From: Halogeometricum rufum | GTDB taxonomy: Archaea; Halobacteriota; Halobacteria; Halobacteriales; Haloferacaceae | Assembly (NCBI RefSeq): GCF_900112175.1 | Contig: NZ_FOYT01000002.1 | Location: 248,001-312,000, forward strand | Direction of reading: 5' to 3' | DNA length: 64,000 nucleotides | Shown here: positions 1 to 64,000 of the stretch, piece after piece | How the letters are laid out: each line of letters opens with the position of its first letter | Position numbering within the stretch: position 1 is the first letter of the stretch | Notes under the pieces: generated by a model | Database searches by the model: none | What the model saw: the letters and a program-made list of their open reading frames with translations, nothing else | What the model was told of the DNA's origin: nothing | Translations under genes and position numbers: made by a program

Positions 1-1136
1 CCCTGCATCTTCAGGAGTCGCTCGGACTGGTAGCGCTGGCCCTCGTTCGTCGGTTCGGGGATGACCCGCGCCGAGAACAGCACCTTGTCGCCGTCCTCCA
101 GTTCGTACGGCGTCTCGCCGCGGCCCATCCGCGTGAGCATCGCGCGCGGTTCGCCCTGGTGACCGGTGACGATGGGGAGGTACTTCTCCTTGCCCTCCTT
201 CATGATGCGCTTGAACGTCCGGTCGACGGACTTGCGGTGTCCGTACATCCCCACGTCGTCGGGGAAGTCGACGAAGCCGAGGCGCTCGGCGGTGCCGGAG
301 TACTTCTCCATCGACCGGCCGAGCAGGACGGGCTGACGGCCGATGTCCTTGGCGAACTCGACGATGGAGGAGACCCGGGAGACGTGCGAGGAGAACGTCG
401 TGGCGACGATGCCGCCGTCGTAGTCCTCGATGGAGCGGATGGTGTCTTCGAGGTGCTTGCGCGCGACGGACTCGGAGGGCGTTCGGCCCTTCCGACCCGC
501 GTTCGTGCAGTCCTCGATGTAACAGAGGACGCCGTTGCCCTCGCGACCGATCTCGCGGAACCGCTCCATGTCGATGGGGTCCTGGATGACCGGCGAGTGG
601 TCCATGCGCTTGTCGAGGCCGTAGACGACGGCCCCCTCGGGCGTGTGGAGGACGGGGTTGATGGCGTCGATGATGGAGTGGGTGACGTGGACGAACTCGA
701 GTTCGACGTTGCCGGAGTCCCCGATGGACATCGTCTCGCCGGCCTCCATCTTCACGAGGTCGTTGCCGACGTTGAACTTGTTCTCCCCTTCGACCTGCTG
801 TTTCACCAGTTCGATGGTGAACGGCGACGCGACGACGGGAGCGTCGTAGCGGTGGGCCAGTTTCGAGATGGCGCCGATGTGGTCGAGGTGGCCGTGCGTC
901 GGCACGATGGCCTGCACGTCGCCCTCGAGGTCGGACATCACCCGGTCGTCCGGGATGGCGCCCATGTCGATGAGGTCGAGGCTGTGCATCTTCTCGGTCT
1001 CCACGTTGTCGTGGATGAGGACCTGACTCAGGTTCAGGCCCATGTCGAAGACGACGACGTCGTTTCCTGCGCGGACCGCCGTCATCTGTCGACCGACTTC
1101 TTCGTAACCGCCGATGGTTGCAATTTCGATTTCCAT
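1..1136 (-). CDS. Ribonuclease J (beta-CASP metallo-beta-lactamase), 3' end outside window
   Basis: The reading frame on the minus strand starts at ATG 1136 and stays open to the window edge, giving the first 378 residues of a protein whose C-terminus is missing. It has the metallo-beta-lactamase signature [10 protein letters not shown] near residues 79-88 (H81, H83, D85, H86 as metal ligands) and then a beta-CASP region with [16 protein letters not shown] and [10 protein letters not shown]. This matches archaeal RNase J, a 5'-3' exoribonuclease of RNA processing and decay. The product is cytoplasmic. Upstream is a roughly 340-nt spacer shared with the divergent kinase. Family assignment is firm; the substrate cannot be read from sequence. 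Confidence 0.93.
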
Positions 1137-1478
1137 GGTTTTCCGAGCATTGAAAGCCACAATCGTGGCGAAGGTGCTCACTGAAACGCCCCGCCGGTGT
1201 CGAACCCGCCTCCAATCGACGGGTTTCGTCACGGGACTGAACGGCCCCGGCATCTTACAGCGCGTCGGTCGTCGGCCCCGCGTGCGGCGGCCCCGGTGGC
1301 CCCCGCACTTACCCGCGGGTGTATCGGTAACTGGAGCTACACACCGGGGTATTAAAAACTACGTGGGTTGCTCACGCCGGCTCCGGACGGCGCGCGACGT
1401 GTCACCGTCACGCGCGCTCGGTGACCCGTCGGAATATCGAAAAGATTGATTACCGGACGTATCTTGTGAGTGACACGG
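1137..1478. other. Intergenic region between divergent RNase J and kinase genes
   Basis: This 342-nt spacer separates two divergently transcribed genes. I see no credible ORF in it. The stretch at about 1348-1356 (TATTAAAAA) is the most AT-rich point and could be a TATA element; on the minus strand it would give an RNase J leader of roughly 180-190 nt, which is long for a haloarchaeon. A TTCGAC-containing segment around 1205-1225 on the minus strand resembles a tRNA T-arm, but no acceptor stem can be formed. Confidence 0.4.
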
Positions 1479-2528
1479 ATGGACACGGGACGGTTGATAC
1501 AGGAGGTGGAAGACGACCCGTTCGCGTACCTCCCGGTGATGGTGGTCGTGAGCCGCCCCGACGAGGACGGCGTCCCGGTGATAGAGGACTGCAACGACCG
1601 GTTCGTCGAGCGACTCGGCTACGACCGCGAGGCCGTCGTCGGAACGCGCGTTGCCGAGTTCTACACCGCTGAGTCCGCGGCCGAGCATCTGGACGGCGCG
1701 TACGAACGCGCGCGAGACGGCGACTACGACAGGGAGGAACGGGACCTCGTCACCGACGACGGCAGCGTCGTCTCCACCGTCGTCCGCGCGACGCCGCGGC
1801 GCGTGGACGGCGAGGCCGTCGGCACCGTCGGCGTGTTCGTCGACGTGACCAGACAGAAACTCCGCGAACAGCACGTGAACGTCCTCAACCGCGTGATGCG
1901 CCACAACATCCGCAACGACCTGAACGTCCTCCACGGACACGCGGAGATGCTCGCGGAACACGACGACGACGACGTCGTCGAATCCGCGCGAGTGGTCGGT
2001 CGAACCGTCGAGCGGTGGCTTTCGCTGACGGAGAAGGCGACGGAGATAGAGCGACTGTTCGAGGAGACGCCCGACCGGTCGGCGTCGCTCCGTGACCTCC
2101 TCCGCGAGACGCAGACGGCGGTCGAACTCGGGTGGCCCGCCGCGACGGTCGGCGTCGAACCGCCGAGCGAGGACGTCCACGTCTCCGAGCGACTGGCCGT
2201 CGTCCTCGAAGAACTCTGCGAGAACGGCGTCAAGCACGCCGACGTCGAGAGACCGGCCGTCCGGGTGGACGCCGCGCGCGTCGAGGAGGAGTGGGTCGAA
2301 CTGCGGGTCACCGACGAGGGGCCGGGCATCCCCGACCACGAGCGGACCGTCCTGCGCAACGGCGAGGAGACGGCGCTGGTCCACGGGAGCGGGATGGGCC
2401 TGTGGCTGGTGCGAACCGTCGTCCGACGAATCGGTGGCCGCCTCCGGGTGCGAGACGCACCGGACGGGTCCGGGAGCACCGTCGTCGTCTCCGTGCCCGT
2501 CGTCGACCCCGACGGTGCGGACGGTTGA
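1479..2528 (+). CDS. PAS-domain sensor histidine kinase
   Basis: The 349-residue product has a PAS domain (about residues 15-125), a dimerisation/phosphoacceptor helix with RVMRHNIRNDLNV (candidate phospho-His at 142), and a HATPase domain with N-box LEELCENGVKHA, G1 DEGPGIP and G2 GSGMGLWLV. This is the common soluble haloarchaeal histidine kinase type, with no transmembrane segment, so it probably senses a cytoplasmic or redox cue. No response regulator lies next to it. I prefer ATG 1479 (MDTGRL) over the in-frame GTG three codons upstream. The signal it senses is unknown. Confidence 0.9.
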   Translation: MDTGRLIQEVEDDPFAYLPVMVVVSRPDEDGVPVIEDCNDRFVERLGYDREAVVGTRVAEFYTAESAAEHLDGAYERARDGDYDREERDLVTDDGSVVSTVVRATPRRVDGEAVGTVGVFVDVTRQKLREQHVNVLNRVMRHNIRNDLNVLHGHAEMLAEHDDDDVVESARVVGRTVERWLSLTEKATEIERLFEETPDRSASLRDLLRETQTAVELGWPAATVGVEPPSEDVHVSERLAVVLEELCENGVKHADVERPAVRVDAARVEEEWVELRVTDEGPGIPDHERTVLRNGEETALVHGSGMGLWLVRTVVRRIGGRLRVRDAPDGSGSTVVVSVPVVDPDGADG

Positions 2529-2555
2529 CACGCGAACGACCCGCTGTTCGGCACA

Positions 2556-2562
2556 TTTAATA
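2556..2562 (+). promoter_or_regulatory. TATA element of the LSm-L37e operon
   Basis: TTTAATA lies 24-30 nt before the LSm ATG, the spacing expected for a leaderless archaeal transcript. Confidence 0.65.
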
Positions 2563-2585
2563 CCGAAACCCGATGCGTCTTTGCC

Positions 2586-2819
2586 ATGAGCGGACGACCC
2601 CTCGACGTACTCGAGGCTTCGCTGGAAGAAACCGTGACCGTCAACCTGAAAGACGGGAGTTCGTACCACGGCACTCTGGCGGGCTACGACCAGCACATGA
2701 ACGTGGTTCTCGAAGCGCCGCCGGAGGAGGACGAGCAGATCCTCGGCGAAATCGAGGTCACGCCGGTTGAAGACACAACGATTATACGCGGCGATAACGT
2801 CGTCACAATCAAAGCATGA
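2586..2819 (+). CDS. lsm: LSm (Sm-like) RNA-binding protein
   Basis: The 77-residue product has the two Sm motifs: Sm1 around [19 protein letters not shown] and Sm2 near IIRGDNVV. Archaeal LSm proteins form heptameric rings that bind U-rich RNA and act with small RNAs and RNA processing. Its TGA stop overlaps the ATG of the L37e gene, so the two are translated from one mRNA. The LSm-L37e pairing is widely conserved in archaea. Confidence 0.96.
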
Positions 2820-2992
2820 CGGGAGCAGGAACCCCGAGCCAAGGAAAGAAGAACAAGACGACGCACGTGAAGTGCCGTCGCTGCGGAGAGAAGTCCTACC
2901 ACGTGAAGAAGAAGCAGTGCTCGTCGTGCGGGTTCGGCAAGTCCGCCAAGCGCCGCGGCTACGAGTGGCAGTCGAAGTCGGGCGACAACTGA
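2816..2992 (+). CDS. rpl37e: 50S ribosomal protein L37e
   Basis: This 58-residue ORF starts at the ATG that overlaps the LSm stop (ATGA). It carries two CxxC pairs, KCRRCG (C20, C23) and QCSSCG (C35, C38), forming the zinc ribbon of L37e, within a Lys/Arg-rich chain. L37e is a small zinc-binding protein of the large ribosomal subunit. It is short enough to be missed by length-filtered gene callers. The assignment rests on the cysteine spacing, composition and LSm linkage. Confidence 0.95.
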
Positions 2993-3178
2993 GGCGCACC
3001 GCGGCCGACTCTCCTCTCACTCTCTCGTTCTCCAGCGACGACGTTCACCGTCTCCCAGCGACGACACCAACCGTCTGCGTTCACGCTCCGGCAGTCCGCC
3101 CCACGCTCGTCTCTCCGTTCCACTCGCGAGACTCCCACGACACCGGCGCAGGCGACTGACTCGCACGACCGCGACGAC

Positions 3179-3198
3179 ATATGCACGCCTGTGTATAT
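3179..3198. promoter_or_regulatory. Imperfect palindrome upstream of purF
   Basis: ATATGCAC and GTGTATAT form an inverted repeat (7 of 8 positions pair, 4-nt spacer) about 75-90 nt before the purF start. The right arm contains a TATATAA-like string (to 3200), so this could be an operator or a second, distal promoter. No regulator is assigned. Confidence 0.4.
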
Positions 3199-3238
3199 AA
3201 TTGGGTCCGAGGAGCGGCAAAGAACACACAAGGACGGG

Positions 3239-3245
3239 TTTTTTA
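3239..3245 (+). promoter_or_regulatory. TATA element of purF
   Basis: TTTTTTA lies 26-32 nt before the purF ATG, consistent with a leaderless or nearly leaderless transcript. Confidence 0.6.
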
Positions 3246-3270
3246 GCCCTCGGAATCCGTAGCAACGAGT

Positions 3271-4824
3271 ATGTCAGACGGGCGGGACGCTCAGACCCCC
3301 ACACCCGGACGAGACGCGGGCCGACAGCAACCGACCGCCGCGGACCTCTCGGGCCCGACCGAGAAGTGCGGCGTCGTCGGCGTCGCCCTCGCGGACCGCG
3401 CGGCGGCGCGGCCCCTGTACTACTCTCTGTACGCCCTCCAGCACCGGGGGCAGGAGTCGGCGGGCATCGTCACGCACGACGGCTTCCAACAGCACAGTCA
3501 CGTCGAGACGGGCCTCGTCGGCGACGTGTTCGACGAGGGCGACCTCGATTCGCTGGCCGGGACGACGGGCATCGGCCACGTCCGCTACCCCACCTCCGGG
3601 GGCCTCGGTTCCTGCTGCGCCCAGCCGTTCTCGGTGTCGTTCAAGTCGGGGTCGCTCGGTCTCGCGCACAACGGCAACCTCGTGAACGCCGACGAGATAC
3701 GCGACGAACTCGAAGGGTTGGGTCACGCCTTCACCTCCACCGGCGACACGGAGGTCATCGCCCACGACCTCGCCCGAAACCTCCTCGAGGAGGACCTCGT
3801 CCGCGCGGTCAAGCACACGATGCAGCGCATCCACGGGTCGTACTCGCTCACCATCATGCACGACGAGACGGTGCTGGCGGTCCGCGACCCCCAGGGGAAC
3901 CGACCGCTCTGCATCGGCGAACTCGAGGACGGCTACGTCGTCGCCTCGGAGTCGGCCGCCATCGACACCCTCGACGGCGAACTCGTCCGCGACGTGCGGC
4001 CGGGCGAACTCGTCGTCCTCGAAGCCGACGGCTCCGGTTTCGACTCCTACCAACTGGTCGAACGGGAGAACACCGCCCACTGCTTCTTCGAACACGTCTA
4101 CTTCGCCCGCCCGGACTCCGTCATCGACGACAACCTCGTCTACGAGGTGCGGCGGAACCTCGGCCGGAAACTGTGGGCGGAGTCCGGCGTCGAGTCCGAC
4201 GTGGTGATGCCCGTCCCCGACTCCGGCCGCGCGTTCGCCTCCGGATACGCCGAGGCGGCCAACGAGACGACGCCCGACGGCGACCCCCGCGAGAGCGAGG
4301 AGAGCGTCGAGTTCGCCGAGGGTCTGATGAAGAACCGCTACGTCGGTCGGACGTTCATCATGCCGACGCAGGACGAACGCGAACGCGCCGTTCGCCTGAA
4401 ACTCAACCCGATAAAGAGCACCATCGAGGGGCGGTCGGTCACCATCATCGACGACAGCATCGTCCGCGGCACCACCTCGCGCCAACTCGTCCAACTCGTC
4501 CGCGACGCCGGGGCCGAAGAGGTCCACGTCCGCATCGGCGCGCCGCCCATCGTCGCCCCCTGCTACATGGGCATCGACATGGCGACGCGGGAGGAACTCA
4601 TCGCCTCCGACAAGACCACGGAGGAGATACGCGACGACATCGGCGCGGACAGCCTCTCGTACCTCTCCATCGACGCCATCGGCGAGGTACTCGGCGAGTC
4701 CCGCGCGGACCTCTGTCTCGGTTGCGTCACCGGCGAGTATCCGTACGACATCGAGGGCGAACCGACCGACCGGACGGTCGAACGACCGACCATCGCCGGC
4801 GACACGCTGCCGGCCGACGACTGA
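3271..4824 (+). CDS. purF: Amidophosphoribosyltransferase (purine biosynthesis, first step)
   Basis: The 517-residue protein converts PRPP and glutamine to phosphoribosylamine. It has an N-terminal Ntn-type glutaminase domain and a C-terminal PRTase domain with the PRPP loop IIDDSIVRGTTSRQL. The candidate nucleophile is C33 in EKCGVVGVAL, so residues 1-32 would be an unusually long propeptide removed during maturation. Cysteines in APCYMG and LCLGC fit the Fe-S-containing B. subtilis-type enzyme. It stands alone, with its own TATA and an upstream palindrome, rather than in a pur operon. Confidence 0.96.
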   Translation: MSDGRDAQTPTPGRDAGRQQPTAADLSGPTEKCGVVGVALADRAAARPLYYSLYALQHRGQESAGIVTHDGFQQHSHVETGLVGDVFDEGDLDSLAGTTGIGHVRYPTSGGLGSCCAQPFSVSFKSGSLGLAHNGNLVNADEIRDELEGLGHAFTSTGDTEVIAHDLARNLLEEDLVRAVKHTMQRIHGSYSLTIMHDETVLAVRDPQGNRPLCIGELEDGYVVASESAAIDTLDGELVRDVRPGELVVLEADGSGFDSYQLVERENTAHCFFEHVYFARPDSVIDDNLVYEVRRNLGRKLWAESGVESDVVMPVPDSGRAFASGYAEAANETTPDGDPRESEESVEFAEGLMKNRYVGRTFIMPTQDERERAVRLKLNPIKSTIEGRSVTIIDDSIVRGTTSRQLVQLVRDAGAEEVHVRIGAPPIVAPCYMGIDMATREELIASDKTTEEIRDDIGADSLSYLSIDAIGEVLGESRADLCLGCVTGEYPYDIEGEPTDRTVERPTIAGDTLPADD

Positions 4825-4884
4825 GCGACGGTCCGGGGCGACCCGAGACCGACCGACCCAGAAGCCGCGTTTCCCGTCCCGCCG

Positions 4885-5445
4885 TCAGTAGACGACGTAC
4901 AGCAGGGCGTACACCACGTCGCCGAGGAAGAACGATATCAGCCACAGCGACGCCGCCACCCGGCCGACCGTCCGGTGTCGCGTCCCGTAGATGTCCTCGA
5001 CGGGCCGCGAGACGGCCAGCAGCAGGACGTAGTACAGCAGCGGGATGCAGACGATGGCCAGCAGGATGTGGACGGCCAGCGTCGGCAGGTAGACGAACTG
5101 GTACACCGTCGCCGGACCCGGGAAGTCGGACGGCCCCTCGAGGACGACCCGATACAGGTAGAGGACGAGGAACGCGACGAACAGGCCGAGCGTCGCGAGC
5201 ATGAACGCGCGGTGTCGCGTCACGTCGCCGCGCCGGATGGCGCGCACGCCGAGGACGATGGTGACGATGGCCGTCGTGCTGAGGACGGCGTTGACGTGCG
5301 GGATGGCGGCGACGAAGCCGTCGGAGGCGCGCGGCAGGAGCGACTGCGGGATGTAGCCGAGGACGGCACCGAACACGAGTGCGAGGGAGACGACGCTGAG
5401 TGCGGCCGTCGCACCCGGGACGTGGTCTCGTACGCGAAGTTCCAT
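4885..5445 (-). CDS. DUF420 family membrane protein
   Basis: A start at ATG 5445 (MELRVRDHV) gives 186 residues with about five hydrophobic segments. Conserved polar residues such as PHVNAV, TRHRAFML and LAVHILLAIVCIP match the DUF420 (YozB) family of integral membrane proteins, often found near cytochrome oxidase assembly genes. The frame extends 26 codons further upstream, but that part (rich in Arg and Ser) does not look like the family N-terminus. It is convergent with purF. The biochemical role is unknown; His residues in the helices allow a haem or copper role, which is inference. Confidence 0.8.
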   Translation of the reverse strand: MELRVRDHVPGATAALSVVSLALVFGAVLGYIPQSLLPRASDGFVAAIPHVNAVLSTTAIVTIVLGVRAIRRGDVTRHRAFMLATLGLFVAFLVLYLYRVVLEGPSDFPGPATVYQFVYLPTLAVHILLAIVCIPLLYYVLLLAVSRPVEDIYGTRHRTVGRVAASLWLISFFLGDVVYALLYVVY

Positions 5446-5522
5446 ATCGAAAGAGGACGGCCGAACGAGCAAAACGGTGCCGTCTGCGAACGGCCGACAC
5501 GACACCCGCGAAAGGAAACTCA

Positions 5523-5530
5523 TTTAAATT
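5523..5530 (+). promoter_or_regulatory. TATA element of tRNA-Leu
   Basis: TTTAAATT lies 38-45 nt before the mature tRNA 5' end, consistent with a short pre-tRNA leader. Confidence 0.6.
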
Positions 5531-5567
5531 ACCCCGGATAACGATGGAGTGCAACAAGACACAGCGA

Positions 5568-5652
5568 GCGTGGGTAGCCAAGCCAGGCCAACGGCGCAGC
5601 GTTGAGGGCGCTGTCTCGTAGGAGTCCGCCGGTTCAAATCCGGTCCCACGCA
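5568..5652 (+). tRNA. tRNA-Leu (anticodon GAG)
   Basis: The 85-nt gene folds as a class II tRNA. The acceptor stem is GCGTGGG paired with CCCACGC, with discriminator A at 5652. The anticodon stem is CAGCG/CGCTG around the loop TTGAGGG, placing GAG at 5604-5606, which reads Leu CUC/CUU. There is a long variable arm (TCTCGTAGGAGTC region) and a T arm GCCGG-TTCAAAT-CCGGT. No intron is present and no CCA is encoded. Confidence 0.97.
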
Positions 5653-5659
5653 TCGCAAG

Positions 5660-5678
5660 GGTGGTCCGACGGACCACC
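5660..5678 (+). terminator. Hairpin just downstream of tRNA-Leu
   Basis: GGTGGTCC and GGACCACC form a perfect 8-bp stem with a 3-nt loop (GAC), 7 nt after the tRNA end. It has no following T tract, so it may be a processing or stability element instead of a classic terminator. Confidence 0.4.
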
Positions 5679-5843
5679 GTACCGGGGCGGCCACACCGCC
5701 GCGGCAACACGATGCAGGTGATCTCCCGTTCGGGACATCACCCACGCACAATCCTTCAGACGCTACCCACTGAGCGACCGCTCCGTGGGGTCGTCGCTTT
5801 CGAACGGTCTCGAACCGCGAGCGTCGCGTCTGCGACGACCGAC

Positions 5844-5903
5844 CGACGGGTGAGTCTCTGAGGCGTGACCTCCCGACGGGTGAGTGCCCGAGGCGTGACT
5901 CAC
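5844..5903. repeat. Two-copy 30-nt tandem duplication over the monooxygenase stop
   Basis: Two 30-nt units beginning CGACGGGTGAGT (5844 and 5874) match at 24 of 30 positions. The second unit contains the stop codon (5900-5902) of the minus-strand luciferase-like gene. Confidence 0.7.
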
Positions 5904-6928
5904 CGCGGCGCGAGGCCGACGGCGTCGGCCAGCAACTCGTGGGAGCGAAGCCCGTGGTCGTGGTCGGCGACGACGTGCTGAATCATCACCTCGTCGACGC
6001 CGACGCGGTCGGCGAGTTGCGCCAGCAGGTCCGCGAGCGTCTCGGGACTCCCCGAGACGGCCCGCGGCCACTCGTCGTCGTCCAACGTCGCGGGCGTCGG
6101 GTCCGGGACGCCGCCGAGTTCGTCGACGGCCTCCTCGACCGACGGAGCGGAGCCGACTTCTCCCCGCCGCATCCGCCGGTACGACGCCTCTGCCACCGCC
6201 CGGCGTCGCGCCGCCTCGCGGTCCGTCTCGGCGCAGATGGCGTTCACCGCCACCATCCCGCGCGGTTCGTCGACGCCGCCGGCCAACCGGGAGGGGCGGA
6301 ATCGCTCGCGGTACTCCTCGAAGGAGTGCGCGGCGAACTGCGGTCGGATGAACGCCGCGAAGCAGTAGGGGAGGCCGAGTTCGCCCGCGATGGCCGCGCT
6401 CGACGGACTCGACCCGAGCACCCACGGCACGGGCGTCTCCGCGCCGGAGCGCGGCACGTCGATGTCGCCGTAGTCGTGGTCCTCGGGGTAGTCGTCGTAC
6501 AGGTGGTTGACGACGGCCTCGACCCGTTCGGCGTGGTCTTCGTCCGGGTTCTCCACGTGTCGCTCGGTGCCCAGCGCTCGGTCCACGGCGGGCGACCCGT
6601 TCGCCCGCCCGAGTCCGGCGTCGATGCGCCCCGGGGCCAGTCCGTCCAGCGCGCCGAACACCTCGGCGACCTTGAACGGGCTGTAGTGGTTGAGAAGCAC
6701 CGCGCCGGAGCCGAGCCGAATCGACTCCGTCTCGGCCGCGAGGTGGCCGAGCAACACCTCGGGCGTCGTGCCGGCCAGCGAGTCGGGGATGCCGTGGTGT
6801 TCGGCGACCCAGAATCGCTCGTACCCGAGTCGCTCGGCCTGTCGAGCGGCCTCGACGGTGTTCGCGTAGGCGTCGGCCGCGGTGCCGCCGTCCGGAACGG
6901 GAGAGAGGTCTACGACGGAGAGGTTCAC
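5900..6928 (-). CDS. LLM class flavin-dependent monooxygenase
   Basis: Starting at GTG 6928, the 342-residue protein is a TIM-barrel luciferase-like oxidoreductase. The N-terminal strand LSVVDLSPVPDGG, then FWVAEHHG and IRLGSGAVLLNHYSPFKVAE, and later GRIDAGLGRANG are typical of the MsnO8/YvbT subgroup. These enzymes use FMNH2 and O2, or F420, to oxidise or dehydrogenate organic substrates. The frame continues 124 codons upstream, but that part is Arg/Pro-rich and looks non-coding. The gene is a single unit; its substrate is unknown. Confidence 0.88.
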   Translation of the reverse strand: MNLSVVDLSPVPDGGTAADAYANTVEAARQAERLGYERFWVAEHHGIPDSLAGTTPEVLLGHLAAETESIRLGSGAVLLNHYSPFKVAEVFGALDGLAPGRIDAGLGRANGSPAVDRALGTERHVENPDEDHAERVEAVVNHLYDDYPEDHDYGDIDVPRSGAETPVPWVLGSSPSSAAIAGELGLPYCFAAFIRPQFAAHSFEEYRERFRPSRLAGGVDEPRGMVAVNAICAETDREAARRRAVAEASYRRMRRGEVGSAPSVEEAVDELGGVPDPTPATLDDDEWPRAVSGSPETLADLLAQLADRVGVDEVMIQHVVADHDHGLRSHELLADAVGLAPR

Positions 6929-7063
6929 GTGCGACCGTCGGAGACTGCGAGGAATAACCGTTCGGCTGGCGGCCGCGCTTGTGGGGTTCGGGTGCGGGCG
7001 GACCGTCCGGCCGGGACGCCGCGAGTGGCCGCGTTCCCGCCGCGTCGGCGGTCTGTGCCGCGA

Positions 7064-7071
7064 TTTTAAAA
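7064..7071 (+). promoter_or_regulatory. TATA element of the MBF1-like gene
   Basis: TTTTAAAA lies 24-31 nt before ATG 7095 and supports that start over longer in-frame alternatives. Confidence 0.65.
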
Positions 7072-7094
7072 GGGTAGAACCGGTACCATGGGGT

Positions 7095-7613
7095 ATGGCC
7101 AAATACTCGACCGGACGCGGGGGCGGTGGGGGAGACGGCGATAGCTGCGAACTCTGCGGTCGTTCGTCGACGAAGCTCCGTCGAGCCAACGTCTCCGGCG
7201 CGGACTTGCTCGTCTGTCCCGACTGCGCACCGCACGACGACTCAAAGCACGAGGGGACCGGTGACTCGTCCGGCGGCGGGGGCTCCGACGGCGAACCCAA
7301 CCGGAAGAAGCGGGCCGCCCAGCGTCAGGCGAAGATGTACGACCAGGCGAAGGGCGACTCCAAGCACTGGGAGCGGAAGGGGACGAACTACGAGAAGGAC
7401 CGCCTCCCCTACCTCGTCTCCGACTACGGCGACGTGGTCGCGGCGGCGCGGCAGGACGCGGGCCTCACCGTCGAGGAACTCGCGGCCGAACTCGACGCCG
7501 ACGAGTCCGACGTCGAGGCGGTCGAACAGGGCCGCGCCACGCGGGCGGGTGTCGGGGGCTCGCTCGTTCGCGCCATCGAGGAGCGACTCGGCGTGACGCT
7601 CGTCGACGAGTAG
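7095..7613 (+). CDS. Archaeal multiprotein bridging factor 1 (zinc ribbon + HTH)
   Basis: The 172-residue protein has an N-terminal zinc ribbon (CELCG and CPDC), a charged linker (NRKKRAAQRQAKMYDQ), and a C-terminal Cro/C1-type HTH with LPYLVSDYGDVVAAAR and LTVEELAAELDADESDVEAVE. This is the aMBF1 architecture; MBF1 proteins link TBP or the ribosome to regulation, and the archaeal form is reported to bind ribosomes. A glycine-rich stretch follows the first residues. It sits alone upstream of the alanyl-tRNA editing gene. Confidence 0.88.
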   Translation: MAKYSTGRGGGGGDGDSCELCGRSSTKLRRANVSGADLLVCPDCAPHDDSKHEGTGDSSGGGGSDGEPNRKKRAAQRQAKMYDQAKGDSKHWERKGTNYEKDRLPYLVSDYGDVVAAARQDAGLTVEELAAELDADESDVEAVEQGRATRAGVGGSLVRAIEERLGVTLVDE

Positions 7614-7686
7614 CGGCGGGCGGACGGTAGCCGAACGGCTGGCCGCGACGACACCCTTTTTGTCCGACGGCGGCGCACCACCGTGC

Positions 7687-8889
7687 ATGTTGACACGCGC
7701 CCCGGAGGAGCCGACAGTCCGCGAGTTCGAAGCCAGGGTGACGGCCGTCGACGGCCGCGACGTGCGCCTCGACCGCACCTACTTCTACGCCGAGAGCGGC
7801 GGCCAACCCGCAGACAGGGGGACGCTCGGCGGGATACCCGTCGCCGACGTGCAGACGGTCGGCGACGACGTGGTCCACACGCTCGACTCCGACCCCGACT
7901 TCGCCGCCGACGAGACGGTGACGGGCGTCGTGGACGACGACTTCCGAACCTACTGCATGCGGGCGCACACCGCCAGCCACGTCCTGTACGGCGCGGGGCG
8001 GCACCTGCTCTCTGACCTCGGCTACGGCGGCTTCGACATCTCGCCGGAGAAGGTCCGGGTGGACTTCGCCACCTCGACGGACATCGACGACGAGGTGCTG
8101 GTCGAACTCGAACGGCTGGTCAACCGCGCGGTGTGGGACGCTCGCCCCGTCTCGTGGGAGGAGGTGCCGACCGAGGAGGCCCGAAACAGGGACGAGGTGG
8201 CGTTCAACACGAAGACCGAGGAGGGCGTGATGGGCGACGCCGACACCGTCCGCCTCGTGACCGTCGAGGACTGGGACGTGGCCGCCTGCGGCGGGACGCA
8301 CGTCTCCAACACGCTCGAAATCGGCCCCGTGACCGTCCTCGGCCGCTCGAACCCCGGCGAGGGACTCACCCGCGTCGAGTTCGCCGTCGGCCCGACGGGC
8401 GTCGACCGCCGCGCGACGGTCCACCGCGCCGCCCTCGACGCCGCCCGCGAACTGGAGACGGGCGCGGCGGACGTCGGTGAGTCGGCGGCGTCGCTCCGCG
8501 CGGAGAAGGAATCGCTCGAAGACGAGGTCAGGGAACTGGAGTCCGAACTGCTCGCCGGCCGCATCGCCGAGTTCGACACCGTCGGGAAGGACGGCGCGCG
8601 GTGGCACGTGGGCGTCCTCGACGGCTTCGACAGCAACGACGCCGGCGAGGCGGCGAAGGCGGCCGTCGGCGACGGCGACGGGACGGACGTGGTGGCCGTC
8701 GTCGGCGCGGACAGTCGGCCGTACCTCGTCGTCGCCGCCGGCGACGAGAGCGACGTGGACGCCGGCGACGTGGTGGCCCGCGCGACGGACGAGTTCGGCG
8801 GCGGCGGCGGCGGCGGCGGGTCGTTCGCGCAGGGCGGCGGCCTCGACGCCGACCCCGCGGACGTGACGGCGTTCGTCAGAGACGCCTGA
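7687..8889 (+). CDS. Alanyl-tRNA editing protein (AlaX-L type with DHHA1)
   Basis: From ATG 7687 the product is 400 residues. An editing domain carries the zinc site HTASH (H94, H98) and CGGTH (C201, H205). A coiled-coil segment follows (about residues 255-280, rich in Glu/Leu/Arg), then a DHHA1 domain with DVVAVVGADSRPYLVVAAG and a glycine run ending GGSFAQGGG. AlaX proteins hydrolyse Ser-tRNA(Ala) or Gly-tRNA(Ala) in trans. The C-terminal DHHA1 marks the long form. An in-frame TTG nine codons earlier is less likely as a start. Confidence 0.92.
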   Translation: MLTRAPEEPTVREFEARVTAVDGRDVRLDRTYFYAESGGQPADRGTLGGIPVADVQTVGDDVVHTLDSDPDFAADETVTGVVDDDFRTYCMRAHTASHVLYGAGRHLLSDLGYGGFDISPEKVRVDFATSTDIDDEVLVELERLVNRAVWDARPVSWEEVPTEEARNRDEVAFNTKTEEGVMGDADTVRLVTVEDWDVAACGGTHVSNTLEIGPVTVLGRSNPGEGLTRVEFAVGPTGVDRRATVHRAALDAARELETGAADVGESAASLRAEKESLEDEVRELESELLAGRIAEFDTVGKDGARWHVGVLDGFDSNDAGEAAKAAVGDGDGTDVVAVVGADSRPYLVVAAGDESDVDAGDVVARATDEFGGGGGGGGSFAQGGGLDADPADVTAFVRDA

Positions 8890-8913
8890 CCGGGCGTTCG
8901 CGACGCGGGGGAT

Positions 8914-10152
8914 TCACTCGTTCCGTCGCCGCCGCCGAGCGAGCAACGCGGCGGCCGCGAACACCGCCGCCAGCGCGGCGAGCGGTCCGAACCCGGGGGA
9001 GCCCGTTTCGGTGGCCGCCGCCGTGTCCGTCGTCGTCGTCGGCGCGGCAGTCGTCGTCTCGGGCGGCGCCGTCTGTTCGCCCGCCAGGGCGTCTATCGTC
9101 ACCGGGTCCGACTCGACGCCGTCCCGACGGGCGCGCAGTTCGTGCTGCCCCGGGTTCTCGATGCGGAACGTCGCGCGCCCCTCGGCGTTCGTCGTCGCCG
9201 CCTCCGACCCGTTGCGGAGGACCGTCGCGTCCGCCGCCGGGTCGCCGTACTCGTCGACCACTTCGACGGCGACCCGTTCGCCGGCGACGACGCGGTTGGA
9301 AACGGACGTGAGGTTCAGCGCGGGCGTCCGACTGAGAGTGAGGTTCACGTCGGCGTCCGACTCCCGAATCCGGACCGTCGTCTCGTTCGTCTCGTACGCC
9401 GGTTTGGTGACGGTCAGCGCGAGGTCGGCGTTGACCGGCACGCGAACCGTGGTCTCGCCGCTCGCGAGGCTTCGCACCTCGCCGACCGAATCGATCTGTA
9501 TCGTCGCGTTACCGACGGGTTCGGGCGGCGAGAAGTGCGGGTCGACCACGCGGATTTCGAGCGTCACCGACCCGCTCTGAAGCGCGATGTCGACCCGCTC
9601 GGTGCCGTCGACGGTCACCGCGGTCACGTTCCGGTAGTATCCCCGTTCGCCCACGGCGACGCCGTACTCGTCCTGCTCGACGGCACCGGTGTCGAACTGC
9701 CCGTCGGCGTCGGTCTGCCCGGACGCGACGATAGCGCCCGACTGGCGGACGACGACGCTCGCGCCGGCGACCGGGCCGTTCGAGTCGCGGACGGTGGCGA
9801 CGATTCGCCCGCGCGGGAACATCGGCACCTCGACGGACCGTTCGCTCGCGTTCGACACGACGTACGGTTCGTTGCGGACGTACTGGGGGTGCGAAACGTC
9901 GAGTCTGACCGTCGCGTTGGCGGGCACGTCGACGAACGCCTTCCCGTTCGACGCCGTCGTCACGTTCCTCGTCCCGTCGTCCCACGTGGCCGCGACGTCC
10001 GCCGACCCGACCGGGTTCCCGTCCGCGGTCACCACCGAGACGGTCAGCGTGACTGTCTCCGCTTGGTTCGTCGCCGAAACCGTCCCCGTGACGGCGGCGA
10101 CGACGAGAAACGCGACGACGACGAGGCGACCCACTCCGCCAGTGTGCGACAT
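8914..10152 (-). CDS. Secreted surface protein with PGF-CTERM anchor and carboxypeptidase-regulatory-like domains
   Basis: The 412-residue protein has a Sec signal peptide (residues 1-27, hydrophobic core VVVAFLVVAAVTG, then SA). It then has several Ig/CarboxypepD-like beta domains with motifs such as GNPVGSADV, NGPVAGASVVV and GDPAADATVL. A Thr-rich, probably glycosylated linker follows (about 365-385). The C-terminus is a PGF-CTERM tail: SPGFGPLAAL, a hydrophobic stretch and RRRR. Proteins with this tail are processed by archaeosortase A and lipid-anchored on the cell surface. Many N-x-S/T sequons suggest N-glycosylation. Ligand or partner is unknown. Confidence 0.9.
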   Translation of the reverse strand: MSHTGGVGRLVVVAFLVVAAVTGTVSATNQAETVTLTVSVVTADGNPVGSADVAATWDDGTRNVTTASNGKAFVDVPANATVRLDVSHPQYVRNEPYVVSNASERSVEVPMFPRGRIVATVRDSNGPVAGASVVVRQSGAIVASGQTDADGQFDTGAVEQDEYGVAVGERGYYRNVTAVTVDGTERVDIALQSGSVTLEIRVVDPHFSPPEPVGNATIQIDSVGEVRSLASGETTVRVPVNADLALTVTKPAYETNETTVRIRESDADVNLTLSRTPALNLTSVSNRVVAGERVAVEVVDEYGDPAADATVLRNGSEAATTNAEGRATFRIENPGQHELRARRDGVESDPVTIDALAGEQTAPPETTTAAPTTTTDTAAATETGSPGFGPLAALAAVFAAAALLARRRRRNE

Positions 10153-10303
10153 ACTCTCACGTTACGGTTTGACAAACCATCAAGGATTCGTGTATCGCAG
10201 TTCCTGAGAATCGACCGGAGCGCAGTCGTCGCTCGGGCGCCGTCTCGACTTCGCCCCGCCGCGATTCGATCACCTTTTTCCATCACAGATGCGACCGTGG
10301 AGT

Positions 10304-11449
10304 ATGGAAATCGCAGACGCCGGGTCGGCGCTCACCGACGAGCAACGGGCCATCCGCGACGTGGTTCGGGAGTTCGCCGTCGAGGAGGTTCGCCCGACGG
10401 CGCGGGAGGCCGACGAGACGGAGACGTTCCCCGAGGACGTCTGGGACGGACTCGCCGAACTCGACCTGACCGGGCTGACGGTCCCCGAGGAGTACGGCGG
10501 GTTCGACGCCGACCGGACGACGTACGCCCTCGTCAACGAACAGGTGGCCTACGGCCAACTCGCCGTGGCGACGGCGCTGTCGGTCCACAGTCTGGCCACC
10601 TCCTGCATCGCCGAGTTCGGCACCGACGACCAGCGGGAACGGTGGTTACCCGAGATGGCCCGCGGGCGCCCCGTCGGGATGTTCGCGCTGTCGGAACCCG
10701 ACGCCGGGTCGAACCCGGCGGAGATGTCGACCGTCGCCCGGCGGGAGGGCGACGAGTACGTGATAGACGGCAAGAAGCAGTGGATAACGAACGGCCAACG
10801 CGGCGACGTCTGCATCCTGTTCGCGAAGACCGACCCCGACGACCCGGGGTCTGTCACGCAGTTTCTCGTCCCGAAAGACGCGGGCGTCGAAGTCGGCAAG
10901 AAGGAGCACAAACTCGGCCTGCGCGCCTCGGACACGACGGCCCTCCGCTTCGACGGCGTTCGCGTCCCGGCCGAGAACCGACTCACGGAGGAAGGGAAAG
11001 GCCTCTCCGCGGCGTTCCGCATCCTCACCGGCGGCCGCATCGGCATCGCCGCGCAGGCGGTCGGACTCGCGCAGTCGGCGTTCGACGAGGCGCGCGACTA
11101 CGCCCACGACAGGGAGCAGTTCGGCGGCCCCATCTCGGACATCCAGTCGGTCCGCCACAAGTTCTCCGAGATGGCGACGCAGATTCACGCCGCGCGCCTG
11201 CTGGTCCGCGAGGCGGCCAGACAGGAGGACGCGGGCGAGGACCCCCGCACCGCGGCGGCGATGGCGAAGTACTTCGCCAGCGAGGCGGCCGTGGACGTGA
11301 CGAACGAGGCGGTCCAGATTCACGGCGGGTACGGCTACACTACGGACTTCGAAGTCGAGCGGATGTACCGCGACTCGAAGATAACGACCATCTACGAGGG
11401 AACGAGCGAGATACAGAAGGAGGTCATCGCACGCGGCGTCCTCGACTGA
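10304..11449 (+). CDS. acd: Acyl-CoA dehydrogenase
   Basis: The 381-residue flavoprotein covers the full ACAD fold: N-terminal helical domain (LTDEQRAIRDVVREFA), middle beta domain (MFALSEPDAGSNPAE, KQWITNGQ) and C-terminal helices (AKYFASEAAVDVTNEAVQIHGGYGY). The catalytic base is probably the Glu of IYEGTSEIQ, the position used in short/medium-chain and glutaryl-type enzymes. It oxidises acyl-CoA to enoyl-CoA, passing electrons to ETF. No ETF or thiolase genes are nearby. ATG 10304 is chosen; an in-frame ATG five codons earlier is possible. Confidence 0.93.
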   Translation: MEIADAGSALTDEQRAIRDVVREFAVEEVRPTAREADETETFPEDVWDGLAELDLTGLTVPEEYGGFDADRTTYALVNEQVAYGQLAVATALSVHSLATSCIAEFGTDDQRERWLPEMARGRPVGMFALSEPDAGSNPAEMSTVARREGDEYVIDGKKQWITNGQRGDVCILFAKTDPDDPGSVTQFLVPKDAGVEVGKKEHKLGLRASDTTALRFDGVRVPAENRLTEEGKGLSAAFRILTGGRIGIAAQAVGLAQSAFDEARDYAHDREQFGGPISDIQSVRHKFSEMATQIHAARLLVREAARQEDAGEDPRTAAAMAKYFASEAAVDVTNEAVQIHGGYGYTTDFEVERMYRDSKITTIYEGTSEIQKEVIARGVLD

Positions 11450-11533
11450 GTGTCAGGTTCGGACCGACCCGGTCGGCCCGGTCCGATACCGTTCGTCCGG
11501 CGGGTCGCGGGCGAACGCGCGGTCGAGACCCGC

Positions 11534-12247
11534 TCAGGAGCATCGGAACGGCGCGCGGGACGCGCTATCCGCGTCGTCGTCGACGCCCGCGCCGTCAGCG
11601 TCCGCGCCGCCCACATCCGTACCGTCCGCGTCCGCGGTGGCGGCCCCTCCGACGGCACCGCCCTCGTCGTCGTCGGCCACCGCTCGCACGCCGTCGACGC
11701 GTTCCGCCGGGTTGCCGACCATCGTCGCGCTCGCGGGGACGTCGTCGGTGACGACGGCGCCCGCACCGACGACCGCTCGTTCGCCGACGGTGACGGGCCC
11801 GACGACGGTCGAATTCGCCCCGAGGACGACGTTCGCCTCGACCGTCGGGTGTCGCTTCCCCGGTTGCGGCCGGTTCGCGCCGAGGGTCACGCCGTGGTAC
11901 AGGTGCACGTCGTCGCCGAGTTCGGCCGTCTCGCCGACGACGACGCCCGCGCCGTGGTCGATGGTGACGCGGCGGCCCAGTTCCGCGCCGGGGTGAATCT
12001 CGACGGCGGTGAGCAGTCGGACGAGGTGCGAGAGGGCGCGCGCGCCGAAGCGGTGGTTCCGCCGCCAGAGCGCGTGTGCGACCCGGTGGGCCCACACCGC
12101 GGTCATCCCCGGGTAGAACAGGAGGACGTCGAGCGTCCCGCCCGCCGCCGGGTCGCGGTCCCGTATCGCGGCCACGTCCTCGCGGACGCGGCACACCGCG
12201 TCGCGCAGGCGGCCGAGGACGCCCCGAGAGCCACTACGCTCGGACAC
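11534..12247 (-). CDS. cysE: Serine O-acetyltransferase
   Basis: The 237-residue protein begins at GTG 12247. It has a helical N-terminus (DVAAIRDRDPAAG, FYPGMTAVWAHRVAHAL) followed by a left-handed beta helix of hexapeptide repeats with EIHPGAELGRRVTIDHGAGVVVGETA and HPTVEANVVLGANSTVVGP, diagnostic of CysE. It acetylates serine for cysteine synthesis. The last roughly 45 residues (after NPAERVDG) are an acidic Ala/Asp/Gly tail typical of haloarchaea. No cysK is adjacent. Confidence 0.93.
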   Translation of the reverse strand: MSERSGSRGVLGRLRDAVCRVREDVAAIRDRDPAAGGTLDVLLFYPGMTAVWAHRVAHALWRRNHRFGARALSHLVRLLTAVEIHPGAELGRRVTIDHGAGVVVGETAELGDDVHLYHGVTLGANRPQPGKRHPTVEANVVLGANSTVVGPVTVGERAVVGAGAVVTDDVPASATMVGNPAERVDGVRAVADDDEGGAVGGAATADADGTDVGGADADGAGVDDDADSASRAPFRCS

Positions 12248-12425
12248 GGTCGTTCACCCGTCGGACAACCGCGTCGGTTCGCGTCTCGCCGGTTCGTGCG
12301 CCGCGCCGGAACGCGCGTCGGCTACCCGAACTCGTCGCGCCCTCGTCTCCCCGGCACCGACGCCGTCGCTGGCGGCCGAGGCGGTCGAACGCGGTCCGTC
12401 GGTGGTGACCGGCGAGTTCGGTCAT
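12234..12425 (-). CDS. Small Arg-rich ORF before cysE, doubtful
   Basis: An ATG at 12425 opens a 63-codon frame that ends 14 nt inside the cysE start. A TTTTCA string about 25-30 nt upstream of that ATG could be a TATA element. The predicted peptide is about one-third arginine with no recognisable domain, unlike the acidic proteins around it. It could be a leader region of cysE mRNA. I do not regard it as a firm gene. Confidence 0.15.
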   Translation of the reverse strand: MTELAGHHRRTAFDRLGRQRRRRCRGDEGATSSGSRRAFRRGARTGETRTDAVVRRVNDRVRA

Positions 12426-12498
12426 AGCTCCACTCGGGCGTCCAGACTGAAAAGTTCGACCGAAGCGGTCTTTCGCGCAGGGACCGAAGCGCCCGGTG

Positions 12499-13068
12499 AT
12501 GCCGAACGCAGACCGACCAGACGGACTCGACGCCGCGGCGTTCGACGCGGTGGTGTGGGACCTCGACGGAACGCTCGTCCACCTGGCGGTGGACTGGGAG
12601 GCCGTCGCCACAGACGCCGAAGCGACGTTCCGGTCGGCCGGCGTCGACGCCGACGGCATGGACCTGTGGGCGATGCTGGACCTCGCGGATGCCGAGGGGA
12701 TGCGCGACGACGTCGAAGCCGTCATCGCCGACCACGAACGAGAGGGGGCCCGACGCTCGACGCGACTCGCCTGCGCCGACCGGATGGGGGCGTTCGACGC
12801 CGAGGGGGTCTGCTCGCTCAACTGCGAGGCGGCCTGTCGCGTCGCCCTCGACGCGCACGACCTGACCTCGCACGCGGACGCCGTCGTCGGCCGCGACTCC
12901 GTGGCGACGCGGAAGCCCGACCCCGAACCCCTGCTGGAGACGCTCCGCCGCATGGACGCCGCGCCCGAGGAGGCCGTATTCGTCGGCGACTCGCGGCGCG
13001 ACGAACTGACGGCCGAACGCGCGGGCGTCGCCTTCCGCTACGTCGGCGACGGGCCGTCCGGCGTGTGA
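12499..13068 (+). CDS. HAD superfamily hydrolase
   Basis: The 189-residue protein has the HAD motifs: VVWDLDGTLVHL (motif I, nucleophile Asp in DLDGT), a Lys in RKPDPEPLLETL (motif III) and VFVGDSRRDELTAERAG (motif IV). The small helical cap lies between about residues 30 and 120. Family members are phosphatases of phosphoglycolate or nucleotide type. The substrate is not readable. A GTG immediately before the ATG is an alternative start. Confidence 0.88.
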   Translation: MPNADRPDGLDAAAFDAVVWDLDGTLVHLAVDWEAVATDAEATFRSAGVDADGMDLWAMLDLADAEGMRDDVEAVIADHEREGARRSTRLACADRMGAFDAEGVCSLNCEAACRVALDAHDLTSHADAVVGRDSVATRKPDPEPLLETLRRMDAAPEEAVFVGDSRRDELTAERAGVAFRYVGDGPSGV

Positions 13069-13111
13069 GCGACGAACAGTTTGATATCCATACTGTCTGT
13101 ACCTCCGACCG

Positions 13112-14092
13112 ATGTCACAGTCGGCTCGGCACGTCGGTCGCGATCGCGCCGTCTCCGTCGGTCTCTACCTGCGGATGGGCGCGGTCGTCGCACTGCTTCT
13201 CGGCGCTCCCGTCGGCGCGATACTGTACCTCCTGTTCGGCACCCACGACGTGACTAACCCGGTCGGCGTCGCGGGTGCCGTCGTGGTCGGCACCGTCGCC
13301 CTCGGCGGCGTCCAGTACGCGTTCGGAGTCCGCTCGACGCTCGACGGCGTGGACGCCGCGGCGATAGACGCGGCGGACGCGCCGGGCCTCGTCGCGCGCG
13401 TCGAACGGTTGGCCGACGAGATGGACATCGCGACGCCGACGCTGTATGTCGCCTCTCTGGGCGGCCCGAACGCCTTCGCCGTCGGCCGACGAGGGTCGGG
13501 CGCCGTCGTCCTCTCGTCGGAACTGCTCCGCGAACTCGACGCCGACGAGGTGGTCGGCGTCGCCGCGCACGAACTCGCGCACCTGCGACACCGCGACAGT
13601 GTGCTGATGACGGCCGCGACGACCATCCGACGGGTCGTCGTCACGCTGGTGACAGCGGCCGCCGCGTTCGCCGTCCTCCTCGCGGCCGTCCTCGTCGAGG
13701 GGTCGAACGACCGAGGGCGCTCCGGCGTCGACTGGGAGCGAACGTCGGCGCTCCTCGTCGGGGGCGCCCTGGTGGCGACGACGAACGTCTACCTCCTGTT
13801 GACGATGGCGCTGTCGCGGCACCGCGAGTTCGCGGCCGACGCGGCGGCGGCCCGCGCCGTCGGCGACCATCGCGGCCTCGTCAGCGCGCTGAAAACCATC
13901 GAGACGGCGGCCCGGCGACGCGGGGAACCCGCGACCGACTCGGCCACCGCCGCACTCTGCATCCGCGGGTCCGTCCGGAGTCGACTCGCCGGCCTGTTCG
14001 CGAGTCACCCGCCGACGGCCGCCCGTATCCACGCGCTCGAACGGCGGTTCGGAACGCCGGACGACGCGAGCGTTAAGTCCGCCACGCCCTAA
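13112..14092 (+). CDS. M48 family membrane metalloprotease (HtpX-like)
   Basis: The 326-residue protein has two N-terminal transmembrane helices (about 17-42 and 50-72). The zinc motif HELAH follows (H153, E154, H157), with E239 in REFAADAAA as third ligand. Two more hydrophobic segments lie at about 172-196 and 214-234. This is the HtpX/M48B layout; such proteases degrade misfolded membrane proteins with the active site facing the cytoplasm. It is one of several M48 paralogues usual in haloarchaea. Confidence 0.9.
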   Translation: MSQSARHVGRDRAVSVGLYLRMGAVVALLLGAPVGAILYLLFGTHDVTNPVGVAGAVVVGTVALGGVQYAFGVRSTLDGVDAAAIDAADAPGLVARVERLADEMDIATPTLYVASLGGPNAFAVGRRGSGAVVLSSELLRELDADEVVGVAAHELAHLRHRDSVLMTAATTIRRVVVTLVTAAAAFAVLLAAVLVEGSNDRGRSGVDWERTSALLVGGALVATTNVYLLLTMALSRHREFAADAAAARAVGDHRGLVSALKTIETAARRRGEPATDSATAALCIRGSVRSRLAGLFASHPPTAARIHALERRFGTPDDASVKSATP

Positions 14093-14102
14093 CCTCCGTT
14101 CG

Positions 14103-14450
14103 ATGAGCTATCCGGTCAGTTACTACTGCCCGCACTGCGGCGCCGTCGTCGAACTCCAGCGAGAGGGCTACCTCGCCGACAAGTCCGTCACCCCCTACCC
14201 GCTGGTCGGGTGGGAGTACGCCGACCCGACGGGGGCGTTCGAGGACGCCGACGGCGTCCACCTCGTCTGCGGCGAGAGCGACGCGGCGGGCCTGCGCTGG
14301 ACGGGCGACCGAAGCGACGCCGACGACGTGGAACACCCGACGCGTGAGTCGCCGTGCGGGGGCGACTTCTACCTCTCGTTCGTTCGGTTCGAAGCGGGCG
14401 AGGAAGTCGAACCCGTCCCCGAGACGGAGTACGTGGACATCGGCCTGTAG
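14103..14450 (+). CDS. Conserved hypothetical protein with N-terminal zinc-ribbon half
   Basis: The 115-residue acidic protein opens with YYCPHCGAVVELQREGYLADKSVTPYPL, where CPHC is half a zinc ribbon. Further cysteines at HLVCGES and ESPCGGDFY could complete a metal site. It starts 10 nt after the protease stop and is probably co-transcribed with it. I do not recognise the family. Confidence 0.7.
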   Translation: MSYPVSYYCPHCGAVVELQREGYLADKSVTPYPLVGWEYADPTGAFEDADGVHLVCGESDAAGLRWTGDRSDADDVEHPTRESPCGGDFYLSFVRFEAGEEVEPVPETEYVDIGL

Positions 14451-14533
14451 CGGCGTGACGGCGTCGCCCACGCCGGGGACGAACACCCCTCACGGCGGCC
14501 TATATCTCCTCGGCGCGCGAAAAGGGAGGTACG

Positions 14534-14893
14534 ATGATAATCCCCATCCAGTCGCTACTCGGAGACGCGTTGTTCTTCGTTCCGTTCGCCCTGTTCCTCC
14601 TCGGAGCGTTCGCCCTCGTGGTGTACCTCGCCCGACTCGAACACGAGAAGGAGATGGCCCTCATCGAGGCGGGCCACTACGACCGACTCCGAACCGATAG
14701 CCGCGCGTGGATACTCGGCGGCGGTCTGCTCGTCGTCGCTCTCGGCCTCGCCGACGTGACGACGACGCTCCTCGCGGGCGGCGTCCCGCAGGAGGGCGTC
14801 GCCGCCTCGTTCGTCGGCCTCGCGGCCCTCGGGTACTACTTCTACAAGCGCCGCGAGGACCGCGTCGACGCGGCGAGGGCGACGCTGACCTGA
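14534..14893 (+). CDS. Small membrane protein, three helices
   Basis: The 119-residue protein has hydrophobic segments at about 12-32, 58-80 and 88-105. A cytoplasmic loop between the first two carries RLEHEKEMALIEAGHYDRL. The pattern 'EHEKEMALIEAG' followed by two helices resembles the DUF6249-type inner-membrane family. The function is unknown. It ends 27 nt before the convergent rtcB stop. Confidence 0.7.
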   Translation: MIIPIQSLLGDALFFVPFALFLLGAFALVVYLARLEHEKEMALIEAGHYDRLRTDSRAWILGGGLLVVALGLADVTTTLLAGGVPQEGVAASFVGLAALGYYFYKRREDRVDAARATLT

Positions 14894-14920
14894 GATGGAC
14901 GGGTTCGCGGGGGCGACCGC

Positions 14921-16390
14921 TCAGCCCTTGATGTTGCAGACGGGGAACGTCCGCGCCACCTTGTCGCCGATGCCGAGGGCGTCGGAGACGCGGACGACTT
15001 CGTCGACGTCCTTGTAGACGCCCGGTGCCTCCTCGGCTATCGTCGCGCCGGACTGCGCCTTGACGTATATCTTCTCTTGGTCGCGCAGTTCCTCCTGGAC
15101 CGTCTCGCCCCAGTAATCCTTCTTGGCCTGCGTCCGACTCATCGTCCGCCCCGCGCCGTGGGCGGTGGACCCGAACGTGAGGTCCAGCGAGTTCTCCCCG
15201 CCGCGGAGGACGTAACTGCCTGCGCCCATGCTACCGGGGATGATGATGGGCTGTCCCACGTCGCGGTAGGCGTCCGGCAGTTCGGGGCGCCCGGCGGGGA
15301 ACGCGCGCGTCGCACCCTTCCGGTGGACGTACAGTTCGCGCTCTTCGCCCTCTACTTCGTGGACCTCTTTCTTCGCGATGTTGTGCGCCACGTCGTACAG
15401 CAGGTCCATCTCCATCGCCTCCCAGTCGCGGCCGAACACCCGTTCGAACACGCGGCGCGTCCGGTGCATGATGAGTTGGCGGTTCACCCACGCGAAGTTG
15501 ATGGCGGCGCACATCGCGCCGTAGTACTCCTCGGCGAGGTCCGACCCCGCGGGCGCGGCGGCCAGTTCCTTGTCGGGCAGCGACGCCAGCAGGTCACCGT
15601 GCCGTTTCTCTATCTCCCGGAGGTAGTCCGAACACACCTGGTGGCCCAGTCCGCGCGACCCGCAGTGGATGAGGACGACCACCTGGTCCTCTTCGAGGCC
15701 GAACTCGCCGGCCACGCCCTCGCGGAACACGTCGGTCACGCGCTGAACTTCGAGGAAGTGGTTGCCGGACCCGAGGCTCCCGAGTTGGTTCTTCCCCCTG
15801 TCCTTTGCCTTCTGCGAGACGGCGCTCGGGTCGGCGTCCGGGCGGTAGCCCTCGTCCTCGCAGTGGGCCAGGTCCGCCTCGACGGCGTGGCCGTGTTCGA
15901 GCGCCCAGTCCATGCCGCGCGAGAGAACCGACTCGACGGTGTCCACGTCGCTCTCGACGATGCCGCCGCCGCCCAGTCCGGAGGGGACGTTGGCGAACAG
16001 CGCTTCGACCAACTCCTCCTCGTTGCCCTGCAGTTCGTCGTACGTCAGGTTCGTTCGCATCATCCTGACGCCGCAATTGATGTCGTATCCCACGCTCCCG
16101 GGGGAGATACAGCCGTCTTCGGTGTCCGTCGCCCCCACCCCGCCGACGGGGAAGCCGTACCCCTGGTGGCCGTCGGGCATGCAGATGGCGTGCTTGGTCA
16201 TCCCCGGCAGGTGGGTGGCGTTCCGCAACTGTTCGAGCGTCTTGTCCTGTCGAATCTGTTCGAGGAGTTCCTCGCTGGCGAGGACGCGGGCGGGCACGCG
16301 CATCTCCCCCTCGCGCGGCATCTCCCAGACGTACTCGCGGACGCGTTCGAGGCGAACGTCTCCGAACTCTTTCACGTCGTCGTCGCTCAT
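14921..16390 (-). CDS. rtcB: RNA-splicing ligase RtcB (tRNA ligase)
   Basis: The 489-residue protein joins 2',3'-cyclic phosphate and 5'-OH RNA ends, using GTP and Mn2+, to ligate tRNA exon halves. Hallmarks are the metal-binding DINCGVRM, LGSLGSGNHFLEVQ, HCGSRGLGHQ and the guanylylated His in STAHGAGRTMSR. ATG 16390 is chosen; the frame runs on for over 100 codons upstream, but in Arg-rich sequence overlapping another gene. Its activating partner archease is encoded 1.7 kb away at 18095-18508, on the same strand. Confidence 0.97.
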   Translation of the reverse strand: MSDDDVKEFGDVRLERVREYVWEMPREGEMRVPARVLASEELLEQIRQDKTLEQLRNATHLPGMTKHAICMPDGHQGYGFPVGGVGATDTEDGCISPGSVGYDINCGVRMMRTNLTYDELQGNEEELVEALFANVPSGLGGGGIVESDVDTVESVLSRGMDWALEHGHAVEADLAHCEDEGYRPDADPSAVSQKAKDRGKNQLGSLGSGNHFLEVQRVTDVFREGVAGEFGLEEDQVVVLIHCGSRGLGHQVCSDYLREIEKRHGDLLASLPDKELAAAPAGSDLAEEYYGAMCAAINFAWVNRQLIMHRTRRVFERVFGRDWEAMEMDLLYDVAHNIAKKEVHEVEGEERELYVHRKGATRAFPAGRPELPDAYRDVGQPIIIPGSMGAGSYVLRGGENSLDLTFGSTAHGAGRTMSRTQAKKDYWGETVQEELRDQEKIYVKAQSGATIAEEAPGVYKDVDEVVRVSDALGIGDKVARTFPVCNIKG

Positions 16391-16533
16391 GTGAGACGGT
16401 TCGGCGGGCTGACTCAATAGGATTCCGTCCCTGCACGCTCGTCTCCGGGGTGGGTGTCGGCACGACGGGGAACGGCGAAAAAAGGCCGACGTCTGCGCGG
16501 GGCAGACGCTCCCGTCGGCTCGGACGGGGACCG

Positions 16534-16749
16534 CTACGACACCTGTTCCGTGACCGAACGACCGCAGTCCGAACAGCAGTACACGACGTACGGCTGTCGG
16601 GAGAACTTCTCGTTCTCTGCCTGAACGTCCTCTCGGCTCGCGTTCTCTTCGATGCGAATCGACGTTCGGTGTGCCGTCGTCTCGCCACACCGTGCACATC
16701 GTCTGACCTCGGCGGTCCTGTGGGTAGTCTCGCCCTGTCGGTCTCTCAT
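16534..16749 (-). CDS. Small zinc-ribbon protein
   Basis: The 71-residue product has CARCGETT near residue 18 and CCSDCGRSV near residue 58, two CxxC knuckles flanking a helical middle segment (ASREDVQAENEKF). This is a complete zinc ribbon and no other domain. Such haloarchaeal proteins usually lack assigned functions. It lies upstream of rtcB on the same strand with a 143-nt gap, so co-transcription is possible but not shown. Confidence 0.75.
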   Translation of the reverse strand: MRDRQGETTHRTAEVRRCARCGETTAHRTSIRIEENASREDVQAENEKFSRQPYVVYCCSDCGRSVTEQVS

Positions 16750-16882
16750 TGGGTTGCTCCGTCCCCGCCAGTCGGGGGGTCACCGTCGGCCCTCATATAC
16801 TCTTCTCAGCATTTCGACAATATATTCCGTCGGAGACGTTCTCGGTCGCTCCCTTCCGGGCCGAAGGCGCTCTCTTCACTTC

Positions 16883-17989
16883 TCAGTCGGCAGACACGGG
16901 CGGGTCTTCGCGGCCCGACTCCGCCGCGGCGTCGCGGAGTCGCGCGTCGACGGAGAACCTGCCGGCGCCCGTAATCAGGAGCGCCGAGACCAGACCGAAC
17001 AGCGAGACGTGCGCGAGTACCGGGTCGTCCGGGAGGCCGAAGAGGGTGGTCGTGAACAGGAGGAAGGAGACGGCGGCGGCCCCGCGCGTGAACGCGCCGA
17101 ACAGGAGGGCGACGCCGACGAGAACCTCCGTGAGTCCGGCGCCGACGACCCACAGTTCGGGCGCGACGGGGACGACGCCGGTGAGGTCGTACTTCGCGAC
17201 GACGGCGAGCGCTTCCCCAGGGTTCATCAGTTTCTGTCCGACGCCGAGGTAGACGAACGAGACGCCGAGACCGACGCGCAGGACGACGGGGACGAGCGAG
17301 GTGTACGGCTGGACCCGGCGGACGAACGGGACGGCGACGACGCGATAGAAGGGGTCGATGCGCGAGTAGACGGTGTCGGCGGCGGCGAGACGGGACACGA
17401 GGTGGTCGGCGCTCGGCCGCCCGCCGCCGAGGAGGGCGATGGCGAGGAGGCCGGGGACGTACTCGAACGCGAGGAACAGCGCCGGTTCGAAGGCGAGGCC
17501 GACGAGGTACGCGAGGAGTCCGGCGGCCGCGACGAGGCGCGTGCCGAAGCCGAACAGGAGGAGGAAGCCGACGCCGATGCCGAACAGGCGGGTGAACGTC
17601 GGAACCGTCGTCTGGACGACGGGGCTGAAGAAGTAGCCGGAGAAGCCAGCCCCGACCAGCGGAAGCCCGATGCTCAGACGCAGCAGCCACGGCAGGAGGT
17701 CGCGATAGCTGGTCATCGTCTCGCGGAACACGGCCACGTCGCGGCGGGCGGGTCGGAGGCGGAGGTAGAGCGTCGCGCCGGCGGCGACGGCGACGCCGCC
17801 GGCCGCGAGGACGGCGAGCGTGAACGGGTCCGACAGCGCCGTCACCAGGAACGCCACGACTTCGACGGGGTCGCTCCCCGGCGTCACGTACTTCACGTGC
17901 GCGCTCACCCGTCCCGTCGTGAGGACGATGGCGAGCGTCAGCACCGCTGCGAGCGACCCGACTCGGGCCGCGAACTGGCGTTGCTCCAT
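16883..17989 (-). CDS. DoxX-like polytopic membrane protein
   Basis: The 368-residue protein has an N-terminal signal-like helix followed by AHVKYV, then a helix pair, and a C-terminal DoxX domain (about residues 225-345) with VLRVGLGVSFVYLGVGQKLMNP and GLTEVLVGVALLFGAFTRGAA. A second DoxX-like block (about 95-200, LLRLSIGLPLVGAGFSGYFF) suggests an internal duplication. DoxX proteins are linked to quinone or sulfur redox at the membrane. The role here is unknown. The final 20 residues are hydrophilic. Confidence 0.8.
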   Translation of the reverse strand: MEQRQFAARVGSLAAVLTLAIVLTTGRVSAHVKYVTPGSDPVEVVAFLVTALSDPFTLAVLAAGGVAVAAGATLYLRLRPARRDVAVFRETMTSYRDLLPWLLRLSIGLPLVGAGFSGYFFSPVVQTTVPTFTRLFGIGVGFLLLFGFGTRLVAAAGLLAYLVGLAFEPALFLAFEYVPGLLAIALLGGGRPSADHLVSRLAAADTVYSRIDPFYRVVAVPFVRRVQPYTSLVPVVLRVGLGVSFVYLGVGQKLMNPGEALAVVAKYDLTGVVPVAPELWVVGAGLTEVLVGVALLFGAFTRGAAAVSFLLFTTTLFGLPDDPVLAHVSLFGLVSALLITGAGRFSVDARLRDAAAESGREDPPVSAD

Positions 17990-18094
17990 GTTCGGAGCTT
18001 CGACCGACGACGGGTAAGCTCGTCGGAGGAATTCCGGACGCAGCGGCCGTAAAAATGTAGATAACGGACGATACAGACGAATCCGGCCGCCGGT

Positions 18095-18508
18095 TCAGAC
18101 GTCGAAGACGACGTACGCCTCCCAGCCGTCGTCGGTCTCCTCGACGCGCATCTCGGAGTACGTGACGGCCTTCACCTCCCGGGCGTCCACGGCGTCGAGG
18201 GGGACGCCGCGGGCGGACCCCGAGAGCGTCCACGCGCCGTCGCTTCGGCGTACAGACGCCTCGTTGTCCACCGGGAGTACGGCGCGAACGTCGCGTTCGA
18301 AGATGAGTTCGTCGAGGTAGTCGAACAGGAGGGCCTCGACGCTCTCGGCGTCGACGTCGACCGCGAAGCGGTCCCCACCCGCCTCGGGAATCGCGTCGCA
18401 CCCGGCCGCCGCGAGTCCGTCGGCGACGGCGGCGAACAGCGCATCGAGCGTCGGCGCGGACGCGGCGACGGCCACGTCGGCGGTGTGGTCGCGGAGTTCG
18501 AAGCTCAT
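18095..18508 (-). CDS. Archease (RtcB activating factor)
   Basis: The 137-residue protein has the archease signature FELRDHTADVAV at the N-terminus and acidic residues in FDYLDELIFERD and REVKAVTYSEMRVEE that form the metal site. Archease speeds RtcB guanylylation and lets it turn over. Archease and rtcB are often neighbours; here two other minus-strand genes lie between them. Confidence 0.95.
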   Translation of the reverse strand: MSFELRDHTADVAVAASAPTLDALFAAVADGLAAAGCDAIPEAGGDRFAVDVDAESVEALLFDYLDELIFERDVRAVLPVDNEASVRRSDGAWTLSGSARGVPLDAVDAREVKAVTYSEMRVEETDDGWEAYVVFDV

Positions 18509-18709
18509 GCCGTGTGGTCTTTGTCGCCGCCGCCCTCTCTCTTCCGGTCGGCGCGCCGGTTCGCCGCCCTCGGTGAGGGCGATGGGGCCGGCGACAGAAG
18601 GGGACGACGGCGGGAATGGAGACGGAAAGAGACGGCGCCGCCGCCGGCCACGACGGCCCGACTTCCCGCCCCGACGAACCTTCGTGACTCGCTGACGACG
18701 ACGGTGGAG

Positions 18710-18717
18710 TTATATTT
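18710..18717 (+). promoter_or_regulatory. TATA element of the GNAT gene
   Basis: TTATATTT lies 22-29 nt before GTG 18739 and argues for that start over the GTG at 18718, which would overlap the TATA region. Confidence 0.6.
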
Positions 18718-18738
18718 GTGACCACTCTACCGGTCGGT

Positions 18739-19215
18739 GTGAGCGTCAACGTGGAGAAGCGAGTGGACGAACCCGGGTCCGCCGAACACGCCGAGGAGGC
18801 GTGGGAACTCAAAGAGCGCATCCGGACGTCCGAGGGCGTGCTGAAGCAGCGACGCGGCTTCTTCATGGACGCCTACCGCCGCGCGACGACGCACCTGTTC
18901 TTCGAGGACGACACGCTCATGGGGTTCGCCTCCACGCGACGCGACGGCTACATCCTGTTTCTCGCCGTCGCCCCCGAGGCCCGCGGGAAGGGCTACGGCA
19001 AGCGACTCGTCGCCGAAGTCGCCCGCGACCACCGCTCGGTCTCCTGTCACGCCCGGACGACGAACGAGGACGCCCTCTCGTTCTACGAGCACATCGGCTT
19101 CGAGATACAGCGCAAGATAGGCAACTACTACGAGGACGGCGGCGACGCCTACTACCTCCGCCTCGGCGAGAAAGCGAGCATCCGCGAGAAGTTCTCCGAC
19201 CTGTTCCGACGGTAG
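18739..19215 (+). CDS. GNAT family N-acetyltransferase
   Basis: Starting at GTG 18739 (SVNVEKRVDEPG) the product has 158 residues. The GNAT acetyl-CoA site is visible as ILFLAVAPEARGKGYGKRLVAEVA (motif A, R/Q-x-x-G-x-G/A) with motif B at NEDALSFYEHIGFEI. The layout resembles RimI-like protein N-terminal acetyltransferases or small-molecule acetylases. It is monocistronic and convergent with the next gene. Confidence 0.87.
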   Translation: MSVNVEKRVDEPGSAEHAEEAWELKERIRTSEGVLKQRRGFFMDAYRRATTHLFFEDDTLMGFASTRRDGYILFLAVAPEARGKGYGKRLVAEVARDHRSVSCHARTTNEDALSFYEHIGFEIQRKIGNYYEDGGDAYYLRLGEKASIREKFSDLFRR

Positions 19216-19231
19216 CGAACGCGAACGCGCC

Positions 19232-19519
19232 TCAGACGTCGTCGACCAACTCTCCCAGTCGTTCCACCGGAAGCGCCTGGAGCGTCTCCGTGTCGAGTCC
19301 GTGACGCTCGATGGTCTGCGTCACGCGGAACGCGGCGTCGTCGTCCTCGACTCGGAAGCGGACGTCGAAGTCGTAGGGACCGAGGACCGCGTGGGTGTCG
19401 AGCATCTCGCCGCCGAGTTGCTGGACGTCCTCGCGGACGGTCCCCCAGATGGAGACGAGTTCCTGCGGGTTCTGGTACTCGGCCTCGTCGACGTCGACGT
19501 GCGCGATGTACGTCGGCAT
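19232..19519 (-). CDS. GYD-domain small protein
   Basis: ATG 19519 (MPTYIAHVDVDE) gives 95 residues. The pattern of an N-terminal strand, a helix with REDVQQLGGEMLDTHAVLGPYDFDVRFRVEDDDAAFRV and a C-terminal helix is that of GYD (DUF1330/dimeric alpha-beta barrel) proteins, where GPYDF is the diagnostic turn. These are small, probably dimeric proteins of unknown role. It is divergent from the sugar isomerase gene, 122 nt away. Confidence 0.75.
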   Translation of the reverse strand: MPTYIAHVDVDEAEYQNPQELVSIWGTVREDVQQLGGEMLDTHAVLGPYDFDVRFRVEDDDAAFRVTQTIERHGLDTETLQALPVERLGELVDDV

Positions 19520-19611
19520 ATTTCCAACTCTGTTCCTGAAGGATAAAAGGCTGTATACCGTTCCGTCGTCGGGAACGCTCCTCGGGGGCGGGCGGAGACG
19601 CATCCTCAAGA

Positions 19612-19617
19612 TTTAAT
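19612..19617 (+). promoter_or_regulatory. TATA element of the sugar isomerase operon
   Basis: TTTAAT lies 25-30 nt before ATG 19642, supporting a leaderless start there. Confidence 0.6.
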
Positions 19618-19641
19618 CGAACGCCGCCTGTGGCTCCCACT

Positions 19642-20610
19642 ATGTACATCGGCGTACTTACCGTTCCGCTCGGAGGCGAATCGCTCGCCGACGCGCTCTC
19701 GTATCTGGACGACATCGGCGTGCAGGGCGTCGAACTCGGCGTCGGCGGCTTCCCCGGCGACGACCACCTCGACCGGACCGCCTACCTCGACGACGAGTCG
19801 AAGCAGGAGGAGTTGCACGACCTGTTGGCCGAACACGACATGCAGGTGAGCGCGCTGGCGACGCACAACAACCCGCTGCACCCGGACGACGAGGAGGCCG
19901 AGACGGCCGACACCGAACTCCGCGAGGCCATCGAACTCGCCGCGCAGTTGGACGTGAACACGGTCACCTGCTTCTCGGGGCTCCCGGCGGGCGGCCCCGA
20001 CGACGAGGTGCCGAACTGGATCACCGCGCCGTGGCCGTCCGAACACGCCGACGCCCACGAGTACCAGTGGGAGGTGGCGACGGAGTACTGGTCCGACGTG
20101 GCCGAGTTCGCCGACGAGCACGGCGTCGACATCGCCATCGAGATGCACCCGAACATGCTCGTCTACGAGCCGACGGGGATGCTGAAACTGCGCGAGGCGA
20201 CGAACGAACGGGTCGGCGCGAACTTCGACCCCTCGCACCTCTACTGGCAGGGCATCGAAGTCACGGACGCCATCCGCTTCCTCGGCGAGGAGGACGCCAT
20301 CCACCACTTCCACGCGAAGGACACGAAGGTGTACGAACCCGAGTCACGCGTCAAGGGCGTCCTCGACACCACGGACTACACCGACGAGGCGAACCGCTCG
20401 TGGCTGTTCCGCTCCATCGGCTACGGCCACGGCGAGAGCCACTGGAAGGACGTCGTCTCGACGCTCCGGATGGTCGGCTACGAGGGCGCCCTCTCCATCG
20501 AACACGAGGACTCGCTCACCTCCTCGCGCGAGGGACTGGAGAAGGCCGTGGACGTCCTCGGACGCGCCGTCTTCGACACGACGCCCGGCGACGCCTACTG
20601 GGCGGAGTAA
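19642..20610 (+). CDS. Sugar phosphate isomerase/epimerase (xylose-isomerase-like TIM barrel)
   Basis: The 322-residue protein is an AP-endonuclease-2/xylose-isomerase-type TIM barrel. Metal-site motifs are visible: VDIAIEMHPNMLVY (Glu), ANFDPSHLYW (Asp, His), IHHFHAKDTKV (His-x-His) and LSIEHEDSL (Glu). Members include inosose dehydratase, hydroxypyruvate isomerase and tagatose epimerases. The next gene, 57 nt downstream, is a Gfo/Idh/MocA dehydrogenase. This pairing points to oxidation and isomerisation of a polyol or keto-sugar, but the substrate is unknown. Confidence 0.88.
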   Translation: MYIGVLTVPLGGESLADALSYLDDIGVQGVELGVGGFPGDDHLDRTAYLDDESKQEELHDLLAEHDMQVSALATHNNPLHPDDEEAETADTELREAIELAAQLDVNTVTCFSGLPAGGPDDEVPNWITAPWPSEHADAHEYQWEVATEYWSDVAEFADEHGVDIAIEMHPNMLVYEPTGMLKLREATNERVGANFDPSHLYWQGIEVTDAIRFLGEEDAIHHFHAKDTKVYEPESRVKGVLDTTDYTDEANRSWLFRSIGYGHGESHWKDVVSTLRMVGYEGALSIEHEDSLTSSREGLEKAVDVLGRAVFDTTPGDAYWAE

Positions 20611-20667
20611 CGCGGCCGTCGAGGCGGACCACGAACCCCTAAGTCGGTCGGCGGAGAACCGCCGCCC

Positions 20668-21777
20668 ATGACGCTCGACGTCGCCGTACTCGGCTACCGG
20701 TTCATGGGCAAAGCCCACTCGAACGCGCTGGCGCGTCTCCCGATGTTCTTCCCGGACGCCCCCGACGTGCACCGCCACACGCTCATCGGGCGCGACGAGG
20801 AAGCCCTCGCCGACGCCGCCGACGAGTTGGGGTTCGAACACACCGCGACCGACTGGGAGTCCGTCGTCGACGAGGTGGACGCCTTCTACAACCTCGGGCC
20901 GAACCACGTCCACTCGGAACCGTCGATAGCCGCGCTGGAAGCCGACACGCCCGTCTTCTGCGAGAAACCGCTCGCGCCGACGCTGGACGAAGCCGAGGAG
21001 ATGCGCGCCGCCGCCGCCGACTCCGAGGCGATAGCGGGGTGCGCGTTCAACTACCGCTTCGTGCCGGCGATTCGCTACGCGAAGGGGCTCATCGACGACG
21101 GCGAACTCGGCGAGATTCGGCACGTCCGCGGGAGTTACATGCAGGACTGGCTGACCGACGCCGACGCGCCGTGGTCGTGGCGCAACGACGAGGAGATGGC
21201 CGGAAGCGGCGCGCTGGGTGACCTCGGCGCGCACACCATCGACCTGGCGCGCTTCCTCGTCGGCGACGCCGCCGGCGACTTCGAACGCGTCTCCGGCAAC
21301 CTCCAGACGTTCGTCGACGAGCGACCGGTCGAGGGCGGCGAGGGGACGCGCCCGGTGACGGTGGACGACGCCTACTCCGCGCAGGCGACGTTCGAGAACG
21401 GCGCGATGGGGACGTTCGAGGCGTCGCGCGTCGCCGACGGGCACAAGAACGACCACACCATCCGCATCCACGGCACCGAGGGCAGCCTGAAGTTCTCGCT
21501 GGAACGGCTGAACGAACTGGAGTACAAGGCGGCCGACCACCGGGGGTACGAGACGATTCTCGTCACCGACGGCGACGACCCGTACCTCGACCACTGGTGG
21601 CCGCCGGGGCACGTCCTCGGCTGGGAGCACACGTTCGTCCACGAGAACTACGAGTTCCTCTCGGCCGTCCGCGACGGCGAGTCGTTCGCCCCGTCGTTCG
21701 AGGACGGCTACGCGGTCCAGCGGATTCTGGACGCCGTCGAACGCTCCGACGACGGCGGCGAGTGGGTGTCGCTGTAG
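20668..21777 (+). CDS. Gfo/Idh/MocA family oxidoreductase (copy 1)
   Basis: The 369-residue NAD(P)-dependent dehydrogenase has a Rossmann N-terminus (AVLGYRFMGKAHSNALAR), the catalytic EKP motif in VFCEKPLAPT and a C-terminal beta sheet with GSGALGDLGAHTIDLARFLVG, where the Asp/His pair acts in catalysis. YRFMGKAH is typical of the sugar/inositol dehydrogenase subgroup. It lies directly downstream of the isomerase and is probably co-transcribed. Confidence 0.9.
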   Translation: MTLDVAVLGYRFMGKAHSNALARLPMFFPDAPDVHRHTLIGRDEEALADAADELGFEHTATDWESVVDEVDAFYNLGPNHVHSEPSIAALEADTPVFCEKPLAPTLDEAEEMRAAAADSEAIAGCAFNYRFVPAIRYAKGLIDDGELGEIRHVRGSYMQDWLTDADAPWSWRNDEEMAGSGALGDLGAHTIDLARFLVGDAAGDFERVSGNLQTFVDERPVEGGEGTRPVTVDDAYSAQATFENGAMGTFEASRVADGHKNDHTIRIHGTEGSLKFSLERLNELEYKAADHRGYETILVTDGDDPYLDHWWPPGHVLGWEHTFVHENYEFLSAVRDGESFAPSFEDGYAVQRILDAVERSDDGGEWVSL

Positions 21778-21817
21778 GCGGCCGGAACGGCCGAAGCGAC
21801 TTCGCTCCCGCGGGCGG

Positions 21818-22204
21818 TCAGCGAACGCAGTCCGTCGCCTTCTGCGCCCACTCGTTCGACCACCGCGAGAGGCGCGGTTCGGGAATCGCCGCCGAGTCGC
21901 CGTCGAGGAACACGCCGATGGTGGCGTCGGTGGGCAACGGGACGACGACGGCGACCAGTTCCTCGAAGTAGTGGACCGACCCGCGGAGACTGCCCGGGCC
22001 CGACGGCTGTTTCTCGTGACGCCGGACCGACTCCTGACCGATGTAGAACCGTCGAATGAGATGCGCGTGTTCGCGCGCCGCGGCGGGGTCCACGTCGGAC
22101 CGGAGATAGTGCGGTTGGACCTCCTCGTCCGCGTACTCCACGCACAGACGCAGGTCCTCGTGGAGTTCTGACCGGAGGTGCTCGACCAGATGTGCGATTC
22201 CCAT
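21818..22204 (-). CDS. Conserved haloarchaeal hypothetical protein
   Basis: From ATG 22204 the product is 128 residues. A TATA-like GTTATTTT (minus strand, 22228-22235) sits 24-31 nt upstream and fixes the start. The chain is mixed alpha/beta, starting with an amphipathic helix (GIAHLVEHLRSELHEDLRLCVEYADEE), a middle helix and a C-terminal part with FEELVAVVVPLPTDATIGVFLDG. The C-terminus is basic-aromatic (RWSNEWAQKATDCVR). I do not recognise a characterised family. Confidence 0.7.
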   Translation of the reverse strand: MGIAHLVEHLRSELHEDLRLCVEYADEEVQPHYLRSDVDPAAAREHAHLIRRFYIGQESVRRHEKQPSGPGSLRGSVHYFEELVAVVVPLPTDATIGVFLDGDSAAIPEPRLSRWSNEWAQKATDCVR

Positions 22205-22585
22205 AGCGCCCCCGACGGTACCATGCCAAAATAACCCTCGGTCCCGAGTATCAGTCCCGAGAACCGGAACCGTCTGCCCGAACCGACGGGGCGGCGACGT
22301 GACCGGCGACGACGGTGCCGAGAATGTGGCTATCGCTGCCGGTAACGGCGGACCGGCGGCGACGACGGCCTCGAGGACGCGACGGACGCCGAACGGTCCG
22401 CCGGCGAGGCGCGTGATTCGAGCACGGTCACGTTCGCTATCCGCCGAGACAAAACCGGGTTCGCGCGAGGACCGTCGGACGAGAGAGAGACGATGGCGCG
22501 GGCAGCGACGACGCGGGCGGCGGCAACACCGGGAGAACACGTCGCCGCACCCGCCGCGTCCGGCGTCGTCGCACCCGCGGCCGAA
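22205..22585. other. 381-nt intergenic spacer
   Basis: It lies between two minus-strand genes. Only the TATA-like element at 22228-22235 for the left gene is recognisable. The frames that cross it have Arg/Pro-rich shadow composition. No RNA gene or long hairpin was found by eye. Confidence 0.4.
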
Positions 22586-23440
22586 CTACACGTCGAAGTG
22601 GAGGATGCCGTCGTCGGTGATGACCTGGTCGACGAGGGTCATCGGGGTGGCGTCGTAGGCGGGGTTCTCGATGAACACGTCCTCGACGGGTTCGAGCGAC
22701 ACCTCCGCCGAGGAGCGAATCTCGTTCTCGAAGACGAACCCGCCCTCGACCACCTTCGCGCCCGACCCGACGACGGTGACGGGCACGTCCAATTGCGCGG
22801 CGGTGGCGGCGATGGGGAACGTGCCGACGCGGTTGTAGAGGGTGTCGCCGACGATGCAGTCCATGCCGACGACCACCCGGTCGCAGTCCTCGAGGAAGAT
22901 GCCGGCCGCGCCGTCGACCATCAGGTGGGGTTCGACGCGGTCCACGCCCGAGAGCGTCCGCGCCGTCTTCCGACCGAGGTAGCGCGGGCGCGCCTCGGTC
23001 ACGTAGGCGGTCAGGTGCGTGCCGGCGGCGGCGGCGGCTTCGACGGCCTCCAGCACCGTCGAGGAGTAGTCGTGAGTGAGGAACGTCTCGCCGTCCTCGA
23101 ACGTCTCCGCGGCGTGGGCGGCCGCCTGCGACTTCCCGTTCTCCACGTCCGCGACGACGCGTTCGATGGTCTCCTCGGTGAGTGCCTTCGCCTCGTCCAC
23201 CGTGGACGCCTCCCCCACGACGCCCTCCACGACCGCCTCCATCGCGTTGTGGAGCGACGCGTGCGATGGGTTCGCACGCTTCAGCGCGCCGACGTTCCGC
23301 TCCAGGTCACGCTCGTACTCCTCGACCGTCGCGTGGTCGCGGTCGAGCAGTTCCGTCAGCGCCCGGGTGGCCTTGACGGCGACGACGGAGGAACTGTGTG
23401 TCTGCATCTCCCGTATCTCCTCTATCGTGTCGTCTATCAT
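22586..23440 (-). CDS. eIF2B alpha/beta/delta-like protein (sugar-1-phosphate isomerase family)
   Basis: The 284-residue protein belongs to the eIF2B/MTNA/ribose-1,5-bisphosphate isomerase family. An N-terminal helical region (IDDTIEEIREMQTHSSSVVAVKATRAL) is followed by a Rossmann-like domain with FLTHDYSSTVLEAVEAAA, VYVTEARPR-like TAYVTEARPRYLGRKTA, and the core VVVGMDCIVGDTLYNRVGTFPIAATA where the Asp is catalytic in isomerases. Haloarchaeal members of this size are annotated as initiation factor 2B-like, while longer ones act in AMP recycling through ribose-1,5-bisphosphate. Which reaction applies here is open. Confidence 0.85.
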   Translation of the reverse strand: MIDDTIEEIREMQTHSSSVVAVKATRALTELLDRDHATVEEYERDLERNVGALKRANPSHASLHNAMEAVVEGVVGEASTVDEAKALTEETIERVVADVENGKSQAAAHAAETFEDGETFLTHDYSSTVLEAVEAAAAAGTHLTAYVTEARPRYLGRKTARTLSGVDRVEPHLMVDGAAGIFLEDCDRVVVGMDCIVGDTLYNRVGTFPIAATAAQLDVPVTVVGSGAKVVEGGFVFENEIRSSAEVSLEPVEDVFIENPAYDATPMTLVDQVITDDGILHFDV

Positions 23441-23527
23441 ACCCGCAGGTCACGGAGTCGGGACAAAGAGCTTCCGGGAAGCGTCTCGCGCCGGTTCCGC
23501 ACCGGGTCCGGCCGGACCGCCGCGCGC

Positions 23528-23803
23528 TCAGTCGTCCGTCTCGACGCCCGCCTCGGACGAAGTGCCGCCGTCCCCCGCGTCCGTCCGCTTGGCGTAGACG
23601 AAGACGGCGACGGCGGTGAGTATCCAGACCACGGCGCCGACGCGGATGGCGAAGGAGGCGCGCGCCGCCCACGTCGGGAGGGTGTAGACGAGCGAGAGCG
23701 CGGCGACGGTGGGCGACCCGACGAGGATGGTGACGACGAACGTCGTCTGCATCACCCAGCCGTAGTCGACGCCCTCGGGATTCGTTCGTTCCACGCGTGA
23801 CAC
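23528..23803 (-). CDS. Small two-helix membrane protein (DUF5822-like)
   Basis: GTG 23803 (SRVERTNPEGVDYGWVMQ) gives 91 residues. Two transmembrane helices lie at about 20-42 (FVVTILVGSPTVAALSLVY) and 47-70 (IRVGAVVWILTAVAVFVYA), followed by an acidic tail. The NPEGVDYGWVMQ-TF-VTILVG block is what I associate with the haloarchaeal DUF5822 family. The function is unknown. The frame extends upstream through a 15-nt repeat encoding RRTPA units, which I treat as non-coding. Confidence 0.7.
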   Translation of the reverse strand: MSRVERTNPEGVDYGWVMQTTFVVTILVGSPTVAALSLVYTLPTWAARASFAIRVGAVVWILTAVAVFVYAKRTDAGDGGTSSEAGVETDD

Positions 23804-23874
23804 GCCCGAACGTTGGTCGGTAGGGGCTAATGCGTGCCGGTTTTCCGGCGCGCGCCGGCGTCCGGGCGGTCGCC

Positions 23875-23929
23875 GTGCGGGAGTTCGACGTGCGGGAGTT
23901 CGGCGCGCGGGGGTTCGACGTGCGGACGG
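23875..23929. repeat. 15-nt tandem repeat, about 3.6 copies
   Basis: Units GTGCGGGAGTTCGAC start at 23875, 23890 and 23905, with a partial fourth from 23920. They lie in the divergent spacer between the DUF5822-like gene and panB, upstream of the panB TATA. Confidence 0.75.
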
Positions 23930-23991
23930 GCGACCGAGGACCGGCACGACGGGAGAACGACTGCGCCGCGTGGACGGCCGACAACGAGCGA

Positions 23992-23997
23992 TTTAAC
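23992..23997 (+). promoter_or_regulatory. TATA element of panB
   Basis: TTTAAC lies 25-30 nt before the panB ATG. Confidence 0.55.
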
Positions 23998-24021
23998 GCG
24001 GTGGGGAGGGCAGCGATTGGT

Positions 24022-24831
24022 ATGACCACGGTACGCGACGTGCGCGAGAAGGCGGGGACGACGCCGATTACGATGCTGACCGCTTACGACGCCACGACCG
24101 CGGCGGTGGCCGACGAGGCGGGCATCGACGTGCTCCTCGTCGGCGACAGCATGGGTAACACCGACCTCGGATACGACACGACGCTCCCGGTCACGGTGGA
24201 CGACGTGGCGTCGCGCACGGCCGCCGTCGCGCGCGGCGCAGACGAGGCCCTCGTCGTCGCCGACATGCCGTTCCTCTCCGTCGGCGTGGAAGAGGCCGAG
24301 AGCATCGAGAACTGCGGCCGCATGCTGAAGGAGGCGGACGCGGACGCCGTCAAGTTGGAGTCGGGCGACCACACGGTCGAACTCACCGAACGCCTCGTCC
24401 AACTCGGGATTCCCGTCATGGCTCACCTCGGCCTCACCCCCCAGCGGATGAAGGAGACGGGCTACGCCCGGCAGGGGACGACGCGCGACGAGGGCCACCG
24501 CATCCTCGACCTGGCGAGAAAGCACGAGGACGCCGGCGCGTTCTGTCTCGTCCTCGAACACGTCCCCGCGAACCTCGCGGCGCAGGTCACGGACGCCGTC
24601 TCCGTCCCGACCATCGGCATCGGGGCGGGGCCGGACTGCGACGGGCAGGTGCTGGTGGTGGACGACGTGCTCGGTCTCTCCCCGTCCGCGCCGCCGTTCG
24701 CCAAGCAGTACGGCGACCTCCGCGAACAGATGCGGGGCGCGATGGCGGCCTACCGCGAGGAGGTCGAGTCCGGCGCGTTCCCCGCCGAGGAACACAGCCA
24801 CGTCGCCGACGAACTGGACGACCTGTACTGA
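24022..24831 (+). CDS. panB: 3-methyl-2-oxobutanoate hydroxymethyltransferase
   Basis: The 269-residue protein makes ketopantoate from 2-oxoisovalerate and methylene-folate, the first step toward pantothenate and CoA. The signatures are MLTAYDATTAAVADEAGIDVLLVGDSMG near the N-terminus (metal-binding Asp), VVADMPFLSV, VKLESGDHTVELTERLVQLGIPVMAHLGLTPQ, and PTIGIGAGPDCDGQVLV. Length matches the family. ATG 24022 is set by the TATA; the open frame continues into the upstream repeat. The start lies in a divergent spacer. Confidence 0.96.
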   Translation: MTTVRDVREKAGTTPITMLTAYDATTAAVADEAGIDVLLVGDSMGNTDLGYDTTLPVTVDDVASRTAAVARGADEALVVADMPFLSVGVEEAESIENCGRMLKEADADAVKLESGDHTVELTERLVQLGIPVMAHLGLTPQRMKETGYARQGTTRDEGHRILDLARKHEDAGAFCLVLEHVPANLAAQVTDAVSVPTIGIGAGPDCDGQVLVVDDVLGLSPSAPPFAKQYGDLREQMRGAMAAYREEVESGAFPAEEHSHVADELDDLY

Positions 24832-24864
24832 GTCCGACCGACTGTTCTCGACGCGGCCCCCCGG

Positions 24865-25644
24865 CTACTCGGCGACCCGCCGGTCCACGAAGTCCCGAAT
24901 CGCGCCGTTGAACGCCTCGGGTCGCTCCAGCATCGCGAGGTGGGCGGCGCCCTCCACCTCTCCGAGTTCGCAGTCGGGTATCTCCTCGCAGAGGTACTCG
25001 TGGTACGACCGGGGCGTGAGTCGGTCGTGTTCGCCGACGAGGGCGAGCGTCGGGACGGCTATCTCGTCGAGTTCGCCGCGAACGTCGAACGCGTGGCAGG
25101 TGCGGAAGTCGCGTTCGGTCACCGCGCGTCCCACGTCGTACATCGCCTCCGCGGAGAACGTCGCGAAGTCGCCCTCGGGGTCGTGAAACAGGCGGTCCGG
25201 CTGGTGGAGAAACTCCACGGCGCGCGGGAAGTCGTCGGCCAGCCACGCCAAGAGGTCGTCGAGGACGGCCAGTTTCGCGCCCGTGCCCGCGAGGACGAGT
25301 CCCGACACGTCGAGTTCGCGTTCGAGGACGGCCGTGAGCGTTACGGCACCGCCGAGCGAATTTCCGACCAACACGGACGCGTCCACCGCCTCGGCGACGG
25401 CGACGACGTCGTCCACGTAGGCCGAACGCGCCTCGTACCCCGGTTCGGCGTCGACGTCGTCGCTCTCGCCGTGCCCGCTCAAGTCGAGCGTGGCGACGGG
25501 AAACTCGTCGGCGAGGCGGAACTGCGACTTCCAGACTGTGTGGGACCCACCGCTCCCGTGGACGAACAGGAGCGTCGGTCCCGCCGCGCCGCGGTCGGAG
25601 AAACGATACGCCGTCTCGCGGCCGTGGTGTGTGACGGTGTCCAT
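24865..25644 (-). CDS. Alpha/beta hydrolase
   Basis: The 259-residue protein has the oxyanion-hole motif LLFVHGSGG, nucleophile elbow VGNSLGG (Ser96), acid in LVGEHDRLTP and catalytic His in GAAHLAML. It resembles the esterase or C-C hydrolase branch, such as pimeloyl-carboxylesterase-like enzymes. It is convergent with panB. The substrate is not predictable. Confidence 0.9.
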   Translation of the reverse strand: MDTVTHHGRETAYRFSDRGAAGPTLLFVHGSGGSHTVWKSQFRLADEFPVATLDLSGHGESDDVDAEPGYEARSAYVDDVVAVAEAVDASVLVGNSLGGAVTLTAVLERELDVSGLVLAGTGAKLAVLDDLLAWLADDFPRAVEFLHQPDRLFHDPEGDFATFSAEAMYDVGRAVTERDFRTCHAFDVRGELDEIAVPTLALVGEHDRLTPRSYHEYLCEEIPDCELGEVEGAAHLAMLERPEAFNGAIRDFVDRRVAE

Positions 25645-25791
25645 AGCTCACGTTCACGTCGTTCGGTGATAAATCTCACACGGCGGTGCGGACGGTGGCG
25701 GGGATGCGTCGGTCGCCGCCGTTCGGTGTGAACCGCAATTCAACCGTTGCAGTCTAGACGCTCCCCCGTACAGCGGTCAACCAGCGATAGA

Positions 25792-25799
25792 TTTAAATA
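25792..25799 (+). promoter_or_regulatory. TATA element of the Hsp20-like/cdc48 operon
   Basis: TTTAAATA lies 33-40 nt before ATG 25832, implying a leader of a few nucleotides. Confidence 0.7.
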
Positions 25800-25831
25800 C
25801 TTAAGTGAATTACCTGTGGTTAGGAAGCATC

Positions 25832-26080
25832 ATGAGTACCCAACAGTTCGTCGGCGGTAACGAGCGATTCCTCCGCCGCTACGAGTACGAAGACAGCTGG
25901 GTCGTCGCCGCCGACCTCGATTCGTTCGGCGACGAGGTGGACGTGGACATCGTGGGCACGACCGCCATCGTCGTCACCGAGACGGGCGACAGAGTTACCG
26001 AAACGGAATTCGAACTTCCGGGTGAGGACGCATCGGTCACGACGAACAACGGCGTACTCACCATCACCGTCCAGAAATGA
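25832..26080 (+). CDS. Small Hsp20-like protein preceding Cdc48
   Basis: ATG 25832 ([21 protein letters not shown]) gives 82 residues. It has a beta-rich pattern: [50 protein letters not shown]. The ending GVLTITV matches the conserved GVLxI/V of alpha-crystallin domains, so this is probably a minimal Hsp20-like fold. Its TGA overlaps the cdc48 ATG (ATGA), so the two are translationally coupled. A role as adaptor or co-chaperone of the AAA ATPase is inference. Confidence 0.75.
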
Positions 26081-28341
26081 AGCTCATCGTCAAACCCCTG
26101 AAGCAGAAAGACGCCGGTCGAGGACTCGCAGCTATCGACCGCGACGCCGCCGAAGAACTCGGTCTCGAAGGCGGCGACTACATCCGCATCGAAGGCGACG
26201 GCGGCACCGCCATCGCCCGCGTGTGGCCCGGTTACCCCGAAGACCGCGGCACCGGCGTCATCCGTATCGACGGCCGACTCCGCCAGCAGGCGAACGTCGG
26301 CATCGACGACCGCGTGCAGGTCGAGCGCGCGGACGTGAAGCCGGCCAAGACCGTCTCCATCGCCCTGCCGCAGAACCTCCGCATCGGCGGCAACGTGGGC
26401 ACCTACATCCGGGACAAGCTCTCCGGCCAGCCCGTCACCAAAGGGCAGAGCATCCAGCTCCCCCTCGGGTTCGGCTTCATGACCTCCTCGAACCAGTCGG
26501 TCCCCGTCAAGATAGCCTCCACGCAGCCGAGCGGAACCGTCGTCATCACCGACTCGACGGACGTCCAGATCAGCCAGAAGCCCGCCGAGGAGATTCAGGG
26601 CGGGGCCGAGGGCGACACCGGCGAAGGCCCCTCCGTGACGTACGAGGACATCGGCGGCCTCGACCGCGAGCTAGAGCAGGTCCGGGAGATGATCGAACTC
26701 CCGATGCGGCACCCGGAACTGTTCAAGCGCCTCGGCATCGAACCGCCGAAGGGCGTGCTCCTGCACGGCCCGCCGGGCACCGGGAAGACGCTCATCGCGA
26801 AGGCCGTCGCCAACGAGATAGACGCCGGCTTCCACACCATCTCCGGCCCGGAGATCATGTCGAAGTACTACGGGGAGTCCGAAGAGCAACTCCGCGAGAT
26901 ATTCGAGGAAGCCGAGGAGGACGCCCCCGCCATCGTCTTCATCGACGAGATAGACTCCATCGCGCCCAAGCGCGGCGAGGCCGGCGGTGACGTGGAACGC
27001 CGCGTCGTCGCCCAACTGCTCAGCCTGATGGACGGGCTGGACGAACGCGGCGAAGTCGTCGTCATCGGCGCGACCAACCGCGTGGACGCCATCGACCCCG
27101 CGCTCCGCCGCGGCGGTCGGTTCGACCGCGAGATCGAAATCGGCGTCCCGGACCGCGAGGGCCGCAAAGAGATCCTCCAGGTCCACACGCGCAGCATGCC
27201 GACCGCCGAGGGCGTCGACCTCGACGAGTACGCGGACATCACCCACGGCTTCGTCGGCGCGGACATCGAGAACCTCGCCAAAGAGGCCGCGATGAACGCG
27301 CTCCGGCGCATCCGCCCGCAGTTGGACCTCGAAGAGGAGGAGATCGACACCGACCTCCTCGAGTCGCTGGAGGTCACCGAGGACGACTTCAAGGACGCGC
27401 TGAAGGGCATCGAACCCTCCGCGCTCCGCGAGGTGTTCGTCGAAGTCCCCGACGTGACGTGGGAAGACGTGGGCGGACTCGAAGACACCAAGGAGCGACT
27501 CCGCGAGACCATCCAGTGGCCGCTGGAGTATCCCGAGGTGTTCGAGCAGATGGACATGCAGTCCGCCAAGGGCGTCATGCTCTACGGCCCGCCGGGCACG
27601 GGGAAGACCCTGCTGGCGAAGGCCGTCGCCAACGAGTCCGAGTCCAACTTCATCTCGGTGAAGGGGCCGGAACTGCTCAACAAGTTCGTCGGCGAGTCCG
27701 AGAAGGGCGTCCGCGAGATATTCAAGAAGGCTCGCGAGAACGCGCCGACGGTGGTGTTCTTCGACGAGATAGACTCCATCGCGACCGAACGCGGGCGCAA
27801 CACCGGCGACTCGGGCGTCTCCGAACGCGTCGTCTCGCAACTGCTGACGGAACTCGACGGCCTCGAATCGCTCGAGGACGTCGTCGTCGTCGCCACGACG
27901 AACCGGCCGGACCTCATCGACTCGGCGCTGCTCCGCCCGGGCCGTCTGGACAGGCACGTCCACGTGCCGGTGCCCGACGAGGACGCTCGCCGCGCCATCT
28001 TCGCGGTCCACACCGAGCACAAACCGCTGGCCGACGACGTCGACCTCGACCAACTCGCGCGCAAGACCGAGGGATACGTCGGCGCCGACATCGAGGCGGT
28101 CTGCCGCGAGGCGTCGATGGCCGCCAGTCGGGAGTTCATCCGCAGCGTGAGTCCCGAGGAAGTCGACGAGTCCATCGGCAACGTTCGCGTCACGATGGAC
28201 CACTTCGAGGCGGCCCTCGAAGAGGTCAACCCCAGCGTCACGCAGGAGACGCGCCGCCGCTACGAGGAGATCGAAGAGCGGTTCCAGAAGAGCGACGTGG
28301 AACGCGAACCCGAAGCCGAAGTCGGGCGCACGTTCCAGTGA
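26077..28341 (+). CDS. cdc48: Cdc48/VCP-like AAA ATPase
   Basis: The 754-residue protein has the N domain (double-psi barrel, about 1-180, [20 protein letters not shown]) and two AAA modules. Both show Walker A GPPGTGKT and Walker B ([11 protein letters not shown] in D1, [11 protein letters not shown] in D2), each followed by an arginine finger region. Hexamers unfold proteins using ATP, feeding the proteasome or freeing complexes. The D2 C-terminus ends in an acidic tail. Several paralogues are normal in haloarchaea. Coupling to the Hsp20-like gene is the notable context. Confidence 0.97.
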
Positions 28342-28612
28342 GCGCACACCGGCGCACGACGCACAGCGCCGACGTGTGACGCGGTTTGCGGCCTTTTTCC
28401 CGGCGACTTCGCGACGACGAGCCGAGCGTCGGAATCGCGGCGCGGAACGCCGCCGACCGACGGAGTTATATCACTCTGTTCGGCTATGTAGAGGTACGTT
28501 CCTTCCGACGACGCCGCAATCCACCAGTTGAGAGTTTCTTTCATCGGAAACCCGGTGTGCACCGCGGAGTGGCGACGCTGGCCGTCGGGGTGCGGCGAGA
28601 CCCGACGCCGCC
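28342..28612. other. Intergenic region with a lower-GC segment
   Basis: Convergent 3' ends flank this 271-nt spacer. The stretch 28455-28550 is noticeably less GC-rich than its surroundings and includes TTATATCAC (about 28465-28473), a possible plus-strand TATA element. No ORF of convincing composition is present. A minus-strand frame from 28544 begins KETLNWWIAASSEGTYLYI but then runs antisense into cdc48. It may hold a small RNA; I cannot show it. Confidence 0.3.
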
Positions 28613-29080
28613 TCAGGCGCCGTGGTCGTCGAGGTCGGTGAGAATCTGCTCGGCGTGGCCCTCGGGCGAGACGTTCTCGTACGCGAACGCGACGGTCCCG
28701 TCGGGGGCGACGACGTACGTGTTTCTGAACACGCCGTCGAAGGTGTTTCCGAACATGTTCTTCTCGCCGTAGGAGTCGTACGCCGACGCCACGGCCCCGT
28801 CCTCGTCCGAGAGGAGGGGGAACGGCAGGTCGTGTTCGTCCTCGAACGCCTCGAGGTCGGAGATTGGGTCGTCGCTGACGCCGAGGACCGTCACGCCGCG
28901 CGCCTCGAACTCGTCGTAGTCGTCGCGGAACTCGCAGGCCTCGGTCGTACACCCGGGCGTGTTCGCGCGGGGGTAGAAGTAGACGACTACGTACTCGCCC
29001 TCGAAGTCCGAGAGCGACACCGTCCGTCCGTTCTGGTCCGGTAACTCGAAATCCGGGGCTTCGTCGCCGACGCTGAGCAT
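28613..29080 (-). CDS. bcp: Thioredoxin-dependent peroxiredoxin (BCP/PrxQ type)
   Basis: ATG 29080 (LSVGDEAPDFELPDQNG) gives 155 residues. The peroxidatic Cys is C44 in NTPGCTTEACEF with the resolving Cys C49 five residues later, the atypical 2-Cys arrangement of PrxQ. It reduces peroxides with electrons from thioredoxin. The downstream gene on the same strand is cdc48-convergent, so it is monocistronic. Confidence 0.93.
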   Translation of the reverse strand: MLSVGDEAPDFELPDQNGRTVSLSDFEGEYVVVYFYPRANTPGCTTEACEFRDDYDEFEARGVTVLGVSDDPISDLEAFEDEHDLPFPLLSDEDGAVASAYDSYGEKNMFGNTFDGVFRNTYVVAPDGTVAFAYENVSPEGHAEQILTDLDDHGA

Positions 29081-29144
29081 GGCTCGTGCGTCGCACGGGC
29101 GCATGAAAACGTCGCCGGTCGCGGGCCGCCGGGGACGGGAGCGC

Positions 29145-30104
29145 TCAGTCGAGGCGTTCGGCGGCGCCGCGTTCGACGAGTGGGTCCGCGTTCGTCGTCG
29201 GGAGCGTCACCACGTCCTCCGTCTCGAGGTCGTACTCGCGTTCGTCCACGCCGAGAATCTGCCCGACGTCCTGCGTGATTCGGAGCGTGACGCGCTCTGT
29301 GTCGTCCGCCGTGCCGGTCGTCCCGTCGTCGGGGCTCTCGCCGTCGGACCCGCCGTCGACGGGCGACTCGCCGCCGGCGACGGCAGTCGCCTCCGTGGTC
29401 GGGCGGTCGGCGTCCGACTGGTCGGCCGTCGACGCGGCCGCGTCCGACGCCGACGACTGCTCGCCCGCGCGGTCGTCCGTCGAACCCGTCGCGCCGTCGC
29501 CGCCCATCGCGTCGGCGAGGACGTCACCGGGGTCGTCCGCCGGAGCGTCGGGGTCCACGTCCGGCGGCGGCGGTGGCGTGTCGTCGCCCGCAGTCGACGG
29601 CGGCGCGTCCGCGGCCGAATCCTCGCGCGGTGTCGCCGCCGTGGACCCCGAGTCGGGGACGTCGGGGTCCGCGTCCGACGCCCCGCCGACGTTCGTCGTC
29701 GTCTCGGACCCGGCCCGCTTGCCCGCGAGGACATCGAGGACGGTGTCGCGGTTCTGCTTGATGCGACTCACCAGGTCGTCGAACAGGTCGCGTTCCTCGG
29801 CGGTGAGTCCGTTCGTGTCCGCACTCATGTCCGCGGCGGCGAAGGAGGCGAGTTTGACGACTTTGCCGACGCGGCGTTCGTAGATGGCCTCGACCACGTC
29901 TTCGGCCGTCTCTATCTCGTCGGTGAGACGACCCACCTCGGGGTCCGAGAACGGGTCGTCCGCGGCGTCGGCGGCGCGTTGCCGTTCGGCCTTCTGCGCC
30001 GCGATGTAGTCCGCGACGTCCTCGTAGAACGAGTCGCGGAGATGCTGGAGGCTGTCCTTCTGTCGCTCTGTCCGCCGGACACTCCGTAACTCGTCTAAGT
30101 TCAT
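29145..30104 (-). CDS. GINS replication factor subunit (Gins15/51 type)
   Basis: The 319-residue protein has an A domain (about 1-125, [29 protein letters not shown] and [16 protein letters not shown]) and a C-terminal B domain (about 270-319, [41 protein letters not shown]). These match archaeal Gins51. Between them lies a roughly 140-residue low-complexity linker rich in Asp, Ala, Ser, Thr and Pro. GINS bridges the MCM helicase and Cdc45/RecJ in the replisome. Its ATG overlaps the priS stop (TCAT on the plus strand), so it follows priS in one operon. Confidence 0.88.
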
Positions 30105-31258
30105 TCTGTCACCTTCTCAGCACGCCCGCGGGCCATCAGAAAGACGCCGAGGCACTCTTCCAGAGACTGGTCACCGTGGCTGAGTGTAAAACTATCGCCG
30201 TCGAACTCGACCGGCCCGGGGTCGGTCACGCGCACCTCGATGTCCCGGCCGCGGAAGCGGTCGGGGATGGCGTCTTCGAGCGGTTCGAAGTCCGCCACCT
30301 CGTCGCGTTCGAGGGACTTCACGCGGAGCGACGACCCGCCGTGGAGACTGCCGGGCAGGCGGATGAGACGCTTCGTGTCGGTCGTCACCGGTTCGTCGAT
30401 GGGGGCCGTCTCCGCCGCCGTCGCCTCCCGTGCGAGGGCGTCCACGAGGATGCGCGTGCCGGGGCCGCCCGCCTCGACGTTCCCCTCGCGGAGGGCGTCG
30501 AAGTTGTTGTGCACCTGTCCGAGGATGGTCTTCGCGCGCCCCTCGCCGATGCCCTGAAGTTCCTGCAGTCGTTCCAGCGCCGACGCCTCGTCCATCTCGC
30601 GCAGGTTCTCCGCGAGTTCGATGAGTCGGTCGTGGACGCGCGCGCCCCACCCGCCCCGCCGCCGGAGGACGCGGCGGGTCGTCCCGCGGTTCGACTCCGT
30701 GCCGACGAGGCCCTCGACGTCCAGGTCGATGGCGCGGACGTAGTCGACTATCTCGCGTCGGGCCTCGCTGTCCAGTTCGCGGACGCCCTCGTCGCGGACG
30801 TGGACGTGGTAGCCCCGGCCGCCGGAGAAGACCACCTGCGTGTCGGCGAACGCGAAGTCGTCTTCGAGGATGTCGAGGAGGTTCAACAGGTCGTCCTTGC
30901 ACGCCGCGAGCATGTCGGCGTAGGACGTCGTCTCGGGGTCCACGCCCGGCAGGTGGTCGGCGTCCAGGTCGAACACGAGGTCCGCGGACTGCCAGCCCTT
31001 CTCGTCCATCGTCCCCGCCCCGGGGTCGTCGAACCGCGCGGAGGAGAAGTAGACGTGCCGCGGTGCCGTCCGCGACAGGAAGTCCCCGAGGTCGCCGACG
31101 TCGAGGAGCGACTGGTGTCGCACCATCGTCGTTCCGCCGGCACTCCACGGGATGTACCCCCACTCGCGTCGCTCCGGGGCGGGCGGCAGGGCGACGTCGG
31201 CGCTCCGGTAGTAGTCGCCGAACCGCCCCTCCAGATAGTCCCGTGTTCGCGCCTCCAT
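30101..31258 (-). CDS. priS: DNA primase small (catalytic) subunit
   Basis: ATG 31258 ([18 protein letters not shown]) gives 385 residues. The metal-binding aspartates are in LVFDLDADH (D97, D99), and the [10 protein letters not shown] motif binds nucleotide in the Prim-Pol fold. [17 protein letters not shown] and [20 protein letters not shown] complete the core. PriS makes primers together with PriL. Translational coupling to the GINS gene on the minus strand is a known archaeal replication arrangement. The frame extends upstream into the ABC operon promoter region, but not plausibly as coding. Confidence 0.95.
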
Positions 31259-31365
31259 ATCTCTGCGGTGATAACGAAGGCGGGGGTAAAGCCGTTTTGT
31301 CTCCGCCGAACCGTCTCCCGCCGATGCGAGAACTCGGCGGACAAGCGTTATACTCGCCGCCCCCG

Positions 31366-31382
31366 TACTGTGTGACACAGTA
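31366..31382. promoter_or_regulatory. 17-nt perfect palindrome TACTGTGTGACACAGTA
   Basis: Two 8-nt arms pair perfectly around a central G. The TACT...AGTA ends have the half-site sequence of the TrmB box, spaced 9 nt apart, but lack the consensus GAGTA. It lies 142 nt before the lipoprotein start and 108 nt before priS. Confidence 0.5.
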
Positions 31383-31456
31383 TCGTCGGGGACCGAGAGT
31401 CGAGGAACCAGCGTCTGTAGCGCCTGTTCTTGCGAGTAGTTAGTGACACAAAGATT

Positions 31457-31473
31457 ACTACAACTGCTGTAGT
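31457..31473. promoter_or_regulatory. Inverted repeat just upstream of the ABC operon TATA
   Basis: ACTACA and TGTAGT are perfect 6-bp arms with a 5-nt spacer (ACTGC). The element ends 15 nt before the TATA box, where an activator would contact the basal machinery. Confidence 0.5.
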
Positions 31474-31488
31474 TACTACTACCAAAAC

Positions 31489-31496
31489 TATAAATA
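31489..31496 (+). promoter_or_regulatory. TATA element of the sugar ABC operon
   Basis: TATAAATA lies 28-35 nt before ATG 31524, fitting a leaderless or very short-leader mRNA. Confidence 0.75.
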
Positions 31497-31523
31497 ATCC
31501 TGATTCAAACAATACGGACTGTA

Positions 31524-33071
31524 ATGGTTGATACTGACTCACGTGACGGTAAACGCAAACTCAGCGGCGTCTCGCGGCGTCGCTTCGTGAAAGCGGCGGG
31601 TGCGTCCGGTGTTGCTGTCGGTCTGGCGGGCTGTATCAGCAGCAGCGGTGGCAACGGAAACGGCGACGGCGGTGGCGGCGGCTCCGACGACACGGAGACC
31701 GGGACGGCGATCGACACCGAGGAAGTGACCGAGGACATCACGATTCAGATCGCCGGCGACTCGCGCATGTCGGACAACATCGACGGCATTCGCGATATTC
31801 TCCACAACGAGGGCGGCCTCGCGGACAACATCTCGATCGACATCATCGCCGGGTCGCAGGTGACGAACAACCGGCAGAACCAGTACCAGCAGTGGCTGGG
31901 CTCGGGTCGCGAGGAGCCGACGCTCCTCCTCATGGACAGCGGGTGGACGATTCCGTTCATCGCGCGGAACCAGATTCAGAACCTCTCGCAGACGCTGCCG
32001 AGCGACATGGTCTCGACCGTCGAGGAGGAGTACTTCCAGGCCAGCGTCGGCACGGCGCAGGGCGAGAACGGGGACCTGTACGCGATTCCGATGTTCCCGG
32101 ACTTCCCGACGATGCAGTACCGCAAGGACCTTCTCCGGAACGCGGGCTACGGCGACTCGGACTTCGAGAAGTGGGCGACCGAGTCCATGTCGTGGGAGCA
32201 GTTCTCCAAGATAACGAAGGAGGCGATGGAGGCCAACTCCGACATCCAGTACGGGTTCACGTTCCAGGCGTCGGCCTACGAGGGCCTGTCGTGCTGTGAC
32301 TTCAACGAGTTCATGACCTCCTACGGCGGCGCCTACTTCGGCAACCCCGAGGAGAACCTGTTCGGGCCCATCGGCGACCGACCCATCACGGTGGACGAAC
32401 AGCAGGTCATCGACTCCATCAAGATGGTCCGGACGCTCCTCAACGGCGAGGACGACGAACACGCTCTCGACGGCATCACCGGCAACATCGCCCCCGAGGC
32501 GGTGCTCCAGTGGACCGAGGAGCCCTCGCGCAAGCCGTTCACGGGCGGCGACGCCATCATGCACCGCAACTGGCCGTACTCCATCAACATCAACGGCGCC
32601 GAAGACGCCTTCGGCGAGGACCTCGGCGTCATGCCGATTCCGTACGGCATCCCGGCCGAGGAAGCCGAGTACCCGATGACTGGCGGCCCCGTCGCCGCAC
32701 TCGGCGGCTGGCACATGGCGATGAACCCGAGCGCGCCGGACCGGAAGAAGCAGGCCGCGGTGCAGGTGCTCCGCGCCTTCATGCAGCCGGAAGCGGCCCT
32801 CGCGAACTTCGGCCTCCAGGGCTGGATTCCGCCGCGTCCGGAACTGCTCGACTCCGACCGCGCGGCCGAAGTCGACGTCATCGGCCGCTACCTGCCGCAG
32901 CTGAAGGTGGCCGGCGAGAACGCTATCCCGCGCCCCGTGACGGTCGTCTGGCCGCAGCAGTCCAGCCAGATAGCGTCGGCGGTCAACGCGGCCTACGCGG
33001 GCGAGAAAGCCCCCCAACAGGCGATGTCTGATCTGAAATCGACGCTCGAGCAGATCGAGCAGAGCCAATAA
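31524..33071 (+). CDS. Sugar ABC transporter substrate-binding lipoprotein (Tat-exported)
   Basis: The 515-residue protein starts with a Tat signal: SRRRFVKAAG, a short hydrophobic stretch and lipobox LAGC (Cys37 as lipid anchor). A Gly/Ser/Asp-rich linker follows, then a family-1 extracellular solute-binding domain (MalE-like). It sits outside the membrane, captures a sugar or oligosaccharide and delivers it to the permeases downstream. The sugar cannot be told from sequence. It is the first gene of an importer operon preceded by palindromic elements. Confidence 0.93.
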   Translation: MVDTDSRDGKRKLSGVSRRRFVKAAGASGVAVGLAGCISSSGGNGNGDGGGGGSDDTETGTAIDTEEVTEDITIQIAGDSRMSDNIDGIRDILHNEGGLADNISIDIIAGSQVTNNRQNQYQQWLGSGREEPTLLLMDSGWTIPFIARNQIQNLSQTLPSDMVSTVEEEYFQASVGTAQGENGDLYAIPMFPDFPTMQYRKDLLRNAGYGDSDFEKWATESMSWEQFSKITKEAMEANSDIQYGFTFQASAYEGLSCCDFNEFMTSYGGAYFGNPEENLFGPIGDRPITVDEQQVIDSIKMVRTLLNGEDDEHALDGITGNIAPEAVLQWTEEPSRKPFTGGDAIMHRNWPYSININGAEDAFGEDLGVMPIPYGIPAEEAEYPMTGGPVAALGGWHMAMNPSAPDRKKQAAVQVLRAFMQPEAALANFGLQGWIPPRPELLDSDRAAEVDVIGRYLPQLKVAGENAIPRPVTVVWPQQSSQIASAVNAAYAGEKAPQQAMSDLKSTLEQIEQSQ

Positions 33072-33117
33072 GGCTATCGGATAGACATAAGGCAACCGCG
33101 AAACGTTATCATTTATC

Positions 33118-34146
33118 ATGGCAACAGAACAAGACTCGGGAGACACAATTCGGGATAGCTCCAGGAGTGGGCCGTACGTCTCCGCGGTCCGGTGGATGGA
33201 GTCGCTGACGGAGACTCAGTTCGCGTACTTTTTGCTCGCACCAGCGCTGCTGATTCTGCTGGTGATCGCACTGTACCCGCTCATTCAGACGTTCGGCTAC
33301 TCGCTGTACGCCGACCAGCTGACGGGTTCGGCGCGGTTGGGTCAGTTCGTCGGCCTGCAGAACTACATCGACCTGTTCACGGGGGCGAGGGACTTCGCGC
33401 TGCCGTCGGCGTTCCTGCCGACGTTCACGACGTCGTTCCCGTTCGTGACGGGTATCTACTCCAGCGCGCTGATGGTGACGCTCATCTTCACCTTCGTGAG
33501 CGTGCTGTTCGAGACGCTTTTGGGCTTCGTGCAGGCGCTCGTCCTCGACCAGGACTTCCGCGGCCGGCGCTGGGTCCGGGTCGCCATCATCATCCCGTGG
33601 GCGGTGCCCATCGTCATCCAGGGGATGATCTGGTACCTGATGTTCCAGCCGAACATCGGCTTCCTCGTCGGTTCCGCGGACGACCCGGCGTTCCTCAACT
33701 TGCTGGGGCTCAGTTACACGCCGCTCCGTAACACGGCGGACTCGCTGTTCCTCATCATCGTCGGCGACGTGTGGAAGACGACGGCGTTCATGGCCCTGCT
33801 CATCCTCGCGGGACTCCAGAGCATCGACCGCTCGCTGTACGACGTGGCGAAGGTGTCCGGCGCGACCAAGTGGCAGCAGTTCAAGATGATAACGTTCCCG
33901 CTCATCCTCCCCACGGTGCTGGTGGCGATGCTGTTCCGCACCATCGGCGCGATGCGCGTGTACGGTATCATCGAGACGATGGCCGGGTGCACGACGGTGC
34001 CGTCGCTGTCGTGTCTCGTCGTGACGACGTTCAACAACTCGATGTACGCCACGTCCGCCACGGTGGCGTTCGTGACGGCGGGCCTCATCGGCATCGTCGT
34101 CTCCGTGTACATCTCCAAGTTCGCTGACGCGGAGGGAGGATTCTGA
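33118..34146 (+). CDS. Sugar ABC transporter permease (MalF-like)
   Basis: The 342-residue protein has about six transmembrane helices. The EAA loop for contact with the ATPase is visible at SLYDVAKVSGATKWQQFKMITFPLILP. The first helix (YFLLAPALLILLVIALYPLIQTFGYS) and FVGLQNYIDLF are typical of the MalF/UgpA permease class. It lies 46 nt after the lipoprotein gene and one nucleotide before the next permease, so the operon is tight. Confidence 0.94.
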   Translation: MATEQDSGDTIRDSSRSGPYVSAVRWMESLTETQFAYFLLAPALLILLVIALYPLIQTFGYSLYADQLTGSARLGQFVGLQNYIDLFTGARDFALPSAFLPTFTTSFPFVTGIYSSALMVTLIFTFVSVLFETLLGFVQALVLDQDFRGRRWVRVAIIIPWAVPIVIQGMIWYLMFQPNIGFLVGSADDPAFLNLLGLSYTPLRNTADSLFLIIVGDVWKTTAFMALLILAGLQSIDRSLYDVAKVSGATKWQQFKMITFPLILPTVLVAMLFRTIGAMRVYGIIETMAGCTTVPSLSCLVVTTFNNSMYATSATVAFVTAGLIGIVVSVYISKFADAEGGF

Positions 34147-34147
34147 G

Positions 34148-35104
34148 ATGGCGACAGAACAGGGTACGTTCGAGAAAGACGGTGACGCAGAGATCAAGCG
34201 CGGCCCACTCGAGCGGTGGGTGAGTACGGTCATCAAGAACCCGAAGCGCGCGTACAGAGCGATGTTCTACGTGGCGACGGTGTTCTTCCTCATCACCACG
34301 CTGTTCCCGTTCTACTGGCTGCTGGTGCTCTCGCTGACGCCGAACGAGCTTATCTCGAACATGGGGCTGCTGCCGAAGGGGTTCAACCCCGGCGTGTTCG
34401 TCACCATGTTCGAGCGGGTGCCGTTCCACCTCTACATGTTCAACAGCTTCGTGCTGGGACTGTCGACGACCATCATCGTGCTGCTGCTGGCGAGCCTGGC
34501 GGGCTACGTGTTCGGCCGCCTTCGGTTCCCGGGCCGGAGCCTACTGATGCTCGCCATCCTGGCCATCTCGTACTTCCCGCCGGCGGCGTTCTTCCTGCCG
34601 CTGTTCCAACTGTTCACGGGCGGGACGAGCATCGTCCTCGGACCGATAACCGTCTCGTCGCCGGACCTGTTCAACACGCCGGCACCCATGGTGCTACCGT
34701 TCAGCGCGCTGTTCATGCCGCTGTCCATCTTCATCCTCACGACCTTCTACGGACAGATTCCGGACGGGTTGGAGGACGCGGCGCGCGTCGAGGGGACGAC
34801 GCGTCTCGGCGCGTTGTTCCGCGTCATCATCCCACTGTCGGCGCCCGGCGTGGCGACGGCGGGCGTCCTGACGTTCATCAGCGTCTACAACGAGTTCTTC
34901 TTCTCGTTCCTGATGAACAACGGCGAGGCGTCCTCGTGGGCGCCCATCGTCGCGGGCATCCTCAAGTATCAGGGGCAATTCGACACCCCGTACAATCTGA
35001 TGGCGGCGGCGAGCATCGTCGGGGTGCTCCCCGTGGCGATTCTCGTCATCATCGCACAGGAGCGTATCGTGAGCGGACTGACTGCGGGCGCACTCAAGGA
35101 GTAA
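34148..35104 (+). CDS. Sugar ABC transporter permease (MalG-like)
   Basis: The 318-residue protein has about six transmembrane helices and the EAA loop GLEDAARVEGTTRLGALFRVIIPLSAPG. FPFYWLLVLSLTPN near residue 55 and YNEFFFSFLMNN near residue 250 are MalG-type features. A GGAGG stretch about 8-12 nt before its ATG, inside the previous gene's end, is a plausible internal ribosome binding site. It pairs with the previous permease to form the channel. Confidence 0.94.
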   Translation: MATEQGTFEKDGDAEIKRGPLERWVSTVIKNPKRAYRAMFYVATVFFLITTLFPFYWLLVLSLTPNELISNMGLLPKGFNPGVFVTMFERVPFHLYMFNSFVLGLSTTIIVLLLASLAGYVFGRLRFPGRSLLMLAILAISYFPPAAFFLPLFQLFTGGTSIVLGPITVSSPDLFNTPAPMVLPFSALFMPLSIFILTTFYGQIPDGLEDAARVEGTTRLGALFRVIIPLSAPGVATAGVLTFISVYNEFFFSFLMNNGEASSWAPIVAGILKYQGQFDTPYNLMAAASIVGVLPVAILVIIAQERIVSGLTAGALKE

Positions 35105-35108
35105 GACA

Positions 35109-36299
35109 ATGGGAGAAGTTACACTGGAAGACGTGACGAAGCGCTACGACGACGTAACGGCCGTCGAAGACATGGACCTCGAGATTCGGGACGGCGAGTT
35201 CGTCTGTCTCGTCGGCCCCTCGGGGTGCGGCAAGTCGACGACGATGGAGATGATTGCCGGCCTGACGATGCCCACGGAGGGGCAGGTGTTCATCGGCGGG
35301 CGCGAGGTGACGAACCTCCCGCCGAAGGACCGCGGGGTGGCGATGGTGTTCCAGAACATCGCGCTGTTCCCGCACATGGACGTGTACGACAACATCTCGT
35401 TCGGACTCCGCCTCCGGAAGTACGACAAGGAGGAGATAGACCGACGCGTCGAGCGCGCCTCCGACATCGTCCAACTGGAGGGCATGCTCGACCGGATGCC
35501 CGACGAGATGTCCGGCGGACAGCGTCAGCGCGTCGCCATCGCCCGCGCCATCGTCCGGAACCCGGAGGTGTTCCTGATGGACGAACCGCTGGCGAACCTC
35601 GACGCCAAACTCCGCGTCCACATGCGGACCGAACTCCAGCGCCTGCACAAGGAACTGGACACCACCATCGTCTACGTCACGCACGACCAGGCGGAGGCGA
35701 TGACGATGTCCGACCGCATCGCGGTCATCGACTCGGGGCAACTCCAGCAGATAGACCCGCCGCTGACCTGCTACAACGAGCCCGAGAACCTGTTCGTCGC
35801 CGGCTTCATCGGCAGTCCGGCGATGAACTTCGTGGACGGGCGACTGACGGAGACGGGCTTTACGGGCGATAAGGTCGAAGTCGACTTCGACCCCGACGTG
35901 GTCGACGCGAGCGTCGGAGACGACGTGACGCTCGGCATCCGCCCGGAGGACGTGTACACGCTGAACGACGCCACGTCGCTCGCCAACCCGACGAAGCAGA
36001 TTGACGCGGTCACGGACGTGCTGGAGCCGATGGGCGACGAGATATTCGTCTACCTGCTGCTCAGCGAGGACGCCGAGGTGAGCCTCGACGAGGAGGCGCG
36101 CGGCGCGATGTCCGACCAACTGCTGATGAGCGTCGACCCCGACTCCGACATCACGGAGGACGAGGACGTGACGGTGGTGCTGGACCGAACGAAGGTCCAC
36201 CTGTTCGACACCGAGACGGGGCAAGCGCTCATGCACGGACTCGCACCGACGACGACGGCCAGCACCGACAGCAGCACGCCCGCAGAGAGCGACGACTAG
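35109..36299 (+). CDS. Sugar ABC transporter ATP-binding protein (MalK/UgpC-like)
   Basis: The 396-residue ATPase has Walker A GPSGCGKST, Q-loop FQNIALFPHM, signature LSGGQ-like MSGGQRQR, Walker B VFLMDEPLANLD and the H-loop VTHDQAEAM. A C-terminal TOBE/MalK regulatory region spans about residue 240 onward. AAGGAG upstream of its ATG acts as a likely ribosome binding site. It energises both permeases, and such subunits sometimes serve several importers. It is preceded by a 4-nt gap. Confidence 0.95.
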   Translation: MGEVTLEDVTKRYDDVTAVEDMDLEIRDGEFVCLVGPSGCGKSTTMEMIAGLTMPTEGQVFIGGREVTNLPPKDRGVAMVFQNIALFPHMDVYDNISFGLRLRKYDKEEIDRRVERASDIVQLEGMLDRMPDEMSGGQRQRVAIARAIVRNPEVFLMDEPLANLDAKLRVHMRTELQRLHKELDTTIVYVTHDQAEAMTMSDRIAVIDSGQLQQIDPPLTCYNEPENLFVAGFIGSPAMNFVDGRLTETGFTGDKVEVDFDPDVVDASVGDDVTLGIRPEDVYTLNDATSLANPTKQIDAVTDVLEPMGDEIFVYLLLSEDAEVSLDEEARGAMSDQLLMSVDPDSDITEDEDVTVVLDRTKVHLFDTETGQALMHGLAPTTTASTDSSTPAESDD

Positions 36300-36355
36300 C
36301 CGCGCGACCGTCGCTCTTGCACCGGACCTAAGTGTCGTCCGCTCCACCCAACGTC

Positions 36356-36559
36356 ATGGTCACCGAATTCGGCTGGTTCTACATCGGCGGGATGACGGTC
36401 CTGTTCCTCTTCTGGGCGTACGGTATCGTCTCGTTCGTCCTCGACCTGAAGAACGTCATCATCCCGAAGACGCGGCAGTACATTCGGGGTCGACGCCGGT
36501 TGAAAGAGGAGAAGAAGGAGGAGGAAGAACGCGAAGAACGCGAACGCCAACTGTACTGA
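36356..36559 (+). CDS. Small single-pass membrane protein after the ABC operon
   Basis: ATG 36356 gives 67 residues: one transmembrane helix (FGWFYIGGMTVLFLFWAYGIVSFV), a short stretch LKNVIIPKTRQYIRGRR, and a C-terminal highly charged helix of alternating Lys/Arg and Glu blocks. A charged coiled or single alpha-helix tail on a single anchor suggests a scaffold or transporter accessory. The family is not recognised. It sits 56 nt after the ATPase and just before a sugar dehydrogenase, so it may belong to the same transcript. Confidence 0.7.
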   Translation: MVTEFGWFYIGGMTVLFLFWAYGIVSFVLDLKNVIIPKTRQYIRGRRRLKEEKKEEEEREERERQLY

Positions 36560-36632
36560 GAGTGACAGTTCGACGGCGCAGTTCGAGGATGCAACGAGAA
36601 ACTTAACAACCGCGATAGTAAATCACAGAAGT

Positions 36633-37736
36633 ATGAACGCAGACACGCCACCAAGCGTCGGAATCGTCGGCCTCGGCAACATCGGCCACTACCACGCGGA
36701 CAGACTCGTCGAACTCGGTGCGACGCTGGGGGGCGGTCTGGACATTCAGCCCGATGCGCGAAGTCGGTTCGGCGACAAGTACGGCGTCGACACGTACGAG
36801 GAGAAGGAGGCGATGTTCGAGGCGGTGGACGCCGTCATCATCACGACGCCGAACCGGTTCCACGAGGAGTACGCCGTCGCCGCACTCGACGCCGGCCTGC
36901 ACGTCCTCCTCGAGAAGCCCCTCGCGCACTCGCTGGAGTCGGCGGAGCGAATCGCCGCGGCGGCGAAGGACGCCGACGGCGTCTGCATGGTCGGCTTCAA
37001 CAACCGCTTCGGCAACCCGGTCCGCGTCCTGAAGAACTACCAGGCCGAGGGGCGCTTCGGCGACGTCCACCACGTCGAGGCGAACTACGTCCGGCGCCGC
37101 GGCATCCCCGGCCGCGGGTCGTGGTTCACCTCGGAGGACGTCGCGGGCGGCGGGTCGGTCATCGACATCGGCGTCCACGCCATCGACCTCTCGCTCTACT
37201 TCCTCGACTACCCCGAAGTCGAAGAGGTGTCGGCCATCACGCGCTCGGACTTCGGCAACCGCGACGACTACGCCTACGTCGAGATGTGGGGCGACGACGT
37301 CGGCCCCGAGGGGTTCGACGTGGACGACTCCGCCTCCGCGTTCATCCGGTGTGCCGACGGGCGGACCATCTCGCTGGAAGTCGCGTGGGCGGCCAACCGA
37401 CCGACGAACGACGAGTTCTACGTGCTCGGAACCGACGCCGGCGCGCTGTTCGACCGAGCGAGCCACGACTTGACGTTCTTCGAATCCGGCGTCGGCGGCG
37501 GCAACCACCTCACCGACACGGACGTGGAGACGCAGGCCAACGACACGCACAAGTCCGAACAGAAACTGTTCCTCGATGCCGTCCGCACCGGCGAACATCC
37601 GGGGCTGAACACCGTCGAGGAGGGCCTGCAGGTCCAACGCGTCATCGACGCCATCTACCGGTCCTCCGAGGAGGGCAACGCCGTCTCGCTGGCGAACGTC
37701 TCCGTGGAGGCCGCCGGCGCCTCCTCGGACGACTGA
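36633..37736 (+). CDS. Gfo/Idh/MocA family oxidoreductase (copy 2), sugar operon
   Basis: The 367-residue NAD(P)-dependent enzyme has a Rossmann start (VGIVGLGNIGHYHADRL), the EKP catalytic motif in HVLLEKPLAHS and GSVIDIGVHAIDLSLYFL with the catalytic His. It lies 73 nt downstream of the small membrane protein in the sugar-import island, so it probably oxidises the imported sugar or its derivative. A weak AT-rich element (AGTAAAT, near 36616-36622) may give a separate promoter. Confidence 0.9.
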   Translation: MNADTPPSVGIVGLGNIGHYHADRLVELGATLGGGLDIQPDARSRFGDKYGVDTYEEKEAMFEAVDAVIITTPNRFHEEYAVAALDAGLHVLLEKPLAHSLESAERIAAAAKDADGVCMVGFNNRFGNPVRVLKNYQAEGRFGDVHHVEANYVRRRGIPGRGSWFTSEDVAGGGSVIDIGVHAIDLSLYFLDYPEVEEVSAITRSDFGNRDDYAYVEMWGDDVGPEGFDVDDSASAFIRCADGRTISLEVAWAANRPTNDEFYVLGTDAGALFDRASHDLTFFESGVGGGNHLTDTDVETQANDTHKSEQKLFLDAVRTGEHPGLNTVEEGLQVQRVIDAIYRSSEEGNAVSLANVSVEAAGASSDD

Positions 37737-37801
37737 CTCGTTCTCTCTCTCTCTCGCCCGCGTCGAGAAAGCCATAAGTCCCGCTCGGCACTCGGTACGG
37801 T

Positions 37802-38626
37802 ATGTCACTCCTCGACTCGATTCGGCGGCCGTCCTACACCGGCGACCGGCGCTGTTGGCCGTGTACCGTCGTCAACGTCGCACTCCTCGTCGTCGTCGCC
37901 GCCGCCGTCACCGTCGTCTCGTTCCCGTTGGCCGTCGGCGTCGCCGCCGTCGGCGTCGCACTCGTCTATCTCCGCGGGTACGTCGTCCCCGGCACGCCCG
38001 AGTTCGCGCCGAGACTCGTCTCCCGACTCGGCCTGTCGCCGCTCTTCGAACACGTGCCGGACGGCGGTGAGGTTCGGCAGTCCGACGAGTTGAGCGAGGA
38101 GACGAGCGGTGAGGACGTGCTGTTCGCCCTGTTCGAGACGGGCGTTCTGGAAGAGGACGCCGAGGGCGCGCTGTTCCTCTCGGACGCGTTCTGGTCGGCG
38201 TGGGCCGCGGAGATGGCGTCGCTCCGCGAGGGTGACGACGACGAACTCGCGGCGGCCGTCGCGGAGGCGGCCCCGTTCGAGGCGGCGGCCGCCGCCGAGT
38301 ACGACGGCATCGCCGTCACCGGCGAGACCCAGTCCATCTGGCTCTCGCGGGCGCACGCCGTCGCCGACGCCGCCGCCGTGCGGGCGATGGCGGAGTTCGA
38401 CGTGCCCGAACCGGTCCGCGCGCCCGCGACGACGCCGCTTCGGATGTTCCTCGAACGCTGTCCGCTCTGCGGCGGCGACACCGAAGAGACCGAACGGAAA
38501 CTCGGCTGCTGTGGCTCCGGCACGGTGGGCGCGTTCGACACGCCCGAGAGCGAAGTGCTGGCCTGCGCGGACTGCGGCGAGGTGCTGTACGTCTTCGAGG
38601 ACGAGGCCGAGGACGGAACGGCGTAG
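37802..38626 (+). CDS. Hypothetical membrane-anchored zinc-ribbon protein
   Basis: The 274-residue protein has a short cytoplasmic N-terminus with CWPC, two transmembrane helices (about 23-58), an acidic alpha-helical middle region and a C-terminal zinc-ribbon-like region: CPLCGG near 220, CCGSG and CADCGEV near 258. The cysteine pattern suggests two metal sites at the ends of a soluble domain. I do not recognise a family. It lies convergent with trmB, with a 19-nt tandem repeat between their ends. Confidence 0.7.
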   Translation: MSLLDSIRRPSYTGDRRCWPCTVVNVALLVVVAAAVTVVSFPLAVGVAAVGVALVYLRGYVVPGTPEFAPRLVSRLGLSPLFEHVPDGGEVRQSDELSEETSGEDVLFALFETGVLEEDAEGALFLSDAFWSAWAAEMASLREGDDDELAAAVAEAAPFEAAAAAEYDGIAVTGETQSIWLSRAHAVADAAAVRAMAEFDVPEPVRAPATTPLRMFLERCPLCGGDTEETERKLGCCGSGTVGAFDTPESEVLACADCGEVLYVFEDEAEDGTA

Positions 38627-38681
38627 GCGGTCCGTCGCGGGCGGTGGTGGCTGCCGGTCACGGGAACCGGCGGCGGCCCGT

Positions 38682-38738
38682 GAGAAACAACGCCGGTCGC
38701 GAGAAACAACGCCGGTCGCGAGAAATAACGCCGGTCGC
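38682..38738. repeat. 19-nt tandem repeat, three copies plus a degenerate fourth
   Basis: Unit GAGAAACAACGCCGGTCGC occurs at 38682-38700 and 38701-38719 exactly and at 38720-38738 with one change, followed by a diverged copy from 38739. It lies between the stop codons of the convergent gene 37802-38626 and trmB. Confidence 0.85.
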
Positions 38739-38767
38739 GAGAACCGACGGTCGGGTAGCGGACGAAC

Positions 38768-39829
38768 TCAGACGAACCGCGTTCGGTCCGGCACTTCGTC
38801 GCGACCGAGGATTATCTCCTGTGCCTCCACGTCTTCGAGGGCCGAGACGAGACCCCCGACTTCGAGGACGCTCTCTTCGGTCTCCATCTCGAAGGAGGCG
38901 ACCTCTTCGGACTCCTCGAACGTCGTCGTGACGACGCGCCCCTCGACGACGATGGGGTCGCCGGACTCGACGTGCCGACCGGAGACGGAGGCGTAGAACT
39001 CGCCGTCGAGTTCGCGCATGTCCTTCACGGCGCGGCGGATGGAGGCGTAGCGGCGGGGGAACGGCCGGCGCTTCCCGTTGGCCGCCAGCGTCTCGGCCGT
39101 CGTCCAGAGGACGGTCCCGAAGAAACCGCTGACGAGGAACCCGAGCGCCGAGCGGTTGAAGATGACGCCGTAGCGGTCTCTGTCGTCTCGGAGGGCGTCC
39201 TGCGTGGCGTAGACGGAGTACTCGCCGTCGGCGACGGCGAGGACGGGGGTCGTGATGCCGCGGCGACCGCGCGCCCGCGTGGCGACTTCGAGGTAGTCGA
39301 ACTCCACCGGGTCCGGGGCGCGCGAGGCCGGCGTCACGAGGAGGTCGACGCTCACCCCGTCGTCGATGGCCGCCGCCAGGTCGTCGCGGAAGCGACGGAG
39401 GAGGTCCGCCGCCACCGAGAGGACGAGTTCGTACTCGGCGTCCGCGATTATCTCCTCGATGTAGCGCAGGATGGTCGACCGTGACTTGACGAGGGAGACG
39501 GCCTCGGTGTCGCGGGCGGGGGCCGTGTAGCGCGCCTCCAACTCGGAGATGAGTTCCTCCAGCGACGTCTGCACGTTCGCGAACGCGTCGTCGGGGTCCA
39601 CGGCGACGATCTTCATCGGTCGCGACTCCCGGAGTTCGACGAGGCCACGGTCCGAGAGACTCCGGACGGTGTCGTACACCCGCGGTTGCGGGATGTCCGT
39701 CCGGTCGGCTATCTCCGAGGCGGTGAGTTCGCCGTGTTCGAGGACCGCGAGGTACGCGTCTATCTCGTACTCGCCGAGGTTGAACCGGTCCCCGACAGTC
39801 TCCATCGTCGTCCGGAGTTCGTCTGCCAT
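38768..39829 (-). CDS. trmB: TrmB-family sugar-responsive transcription regulator
   Basis: ATG 39829 gives 353 residues. A winged HTH (about 1-95, [41 protein letters not shown]) is followed by a coiled segment, a PLD-like middle region with [18 protein letters not shown] and the C-terminal TrmB sugar-binding barrel. TrmB proteins sense sugars and control gluconeogenic and glycolytic genes and transporters. It lies 1.3 kb from the sugar dehydrogenase and in the same island as the ABC importer. A TrmB consensus box lies on its own promoter (39863-39878). Confidence 0.93.
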
Positions 39830-39862
39830 ATCTCCCCGGTCGAACCCGAACCCCTTGGTGTT

Positions 39863-39878
39863 TACTATACTCCGAGTA
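39863..39878. promoter_or_regulatory. TrmB-type box TACT-N7-GAGTA at the trmB promoter
   Basis: The plus strand reads TACTATACTCCGAGTA, exactly the published TrmB consensus TACT-N7/8-GAGTA. It lies 34-49 nt before the trmB ATG and overlaps the TATA-like TATAGTAAA on the minus strand, suggesting negative autoregulation. The site is seen directly; binding is inferred. Confidence 0.75.
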
Positions 39879-39975
39879 GCACCGGTTTTCAGAAAGCGAT
39901 GGTATATCACGGACGAACGTGGCTGACGGCGGAACGTCCCGACGAGTCGACCGACCCTCACGGGCCGCCCGGCGC

Positions 39976-40716
39976 TCACATGTACATCCGGTCTTCGGGC
40001 ATCTCGGCCTCGCGTTCCTGCAGTCGTTGGGCGAGTTCCGCGTAGTGTTGGCGCACCTCGGCGGCGAACGCCTCCAACGGGTCGGCGTCGACGCCCAGTC
40101 CGTAGACGCGTTCGGCCGTCTCGACCAGACGGACGGCCGCGTCCACGTCGGGCACCTGCGCGTGGACCGGCGTGACGTAGACGCAGACGCCGAGCGAGGA
40201 GTCGATGCCGCGTTCGACGAGGGCGCCGTTGGTCCCGTCGAAGAAGCCCCGGCCCATCGGCAGAATCTCCGCGTCGGTCAGTCTGCGCTCCCGGTAGTCG
40301 TCGGTGGCGACGTAGTACGTCAGGTGTTCGTCCGGGGCGTGCGGAATCGGGACGCCCGAGAGGACGGCTATCTCGCCGACGTCGTTGCGCGCGGTCCACT
40401 CCAGGACGGCGTCGGCGAACGCGCCGCCCGCCACCGCCGGGACGAACAGTTCCCCGACGAGAACAGTCACGTCGAGGTCGTCGCGCGAGAACAGGCGCGT
40501 GTGGTGTCGCGGCCGGCCGTCCTGAAACGGCGTGATGGCCGGCAGTCCCTCGACGGAGAGGTGGCCCGTCTGCTCGAGTTCGAGTTGGTCCACGACGAAG
40601 TCGACGGCGGTGAGGCCGGCGAGGCCGAACGACGAGAACCCCGCGAGGAGCGTCTTTCCGGGCGTGCCGTCGGTGGTGATGGTGAAGTCCGGCGTCTGCG
40701 TGAGGTTATCGAACAT
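39976..40716 (-). CDS. PAC2 family (proteasome assembly chaperone-like) protein
   Basis: The 246-residue protein has the PAC2 fold: [27 protein letters not shown] near the start, then [59 protein letters not shown]. Haloarchaeal members are common orphan genes related to eukaryotic proteasome-assembly chaperones; a proteasome role in archaea is not settled. A coiled-coil C-terminal helix ([23 protein letters not shown]) closes it. Confidence 0.87.
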
Positions 40717-40822
40717 GTGGAGAGCAACGTTCGGCGGCGACTTATCCGTTCACCCCGCCCTCGTCCGACGCGAGTGGGGAGAGTTGCGACCCTTTTTCAA
40801 CGGCCCCGCCGTGGTCGGGCGT

Positions 40823-41965
40823 ATGCAGACGGGGACAGGGACGGAACCGGCGTCCGGCCCACAAACGGCGTCGGCGTCCGAACCGGGGGCGACACCGGCG
40901 TCCGAAACGGGGACGACGGTGGGCGACGCCGGCGGGACGGCGACTGCGGGCGCGGGCGGGAGCGGTGCCGGTCCGCCGACCCCGGTGCCGACGCCCACCG
41001 AGGGAGAACAGGCCGTCCGCGAACTCCTCCCGGACTTCCTGTTCTTCCCGGGCGCGAACTACGTCGCGGCCGCCCTCGTCGTCGCCCTCGGCTACGTCCT
41101 CTCGGGGTACGTCGTCCGCGTCGTCGGGCGACCCATCGCCCGTCGCTTCCGCCGACAGAGCGTCGCGCAGGTGATGCTCCGACTCGTGCGCCTCAGCATC
41201 TTCATCCTCTCGCTGGGCGTCGCCGCCGCCGTCGCCGGCCTCCGATTCGGCGACGTCGCCATCTCCGTCGGGGTGTTCTCCGCCGTGGTCGGTATCGTCC
41301 TCGCGCCCCTCGTCGGGAGCACCATCAACGGCCTGTTCATCCTCGCCGACCAGCCGTACGAAGTCGGCGACATGATCGAACTCGACAACGGACGGAAGGG
41401 GTTCGTCGACGAGATAACCATCCGCTACACGAAGATGTTCACGCTCGACAACACCTTCCTCGTCATCCCCAACGACACTATCCGCGACCGACTGGTGACG
41501 AACTACTCCGCCGAGGACGAGCGCATCCGCCTCCGAATCGGCTTCCTCGCCACGTACGAGTCCGACATCCCGAAGACGCGGGAACTGCTCGAACGCGCCG
41601 CCAGCGACACCGAGATGGTCATCGAGGGCGGCCCGGACATCCGCATCGGGAGCGCACGTTACCCGGCGAAGCCCACCGCCTACCTCGAGGAGTACGCCGA
41701 CAGCGGCATCCTCGTCACCCTCCGCTTCTGGGCGAAGAAGCCGTACAAACTGCTCGCCGTTCGCTCGCGCGTCCAGACGAACCTGTACGAACTCCTCGAC
41801 GACGAACCGGACGTGGAGGCGGCGTACCCGCACACCCACCACGTGTTCGACGACACCAGCGGGTCGCTCCGCGCGGAGGTGGCCGAGGGCGGCGACGCGG
41901 CGTGGACGGATGCGGGGTCGCGGGTGGAGATGGACCGGCCGCCCCGCGACGGCGACGAGAACTGA
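40823..41965 (+). CDS. MscS-family mechanosensitive ion channel
   Basis: ATG 40823 gives 380 residues. A Thr/Gly/Ala-rich disordered N-terminus (1-60) precedes three transmembrane helices (about 75-98, 122-145, 148-172). The pore and beta domain follow: AISVGVFSAVVGIVLAPLVGSTINGLFILADQPYEVGDMIE and NTFLVIPNDTIRDRLVTNYS. The C-terminus is the cytoplasmic alpha/beta vestibule. MscS channels open under membrane tension to release ions after hypo-osmotic shock. It is divergent from the PAC2 gene. Confidence 0.92.
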   Translation: MQTGTGTEPASGPQTASASEPGATPASETGTTVGDAGGTATAGAGGSGAGPPTPVPTPTEGEQAVRELLPDFLFFPGANYVAAALVVALGYVLSGYVVRVVGRPIARRFRRQSVAQVMLRLVRLSIFILSLGVAAAVAGLRFGDVAISVGVFSAVVGIVLAPLVGSTINGLFILADQPYEVGDMIELDNGRKGFVDEITIRYTKMFTLDNTFLVIPNDTIRDRLVTNYSAEDERIRLRIGFLATYESDIPKTRELLERAASDTEMVIEGGPDIRIGSARYPAKPTAYLEEYADSGILVTLRFWAKKPYKLLAVRSRVQTNLYELLDDEPDVEAAYPHTHHVFDDTSGSLRAEVAEGGDAAWTDAGSRVEMDRPPRDGDEN

Positions 41966-41995
41966 GTCCGGCGTCGGCCCTCGCCTCCGACGGCC

Positions 41996-42040
41996 GGCGC
42001 GGTCCGTCGACTGCCGCTCCGACCGTCGGCGCGGTCCGTC
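41996..42040. repeat. Two-copy 32-nt imperfect duplication over the UspA stop
   Basis: GGCGCGGTCCGTC occurs at 41996-42008 and again at 42028-42040, with imperfectly matching flanks. The second copy runs into the UspA stop codon (42039-42041). Confidence 0.6.
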
Positions 42041-42458
42041 AGCCGTCGTTCGTCCCGTCGGCGCGGACGGTGATGACCGTACAGTCGAGCTTCTGTCGCA
42101 GGTACGTCTCGATGTCCGGGTCGTCGAGGAACCGCCGGAGCATCCGCCGCCAGCGGCTGGCCTGTTTCGAGCCGATGACGACGATGTCGGCGCCCTCGGC
42201 CGCCACCTCCTCCAGAATCGTCTCCTCGACGAGGAACCCGCGACGGATGACGTACCGCGTCCGTTCGAGGGCACCGAACTCGCGCTCTATCGCGCGTTTC
42301 AACTCCGCTCGCGTCACGCCGCGGTTCTCTTGATAGAGGTCCACGTGCAGGACGGTGAGTTCCGCTTCGCGCTCCTCGGCGATGCGGATTGCTTCCGAGA
42401 GCGTCGCTTTGGAGTGCTTCGTCAGCGGATACCTGACGGGGACCACCACTCGCGTCAT
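42039..42458 (-). CDS. Universal stress protein (UspA family), non-canonical ATP loop
   Basis: ATG 42458 (TRVVVPVRYPLTKHSKATLSEAIRIA) gives 139 residues. The Rossmann-like UspA fold is clear, with VVIGSKQASRWRRML near the C-terminus. The classic ATP-binding G-x2-G-x9-G-S/T pattern is not present here: the residues after VIGS are Lys/Gln/Arg/Trp and no further glycines follow. It may bind another ligand or act through dimerisation. Confidence 0.85.
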   Translation of the reverse strand: MTRVVVPVRYPLTKHSKATLSEAIRIAEEREAELTVLHVDLYQENRGVTRAELKRAIEREFGALERTRYVIRRGFLVEETILEEVAAEGADIVVIGSKQASRWRRMLRRFLDDPDIETYLRQKLDCTVITVRADGTNDG

Positions 42459-42563
42459 CGTCGGGGCAGACGGTTCCCGCGTCCCTGAACGTTTCCCCTT
42501 CGGCACGGCCGGTCGTCTGACGGGCGTCGGCGGTCCGTCCGTCGTGCCCCCGGTCCGGCCGCG

Positions 42564-43952
42564 TCAGTCGTCCGCCGCGGCGCCCGGCCGCCGTTCGATT
42601 CGGCCGTCGGTCCCGCTCTCGACGCCGAAATCGCGGGCGTAGGCGGCGAGCACTTCGTACTGGATGTCGCCCTCGGCCGCCCGGTGTCGCGCCTCGATGG
42701 TCGGGAACTCGTGGTCGGTGTGCAGGACGTAGTCGGAGGTGGCGACGGTGTACGTCGCGTCGGGGTCCACCGAGTCGCCGCCGACGCGCGCGGACACCAC
42801 CTCGCGGGCGTCGTCGTCCCAGACGAGTTCGACGCCGCTGAGGTGGCCCTGCCACCAGTGGGACTCTCCGAAGTCCACCGTCGCCGCGGCGCACTCGCCG
42901 AGGACGGCCAGCAGTTCCGCGCCGGTGAGTTCGGCGACGACGACGTGCTCCTCGAAGGGGATGACGCTCACGAGGTCCGCGACGGTCACCTCGCCGTGAA
43001 GCGGCGGTCCGTTCCGAATGCCCCCGCTGTTCTGCAGGCCCACGTCGGCGTCCATCGACCAGCGGTAGGCGTCGGCGACGAAGTTCCCGACGGCGCACTC
43101 CCCGCCGAACACCGTCTCCTCGGACCGGTCGAGGGGAGCGTCGGCGACGGCGACCACCTCGTCCAACTCGGCCGCCTCGACGCGGCCGCGAAGCGCTTCG
43201 GTCAGGTCCTCGTGGACGGGCGCGTCGGCCGTCTCGTGGCGCGTCGCCGTCGGTCCGTCGCCCGACTGCGGGTCGCCCAGTGCCACCTCGAAGACGACGT
43301 GGCCGTTCGCGCCGGGGCGGAGGACCAGCGTGTCGTGGACGTACTCGTGACGCTCCGAGTGGACGTGGCCGCCGAGAATCACGTCGGCCTCGACGCGTCT
43401 CGCGAGTTCGTCGTCGCCGCCGCCGAGGTGCGAGAGGACGACGACGTGGTCGACGCCCGCCGCGCGGAGACGGTCGACGGCGTCGGCGGCGGCCTCGTAC
43501 GGGTCGGCGAACGTCAGCGTCGCGGCCATCGGGTTCAGCGAGGGCGTCGCGGGGTCGGTCACGCCGACGAGGCCGACTCGCGCGCCGTCCACCTCGCGGA
43601 CCGCGTGGGGGACCACGTGGTCGGGGGCGAACGGGCCGCCGTCCTCGTCGCGGACGTTCGCCGACACCCACGTCTGCGGCGAGTCGGCGACGACGCCGCG
43701 CGTCGCGTCCGGCCCGTAGTCGAAGTCGTGGTTGCCGAACGTGTCGAAGTCGGCGTCGACGGCGTCGAACAGGTCCAGCGACTGCCGCCCGCGTTCGACG
43801 AGGGCGAGGACGCCCGGCGAGGTGGTGTCGCCCGTCCCGCAGACGAGGGCGTCCGGGCCGTCCAGCGCGCGCACGCACCCCGCGAAGCGCCCGGCGCGGA
43901 CGGGGTCGTCGTAGACGTTCTCGATGTCCGAATAGTGGAGGAGACGCGGCAT
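42564..43952 (-). CDS. 5'-nucleotidase / 2',3'-cyclic phosphodiesterase family metallophosphatase
   Basis: The 462-residue protein is a UshA/CpdB-type calcineurin-like phosphoesterase followed by a 5'-nucleotidase C-terminal domain. The metal site shows as HYSDIEN, VCGTGDTTSPG, FGNHDFDYG and later HLGGGDDE and GGHVHSE. The C-terminal substrate domain has NSGGIRNGPPLHGEVTVADLVSVIPFEEHVVV. No signal peptide is visible, so it is predicted cytoplasmic, unlike the secreted bacterial enzymes. It releases phosphate from nucleotides. Confidence 0.93.
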   Translation of the reverse strand: MPRLLHYSDIENVYDDPVRAGRFAGCVRALDGPDALVCGTGDTTSPGVLALVERGRQSLDLFDAVDADFDTFGNHDFDYGPDATRGVVADSPQTWVSANVRDEDGGPFAPDHVVPHAVREVDGARVGLVGVTDPATPSLNPMAATLTFADPYEAAADAVDRLRAAGVDHVVVLSHLGGGDDELARRVEADVILGGHVHSERHEYVHDTLVLRPGANGHVVFEVALGDPQSGDGPTATRHETADAPVHEDLTEALRGRVEAAELDEVVAVADAPLDRSEETVFGGECAVGNFVADAYRWSMDADVGLQNSGGIRNGPPLHGEVTVADLVSVIPFEEHVVVAELTGAELLAVLGECAAATVDFGESHWWQGHLSGVELVWDDDAREVVSARVGGDSVDPDATYTVATSDYVLHTDHEFPTIEARHRAAEGDIQYEVLAAYARDFGVESGTDGRIERRPGAAADD

Positions 43953-44015
43953 TCACCTGCGGTGACGCCGCGAAGAAGTTGAAGTCGTCGGTCGCTGCTC
44001 GGGGCCGGCGTCAGG

Positions 44016-44228
44016 TCACGCCTGCTGGCCGGACTCCAACTGGAACGCCACTTCCACTTCGGCCTGGTACTCTCGGTCCTCGACGCTCGCTATCTCGACG
44101 CCCATCTCCTTCACTTCGACCCAGTGAACGTTGTCGAGCGTCTCGTTCGCTCTGTCGACGGCGTCGTCTACCGCCGCGTCGAAACTCTCGTCGCTCCGTC
44201 CGATCAGAGTTATCTTCTTGTAGACCAT
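44016..44228 (-). CDS. Dodecin (riboflavin-binding)
   Basis: The 70-residue protein is almost entirely the dodecin fold. W36 in VHWVEVKEM and Q55 in REYQAEV are the flavin-contact residues of halophilic dodecin. It forms a 12-subunit shell that stores riboflavin or lumichrome in the dark and protects against photo-damage. Confidence 0.96.
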
Positions 44229-44292
44229 CGCAGGGCATAGCTACACCCGCTGACATGATAAAGAGCGGGGCCGGACGGCCGCCGTCGGGCGC

Positions 44293-44949
44293 TCACGCTC
44301 GCGACCCGTCGAACCGAGCCGTCAACGCCGTCACCACCTCGCTGAGTTGTCCGCTCCCCCACGTGGCGACGACTATCGCGCCCGCGGTGTCGAACAGGAG
44401 GTCCATCATGGTGTCCTCCAGTCCGTACTGCGTGAGGACGCTCCCGAACCCGAACGACGCGGCGACGAGCGATATCGCGAACTCGAGGACTTCCCAGAAG
44501 ACGCCGAAGGCGAGGGTGAACGTGAGGATGAAGACGAACATGAACCGCGGGGGGAGGGAGACGGCTTCGCTGTGCAGGTCGAACGCCCGGGCCGTGGAGT
44601 AGCCGACGGCGGCGACGATGCTGGCCGAGAGGGCGTGCGTGAGGTGGTCCCACCACCAGACGTCGGCGTACGGCGTACCGACGACGGGAAGCGCGACGGT
44701 GCCGAGACCGTGCAGGAAGACGGCCGACGTGATCCACAGCGTCAACCCGGCGTCCATCGGGATGCCGTGGTCGCGTTCGAGCGTCTCCGGCAGGAAGGTG
44801 ACGCCGAACCCGACGAGTGCGTTGACGAACACGCCGCTGTTTCGGCTCAGGAGGCCGACGACGACCATCACCCCGAGCAGAATCTGCATCAGTCGCGTCG
44901 CCTGTCGCTGGCGTCGGACCGAGATGCGGAGGGCGTCCCGGACCTTCAC
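44293..44949 (-). CDS. Polytopic membrane protein B of a tandem pair (DUF2238-like)
   Basis: Starting at GTG 44949 the product is 218 residues with about six transmembrane helices. Charged/polar residues within helices, such as WWWDHLTHALSASIVA, FGVFWEVLEFA and LEDTMMDLLFDTAGAIVV, resemble the conserved acidic/His motifs of DUF2238 (YjdF-like) proteins. Its GTGA start overlaps the stop of the upstream gene by 4 nt, so the pair is co-translated. Residue-by-residue comparison with the first gene suggests they are distant paralogues. The function is unknown. Confidence 0.75.
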   Translation of the reverse strand: MKVRDALRISVRRQRQATRLMQILLGVMVVVGLLSRNSGVFVNALVGFGVTFLPETLERDHGIPMDAGLTLWITSAVFLHGLGTVALPVVGTPYADVWWWDHLTHALSASIVAAVGYSTARAFDLHSEAVSLPPRFMFVFILTFTLAFGVFWEVLEFAISLVAASFGFGSVLTQYGLEDTMMDLLFDTAGAIVVATWGSGQLSEVVTALTARFDGSRA

Positions 44950-45626
44950 CGCGAGGACACCTCCTCGTCGTCGCTCGCCACGACGGGCCGCGACCCGGCG
45001 TCGCCCTCCGGGATGCGGCGACGGAGGCGGGCGCGGCGGCGGAAGTAGTACTCGAACAGGACGCCCGCGAACACGCCCGCGACGGTGGCGGCGACGAAGT
45101 CCCACATCAACGCCTCCTCGATGACGGCCTCCGGCCGTCCGTCGAACAGGAACGACGTTCCGACGAGGACGTCGGACGCCCACCGGACGACGGCCCACAC
45201 GCCCGCGGCGGCCATCGTGGTGACGACGACGAACGCGATGGCGAACGAGTGGTTCATCCGGACCGTGGTGAACACGTCGAGTTCGACGGCGACGATGAGG
45301 GCGACGGCGGCGACGGCGAGGTAGGTGGTGACGCGACCGGTGAACGTCATCCCGCCCACCGTCTCCCCGGCGACGAGGGCGCGGCCGATGATGGGGAGGG
45401 CGGCGACGAACAGCACCTCCCACGGGAGCATCGACGTGGGGTCACGGAGGGCCACCGCCGGGATGACCGCGAAGACGGCGACGGCGGCGGTGAAGCCCGC
45501 CCACTGCAGTTCGCCCTCGACGAACTGCCCGACGGCGGTGACGACGAGAAAGCAGACGAGAAGCCACGCGAGCGCGGTGTTGATGCGTCTGCTCTCGACG
45601 ACCCCACGGAGCCCTGTCTGTGACAT
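44946..45626 (-). CDS. Polytopic membrane protein A of the tandem pair
   Basis: The 226-residue protein has about six hydrophobic segments and a C-terminal cytoplasmic tail with EYYFRRRARLRRRIPEGD. Its order of helices and loops parallels the next gene (for example FAVIPAVALRDPTSMLPWEVLFVAALPIIGRAL against FLPETLERDHGIPMDAGLTLWITSAVFLHGLG). The equivalent of the DHLTH motif is missing here. It ends inside the next gene's start. Confidence 0.7.
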   Translation of the reverse strand: MSQTGLRGVVESRRINTALAWLLVCFLVVTAVGQFVEGELQWAGFTAAVAVFAVIPAVALRDPTSMLPWEVLFVAALPIIGRALVAGETVGGMTFTGRVTTYLAVAAVALIVAVELDVFTTVRMNHSFAIAFVVVTTMAAAGVWAVVRWASDVLVGTSFLFDGRPEAVIEEALMWDFVAATVAGVFAGVLFEYYFRRRARLRRRIPEGDAGSRPVVASDDEEVSSR

Positions 45627-45704
45627 ACGGACCCGTACGACTGGCGGAATAAAAACGGTTCGCGAAATCGAGTTCCCGCGGGCGAGAACCCGCGCGGTCG
45701 GTTC

Positions 45705-46049
45705 TCAGCGTGCTTCGGGGAGCACCACGTCGTAGTCGTCTCTGTCGTCACCGTCGACGCCGATGACCGCCCACTCGTAGGACGGGTCGGCGGCGGTGAG
45801 TTGTCCGCGAAGGTCCCCTGCTGCCTCCTTCCAGGTGACGAAGCATCGAAGCGGATACTCGCGCGCCTCGCCGCCGTCTGTGACCGCGCGTCGGCCACGC
45901 AAGTTCGAGTCGGCGTCGAGTACGGTCACCTGAACGGTCCGCCACTTGCGCTCTGCGACGAACTCCTGTCCGTCGCCCGAGACGTCGTACCCGAGTCGAC
46001 TGAATATCGACCGGGCCTCCTCCGCCGGTGGCATGCTGACAGGGGGCAT
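45705..46049 (-). CDS. Conserved haloarchaeal hypothetical protein
   Basis: ATG 46049 (MPPVSMPPAEEARSIFSRLGYDV) gives 114 residues. A TATA-like TCTTTATG on the minus strand (46076-46083) 27-34 nt before it supports this start over a longer one at 46100. The chain is a small alpha/beta fold with AERKWRTVQVTVLDAD and LRCFVTWKEAAGDLRGQL. A short inverted repeat (CCACG-CCT-CGTGG, 46063-46075) sits between the TATA and the start and could be an operator. I believe it is a DUF7116-like family, unproven. Confidence 0.72.
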   Translation of the reverse strand: MPPVSMPPAEEARSIFSRLGYDVSGDGQEFVAERKWRTVQVTVLDADSNLRGRRAVTDGGEAREYPLRCFVTWKEAAGDLRGQLTAADPSYEWAVIGVDGDDRDDYDVVLPEAR

Positions 46050-46181
46050 GTAGGGGACGATACCACGCCTCGTGGCATAAAGATTGTCACACCTTACCAC
46101 ACGCCGAGAATGTCTGCCGAACGACGTATCTCCGGCGTCTCCGGTCGAATCGTGCGGCCCGAATCACCGTGCCGCCCCGAC

Positions 46182-46433
46182 TCACTCGTGGGCGGCGTCC
46201 CACTCGTCGGGTTTGCGGATGTTCCCGCAGACGTTGCACTCGACGCGCCCCATCGTGTCCATCGCGGTGTCGAGCGAGTCGCAGTTCCCGCAGAAGTAAC
46301 CCCAGCGCGTGTCGCGGTCCTCCGTGACGAAGACGACGAAGAACGGACCCTGTGCGCCGCGTTCGACCAGTCCGTGGTCGACGTACACGGTGCGTCCGTC
46401 GTCGGTCTGCACTCCTTCGAGTTCGGCGGCCAT
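46182..46433 (-). CDS. Small zinc-ribbon protein (DUF5816-like)
   Basis: ATG 46433 gives 83 residues. The C-terminal half holds GYFCGNCDSLDTAMDTMGRVECNVCGNIRKPDEWDAAHE, two CxxC knuckles around an amphipathic helix, ending in a motif I associate with DUF5816. A single zinc ribbon fills most of the protein. It is divergent from the small membrane protein at 46615, with a perfect palindrome between. Confidence 0.78.
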   Translation of the reverse strand: MAAELEGVQTDDGRTVYVDHGLVERGAQGPFFVVFVTEDRDTRWGYFCGNCDSLDTAMDTMGRVECNVCGNIRKPDEWDAAHE

Positions 46434-46515
46434 GGGCGTCGTTCGACCCCCCGGCGGTTTACCCTGTCGCCTCGGGGTGCGCTCGTCCCCGCCGCCGCGA
46501 ACCGACCCGAACACT

Positions 46516-46544
46516 TATTTTACTAACTGTTCATATGAACAGTT
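46516..46544. promoter_or_regulatory. TATA element and 20-bp perfect palindrome upstream of a small membrane protein
   Basis: TTATTTTAC (46516-46524) is a plausible plus-strand TATA. It abuts AACTGTTCATATGAACAGTT (46525-46544), a perfect 20-bp palindrome covering the expected transcription start. This is the textbook position for a repressor operator. TTCATATGAA resembles the core of ArsR/SmtB-type metalloregulator sites, which is only a suggestive similarity. Confidence 0.65.
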
Positions 46545-46614
46545 GCTAAAGTATCGTGCGAACGACCGAGACTGGCGTCGCGAGACGGAGACGACCGAAC
46601 CCCACACCCCACCC

Positions 46615-46905
46615 ATGAGAAGACTACCACCGGAAGCACCGACCCGACCGCTCGACGAACGACTGACGTGGCGGAGTATCCTCGTGAGTTACGCGATGAT
46701 GGCCGCCGTCCCACTGTTACTGTGGGTCGCCGGCCGACCGCTACTGCGAGTGACGGCCGTCGCCGCCGTCGTCGGCGCGTTCGCTGTCGCCCGACGGGGT
46801 GCGGCGCTGCGGCGCTGTTTCTACGAGTGCGGCGGCTTCGCGTTCGACCTCGGAGGAAGCGTCCGCGTCACAATCAGTCGACCGCGCGCCGACGACCCGG
46901 CGTGA
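46615..46905 (+). CDS. Small membrane protein under a palindromic operator
   Basis: ATG 46615 gives 96 residues with two adjacent transmembrane helices (about 22-37 and 43-58), then RRGAALRRCFYECGGFAFDLGGSVRVTISRPRADDPA. The CFYEC pair is a possible metal or redox site. The expected leader is about 65 nt, longer than usual here. I do not recognise the family. Its tight pairing with a palindromic operator makes it the best candidate for a stress- or metal-induced gene. Confidence 0.6.
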   Translation: MRRLPPEAPTRPLDERLTWRSILVSYAMMAAVPLLLWVAGRPLLRVTAVAAVVGAFAVARRGAALRRCFYECGGFAFDLGGSVRVTISRPRADDPA

Positions 46906-46958
46906 CTGCCGTCACGGCGCGACGTGACCGCGCGAGAACCGATTCGGCGTGACCGGAC

Positions 46959-47324
46959 TCAGGTCCGGAACGACTCGCCGCACCCGCACTCGGAGACGAC
47001 GTTCGGGTTCTCGACGTGGAAGCCCGCCCCCTGCAGGCCGCCCTCGAACTGGAGGGTCGACCCGCCGATGTAGTTCTGGCTCGCCGGGTCCACGAACACG
47101 CGGAGCCCCTTTTGCTCGACGATGGCGTCGTCGTCCTCGGGTTCGTGGTCGAACCGCATCCCGTACGACAGGCCCGCACAGCCGCCCTGCTGGACGAACA
47201 GGCGCAAACCGGCGATGTCGGTGTCCATCCCTTCGGACTCCATCAACTGCAGGGCCTCTGACGCCGCCGACTCGGTCACGGTCACGGTCGTCTCGGTTCC
47301 ACCATCGACCGTCTCGGTACTCAT
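46959..47324 (-). CDS. A-type iron-sulfur carrier (IscA/HesB/ErpA family)
   Basis: ATG 47324 (STETVDGGTETTV) gives 121 residues. The three conserved cysteines for cluster binding are in QGGCAGLSYG and the C-terminal SECGCGESF. A-type carriers receive [Fe-S] clusters and pass them to target enzymes. It is monocistronic and convergent with the small membrane protein. Confidence 0.94.
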   Translation of the reverse strand: MSTETVDGGTETTVTVTESAASEALQLMESEGMDTDIAGLRLFVQQGGCAGLSYGMRFDHEPEDDDAIVEQKGLRVFVDPASQNYIGGSTLQFEGGLQGAGFHVENPNVVSECGCGESFRT

Positions 47325-47364
47325 GGGAGAACGTACCAGATACACCGTGTTAACCTTGACGCCG

Positions 47365-47424
47365 GGTCACCCCGCCGTCTCGACCGGTCACCCCGCCGTC
47401 TCGACCGGTCGCACCGCCGTCACG
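47365..47424. repeat. 21-nt tandem duplication over the methyltransferase stop
   Basis: GGTCACCCCGCCGTCTCGACC occurs exactly at 47365-47385 and 47386-47406, followed by a diverged third copy. The methyltransferase stop codon (47388-47390) lies in the second unit. Confidence 0.8.
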
Positions 47425-48164
47425 AGCAGTTCGCCGTCGTCGCCCGCGTCGTCCAGAACGTCCACGTCGTCGAATCCGGCCGCTTCGAGTGCGCTCCGGA
47501 CCGCCGCCGCGTCCGTCACGCGGAGCGCGGTCCGTTCGGAGGTGACGCCAACCTCGCCGGTCCGCAGGTCGGTCACGCGGTAGTCGGCGTTGACCACGGG
47601 CGGACTGCGCGCCACGTCCACGGAGCGTTCGAGGACGTACCGCGCGCCGCGGAACGTCTCGACGCCGGACGAGGCGGCCGCGCGAACGTCCGCGAGGGCG
47701 TCGAAGGCGACGATGCCGCCGGGTCGGAGCGACGCGTACGCGCCCGCGCACACCGCCGCGAGGGACCGGCGCGCCGTGAGGTGGTCGAACGCGCAGACCG
47801 CGTCGAACGCCGGCCTGAACGGCGGGTCCGTCGGGTCGCCGCGGACCACCGACTCCCCCCGCGCGGCGGCGAACGACAGGAGGGCGGCGTGGCTGTCGAC
47901 GCCGACGGCGTCGTACGTGGTCGAGAGTCGCTCAAGCAGCGTCCCCGTCCCGCAACCGAGTTCGAGGACGCGGTCGACGTCGGGCGGCAGGCGCGCCCGG
48001 AGCAGTTCGGCCCGCGCCGCCCCGCGGGCCGCCCGGTCCTCGGAGACGGCGATGCGCGCCTGCACGGGTGCCAGCGTCGTCGAGAGCGAGTGCTCGGCGT
48101 CCGGGTCGGTCACCACCCGGGCGCAGGCGTCGGCGAACGACGGGGGGCGGGGTCGGGGGGACAT
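47388..48164 (-). CDS. SAM-dependent methyltransferase, class I
   Basis: The 258-residue protein has the SAM-binding motif VLELGCGTGTLLERL near residue 65, acidic residue in VGVDSHAALL, then AVCAFDHLTARRSLAAV and PGGIVAFDALADV. The Rossmann fold is intact. The ATG lies directly next to the hisD stop (47388-48164 then 48165), so the genes probably share a transcript. The substrate is unknown, and a link to histidine metabolism is not implied by family. Confidence 0.88.
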   Translation of the reverse strand: MSPRPRPPSFADACARVVTDPDAEHSLSTTLAPVQARIAVSEDRAARGAARAELLRARLPPDVDRVLELGCGTGTLLERLSTTYDAVGVDSHAALLSFAAARGESVVRGDPTDPPFRPAFDAVCAFDHLTARRSLAAVCAGAYASLRPGGIVAFDALADVRAAASSGVETFRGARYVLERSVDVARSPPVVNADYRVTDLRTGEVGVTSERTALRVTDAAAVRSALEAAGFDDVDVLDDAGDDGELLVTAVRPVETAG

Positions 48165-49481
48165 CTACGCCGCGTCGCCCGCGTCGTCGCTCCCGTCCGG
48201 CGTCTCGTCGCCGAAGCGGGCCCGGACGCTCTCGGCGTGAGCCTCCAGTCCTTCGGCCTCGGCCAGCGTCGTGATGGTGTCCGAGAGACCCGACAGCGCG
48301 CCCTCGTCGAGACGCTGGACCGTCGTCGACCGGAGGAACGTCTCGACGGAGAGGCCACCGTAGCGCTTCGCGCCGCCGGAGGTGGGCAGGACGTGGTTCG
48401 TCCCGGAGGCGTAGTCGCCGGCCGCGACGGGCGTGTACGGGCCGAGGAAGACGCTCCCGGCGTTCGAGATTCGGTCCAGCAGCGCCTCGTCGTCGTCGGC
48501 CTGAATCGACAGGTGTTCGGCGGCGTACTCCTCGGCGAACAGGACGGCCTCGGACATCGACCGGGCGACGAGGACGCCGGAGGCGTCGTTCTCCAACGCG
48601 GCGCGGATGGTGTCCTCGCGCGCGCGACCCTCGGTCTGCCGTTCGACGGCGTCGCGAACCGCGTCGGCCACCGCCCGGTCGTCCGTCACGGCGACGACGG
48701 AGGCGTTCGGGTCGTGTTCGGCCTGCGCCACCAGGTCGGCGGCGACGAACTCGGGGTCGCAGGTCTCGTCGGCGACGACCAGCACCTCGGAGGGGCCGGC
48801 GAGGAAGTCGATGTCCACGTCGCCGCGCACCTCGGCCTTCGCCGCCGTCACCCACTTGTTGCCCGGGCCGACCACCTTCTGGACCGCCTTCACCGTCTCC
48901 GTCCCGTAGGCGAGGGCGGCGACGCCCTGCGCGCCCCCGACGCTGTAGATGCGGTCCGCGCCGGCGACGTGCGCCGCGGCCAGCGTGATTGGGTTGACGG
49001 GGTCGCCGGGCGGCGTGACGACGGCCACGTGTTCGACGCCGGCCACCTTCGCGGGGACGACACCCATGAGGACGCTGGAGGGGTACGCCGCCGTCCCGCC
49101 GGGGGCGTAGACGCCGACGCGGTCCAGCGGTCGGAAGCGACGCCCGAGTTCCCCCGCGTCGAACGAATCGCGCCAGTCGTCGGGCACCTGCCGTTCGTGG
49201 AACTCGCGGACGTTCGCGGCGGCCGTCTCGATGGCCTCGCGCACGTCGTCGGCTATCTCCTCGGCGGCGCGTTCGGCGTCGTCGGTCACGTCGAGGTTAC
49301 CGACTTCGACGCCGTCGAACTCGCGGCAGAAGTTCCGGACCGCCACGTCGCCCTCCTCGCGGACGCGCGAGACGATGTCGCGCACGTCCGACCGTACCTC
49401 CGCGACGCCGGCGTCCCGTTCGAAGAACGCCGCGCGTTCGTCCGGCGAGAGTTCGGCCACCTCCCGAACGGTGAGTTGCAT
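48165..49481 (-). CDS. hisD: Histidinol dehydrogenase
   Basis: The 438-residue enzyme catalyses the last two steps of histidine synthesis, oxidising L-histidinol to L-histidine with NAD+. Zinc and catalytic features include YAAEHLSIQ (catalytic Glu-His) and the conserved GTNHVLPTSGGA and GPSEVLVVADE. Length and order match HisD. It starts 4 nt from a 39-nt tandem repeat and is followed directly by a methyltransferase gene. Confidence 0.97.
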   Translation of the reverse strand: MQLTVREVAELSPDERAAFFERDAGVAEVRSDVRDIVSRVREEGDVAVRNFCREFDGVEVGNLDVTDDAERAAEEIADDVREAIETAAANVREFHERQVPDDWRDSFDAGELGRRFRPLDRVGVYAPGGTAAYPSSVLMGVVPAKVAGVEHVAVVTPPGDPVNPITLAAAHVAGADRIYSVGGAQGVAALAYGTETVKAVQKVVGPGNKWVTAAKAEVRGDVDIDFLAGPSEVLVVADETCDPEFVAADLVAQAEHDPNASVVAVTDDRAVADAVRDAVERQTEGRAREDTIRAALENDASGVLVARSMSEAVLFAEEYAAEHLSIQADDDEALLDRISNAGSVFLGPYTPVAAGDYASGTNHVLPTSGGAKRYGGLSVETFLRSTTVQRLDEGALSGLSDTITTLAEAEGLEAHAESVRARFGDETPDGSDDAGDAA

Positions 49482-49484
49482 GTC

Positions 49485-49584
49485 GCGCGATTCGGCGCGT
49501 GCGGGTAAGGACGTTCCGGAACGGCGCGATTCGGCGCGTGCGGGTAAGGACGTTCCGGAACGGCGCGATTCGGCGCGTGCGGGT
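49485..49584. repeat. 39-nt tandem repeat upstream of hisD
   Basis: Two complete 39-nt units (49485-49523 and 49524-49562) and a 22-nt partial third (49563-49584) are identical. Each full unit ends in the perfect 12-nt palindrome CGTTCCGGAACG (49512-49523, 49551-49562). They fill the hisD side of the divergent spacer. Confidence 0.9.
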
Positions 49585-49678
49585 CGCCCGGTCGGAGAGC
49601 GCTGCGTCCCGGGTCGGGGCGTCTCCGCCGGCCCGTCCGCCGTGGCCCTCTTGTGTCGGGCGCGCGATGCGTCCGACG

Positions 49679-50458
49679 ATGACCGCCGAACCGGTTCGCG
49701 TGCTGAGCTTCAACGTCCGCTACGACACCGACGACGACGGCCCGGACGCGTGGCCGCACCGCCGCGACGACGCCGTCCGCCTCGTCCGCTATCACCGCCC
49801 GGACGTGGTCTGCCTGCAGGAACCCCTCGAACACCAACTCGACGCGTTCCGCGACGAACTGGACGGCTACGAGTGGGTCGCCGAGACGAGAACCGGTGAC
49901 GACAACCCCGGCGTGACGGACGAACACGTCCCCGTCGGCTACGACGCCGACCGTTTCTCCTTGGCGGACGCGGAGACGTTCTGGCTCTCGGAGACGCCCG
50001 AGACGCCCGGCAGCGTCGGCTGGGACGCCGACCTGCCGCGCATCCTCACGCGGGCGACGCTCGAAGACGGGGACGGGGAGACGCTCCACGTCGGCAGCGT
50101 CCACCTCGACAACAAGGGACCGCGGGCGCGACTCGAAGGCGCGAGAGTCGCCCGGGACCGACTCGCCGCGCTCGACGGCCCGGTCGTCCTCGCGGGCGAC
50201 TGCAACGCGACGCCCGATTCCGACCCGTACGAGGCGCTGACGGAGACGTTCGCCGACGCGATGGCGGTCGCCGAGTACGGCCACCACGGGCCGACGAAGA
50301 CGATGCACCGGTTCACCGGCGACCCGACTGACCGCATCGACTACGTGTTCGTCCGCGACTGCGACGTGCGACTCTCCGCGACGCTGACCGACCGGACCGA
50401 CGAGGGGTCGTACCCCTCCGACCACTTCCCCGTCGCGGCGGACGTGGTGCCGCGGTAG
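49679..50458 (+). CDS. Endonuclease/exonuclease/phosphatase family protein
   Basis: ATG 49679 (TAEPVRVLSFNVRYDTDDDG) gives 259 residues; an ATG four codons earlier is possible. The metal-dependent EEP fold is visible: VLSFNVRYDT, VVCLQEPLEHQ (Glu), HVGSVHLDNKG (Asn), LAGDCNAT (Asp-x-Asn) and YPSDHFPVAADV (catalytic Asp-His). The group includes DNase I-like nucleases and sphingomyelinase- or inositol-phosphatase-like enzymes. The real substrate is unknown. Confidence 0.92.
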   Translation: MTAEPVRVLSFNVRYDTDDDGPDAWPHRRDDAVRLVRYHRPDVVCLQEPLEHQLDAFRDELDGYEWVAETRTGDDNPGVTDEHVPVGYDADRFSLADAETFWLSETPETPGSVGWDADLPRILTRATLEDGDGETLHVGSVHLDNKGPRARLEGARVARDRLAALDGPVVLAGDCNATPDSDPYEALTETFADAMAVAEYGHHGPTKTMHRFTGDPTDRIDYVFVRDCDVRLSATLTDRTDEGSYPSDHFPVAADVVPR

Positions 50459-50656
50459 GACCGGGCGTATCCGCTGGACACGCTGGAACGTCACGGGGTC
50501 GCCGCCGACGATATCGGTGGCGTCCCCGTCAAGATACCTTTCGACCGCCGACAGAACCGCGTGGACGTCGAAAACGCGAACACGACGGCGACGTTCAAAC
50601 GGACTCTGTGGCTGGAGTGGTCGGAGTTCCTTCGGAGAACGGCGGTCTTCGAGTGA
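50459..50656 (+). pseudogene. Probable remnant of a DUF3179-like gene, in frame after the endonuclease stop
   Basis: Directly after the TAG at 50456-50458 the same frame stays open for 65 codons to TGA 50654-50656. It reads like coding sequence with no start codon: DRAYPLDTLERHGVAADDIGGVPVKI, then FKRTLWLEWSEFLRRTAVFE. The first block resembles DUF3179 (AYP-x-L...VVND-VGG-PVVV) and the last resembles its C-terminal W-x2-W/F...T-x-L-Y/F-E. The catalytic middle is absent, so an internal deletion is likely. Similarity is by eye only. Confidence 0.4.
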
Positions 50657-50846
50657 CCTCGCGCACACCGACCCGAACCCCGACCGCTTCGCGACCGTTC
50701 GACAGGGAACCGAGGGGAATCGGTTCGGAGAGGGTGGCTCGCCGAATGCGCTCTCTGTCTCCGGCAACCCGTGTTTTCCGAAAGACGGACGTTTCGGGAG
50801 AGGGGCGTTCACCCGAATACTGACACCGCCGACCGCTCCGCTCGAC
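50657..50846. other. Spacer between the remnant and the flavoprotein gene
   Basis: It holds only Arg/Ser/Thr-rich shadow frames and no clear promoter or RNA gene. Confidence 0.3.
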
Positions 50847-52097
50847 TCAGGCGCTGGCCGCTCTGAACTCCCAGTCGTCGGTGTAGGCGTCGAGGAGGCG
50901 CGAGAGCATCGTCGGGTTCGCGGCGAGTTTGGCGAGAAGGATGGGGTGGCGAACGAGGCGGGAGAACGCGTGCTTCGGCTCTCGGTCCACCGCCTCCACG
51001 TCGATGCCGGAGACGGCGTCCATCACGCCGCCGAGGATGTCCGGGCGGCCGTCCTCCAACGCGCCGCGGACGATGTACGCGAGGCGATACTCGTTCTTCA
51101 TCCGGCCGTACAGTTCGTCGGGGTAGTCGTCGAGGCGGTCCGCCGCGGCGAGTTCCGCGAGGAGGTACGAGGACTCGACGGCCTGCGAGATACCCTTTCC
51201 CGTGAAGCGGTTGGCGACGCCGGCGGCGTCGCCGACGCGGGCGACGCGTCGGTCGGCGTCCCACGTTCGCTCGGGGTCGAGACTCGGCCCGCGCGGGATG
51301 GTGTAGACGTTCGTCGCCGACCGGTCCGGAACCGGCCAGCCGTTGCGCTCGCACGCCGCGACGAACGACTGGTAGTAGTCGTCGGGGAGGTTGTCCTGCG
51401 CCCACCCGATGCCGACGTTCGCGCGCGACTCCGACTTGGGGAACGCCCACGCGTACCCGAGGTAGTTCTCGAAGAGGATGCGCGAGTTCGGATACAGCGC
51501 CGAGAAGTCCCCCGCCACCTCGGCGTTCAGCGCGGTCATCCGCCCGGCGTACTCGCCCGTCGTGCCGTCCACCTTGCTCGCCATCGACGGTTGACCCGTC
51601 GCGTCCACCACGAGGTCGAACCGGTCCGAGAAGTCGCGGAACTCCGCCTTCGTGACGCCGGTGGACTCGCGGACGTCGACGCCCTTCTGTCCCAGCAGTT
51701 CGGCCCACCGCTGTTCGACCACGTTCCGGTCGGTGACGTAGGCGTTCGAGGAGGGGAAGACCCCTCGCCCGGCGAGCGTCCGCGAGTCGCTGTCGCCGGT
51801 GTACACGTCCACCTCGAACGCGGGCGGACTGTGGGCGAAGCCGTACTCGGGCGTCTTGGGCAGGGGGATTGACTCGGCGTCGGTCATCGCCTCGCCGCAG
51901 TTGACGCGCTTCTCGGCGTACGGCTGGCGTTCGTACAGCACGACGTCCCAGTCGAGGCTCTGCAGGGCGTGCGCGGCGGCGAGTCCCGCCATCGCTCCGC
52001 CGACGACGACGGCGGACCCGCCGCGGTCCCGGGCCGCGCGGCGCGTCGCAGGGTCGAGTCGGGCGGCGAACGGGTCCGACTCGTCGGAATGTGTCAT
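50847..52097 (-). CDS. Geranylgeranyl-reductase-like FAD-dependent oxidoreductase
   Basis: The 416-residue flavoprotein has the dinucleotide motif VVVGGAMAGLAAAHAL near residue 30 and the second FAD motif RVARVGDAAGVANRFTGKGISQAVESSYLLAEL near 290. VNCGEAM near residue 65 is the YxWxFP/GGR-type 'CGE' region seen in geranylgeranyl reductases, and YAWAFPKSE fits. These enzymes saturate isoprenoid chains of archaeal lipids or other prenyl compounds. It is one of several paralogues in haloarchaea. The substrate is not assignable. Confidence 0.85.
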   Translation of the reverse strand: MTHSDESDPFAARLDPATRRAARDRGGSAVVVGGAMAGLAAAHALQSLDWDVVLYERQPYAEKRVNCGEAMTDAESIPLPKTPEYGFAHSPPAFEVDVYTGDSDSRTLAGRGVFPSSNAYVTDRNVVEQRWAELLGQKGVDVRESTGVTKAEFRDFSDRFDLVVDATGQPSMASKVDGTTGEYAGRMTALNAEVAGDFSALYPNSRILFENYLGYAWAFPKSESRANVGIGWAQDNLPDDYYQSFVAACERNGWPVPDRSATNVYTIPRGPSLDPERTWDADRRVARVGDAAGVANRFTGKGISQAVESSYLLAELAAADRLDDYPDELYGRMKNEYRLAYIVRGALEDGRPDILGGVMDAVSGIDVEAVDREPKHAFSRLVRHPILLAKLAANPTMLSRLLDAYTDDWEFRAASA

Positions 52098-52210
52098 GGG
52101 TATTCGTTGGCGCGGCGCGGCAAAAAGACTCTGAGACGGTGGCGGGGTTCCGGCACCTCGGCGCGGCGACGGGCGGAACTGACTCCCGCCTCCGCCCCGT
52201 ACGACCGGCG

Positions 52211-52627
52211 ATGACCGACGACGCCCGCACCGACGCCGGTGGCGCCGATGCTCCCGCGCCCGCCCCCTACGACCACGTTCGCGGCGACGGCGACGCCCTC
52301 GCCGAGGGCACCTACCGCGTCGTCGGCGTCGGCCCGGAGGCGGTGACGCTCCTCCGCGTCGCAGACCCGGCCGGCCGGCGCGTCAACGCCGGCGAACTCG
52401 CCGTCGTCTCGCGGCCGGCGTACGCCTCGCTCGAACCCGCGGGGAACCCCGACGAGGCGGGCCTGCTGACGACGTGGGGCCTCGTCGCGTTCGGCGTCGT
52501 CCTGTTCGCCGCGGCGACGTTCGAACCGCTCACGGCGGCGACGGGCCTCTCGGAGACGGCGCTGTCGGCCGCCGGCGTCGCCGTCGTCGTCGTCGGTCTG
52601 GTCCGCGTCCTCCGAACGCGGCGGTGA
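52211..52627 (+). CDS. Small membrane protein, unknown
   Basis: ATG 52211 gives 138 residues. An acidic soluble N-terminal domain (about 1-80) precedes two transmembrane helices (about 82-98 and 110-130) and a basic end RTRR. It is divergent from the flavoprotein gene. No family is recognised. It may start at an earlier ATG in the same frame, but the longer form is Arg-rich. Confidence 0.6.
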   Translation: MTDDARTDAGGADAPAPAPYDHVRGDGDALAEGTYRVVGVGPEAVTLLRVADPAGRRVNAGELAVVSRPAYASLEPAGNPDEAGLLTTWGLVAFGVVLFAAATFEPLTAATGLSETALSAAGVAVVVVGLVRVLRTRR

Positions 52628-52654
52628 CCGGTCCAATCGGCCGGTGCGAGGCCG

Positions 52655-53614
52655 CTACGGTTCGACCGTCTCCCAGTCCGAGGCGAAGACGGCGTCGACG
52701 ACGCGTTGCACCCGGTTGGCCTCGGCGAACGACACCAGGTCGGCGTCGCCGCCCTCGACGGCGGTCACGAACTCGTCCACGAGCGTCAGCGTCGTCCGTT
52801 CGCGCGTCTCGTTCAGGACTCTCTCGTCTGGCAGTCCGCGGTTCTCCAGCAGTCGGTACCACTCGACCAGCGTGAGCGACGACGCCGACCCGACGACGGT
52901 TATCGAGTTCTCCTCCGCGCCGTCGTGGTCGCACAGCAGGTCGATGCTGCCGTGGACGCCGTCCACCTCGAAGTGGCCGACGACGGACTCCTCGCAGGCG
53001 TCGGGACCGGCGTACGCGACGGCGGCGTTGACCCGTTCGACCGGTCCGAACAGTTCGTGGACGCCGAACAGGAAGTGCGTCCCCACCTCGCGGAGGGGAC
53101 CCCCCTGTTCGCGGCTTCTGAGCCACTCGACGTCCTGCCACTCGCGCGGCCACTGCGGGAATCGGAAGTCGAGGGAGACTCGCTTCGGCGTCCCCACCGC
53201 GCCCGCGGCGACGCGTTCGCGCATCTCCACGAACCCCGGCGTGTAGCGGAACGGGAGGTTGACCGCCGTCTGCCGGTCGGTCGCGCGTTCGCGTTCGACC
53301 ATCCGCTCTCCCTCCTCGGCGTCCTCGGCGAGGGGTTTCTCGCAGACCACGTGTCTGTCGTGGTCGAGGGCGAACGCGACGACGTCCCGGTGGACCGCGG
53401 GCGGGACGCCCACGTAGACGACGTCCACCGCGTCGTCACGTATCATCTCGCGGTAGTCGGTGAACGCGGCACAGTCGTACGTCTCGGCGAACGCCTCGGC
53501 CTTCGAGGCGACGAGGTCGCAGGCCCCCCAGACGGTCGTCTCCGGGTGTTCGTCGAACGACTCCGCGAGGCGCCCGCCGACGACTCCGCAGCCGACGATA
53601 GCGGCGTTGTACAT
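52655..53614 (-). CDS. Gfo/Idh/MocA family oxidoreductase (copy 3)
   Basis: The 319-residue enzyme has a Rossmann start (YNAAIVGCGVVGGRLAES), the EKP motif in HVVCEKPLAED, and sugar-domain residues around VNLPFRYTPGFVEMRERV. It is somewhat shorter than copies 1 and 2 and lacks their GSGALGDLGAHTID-like motif; REVGTHFLFGVHELF is the closest counterpart. It is likely a dehydrogenase of another sugar derivative. Confidence 0.88.
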   Translation of the reverse strand: MYNAAIVGCGVVGGRLAESFDEHPETTVWGACDLVASKAEAFAETYDCAAFTDYREMIRDDAVDVVYVGVPPAVHRDVVAFALDHDRHVVCEKPLAEDAEEGERMVERERATDRQTAVNLPFRYTPGFVEMRERVAAGAVGTPKRVSLDFRFPQWPREWQDVEWLRSREQGGPLREVGTHFLFGVHELFGPVERVNAAVAYAGPDACEESVVGHFEVDGVHGSIDLLCDHDGAEENSITVVGSASSLTLVEWYRLLENRGLPDERVLNETRERTTLTLVDEFVTAVEGGDADLVSFAEANRVQRVVDAVFASDWETVEP

Positions 53615-53741
53615 GCGGAGACGTTCCCGTCGGGGATAATGTCGGTTCGGATGTCGGGTCGTCGGCAGTCGCCCGCCGTCGGTCGGCGACGAAGCGGAGG
53701 AGACGAAAATGAAGCGACACGAATCGCGCGAGGCGAGTCGC

Positions 53742-54170
53742 TCAGACGCGCACCGCGCCGACGACGAACGCGACCAGAGGGGCCGCGACGACGGCGTGGA
53801 GGACGACGAGGACGGCCTGTCCCGCGGCGGTGACGCCCAGCGACGGCGTGAACGCGAACACCGGGACGAGCATGACCGCGAACACGACGGCGGCGGCGGC
53901 GACGAAGTTCCGGGTCGGCCGCGCCGTGAACCGGGCGAGGGCCGCGTAGACCACGGCCGCGCCGATGCCGGCGACGACGGTGCTACCCAGTATCGGGGCC
54001 GCGGCGAACGGCGTGGTCGGCCCCGCGACGCCGAGGTTCACGTCGAGGACGCCGACGAGGAGTCGGACCGCGAACGCGAGGACGAGAGCGGTCACGACGC
54101 CGAACGTCGCCCGTCGGGCGAGGTCGCTCGCCGTCGTCGGTGCCGCCGTTCGAGTGGTCGTGAATTGCAT
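53742..54170 (-). CDS. Small membrane protein (DUF6069-like)
   Basis: The 142-residue protein has four hydrophobic segments at about 20-38, 52-75, 88-108 and 115-138. The layout (TFGVVTALVLAFAVRLLVGVLDVNLGV, then FAAAPILGSTVVAGIGAAVVYAAL) resembles DUF6069 proteins. The function is unknown. Confidence 0.72.
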   Translation of the reverse strand: MQFTTTRTAAPTTASDLARRATFGVVTALVLAFAVRLLVGVLDVNLGVAGPTTPFAAAPILGSTVVAGIGAAVVYAALARFTARPTRNFVAAAAVVFAVMLVPVFAFTPSLGVTAAGQAVLVVLHAVVAAPLVAFVVGAVRV

Positions 54171-54276
54171 CCCTCCTGTACGCTCGCCGAGGGGATAAAC
54201 CAGTAGCTCGCGGCGGGTGAGTTCTCAGAAAATGGTTCGCTTCGTCGGCCGCGGTGACGCGGCGTCTGAAACCGAA

Positions 54277-54471
54277 TTACAGGCGCGTGAGGTTGGTCGC
54301 GCGCGGGCCCTTGGGGGCGTCTTCGATGCTAAACTCTACGTCCGTACCCTCTTCGAGGTCCTCGCCGCCGATGTCTTCCATGTGGAAGAACACGTCGTCG
54401 TCCGAGTCGTCCGTCGAGATGAAACCGTAGCCGCCAGTGTCGTTGAAGAAATCAACGTTTCCTTTCGCCAT
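54277..54471 (-). CDS. cspA: Cold-shock domain protein
   Basis: ATG 54471 (MAKGNVDFFNDTGGYGFISTDD) gives 64 residues with RNP1 GYGFIS and RNP2-like DVFFHME, and KGPRATNL at the end. The five-strand OB fold is the RNA/ssDNA-binding cold-shock domain, which acts as an RNA chaperone. TCTTATCC on the minus strand (about 54498-54506) is its likely TATA. The frame extends upstream 32 codons but not with the expected domain start. Confidence 0.96.
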   Translation of the reverse strand: MAKGNVDFFNDTGGYGFISTDDSDDDVFFHMEDIGGEDLEEGTDVEFSIEDAPKGPRATNLTRL

Positions 54472-54530
54472 TGCGATTGAACACAATGCCACCATACGGA
54501 TAAGAGTTCCGAGATACGTCTTAGCAGCCG

Positions 54531-54550
54531 AGATATTTTTAGATATTTGT
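54531..54550. repeat. Direct repeat AGATATTT upstream of cspA
   Basis: AGATATTTTT and AGATATTTGT are adjacent 10-nt copies, 60-79 nt before the cspA start, upstream of its TATA on that strand. They may be a regulatory site. Confidence 0.35.
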
Positions 54551-54709
54551 TCTGAAAACGCCGACAATAGGTGAAATTGTGCTACTTCGTCGGTTCGGCG
54601 CGGTATCGTCGTCGGGGTCCGCTTCTCTGGGCGTTGCTTCTGTGGAATCGTCGGTTCGAACGGCCGTTCGTTCGCGGTCGGGTCGCGTCCCCGGCGCCGG
54701 CGTCGTCGA

Positions 54710-55420
54710 CTACTCCTCGGCCGCGTCCGACTCCCAGCCCTCGGTGTAGACGTTCGACTCGTCGACGCCCGCGGACTCGAGGACGTCGCGGGCCTCGACG
54801 ACCATCTCCGGGACGCCGCAGACGTAGCAGTCCGTCCCTTCCACGTCGCCGACGGCGTCGGGCAGGTGGTCCTGCACGTGGCCGGTTCGCCCGTTCCACG
54901 CGTCGTCCTCGGCGTCCGAGAGGACGTAGTCGACGCTGAGGTTCTCGTTCTCCGCGCGGAGTTGGTCGAGGCTCTCGCGGAAGATGAGGTGTTCCTGGTC
55001 GCGTTCGCCGAACAGGAGGTGAGCGTCGCCCGACCCCTCCCGGGCGTACTGCTTGACCATCGGATACAGGGGTGTGATACCCGTCCCGGTGGCGCAGAAG
55101 ACGGCGTCCCGGTCGAAGTCGCGGACGCGGAGGTTGCCGTCGACTTCCTCTACCTCGATTTCGTCGCCCGGCGTCCGTTCGTGCATGAACACGGAACCGT
55201 TGCCGTCCTCGTAGCGCTTGATGGCGAGGACGAGTTGGTCCGTTCCGGGGAGGTTCGCCGCCGTGTACGGACGGGCCTCCTCCTCGCCGTCGCTCTCGAA
55301 GTGGACCATCGTGTGCTGTCCCGGTTCGTACTCGAACGTGTGGTCGTCGGCGACGAGTCGGAACTGCTTCACGTCCGGCGTCATCCGATGCACGTCGGCG
55401 ACGGTGACGCTGAGCGTCAT
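54710..55420 (-). CDS. FAD-dependent ferredoxin/flavodoxin-reductase-like oxidoreductase
   Basis: The 236-residue protein has the FAD-binding domain (RPYTAANLPG, where RPYT is the FAD-binding R-x-Y-S/T signature) and the NAD(P)-binding domain with FCATGTGITPLYPMVKQYA and YVCGVPEMV. It matches the FNR-like reductases that move electrons between NAD(P)H and a flavin/Fe-S partner. No partner gene is adjacent. Confidence 0.9.
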   Translation of the reverse strand: MTLSVTVADVHRMTPDVKQFRLVADDHTFEYEPGQHTMVHFESDGEEEARPYTAANLPGTDQLVLAIKRYEDGNGSVFMHERTPGDEIEVEEVDGNLRVRDFDRDAVFCATGTGITPLYPMVKQYAREGSGDAHLLFGERDQEHLIFRESLDQLRAENENLSVDYVLSDAEDDAWNGRTGHVQDHLPDAVGDVEGTDCYVCGVPEMVVEARDVLESAGVDESNVYTEGWESDAAEE

Positions 55421-55552
55421 GTGCCGGCGTTGGGAGGCGACGCCGAAATGCGTGCTGGCGGCGCGGGTGGTTTCCGGTCTGCCGTCCCGGGGTCGTCACC
55501 CGGTCGCACACGACCGAAAGGGCTACCGTCCCGCCGGGAGACTGCGGGAACC

Positions 55553-56212
55553 GTGACACGATACGACGCGGTGGTGTTCGACAGCGACGGCGTCCTCGTC
55601 GAACCGCCGGCCCGCGAGACGCAACTCGGAGCGATTCGCTCGGCGTTTCGGGAACTCGGCGTCGAGAGTCCGCCGGCGGACCACGTCCGCGACCTCTCGC
55701 ACGACGTGCGCCCCGACCGTCTCGACGCGATAGCCGACCACCACGGACTCGACGCCGCGACGCTCTGGACCGCGCGCGAACGGTGCGACGAGCAGTCGCA
55801 GTTCGAGGCGTTCAGAGCGGGGTCCCGACAGCGCTACGACGACGTGACGGCCATCGCCGACCTGCCGCCGAACCGCGGCGTCGTGAGCAACAACCACCAC
55901 TCGACGGTCGCCTTCAAACTCGACTTCTTCGAGTTAGAACCGCTGTTCGACACGTTCTACGGCCGCGAGATGACCGTCGAGAGCCTCACCCTGAAGAAGC
56001 CGAACACCCACTACCTCGACCGGGCGATAGCCGACCTGAACGCCGAGAACCCGCTGTACGTCGGCGACAGCGAGAGCGACGTGGTGGCGGCCCACCGCGC
56101 CGGCGCGGACTCGGCGTTCGTCCGCCGCGACCACACCCGCGACGCGGCCCTCTCGGTGACGCCGACGTACGAAGTCGACACGCTCGCCGACCTGCCGGAC
56201 ATCGTCGTCTGA
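55553..56212 (+). CDS. HAD superfamily hydrolase (phosphoglycolate phosphatase-like)
   Basis: Starting at GTG 55553 (TRYDAVVFDSDGVLV) the product has 219 residues. Motif I is FDSDGVL, motif II VVSNNHHSTV, motif III KKPNTHYL and motif IV LYVGDSESDVVAAHRAG. The helical cap (about 20-85) fits the beta-phosphoglucomutase/phosphoglycolate phosphatase group. It is convergent with nothing close; its stop is embedded in a 17-nt tandem duplication. Confidence 0.88.
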   Translation: MTRYDAVVFDSDGVLVEPPARETQLGAIRSAFRELGVESPPADHVRDLSHDVRPDRLDAIADHHGLDAATLWTARERCDEQSQFEAFRAGSRQRYDDVTAIADLPPNRGVVSNNHHSTVAFKLDFFELEPLFDTFYGREMTVESLTLKKPNTHYLDRAIADLNAENPLYVGDSESDVVAAHRAGADSAFVRRDHTRDAALSVTPTYEVDTLADLPDIVV

Positions 56213-56242
56213 GTAGGCCGCCGACCTGAGCAGGCCGCCGAC
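56209..56242. repeat. 17-nt tandem duplication over the HAD gene stop
   Basis: CTGAGTAGGCCGCCGAC (56209-56225) and CTGAGCAGGCCGCCGAC (56226-56242) differ at one position. The HAD stop codon (56210-56212) is in the first unit. Confidence 0.8.
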
Positions 56243-56316
56243 CGAGAACGCCGTCGGCGTCCGTCGCTCGCCCCGACAACGGTTATCCGTCGTCGCCGCG
56301 CACGTCCCACGTCCGC

Positions 56317-57021
56317 ATGTCACGTCCGTTCCTCACCGCTCACTGGCGAAACCTCTGCAACCTCACGTACGCCGTCCCGCCGGAGCGACTGGAACCGCTC
56401 TGCCCGGCGGGCGTCGACTTGGAGGTCCGCGACGGCGAGAGCTACGTCAGCCTCGTCGGCTTCGACTTCGACGACACCCGGGTGCTGGGCGTCCCGTGGC
56501 CCGGCTATCGCGCGTTCCCCGAACTCAACCTCCGGTTTTACGTCCGGCACGAGGGCGAACGCGGCGTCGTCTTCGTCCGGGAGTTCGTCCCGAAGCGACT
56601 CGTCGCGTGGATGGCCCGGACGCTGTACGACGAACCGTACCGACGCGCGCCGATGGCCAGCGACCGGCGGGTCGAGTCGGACCGTCTGACCTACTCGCTC
56701 GGGGTCACCTACGGCGGGCGTCGGCACACGGTGCGCGTCTCGACGGCGAACCGGTCGCCGTCCGTCCCGGCCGAGGACACCGACGCCCACTTCTTCAAGG
56801 AGCACACGTGGGGCTTCGGTACGAACCGGCGCGGCCGGACGCTTCGCTACCGGGTCGAACACCCGACGTGGGCCGTGTACGACCTCGACTCGGTTCGAAT
56901 CGACGTGGACTACGCCGCCCTGTACGGCGACGAGTGGGCGTTCCTGAACGACGCGGAGCCGGTTCACACGCTCTTCGCGAAGGGTTCGGAGGTGGCCGTC
57001 TACCCGCCGGAGACGCTGTGA
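56317..57021 (+). CDS. DUF2071 family protein
   Basis: The 234-residue protein fits DUF2071 (YqjF): start AHWRNLCNLTYAVPPERLEPLCPAGVDLEV, then YVSLVGFDFDDTRVLG, REFVPKRLVAWMARTLYDEPYRRAPM and DAHFFKEHTWGFGTNRRG near residue 155. The fold binds acyl or sugar-like ligands in some relatives. No enzymatic role is proven. Confidence 0.87.
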   Translation: MSRPFLTAHWRNLCNLTYAVPPERLEPLCPAGVDLEVRDGESYVSLVGFDFDDTRVLGVPWPGYRAFPELNLRFYVRHEGERGVVFVREFVPKRLVAWMARTLYDEPYRRAPMASDRRVESDRLTYSLGVTYGGRRHTVRVSTANRSPSVPAEDTDAHFFKEHTWGFGTNRRGRTLRYRVEHPTWAVYDLDSVRIDVDYAALYGDEWAFLNDAEPVHTLFAKGSEVAVYPPETL

Positions 57022-57115
57022 CGGCCCCCTCCGCACCGGTACGGCCCGACAAACGGTGGCGAACCGACTTCCACGCCCGGAGAGCCCGCGCGATTCCGAC
57101 GGAGAGCGCCGTCGG

Positions 57116-58063
57116 TTACGACCGAGACGACGAATCGGCGGCCGCCACGGCGTCGGCGTCGGCCGCCGACTCGTCGGCCGTCGCGCCGTCCCGGTCGAAG
57201 ACCGCCTCTCGCGCGCGAAGCAGGGTGCGCAGGTGGTCCGCGTCTTCGAACGTAGTCAGCGTCGCGTTCGGCAGTCGGTCCGCGAGTCGCCGCGCGCCCG
57301 CGACGGGCACGTTCGTGTCCCTGTCGCCGTGCCAGAAGCGGACCGGCACCGTCACCGACTCGACGGCGACGTCCCACTCCGACGAGAGCAGTCGCGTCTC
57401 GGCGACGAACCCGCTCCGGTGTCGCGCGAACGCCTCTACGAAGTCGCGCCTGACGAGTTCGGCAACGTCGTCGGGCACGTCCGCGCCGTCCGCGGTGTAC
57501 TGCGAGACGACGGCCGACGGCGACGCCCGCGCGGCCACCCACGACTGGACGCGCGCCAGTCCCCGCGCCAGCGTCGGCGTCGCCGCGGCCAGCACCTCGA
57601 AGGCGCGGAGCGCGGCCGGTTTCGACGACGCCAGCGACGGGGGTACCGCGCCGGCGACGACGTCCACGCGCCGGACGCGTTCGCCGTGCGTGGCGGCGAC
57701 GGCGAGGGCGTGCGGGCCGCCGCCGGAGAAGCCGACGACGCCGGCGCGCGTGACGCCCGCGTCGTCCAGCACGGCCGTGACGAACGCGCCGGTGTCCCGC
57801 AGCGTCCGCCCCGGCCACGGACTCGAACGCCCGTAGCCCGGCCGGTCGATGGCGAGAACGCGGACGCCCGCGCGCCGCGCCGCGTCGTCGAACAGGGCCG
57901 CGAGGCGGCGCGACCCCGGCGTCCCGTGGAGGAACACGACCGGCACGCCTTCGGGGTCGCCGTACTCGGCGTACGCGACGTGCCGACCGTCGCCCACGGT
58001 GACGGTGCTGACCCCGGCCTCGGGCGCGTCGGCGTCGTCGCTCGCTCGGAGTTCTGCTGTCAT
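57116..58063 (-). CDS. Alpha/beta hydrolase
   Basis: ATG 58063 (TAELRASDDADAPEAG) gives 315 residues. Motifs: oxyanion site VVFLHGTPGSRR, nucleophile elbow GFSGGG (Ser113), acid near FWHGDRDTNVP and the His in EDADHLRTLL. Unlike most such enzymes it has a long acidic Ala-rich C-terminal tail. It is divergent from the HTH gene, 82 nt apart. Confidence 0.87.
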   Translation of the reverse strand: MTAELRASDDADAPEAGVSTVTVGDGRHVAYAEYGDPEGVPVVFLHGTPGSRRLAALFDDAARRAGVRVLAIDRPGYGRSSPWPGRTLRDTGAFVTAVLDDAGVTRAGVVGFSGGGPHALAVAATHGERVRRVDVVAGAVPPSLASSKPAALRAFEVLAAATPTLARGLARVQSWVAARASPSAVVSQYTADGADVPDDVAELVRRDFVEAFARHRSGFVAETRLLSSEWDVAVESVTVPVRFWHGDRDTNVPVAGARRLADRLPNATLTTFEDADHLRTLLRAREAVFDRDGATADESAADADAVAAADSSSRS

Positions 58064-58118
58064 CGACCGGTCGTTGGCGCTCCCCGCGGGAGAGGAAATC
58101 GCCGGACTGATGCGGTTT

Positions 58119-58125
58119 TTTATAT
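58119..58125 (+). promoter_or_regulatory. TATA element of the HTH regulator
   Basis: TTTATAT within a longer T run lies 21-27 nt before ATG 58146 and 56 nt before the divergent hydrolase start. Confidence 0.55.
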
Positions 58126-58145
58126 GCCCGCGAGAGTCGTCCGGT

Positions 58146-58808
58146 ATGCGACGCGTCACGTTCGAGGTGTCCTACCCGGCGGCGTTGGTCCACCCGCTTC
58201 ACCGGCGACTCGCCGAGGAAGAGGGCGTCTCGCGCATGGAACTGCTGATGTGGGGGCCGACGACGAACGTGACGACGCTCTCGTGGTTCGACGCGGATCC
58301 GGCGACCGTACGGAAGGTGCTCACCGCCGTCGGCTCTCTGTCGTCGGCGAGTCTGGTCGCCGACGACGGGGGCACGTACGCCTTCGTCCACCAGACGGGG
58401 TTCGAGTTCGACGACGCCCTCCTCGACCTCCTCGCGGCGGCGAGCGTGGTGTTTCTCCCGCCGGTGACGTTCTTCGCGGACGGCACCGCGACGTTCGACG
58501 CCGTCGGCGAGACGGCGGCCCTGAGCGAGTTCTACCGCCGACTGGGGGACCTGCTGAAGACGCGAATCCGGCGCGTCCACGACTTCCGGCGCGGCCCGCC
58601 CGCGGGGAACCTCACGGCGAGGCAGGCGGCGGCGCTGGAGGCGGCGGTGGGCGTCGGCTACTACGACGTCCCGCGGACCGGCACGGTTGCCGACGTGGCC
58701 GACGAACTCGACTGCGCGTCCAGCACGGCGGGCGAACTCCTGCGGAAAGCCGAGTCCGCCGTCGTCTCCGCGTTCGTGGCGGACGGGTCGCCCGCCGCGG
58801 ACGGGTGA
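58146..58808 (+). CDS. Bacterio-opsin-activator-type HTH transcription regulator
   Basis: ATG 58146 gives 220 residues. The N-terminal half is a mixed beta domain (RRVTFEVSYPAALVHPLHRR). The C-terminal half holds the HTH_10 (Bat) domain: GNLTARQAAALEAAVGVGYYDVPRTGTVADVADELDCASSTAGELLRKAESAVVSAFV. Such proteins regulate diverse haloarchaeal operons. Its target may be the divergent hydrolase or the monooxygenase downstream (58860), which starts 51 nt after it. Confidence 0.9.
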   Translation: MRRVTFEVSYPAALVHPLHRRLAEEEGVSRMELLMWGPTTNVTTLSWFDADPATVRKVLTAVGSLSSASLVADDGGTYAFVHQTGFEFDDALLDLLAAASVVFLPPVTFFADGTATFDAVGETAALSEFYRRLGDLLKTRIRRVHDFRRGPPAGNLTARQAAALEAAVGVGYYDVPRTGTVADVADELDCASSTAGELLRKAESAVVSAFVADGSPAADG

Positions 58809-58814
58809 CCCGCC
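58779..58814. repeat. 18-nt tandem duplication over the HTH gene stop
   Basis: GCGGACGGGTCGCCCGCC (58779-58796) and GCGGACGGGTGACCCGCC (58797-58814) differ at two positions. The difference creates the TGA stop (58806-58808) in the second copy. Confidence 0.85.
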
Positions 58815-58859
58815 GACCGTCCACCGACAGTTTTCACGGCCGAACGTGTCAGCCGAACC

Positions 58860-59978
58860 ATGGGAACGTCCAGACAGCCGGACGTCCTCGTCGTCGGCGG
58901 CGGACTGGCCGGGCTAACCGTCGCGAACTACCTGCGACGCCAGGGCCGCGAACCGACCGTCGTCGAACGAGCCGCCGACTGGCGCGAGACGGGGTACGGC
59001 ATCGGTCTCTGGCACGACGGCATCTCGGTCCTCGACGAACTCGACCGCCTCGCGGCGACGCGACGCGCGGCGACGGACCCGGACGCGTTCGAGGTTCGCG
59101 CCGCCGGAGGGCGGGTCCTCTCCCGGGCGTCCCTCCCCGCGGGGCAGACGCTCTTGCTCGTCGTCCATCGGGCGGACCTGCACGCCGCCCTCCGCGAGAC
59201 GGTCCCCGACGAGTGGATACGGATGGGCACCGCCCCCGAACGCATCGACGAACGGGACGACGGCGTGGTCGTCACCTTCGAGGACGGGACCGCCGAGACG
59301 TTCGACCTCGTCGTCGGCGCGGACGGCGTCCACTCGACCGTTCGCGCCGAGTGCTTCGACGACTGGACGAAGCGGGCGTTCGACACCTACGTCTGGTCGC
59401 TGTGGACCGACGGGCGTCCGAGCCTCGACGCCGAGATGGTGAGCCTCTGGGGTCCGGGAAGCGAGGGGTTCCTCGCCCGCGTCGGCGACCGGGTCGGGTT
59501 CAACCTCGCCGCCCGACTGGACGCGCCGCCGGACCCGCCGGCGCGCGAGCGACTGCGGACGCAGGCGGAGCGAATCGGCTGGCGACTGCCCGGCCTCCTC
59601 GACGCGGCCGACGACGACCCGTTCTTCGACCGCGTCCGAGAGGTCACCTGCGCGCGGTGGCACACCGACCGCGTCGTCCTCGTCGGCGACGCCGCCCACG
59701 CCGTCCACCCCATCTCCGGGATGGGGGCGTCGTTGGCCCTCCGGGACGCGCGCGTCCTCGCGCAGGAACTCGCCACCGCACCCCCCGACGACCCGTCGTC
59801 CGCACTGGCCCGGTTCGAGCGCCGTCGCCGCGAGGACGCGCGCCGCGCGCGACGCGAGGCGCGCTTCGAGGCGGCGCTGACGTTCGTCGAGTCCCCCCAC
59901 CTCCGGCGACTGCGCGACTGGGCGGTCGCTCACACGCCGCTGTTCGAGACGTTCGTGAAGCGGCGGGCCCGCGACTGA
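58860..59978 (+). CDS. FAD-dependent monooxygenase
   Basis: The 372-residue flavoprotein has the dinucleotide motif DVLVVGGGLAGLTVANYL, the DG/GD FAD motif VVLVGDAAHAVHPISGMGASLALRDARVLAQEL and substrate-domain region RADLHAALRE. It matches the salicylate-hydroxylase-type class A monooxygenases, which oxidise aromatics or polyketide-like compounds with NAD(P)H and O2. It follows the Bat-type regulator in the same orientation and may be co-regulated. Confidence 0.9.
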   Translation: MGTSRQPDVLVVGGGLAGLTVANYLRRQGREPTVVERAADWRETGYGIGLWHDGISVLDELDRLAATRRAATDPDAFEVRAAGGRVLSRASLPAGQTLLLVVHRADLHAALRETVPDEWIRMGTAPERIDERDDGVVVTFEDGTAETFDLVVGADGVHSTVRAECFDDWTKRAFDTYVWSLWTDGRPSLDAEMVSLWGPGSEGFLARVGDRVGFNLAARLDAPPDPPARERLRTQAERIGWRLPGLLDAADDDPFFDRVREVTCARWHTDRVVLVGDAAHAVHPISGMGASLALRDARVLAQELATAPPDDPSSALARFERRRREDARRARREARFEAALTFVESPHLRRLRDWAVAHTPLFETFVKRRARD

Positions 59979-60073
59979 CCTTCTCGTCCGCGCCCCTCGG
60001 ACCGCCCCCGGTAGCGCATCTCGGAGCGAGTCTGTCCCTGCCGCCGTCCGTCACGGACGATGCCGTACCGGCG

Positions 60074-61159
60074 TCACGGCGCGGACTCCGTCGGCGGCGC
60101 GACGTTCTTCATGCGGCGGTGGCGGCGGAGCAGGCCCACCTGGTCGGCGACGCGGCCCGCCAGCGTCCGGAGCGTCTCGGCCGTCTCCCCGTCGCCGAGG
60201 ACGGCCGGCCGCCCCTCGTCGCCGCCCGCGCGGACCTGCGGGTCCAGCGGGAGCGACCCGAGGTACGGCAGGCCCGTCTCCTCGGCCAGCGACTCGCCGC
60301 CGCCCGCGCCGAACACGTCGTGGGCCGACCCGCAGTCCGGGCAGACGAACGTGCGCATGTTCTCGACCACGCCGAGGACGGGCGTGTCGAACTCGCCGAA
60401 CGCCCGCATGCTCCGGCGGGTGTCGTCCGTCGCGACGGCCTGCGGCGTCGTCACGACGACGGCGCCCGTCACCGGCAGGGTCTGCAGGACCGACAGTTGC
60501 GCGTCGCCGGTCCCCGGCGGGAGGTCCACGACGAGGTAGTCGAGGCTCCCCCACGCCACGTCCTCGAACAGGTCGGTCAGGGCGCTGTGGGCCATCGGGC
60601 CGCGCCAGACGACCGGGTCGTCGTCGCCGACGAGCGACCCGACGCTCGCCACCGTCACGCCGTGGTTCTCCGGGGGGACCAGCCGCTTCTCGCCGTCGAC
60701 CGTCTCGACGTCGGGGGTCGCGTTCGCCCCCAGCATCCGCGGCGCGTTCGGCCCGTACACGTCGGCGTCGAACAGCCCGACCGACGCGCCGCGGTCGGCC
60801 AGCCCGGCCGCGACGTTCGAGGCGACGGTCGACTTCCCGACGCCGCCCTTCCCGGACGCGACGGCGACGACGGCGTCCACGTTCGGTAGCACCGACTCCG
60901 CGCCGGGCGTGCGCTCGGGCGTCGCGGTGAGTTCGGGGTCGAAGCCCGCCTCGCGAACCACCTCCCGGACGTCGCTCGCGAGTCGTTCGTCGGTCGGCGC
61001 GTGGACGGCCCCGAGCGCGAGGTCCACGCGGGCGGTGTCGCCCTCGAGTGTCACCTCGCGGACGAGGCCGGTCGATACGACGTCGTCGCCGAGGTCGGCG
61101 TCCTCGACGCGACGGAGGCTGTCGCGCAGGTCGGCTGCGGTGTCGATGGAGTGGGTCAT
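60074..61159 (-). CDS. apbC: Mrp/NBP35-type P-loop ATPase (iron-sulfur carrier, ApbC family)
   Basis: The 361-residue protein has an N-terminal DUF59/MIP18-like domain (about 1-75), the deviant Walker A SGKGGVGKST (about 102-111), and switch residues in VDLPPGTGDAQLS. A CxxC in FVCPDCGSAHD near residue 265 binds a bridging [4Fe-4S] cluster. It assembles Fe-S proteins, a fitting neighbour for the molybdenum enzyme upstream on the same strand. Confidence 0.94.
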   Translation of the reverse strand: MTHSIDTAADLRDSLRRVEDADLGDDVVSTGLVREVTLEGDTARVDLALGAVHAPTDERLASDVREVVREAGFDPELTATPERTPGAESVLPNVDAVVAVASGKGGVGKSTVASNVAAGLADRGASVGLFDADVYGPNAPRMLGANATPDVETVDGEKRLVPPENHGVTVASVGSLVGDDDPVVWRGPMAHSALTDLFEDVAWGSLDYLVVDLPPGTGDAQLSVLQTLPVTGAVVVTTPQAVATDDTRRSMRAFGEFDTPVLGVVENMRTFVCPDCGSAHDVFGAGGGESLAEETGLPYLGSLPLDPQVRAGGDEGRPAVLGDGETAETLRTLAGRVADQVGLLRRHRRMKNVAPPTESAP

Positions 61160-61234
61160 GGTGGTGAATCGGTCTCCGGTGAGTTCGCGCCCGTCGCGGG
61201 CGGCGGCTGGTCGGTCGAGGACGGGGTCGCGACG

Positions 61235-62014
61235 CTACGGCGCGTCGTCGGTCACCTCCGGCGGCCCGTCCGCCGTCTCCGGCGGCTCCTCGGTACCGTT
61301 CGACGCCGCCGTGCCGTCGTCCGCCCCGGACGGGCCGACGCCCGCGCGGGCGTCCCACGCGGCGAACGTCCGCGCGACGCCGACGAGTGCGGCGAACGCC
61401 CCCTCGACGCGGTCCTCGTCGCGGACGCGTTCGTGGAAGGCGTCGAGCCACCCGAGTCGCGCCAGCGCGCGTCGCTGCAGTTCGCGCAGGGCGTCGGCCG
61501 CCTCGCGAGCGCCGGCCTCTCTGCGGTCCGCCTCGGCGGCGGCGAGTGTACCGAGGAACTCGAACGTCGCCGCGACGTGGTCGGGGATGCCGTCGCCGCG
61601 GGTCGGCTCGAAGCCGGCGACGCCGTAGAGCCGCGCGACGGCCGCCGCGGGTTCGCCGAGCAACTCGCCGCCCGCCGCAGCCGCGTGGTACGCCGAGTCG
61701 GACTCGTAATCGGTCGACGGCTCCGTCGCGTGCGCGGAGGCGAACGGCGGGACATAGTGCGCGCCGGGCACGACGAACAGGTTGTCGTAGCCGACCGAGA
61801 GCGCCTCGCGGTCGTAGTCGTCGGCGAACTCCGCGTCGAGGTCAACCGGAAGCGACGACGAGAGGCGGGCGAAGTCGCCGCGCTCCGCGGCCGCGACGAA
61901 CGCGTCGACGTCGCCGTCGAGGCAGGCCGCGAGCAGGTCGTAGACCCGCGCTCGCGTCCGGCACACCGCCGGGTCGGTCGCCGGCAGGTCGTCGCTCGGG
62001 GCGGCGGCGCTCAT
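61235..62014 (-). CDS. TorD/DmsD-type molybdoenzyme chaperone
   Basis: ATG 62014 gives 259 residues, mostly helical. The N-terminal region RTRARVYDLLAACLDGDV and the motif YDNLFVVPGAHYVPPFASAH (the E/D-Y-x-x-L-F..G...P-P/Y-x-S signature) are typical of the TorD family, which binds the twin-arginine signal of molybdenum oxidoreductases before export. The C-terminal roughly 45 residues are disordered and acidic. Its start overlaps the stop of the molybdenum enzyme (TCAT), so the pair is co-translated and functionally linked. Confidence 0.87.
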   Translation of the reverse strand: MSAAAPSDDLPATDPAVCRTRARVYDLLAACLDGDVDAFVAAAERGDFARLSSSLPVDLDAEFADDYDREALSVGYDNLFVVPGAHYVPPFASAHATEPSTDYESDSAYHAAAAGGELLGEPAAAVARLYGVAGFEPTRGDGIPDHVAATFEFLGTLAAAEADRREAGAREAADALRELQRRALARLGWLDAFHERVRDEDRVEGAFAALVGVARTFAAWDARAGVGPSGADDGTAASNGTEEPPETADGPPEVTDDAP

Positions 62015-64000
62015 CGGCCCCCACCTCGCTTCGTCACCTCGACGAACGCGTCGTACTGCGCGTTGCTCCCCCCGACGAGGTCGCTCAGCCCCGTGTCGCC
62101 GAGTTCCGCGTCGAGCGGTTGCAGGTGGTTGATGGCGAACCCGGCGTCGCGGCCCTTCGCGTAGCCGGCCTCCTCGCGCATCGGTTCGTCGAACCGGTAC
62201 GGCGTGGTGCCGTCCCGTCCCGGCGGCGTGCGCGTCTCCCCGTCGACGGTCTCCTCGCTCGCGCCGTCGCCGTCGCGGCCCCAGCCCCACATCGCGCCGA
62301 CGACGCCGGGGCGGATGCCGCCCGTGACCATCGCCACGCCCTCGACGGTGCGGCGGCCGGCGTCTATCTCGACCCGGTCGCCGTTCTCGATGCCCCGCTC
62401 CTCGGCGTCCGCGGGGTTCAGCCACAGCGGGTTCTCCGGACGGGTCTCGCGGAGCCACGGGCTGTTCTGCGTCCGGTGCATCCCCTGCGTCCGGGGCTTC
62501 CAGTTGATGAGTCGGAGCGGTCGCTCGGGGTCGTCGTCGGAGACGACGCCCGCCTGCACGGTGCCGTCGTAGTGGCGCACGTCCTCGACCCGGGGCAGGG
62601 GGTCGAACCGCTCGCCGGTGTAGGCGTGCTTGCCCTTCGGGACGACTTCGCTGTAGAAGTTCGCCCGCGCGCCGAGTTTGTACCGCATGTGGTCGCCGTC
62701 GTAGGCGTTCGAGCGGTCGCCGTAGCGACCGGCGTAGTCGTAGTCGACGCCGTGTTCGGCGAACGCCTCGGCGTAGTCCTCGACGGGTTCCTCGAACCGA
62801 CCGCCGCGGTTGAGGACGGTGACGACCTTGCGCCACTCCTCGTCCCCGACGGCCGCCTTCCAGCGGTCGAGGTCGAAGTGTTCGCCGAGTCCCTTCTCGT
62901 GCGCCCGCCGGAACGTCTCCAGTTCGTCGTCCGTCGCGTCGGCGACCGGGTCGCGGTCGTAGGCTATGTTCGCGACGAGTTTGAGGTAGAAGTCCTCCGC
63001 CTGGTGGAGGGGCCACAGGTTCCCGTCGGCGTCCGGGATGGCGTCCTCGCCGACGCCGGGCAGGTCCATCTCCTTCCAGAGGTCCACGAGCACGTCCTCG
63101 AACGGCCGGGCGTCGGGCACCACCTTCACCGTCGGCTGGCTCACCTTCTCGTCGGCGAGGCGCTTGTTCGGGTAGGTGCCGAAGTTCTCCCAGCGTTCGA
63201 GGTACGTCGGCTCCGGCAGGACGTAGTCGGCGTACTTGCTGGTCTCGCCGACGACGGTGTCGCTCGCGACCACCAGCGGGATGGCGTCGGTGTCCTTCAG
63301 TACCGGCGGTATCTCGTCGCCGCCGGCGACGGACATCACGTGGTTGTTCGAGTACGGCCGGATGAACAGGGCCTCGACGCCGTAGGGGTACTCGTCCTTC
63401 GCGCTGCCGTACAGTTCCTGCGCGGCGTACGGCGGCGCGACGGGGAACCACGGCCGCTTCGCCGGGTAGCCGTCGTCGCGTTCGAACAGCGACGTGTCCT
63501 CGTAGTTGACGCCGCCGCGGAGTAGCGGGATACCCCACGGGCTGTGGCCGTCGGGGACGTTCCCGAGTTGGTAACGACCGCTCATCGTGCTGTAGCCGGC
63601 GTACGGCGTCATCTGGCCGCCCTTCCAGTCGTAGTTGCCGACGAGGTGCTGGAGGGTGGCGATGGCGCGCTGGTTGTGGAAGCCGTTGCTGTGCTTGGCG
63701 GGCCCGCGATACGCCATGATGGCCGCCCGCTTGCCGTGGCTGGTGAACTCGTCGGCCACCTCGGCGACGGTGTCGGGGTCGACGCTCGCCATCTCGGCGT
63801 ACTCCTCGACGGTGTGCTCGAACACGCGCTCCCGGTACAGCGACCACGCGCTCCGGACGCGTTCGCCGTCGACGGTGAGGTCCACGTCGAGGACGGCCGC
63901 CTCCGCCTCGCTCGCCGGGACCGGTTCGCCCGTCTCCGCGTCCACGACGACGAACTCGTCGGCCGCGTCGGCGTCGACCAGTCCGAGGTCGGCCGCGCGC
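62011..64000 (-). CDS. Molybdopterin oxidoreductase catalytic subunit (TtrA/DMSO-reductase family), 5' end outside window
   Basis: The open frame runs off the window edge; about 662 C-terminal residues are visible. Features include IMAYRGPAKHSNGFHNQRAIATLQHLVGNYDWKGGQMTPY (molybdopterin domain), VEALFIRPYSNNHVMSVAGGDE, SKYADYVLPEPTYLERWENFGTYPNKR and the C-terminal MopB-binding fold RLINWKPRTQGMHRTQNSPWL. The GGVNYEDT block and subunit size point to the tetrathionate-reductase-like branch (TtrA). With the TorD-type chaperone next to it, it likely uses an external electron acceptor. Substrate is uncertain without the N-terminal half. Confidence 0.85.
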   Translation of the reverse strand, partial: RAADLGLVDADAADEFVVVDAETGEPVPASEAEAAVLDVDLTVDGERVRSAWSLYRERVFEHTVEEYAEMASVDPDTVAEVADEFTSHGKRAAIMAYRGPAKHSNGFHNQRAIATLQHLVGNYDWKGGQMTPYAGYSTMSGRYQLGNVPDGHSPWGIPLLRGGVNYEDTSLFERDDGYPAKRPWFPVAPPYAAQELYGSAKDEYPYGVEALFIRPYSNNHVMSVAGGDEIPPVLKDTDAIPLVVASDTVVGETSKYADYVLPEPTYLERWENFGTYPNKRLADEKVSQPTVKVVPDARPFEDVLVDLWKEMDLPGVGEDAIPDADGNLWPLHQAEDFYLKLVANIAYDRDPVADATDDELETFRRAHEKGLGEHFDLDRWKAAVGDEEWRKVVTVLNRGGRFEEPVEDYAEAFAEHGVDYDYAGRYGDRSNAYDGDHMRYKLGARANFYSEVVPKGKHAYTGERFDPLPRVEDVRHYDGTVQAGVVSDDDPERPLRLINWKPRTQGMHRTQNSPWLRETRPENPLWLNPADAEERGIENGDRVEIDAGRRTVEGVAMVTGGIRPGVVGAMWGWGRDGDGASEETVDGETRTPPGRDGTTPYRFDEPMREEAGYAKGRDAGFAINHLQPLDAELGDTGLSDLVGGSNAQYDAFVEVTKRGGGR

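Follow-up and report, generated by a model that had tools for sequence, protein, structure and literature searches.

The locus and its palindrome

The stretch of DNA analysed here, referred to as the window, comprises 64,000 nucleotides of a Halogeometricum rufum contig. A gene for a DUF5816 protein (46182..46433, - strand) and an ErpA/HesB-type Fe-S assembly gene (erpA; 46959..47321, - strand) are separated in it by a gap of 528 bp, which holds a promoter and a small gene, here termed gene X (46615..46905, + strand). The two neighbours are adjacent in four congeners with 45-74 bp between them, and gene X is absent from the four congeners examined. No terminal repeats bounding the whole insert, such as would mark a mobile-element remnant, came up when the insert and its margins were searched for repeats. 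Further along the window, a perfect 39-bp tandem repeat of 2.6 copies was observed at 49485-49584, just upstream of a hisD-like gene, and its two full copies carry GGACGTTCCGGAACG.

The original prediction concerned a perfect 20-bp palindrome in the promoter of gene X. Its sequence, AACTGTTCATATGAACAGTT, is located exactly at 46525-46544 on neither strand in particular, and as claimed it abuts a TATA-like element, CTTATTTTA (46515..46523, + strand), which has CGACCCGAACA upstream on the BRE side. The palindrome was further said to cover the likely start point of transcription. Judged from a spacing of about 25-28 bp past the TATA box, or from where the start codon of the operon lies in relatives, transcription would be expected to start at about 46545-46551, that is, at the right edge of the 20-mer and not at its centre. 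The ATG of gene X at 46615 follows about 65 bp past the palindrome. As the site lies between the start codons of gene X and the divergent DUF5816 gene, it might be shared and control the latter as well; this is deemed extremely improbable, for the DUF5816 gene has its own start-proximal GGTTTACCCTGTCG-type segment in all the congeners, and these are without the palindrome.

The symmetry had been put forward as rare by chance, an argument that we rejected on the counts obtained: the window contains a second perfect 20-mer, and 22 of 60 windows simulated under a first-order model hold one at least as long. The second palindrome, GGTCGAAGTCGACTTCGACC at 35873-35892, is GC-rich. The significance of the one studied here derives from its AT-rich sequence, its promoter position and its matches to ars promoters. 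A search of the 4.19-Mb genome for AACTGTTCATATGAACAGTT returned a single copy even with 3 mismatches allowed, and none of the other genomes in a sample of 195 from the order was found to contain its 14-bp core; being unique, the exact palindrome was discarded as a conserved regulon motif.

Imperfect symmetry extends over 46519-46550 (TTTACTAACTGTTCATATGAACAGTTGCTAAA, 32 bp, 14 of 16 pairs, unstranded), while the repeat search delimits the inverted repeat as 46516-46553 at 84%. The 32-bp repeat sits between the TATA box and the predicted start and can be resolved into two abutting 14-bp operators with a 2-bp spacer, written as [TTACTAACTGTTCA]TA[TGAACAGTTGCTAA] (46520-46549). Each unit has one good half-site (TGAA/TTCA) and an imperfect partner (CTAA/TTAC), and the TTCA-TA-TGAA core of the palindrome is formed by the two inner half-sites. 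An imperfect inverted repeat with TGAA/TTCA-type half-sites that overlaps the core promoter is the form taken by ArsR/SmtB operators, and the window site has this form.

A membrane protein family of arsenic operons

Gene X encodes the predicted 96-residue, two-helix protein, with a probable C-terminal beta hairpin. The cysteines of the CFYEC motif singled out in the original prediction correspond to the C-x3-C pair (C68 and C72) that is invariant in the family alignment (A2; 35-53% identity), which also displays two hydrophobic stretches and a DLGG-VRVT tail; the window protein has the two transmembrane segments, the length of about 96 residues, the invariant C-x3-C and the tail. No match to it was found in Pfam and NCBIfam, and the family is without a model in either. 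Its predicted structure is of low confidence (pLDDT 65, pTM 0.30). Since positive residues border both helices on their terminal sides, the two protein ends and the cysteines probably face the cytosol.

Searches at E 0.01 detected homologues in 20 of 148 genomes of the taxonomic family, and the 9-row profile of A2 detected them in 56 of 392 genomes of the order (E 1e-4), with a patchy distribution across families. Single-protein and alignment searches of the genome contigs returned no match.

The surroundings of these homologues are those of arsenic operons. In the best order-wide homologue loci outside the window, arsR adjoins gene X in 29 of 29, and in most of the 29 the genes arsM and arsN2 also lie within the fetched flanks (about 1.5 kb). 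The first wide-flank set gave the same picture, in which an ArsR-type gene, usually with an arsenite methyltransferase gene next to it downstream, precedes the strong homologues and an acetyltransferase gene comes after them. NCBIfam models identify these neighbours as an arsenite methyltransferase (354 bits; cut-off 263) and ArsN2 (163 bits; cut-off 125), and likewise confirm an ArsR metalloregulator and ArsD among the neighbours. The public annotation of a Natrinema sp. SYSU A 869 plasmid reads arsenite methyltransferase, unannotated X, arsN2. The window protein is probably a membrane accessory of arsenic detoxification and a putative binder of trivalent arsenicals, which its C-x3-C pair may coordinate. 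The window copy stands alone, outside any ars operon.

Some loci deserve mention in their own right. Gene X of the Natrinema plasmid (NZ_CP082248.1, 101499-101777; L194:3001-3279) has no feature in the PLSDB gene table, and given this absence the family is easily missed. In Halorussus halophilus (NZ_CP044524.1; L193:2992-4272) the order is ArsR/SmtB, X, permease, the permease being related to SaoE/SO_0444 efflux transporters and an alternative partner to arsM/arsN2. Small proteins with two helices, a run of arginines and a RRRRRLCVPRTTVCVEV-like C-terminal end are also encoded at L032:5001-5261 and L023:6546-6818 (reverse complement of the locus), one of them directly 3' of a wHTH regulator gene.

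Promoter homology and two operator codes

The promoter and operator region of gene X (46499..46552, + strand) is a gap-free homologue of the promoters of haloarchaeal arsR-arsM-X-arsN2 operons. Against a position weight matrix (PWM) built from 31 such promoters it scores 39.2 bits, where the next best place in the window reaches -11.6 and the reversed-sequence control -13.9; when the inner operator is left out, the score is still 39.4 against 3.3. The region is identical to the operon promoter consensus at 37 of 54 positions, its TATA box aligns with CTTATATTA of the operon promoters, CGACCCGAACACTTAT is identical in the window and in one operon promoter (L191), and GCTAAA is retained at the other end. 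The 5' leader of the window gene could not be clearly aligned with the intergenic DNA that precedes X in relatives.

Operon promoters share a near-invariant core, CTTATATTAG-N6-CTAATATTAG-N6-CTAAAATG, which can be read as [TTAG-N6-CTAA]TA[TTAG-N6-CTAA], two abutting 14-bp operators laid over the TATA-to-start interval; the TTAG-N6-CTAA operator is present in 28 of 29 operons. The window promoter has the same TATA-linked skeleton with two abutting 14-bp units and differs in its half-sites. CTAA-TA-TTAG at the inner positions has become TTCA-TA-TGAA by four symmetric substitutions, the left outer half-site is TTAC, and the right outer CTAA is kept. In the 31 promoters the four substituted positions are each invariant to at least 92%, and every change leads towards a TGAA-N6-TTCA code. 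From the gap-free homology and the symmetric inner changes, we conclude that the palindrome is the junction of two abutting operators with switched inner halves. A lack of conservation upstream of orthologues had been named as a refutation of the original prediction. Taken literally this is what is seen, the 14-bp core being found in no other sampled genome; as the orthologues retain the operator layout with different half-site letters, the idea is not refuted by it.

The half-site change may already have occurred in a donor lineage whose ArsR had altered specificity, the unit then being acquired ready-made as an ArsR operator. The absence of the gene from the congeners and the patchy homologues make transfer plausible, but none of the 29 operon promoters examined contains TTCATATGAA or TGAACAG, and we regard such an acquisition as unlikely.

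The TGAA-N6-TTCA code leads to the regulators of the genome itself. A search for ArsR-family regulators, as the original prediction had advised, identified an ars-type ArsR with an ELCVC(E) metal box (C1:293234-293629) in an arsR-arsC-arsM operon on contig C1; a second ars region on contig C2 is arranged as arsR-arsC / arsD-arsA, giving two ars-type ArsR proteins in the genome. The promoters of orthologues of the C1 ArsR, taken from 21 loci in other genomes, have the consensus ACATTCATATGAACAGTTGTTCAATCGTTCGT, also given as TTCATATGAACAGTTGTTCA, with TGAA-N6-TTCA half-sites, and TTCATATGAACAGTTG is common to this consensus and the window site. Both ArsR types, each with its own code, coexist in several genomes (e.g. 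G231, G250, G266 and G270).

An operator model, a PWM of these 21 orthologous promoters anchored on TGA, matches the window at 46529..46547 (+ strand; GTTCATATGAACAGTTGCT) with 12.5 bits and an E of 0.012 for the 64-kb window, with a mirror match of 8.6 bits on the - strand. In the genome-wide scan (E up to 10) only two ars promoters were listed; the window site was not, scoring below both, and its scaled E is about 0.8 genome-wide. The right-hand unit TGAACAGTTGCTAA (46536..46549, + strand) is identical at 13 of 14 positions to TGAACAGTTGCTCA in the genome's own arsR-arsC-arsM promoter. The genome has three copies of the 12-mer TGAACAGTTGCT, against 0.04 expected under a first-order model: one at the window site, one in the arsR-arsC-arsM promoter and one elsewhere on C1, in what looks like coding sequence. 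The second-best match of the operator model in the genome is the arsD-arsA promoter (L082:6240-6290; G000 C2, between arsR and arsD), where TTGAGAAAATACTCATATGAG shows three alternating TGA/TCA half-sites.

Two further explanations can be weighed against these matches. The genome encodes many wHTH proteins, with about 40 HTH_5 matches at or above the cut-off, and the site could be the operator of another ArsR/SmtB-type sensor among them, for Zn, Cu or Cd; zinc and cadmium SmtB-type sites share TGAA-N6-TTCA (PMC8790569). This appears quite improbable, considering that simple core patterns yielded no TTCATATGAA-like site in the flanks read around the 30 best ArsR-like genes, that the operator model matches only ars promoters genome-wide, and that the gene belongs to an ars-operon family. 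Alternatively, the site might be a decayed relic, a promoter skeleton that drifted after the loss of its ArsR and in which the palindrome is coincidental, as the loss of the cognate operator letters and the chance occurrence of perfect 20-bp palindromes in such windows would allow. We consider decay very unlikely: the departure from CTAA-TA-TTAG is symmetric and arrives at the consensus of the own-ArsR orthologue promoters, the 96-residue reading frame is intact with its C-x3-C, and a 16-nt match is expected 1e-5 times per genome under a first-order model.

Proposed regulation and relation to known systems

Overall, the palindrome is very probably part of an ArsR operator controlling a small membrane protein of the haloarchaeal ars operon that now stands alone. 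We judge it likely that the site acts as a double operator for an arsenic repressor of the ArsR family, and that the unit came from an ars operon and was re-specified to the resident ArsR. The earlier suggestion of an ArsR/SmtB-type site and metal induction is thereby supported and, as far as sequence comparison can tell, narrowed to arsenic by the ars-operon family, the promoter homology and the TTCATATGAACAGTTG match; As(III) or Sb(III) is the likelier signal than Zn or Cu. Of the two ars-type ArsR proteins, the product of the C1 arsR-arsC-arsM operon is favoured as candidate repressor because of the 13/14 identity between TGAACAGTTGCTAA and TGAACAGTTGCTCA.

In the proposed mechanism, an ArsR dimer would occupy one or both of the 14-bp operators, [TTAC-N6-TTCA]TA[TGAA-N6-CTAA], between the TATA box and the start, and by analogy with ArsR/SmtB repressors would block TBP, TFB or RNA polymerase at initiation. 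With 16 bp, or 1.5 turns, between the centres of the two units, two dimers might be accommodated on opposite faces of the DNA. ArsR would then be released on binding As(III) or Sb(III) through its ELCVC(E) box, and the small membrane protein would be switched on.

As to its origin, the unit presumably descends from the common haloarchaeal arsR-arsM-X-arsN2 operon, of which the promoter skeleton and gene X were kept; the cognate arsR and the other operon members are missing at this locus. Most simply, an ars unit would have entered, or undergone rearrangement, between the DUF5816 and erpA genes, losing arsR and arsM and retaining its promoter and X. The inner half-sites would have passed from CTAA-TA-TTAG to TTCA-TA-TGAA, the code of the resident ArsR. 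The chances seem evenly poised that this was an operator re-specification in the full sense, in which an ars operon fell apart, its own ArsR was lost, and four symmetric changes moved the gene from the TTAG-N6-CTAA to the TGAA-N6-TTCA code and so kept an uncharacterised arsenic membrane protein inducible; the stand-alone gene, and with it the changed half-sites, is seen in one species.

The analysis assigns a probable trigger, arsenite or antimonite, and a pathway to a small membrane family for which Pfam and NCBIfam have no model; it occurs in arsenic operons across the haloarchaea, yet is unannotated in at least one public record. Two related and distinct ArsR operator codes coexist in several haloarchaeal genomes, and one promoter has apparently moved between them, which opens the evolution of repressor specificity to direct testing. 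Both ArsR operators and the ars operons of haloarchaea are already known; in the open-access literature no description of the small membrane family or of two haloarchaeal ArsR codes was found, which is weak evidence, as open papers alone were covered.

In Thermus thermophilus, scattered ars genes are placed under one ArsR/SmtB protein, TtSmtB, and the ELCVC(E) box of ArsR/SmtB proteins and metalloid release are described (PMC5658604). There, as proposed here, an ArsR/SmtB repressor acts on arsenic genes away from its own locus; that system differs in its bacterial promoter and its genes, and no operator re-specification was noticed there (PMC5658604). Within the haloarchaea, arsM in arsR2M of Halobacterium NRC-1 is induced by As(III)/Sb(III) (PMC3600143). 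The haloarchaeal arsR-arsM-X-arsN2 operons of this analysis share with the window the gene X family, the promoter skeleton and the tandem operator layout, whereas the window gene stands alone between the DUF5816 and erpA genes and its inner half-sites are TTCA/TGAA, not CTAA/TTAG.

The SmtB/ArsR 12-2-12 operators (smt, zia, azt and nmtA), exemplified by TTGAATA-GT-TGTTCAA (PMC8790569), likewise have TGAA-N6-TTCA-type half-sites in a 14-bp unit that overlaps the basal promoter, and the consensus of the orthologous arsR promoters, TATGAACA-GT-TGTTCAA, comes very close to the published sequence (PMC8790569). In contrast to them, the window site lies on an archaeal TATA promoter and is built from two units that abut at TTCA-TA-TGAA, each having one imperfect half-site.
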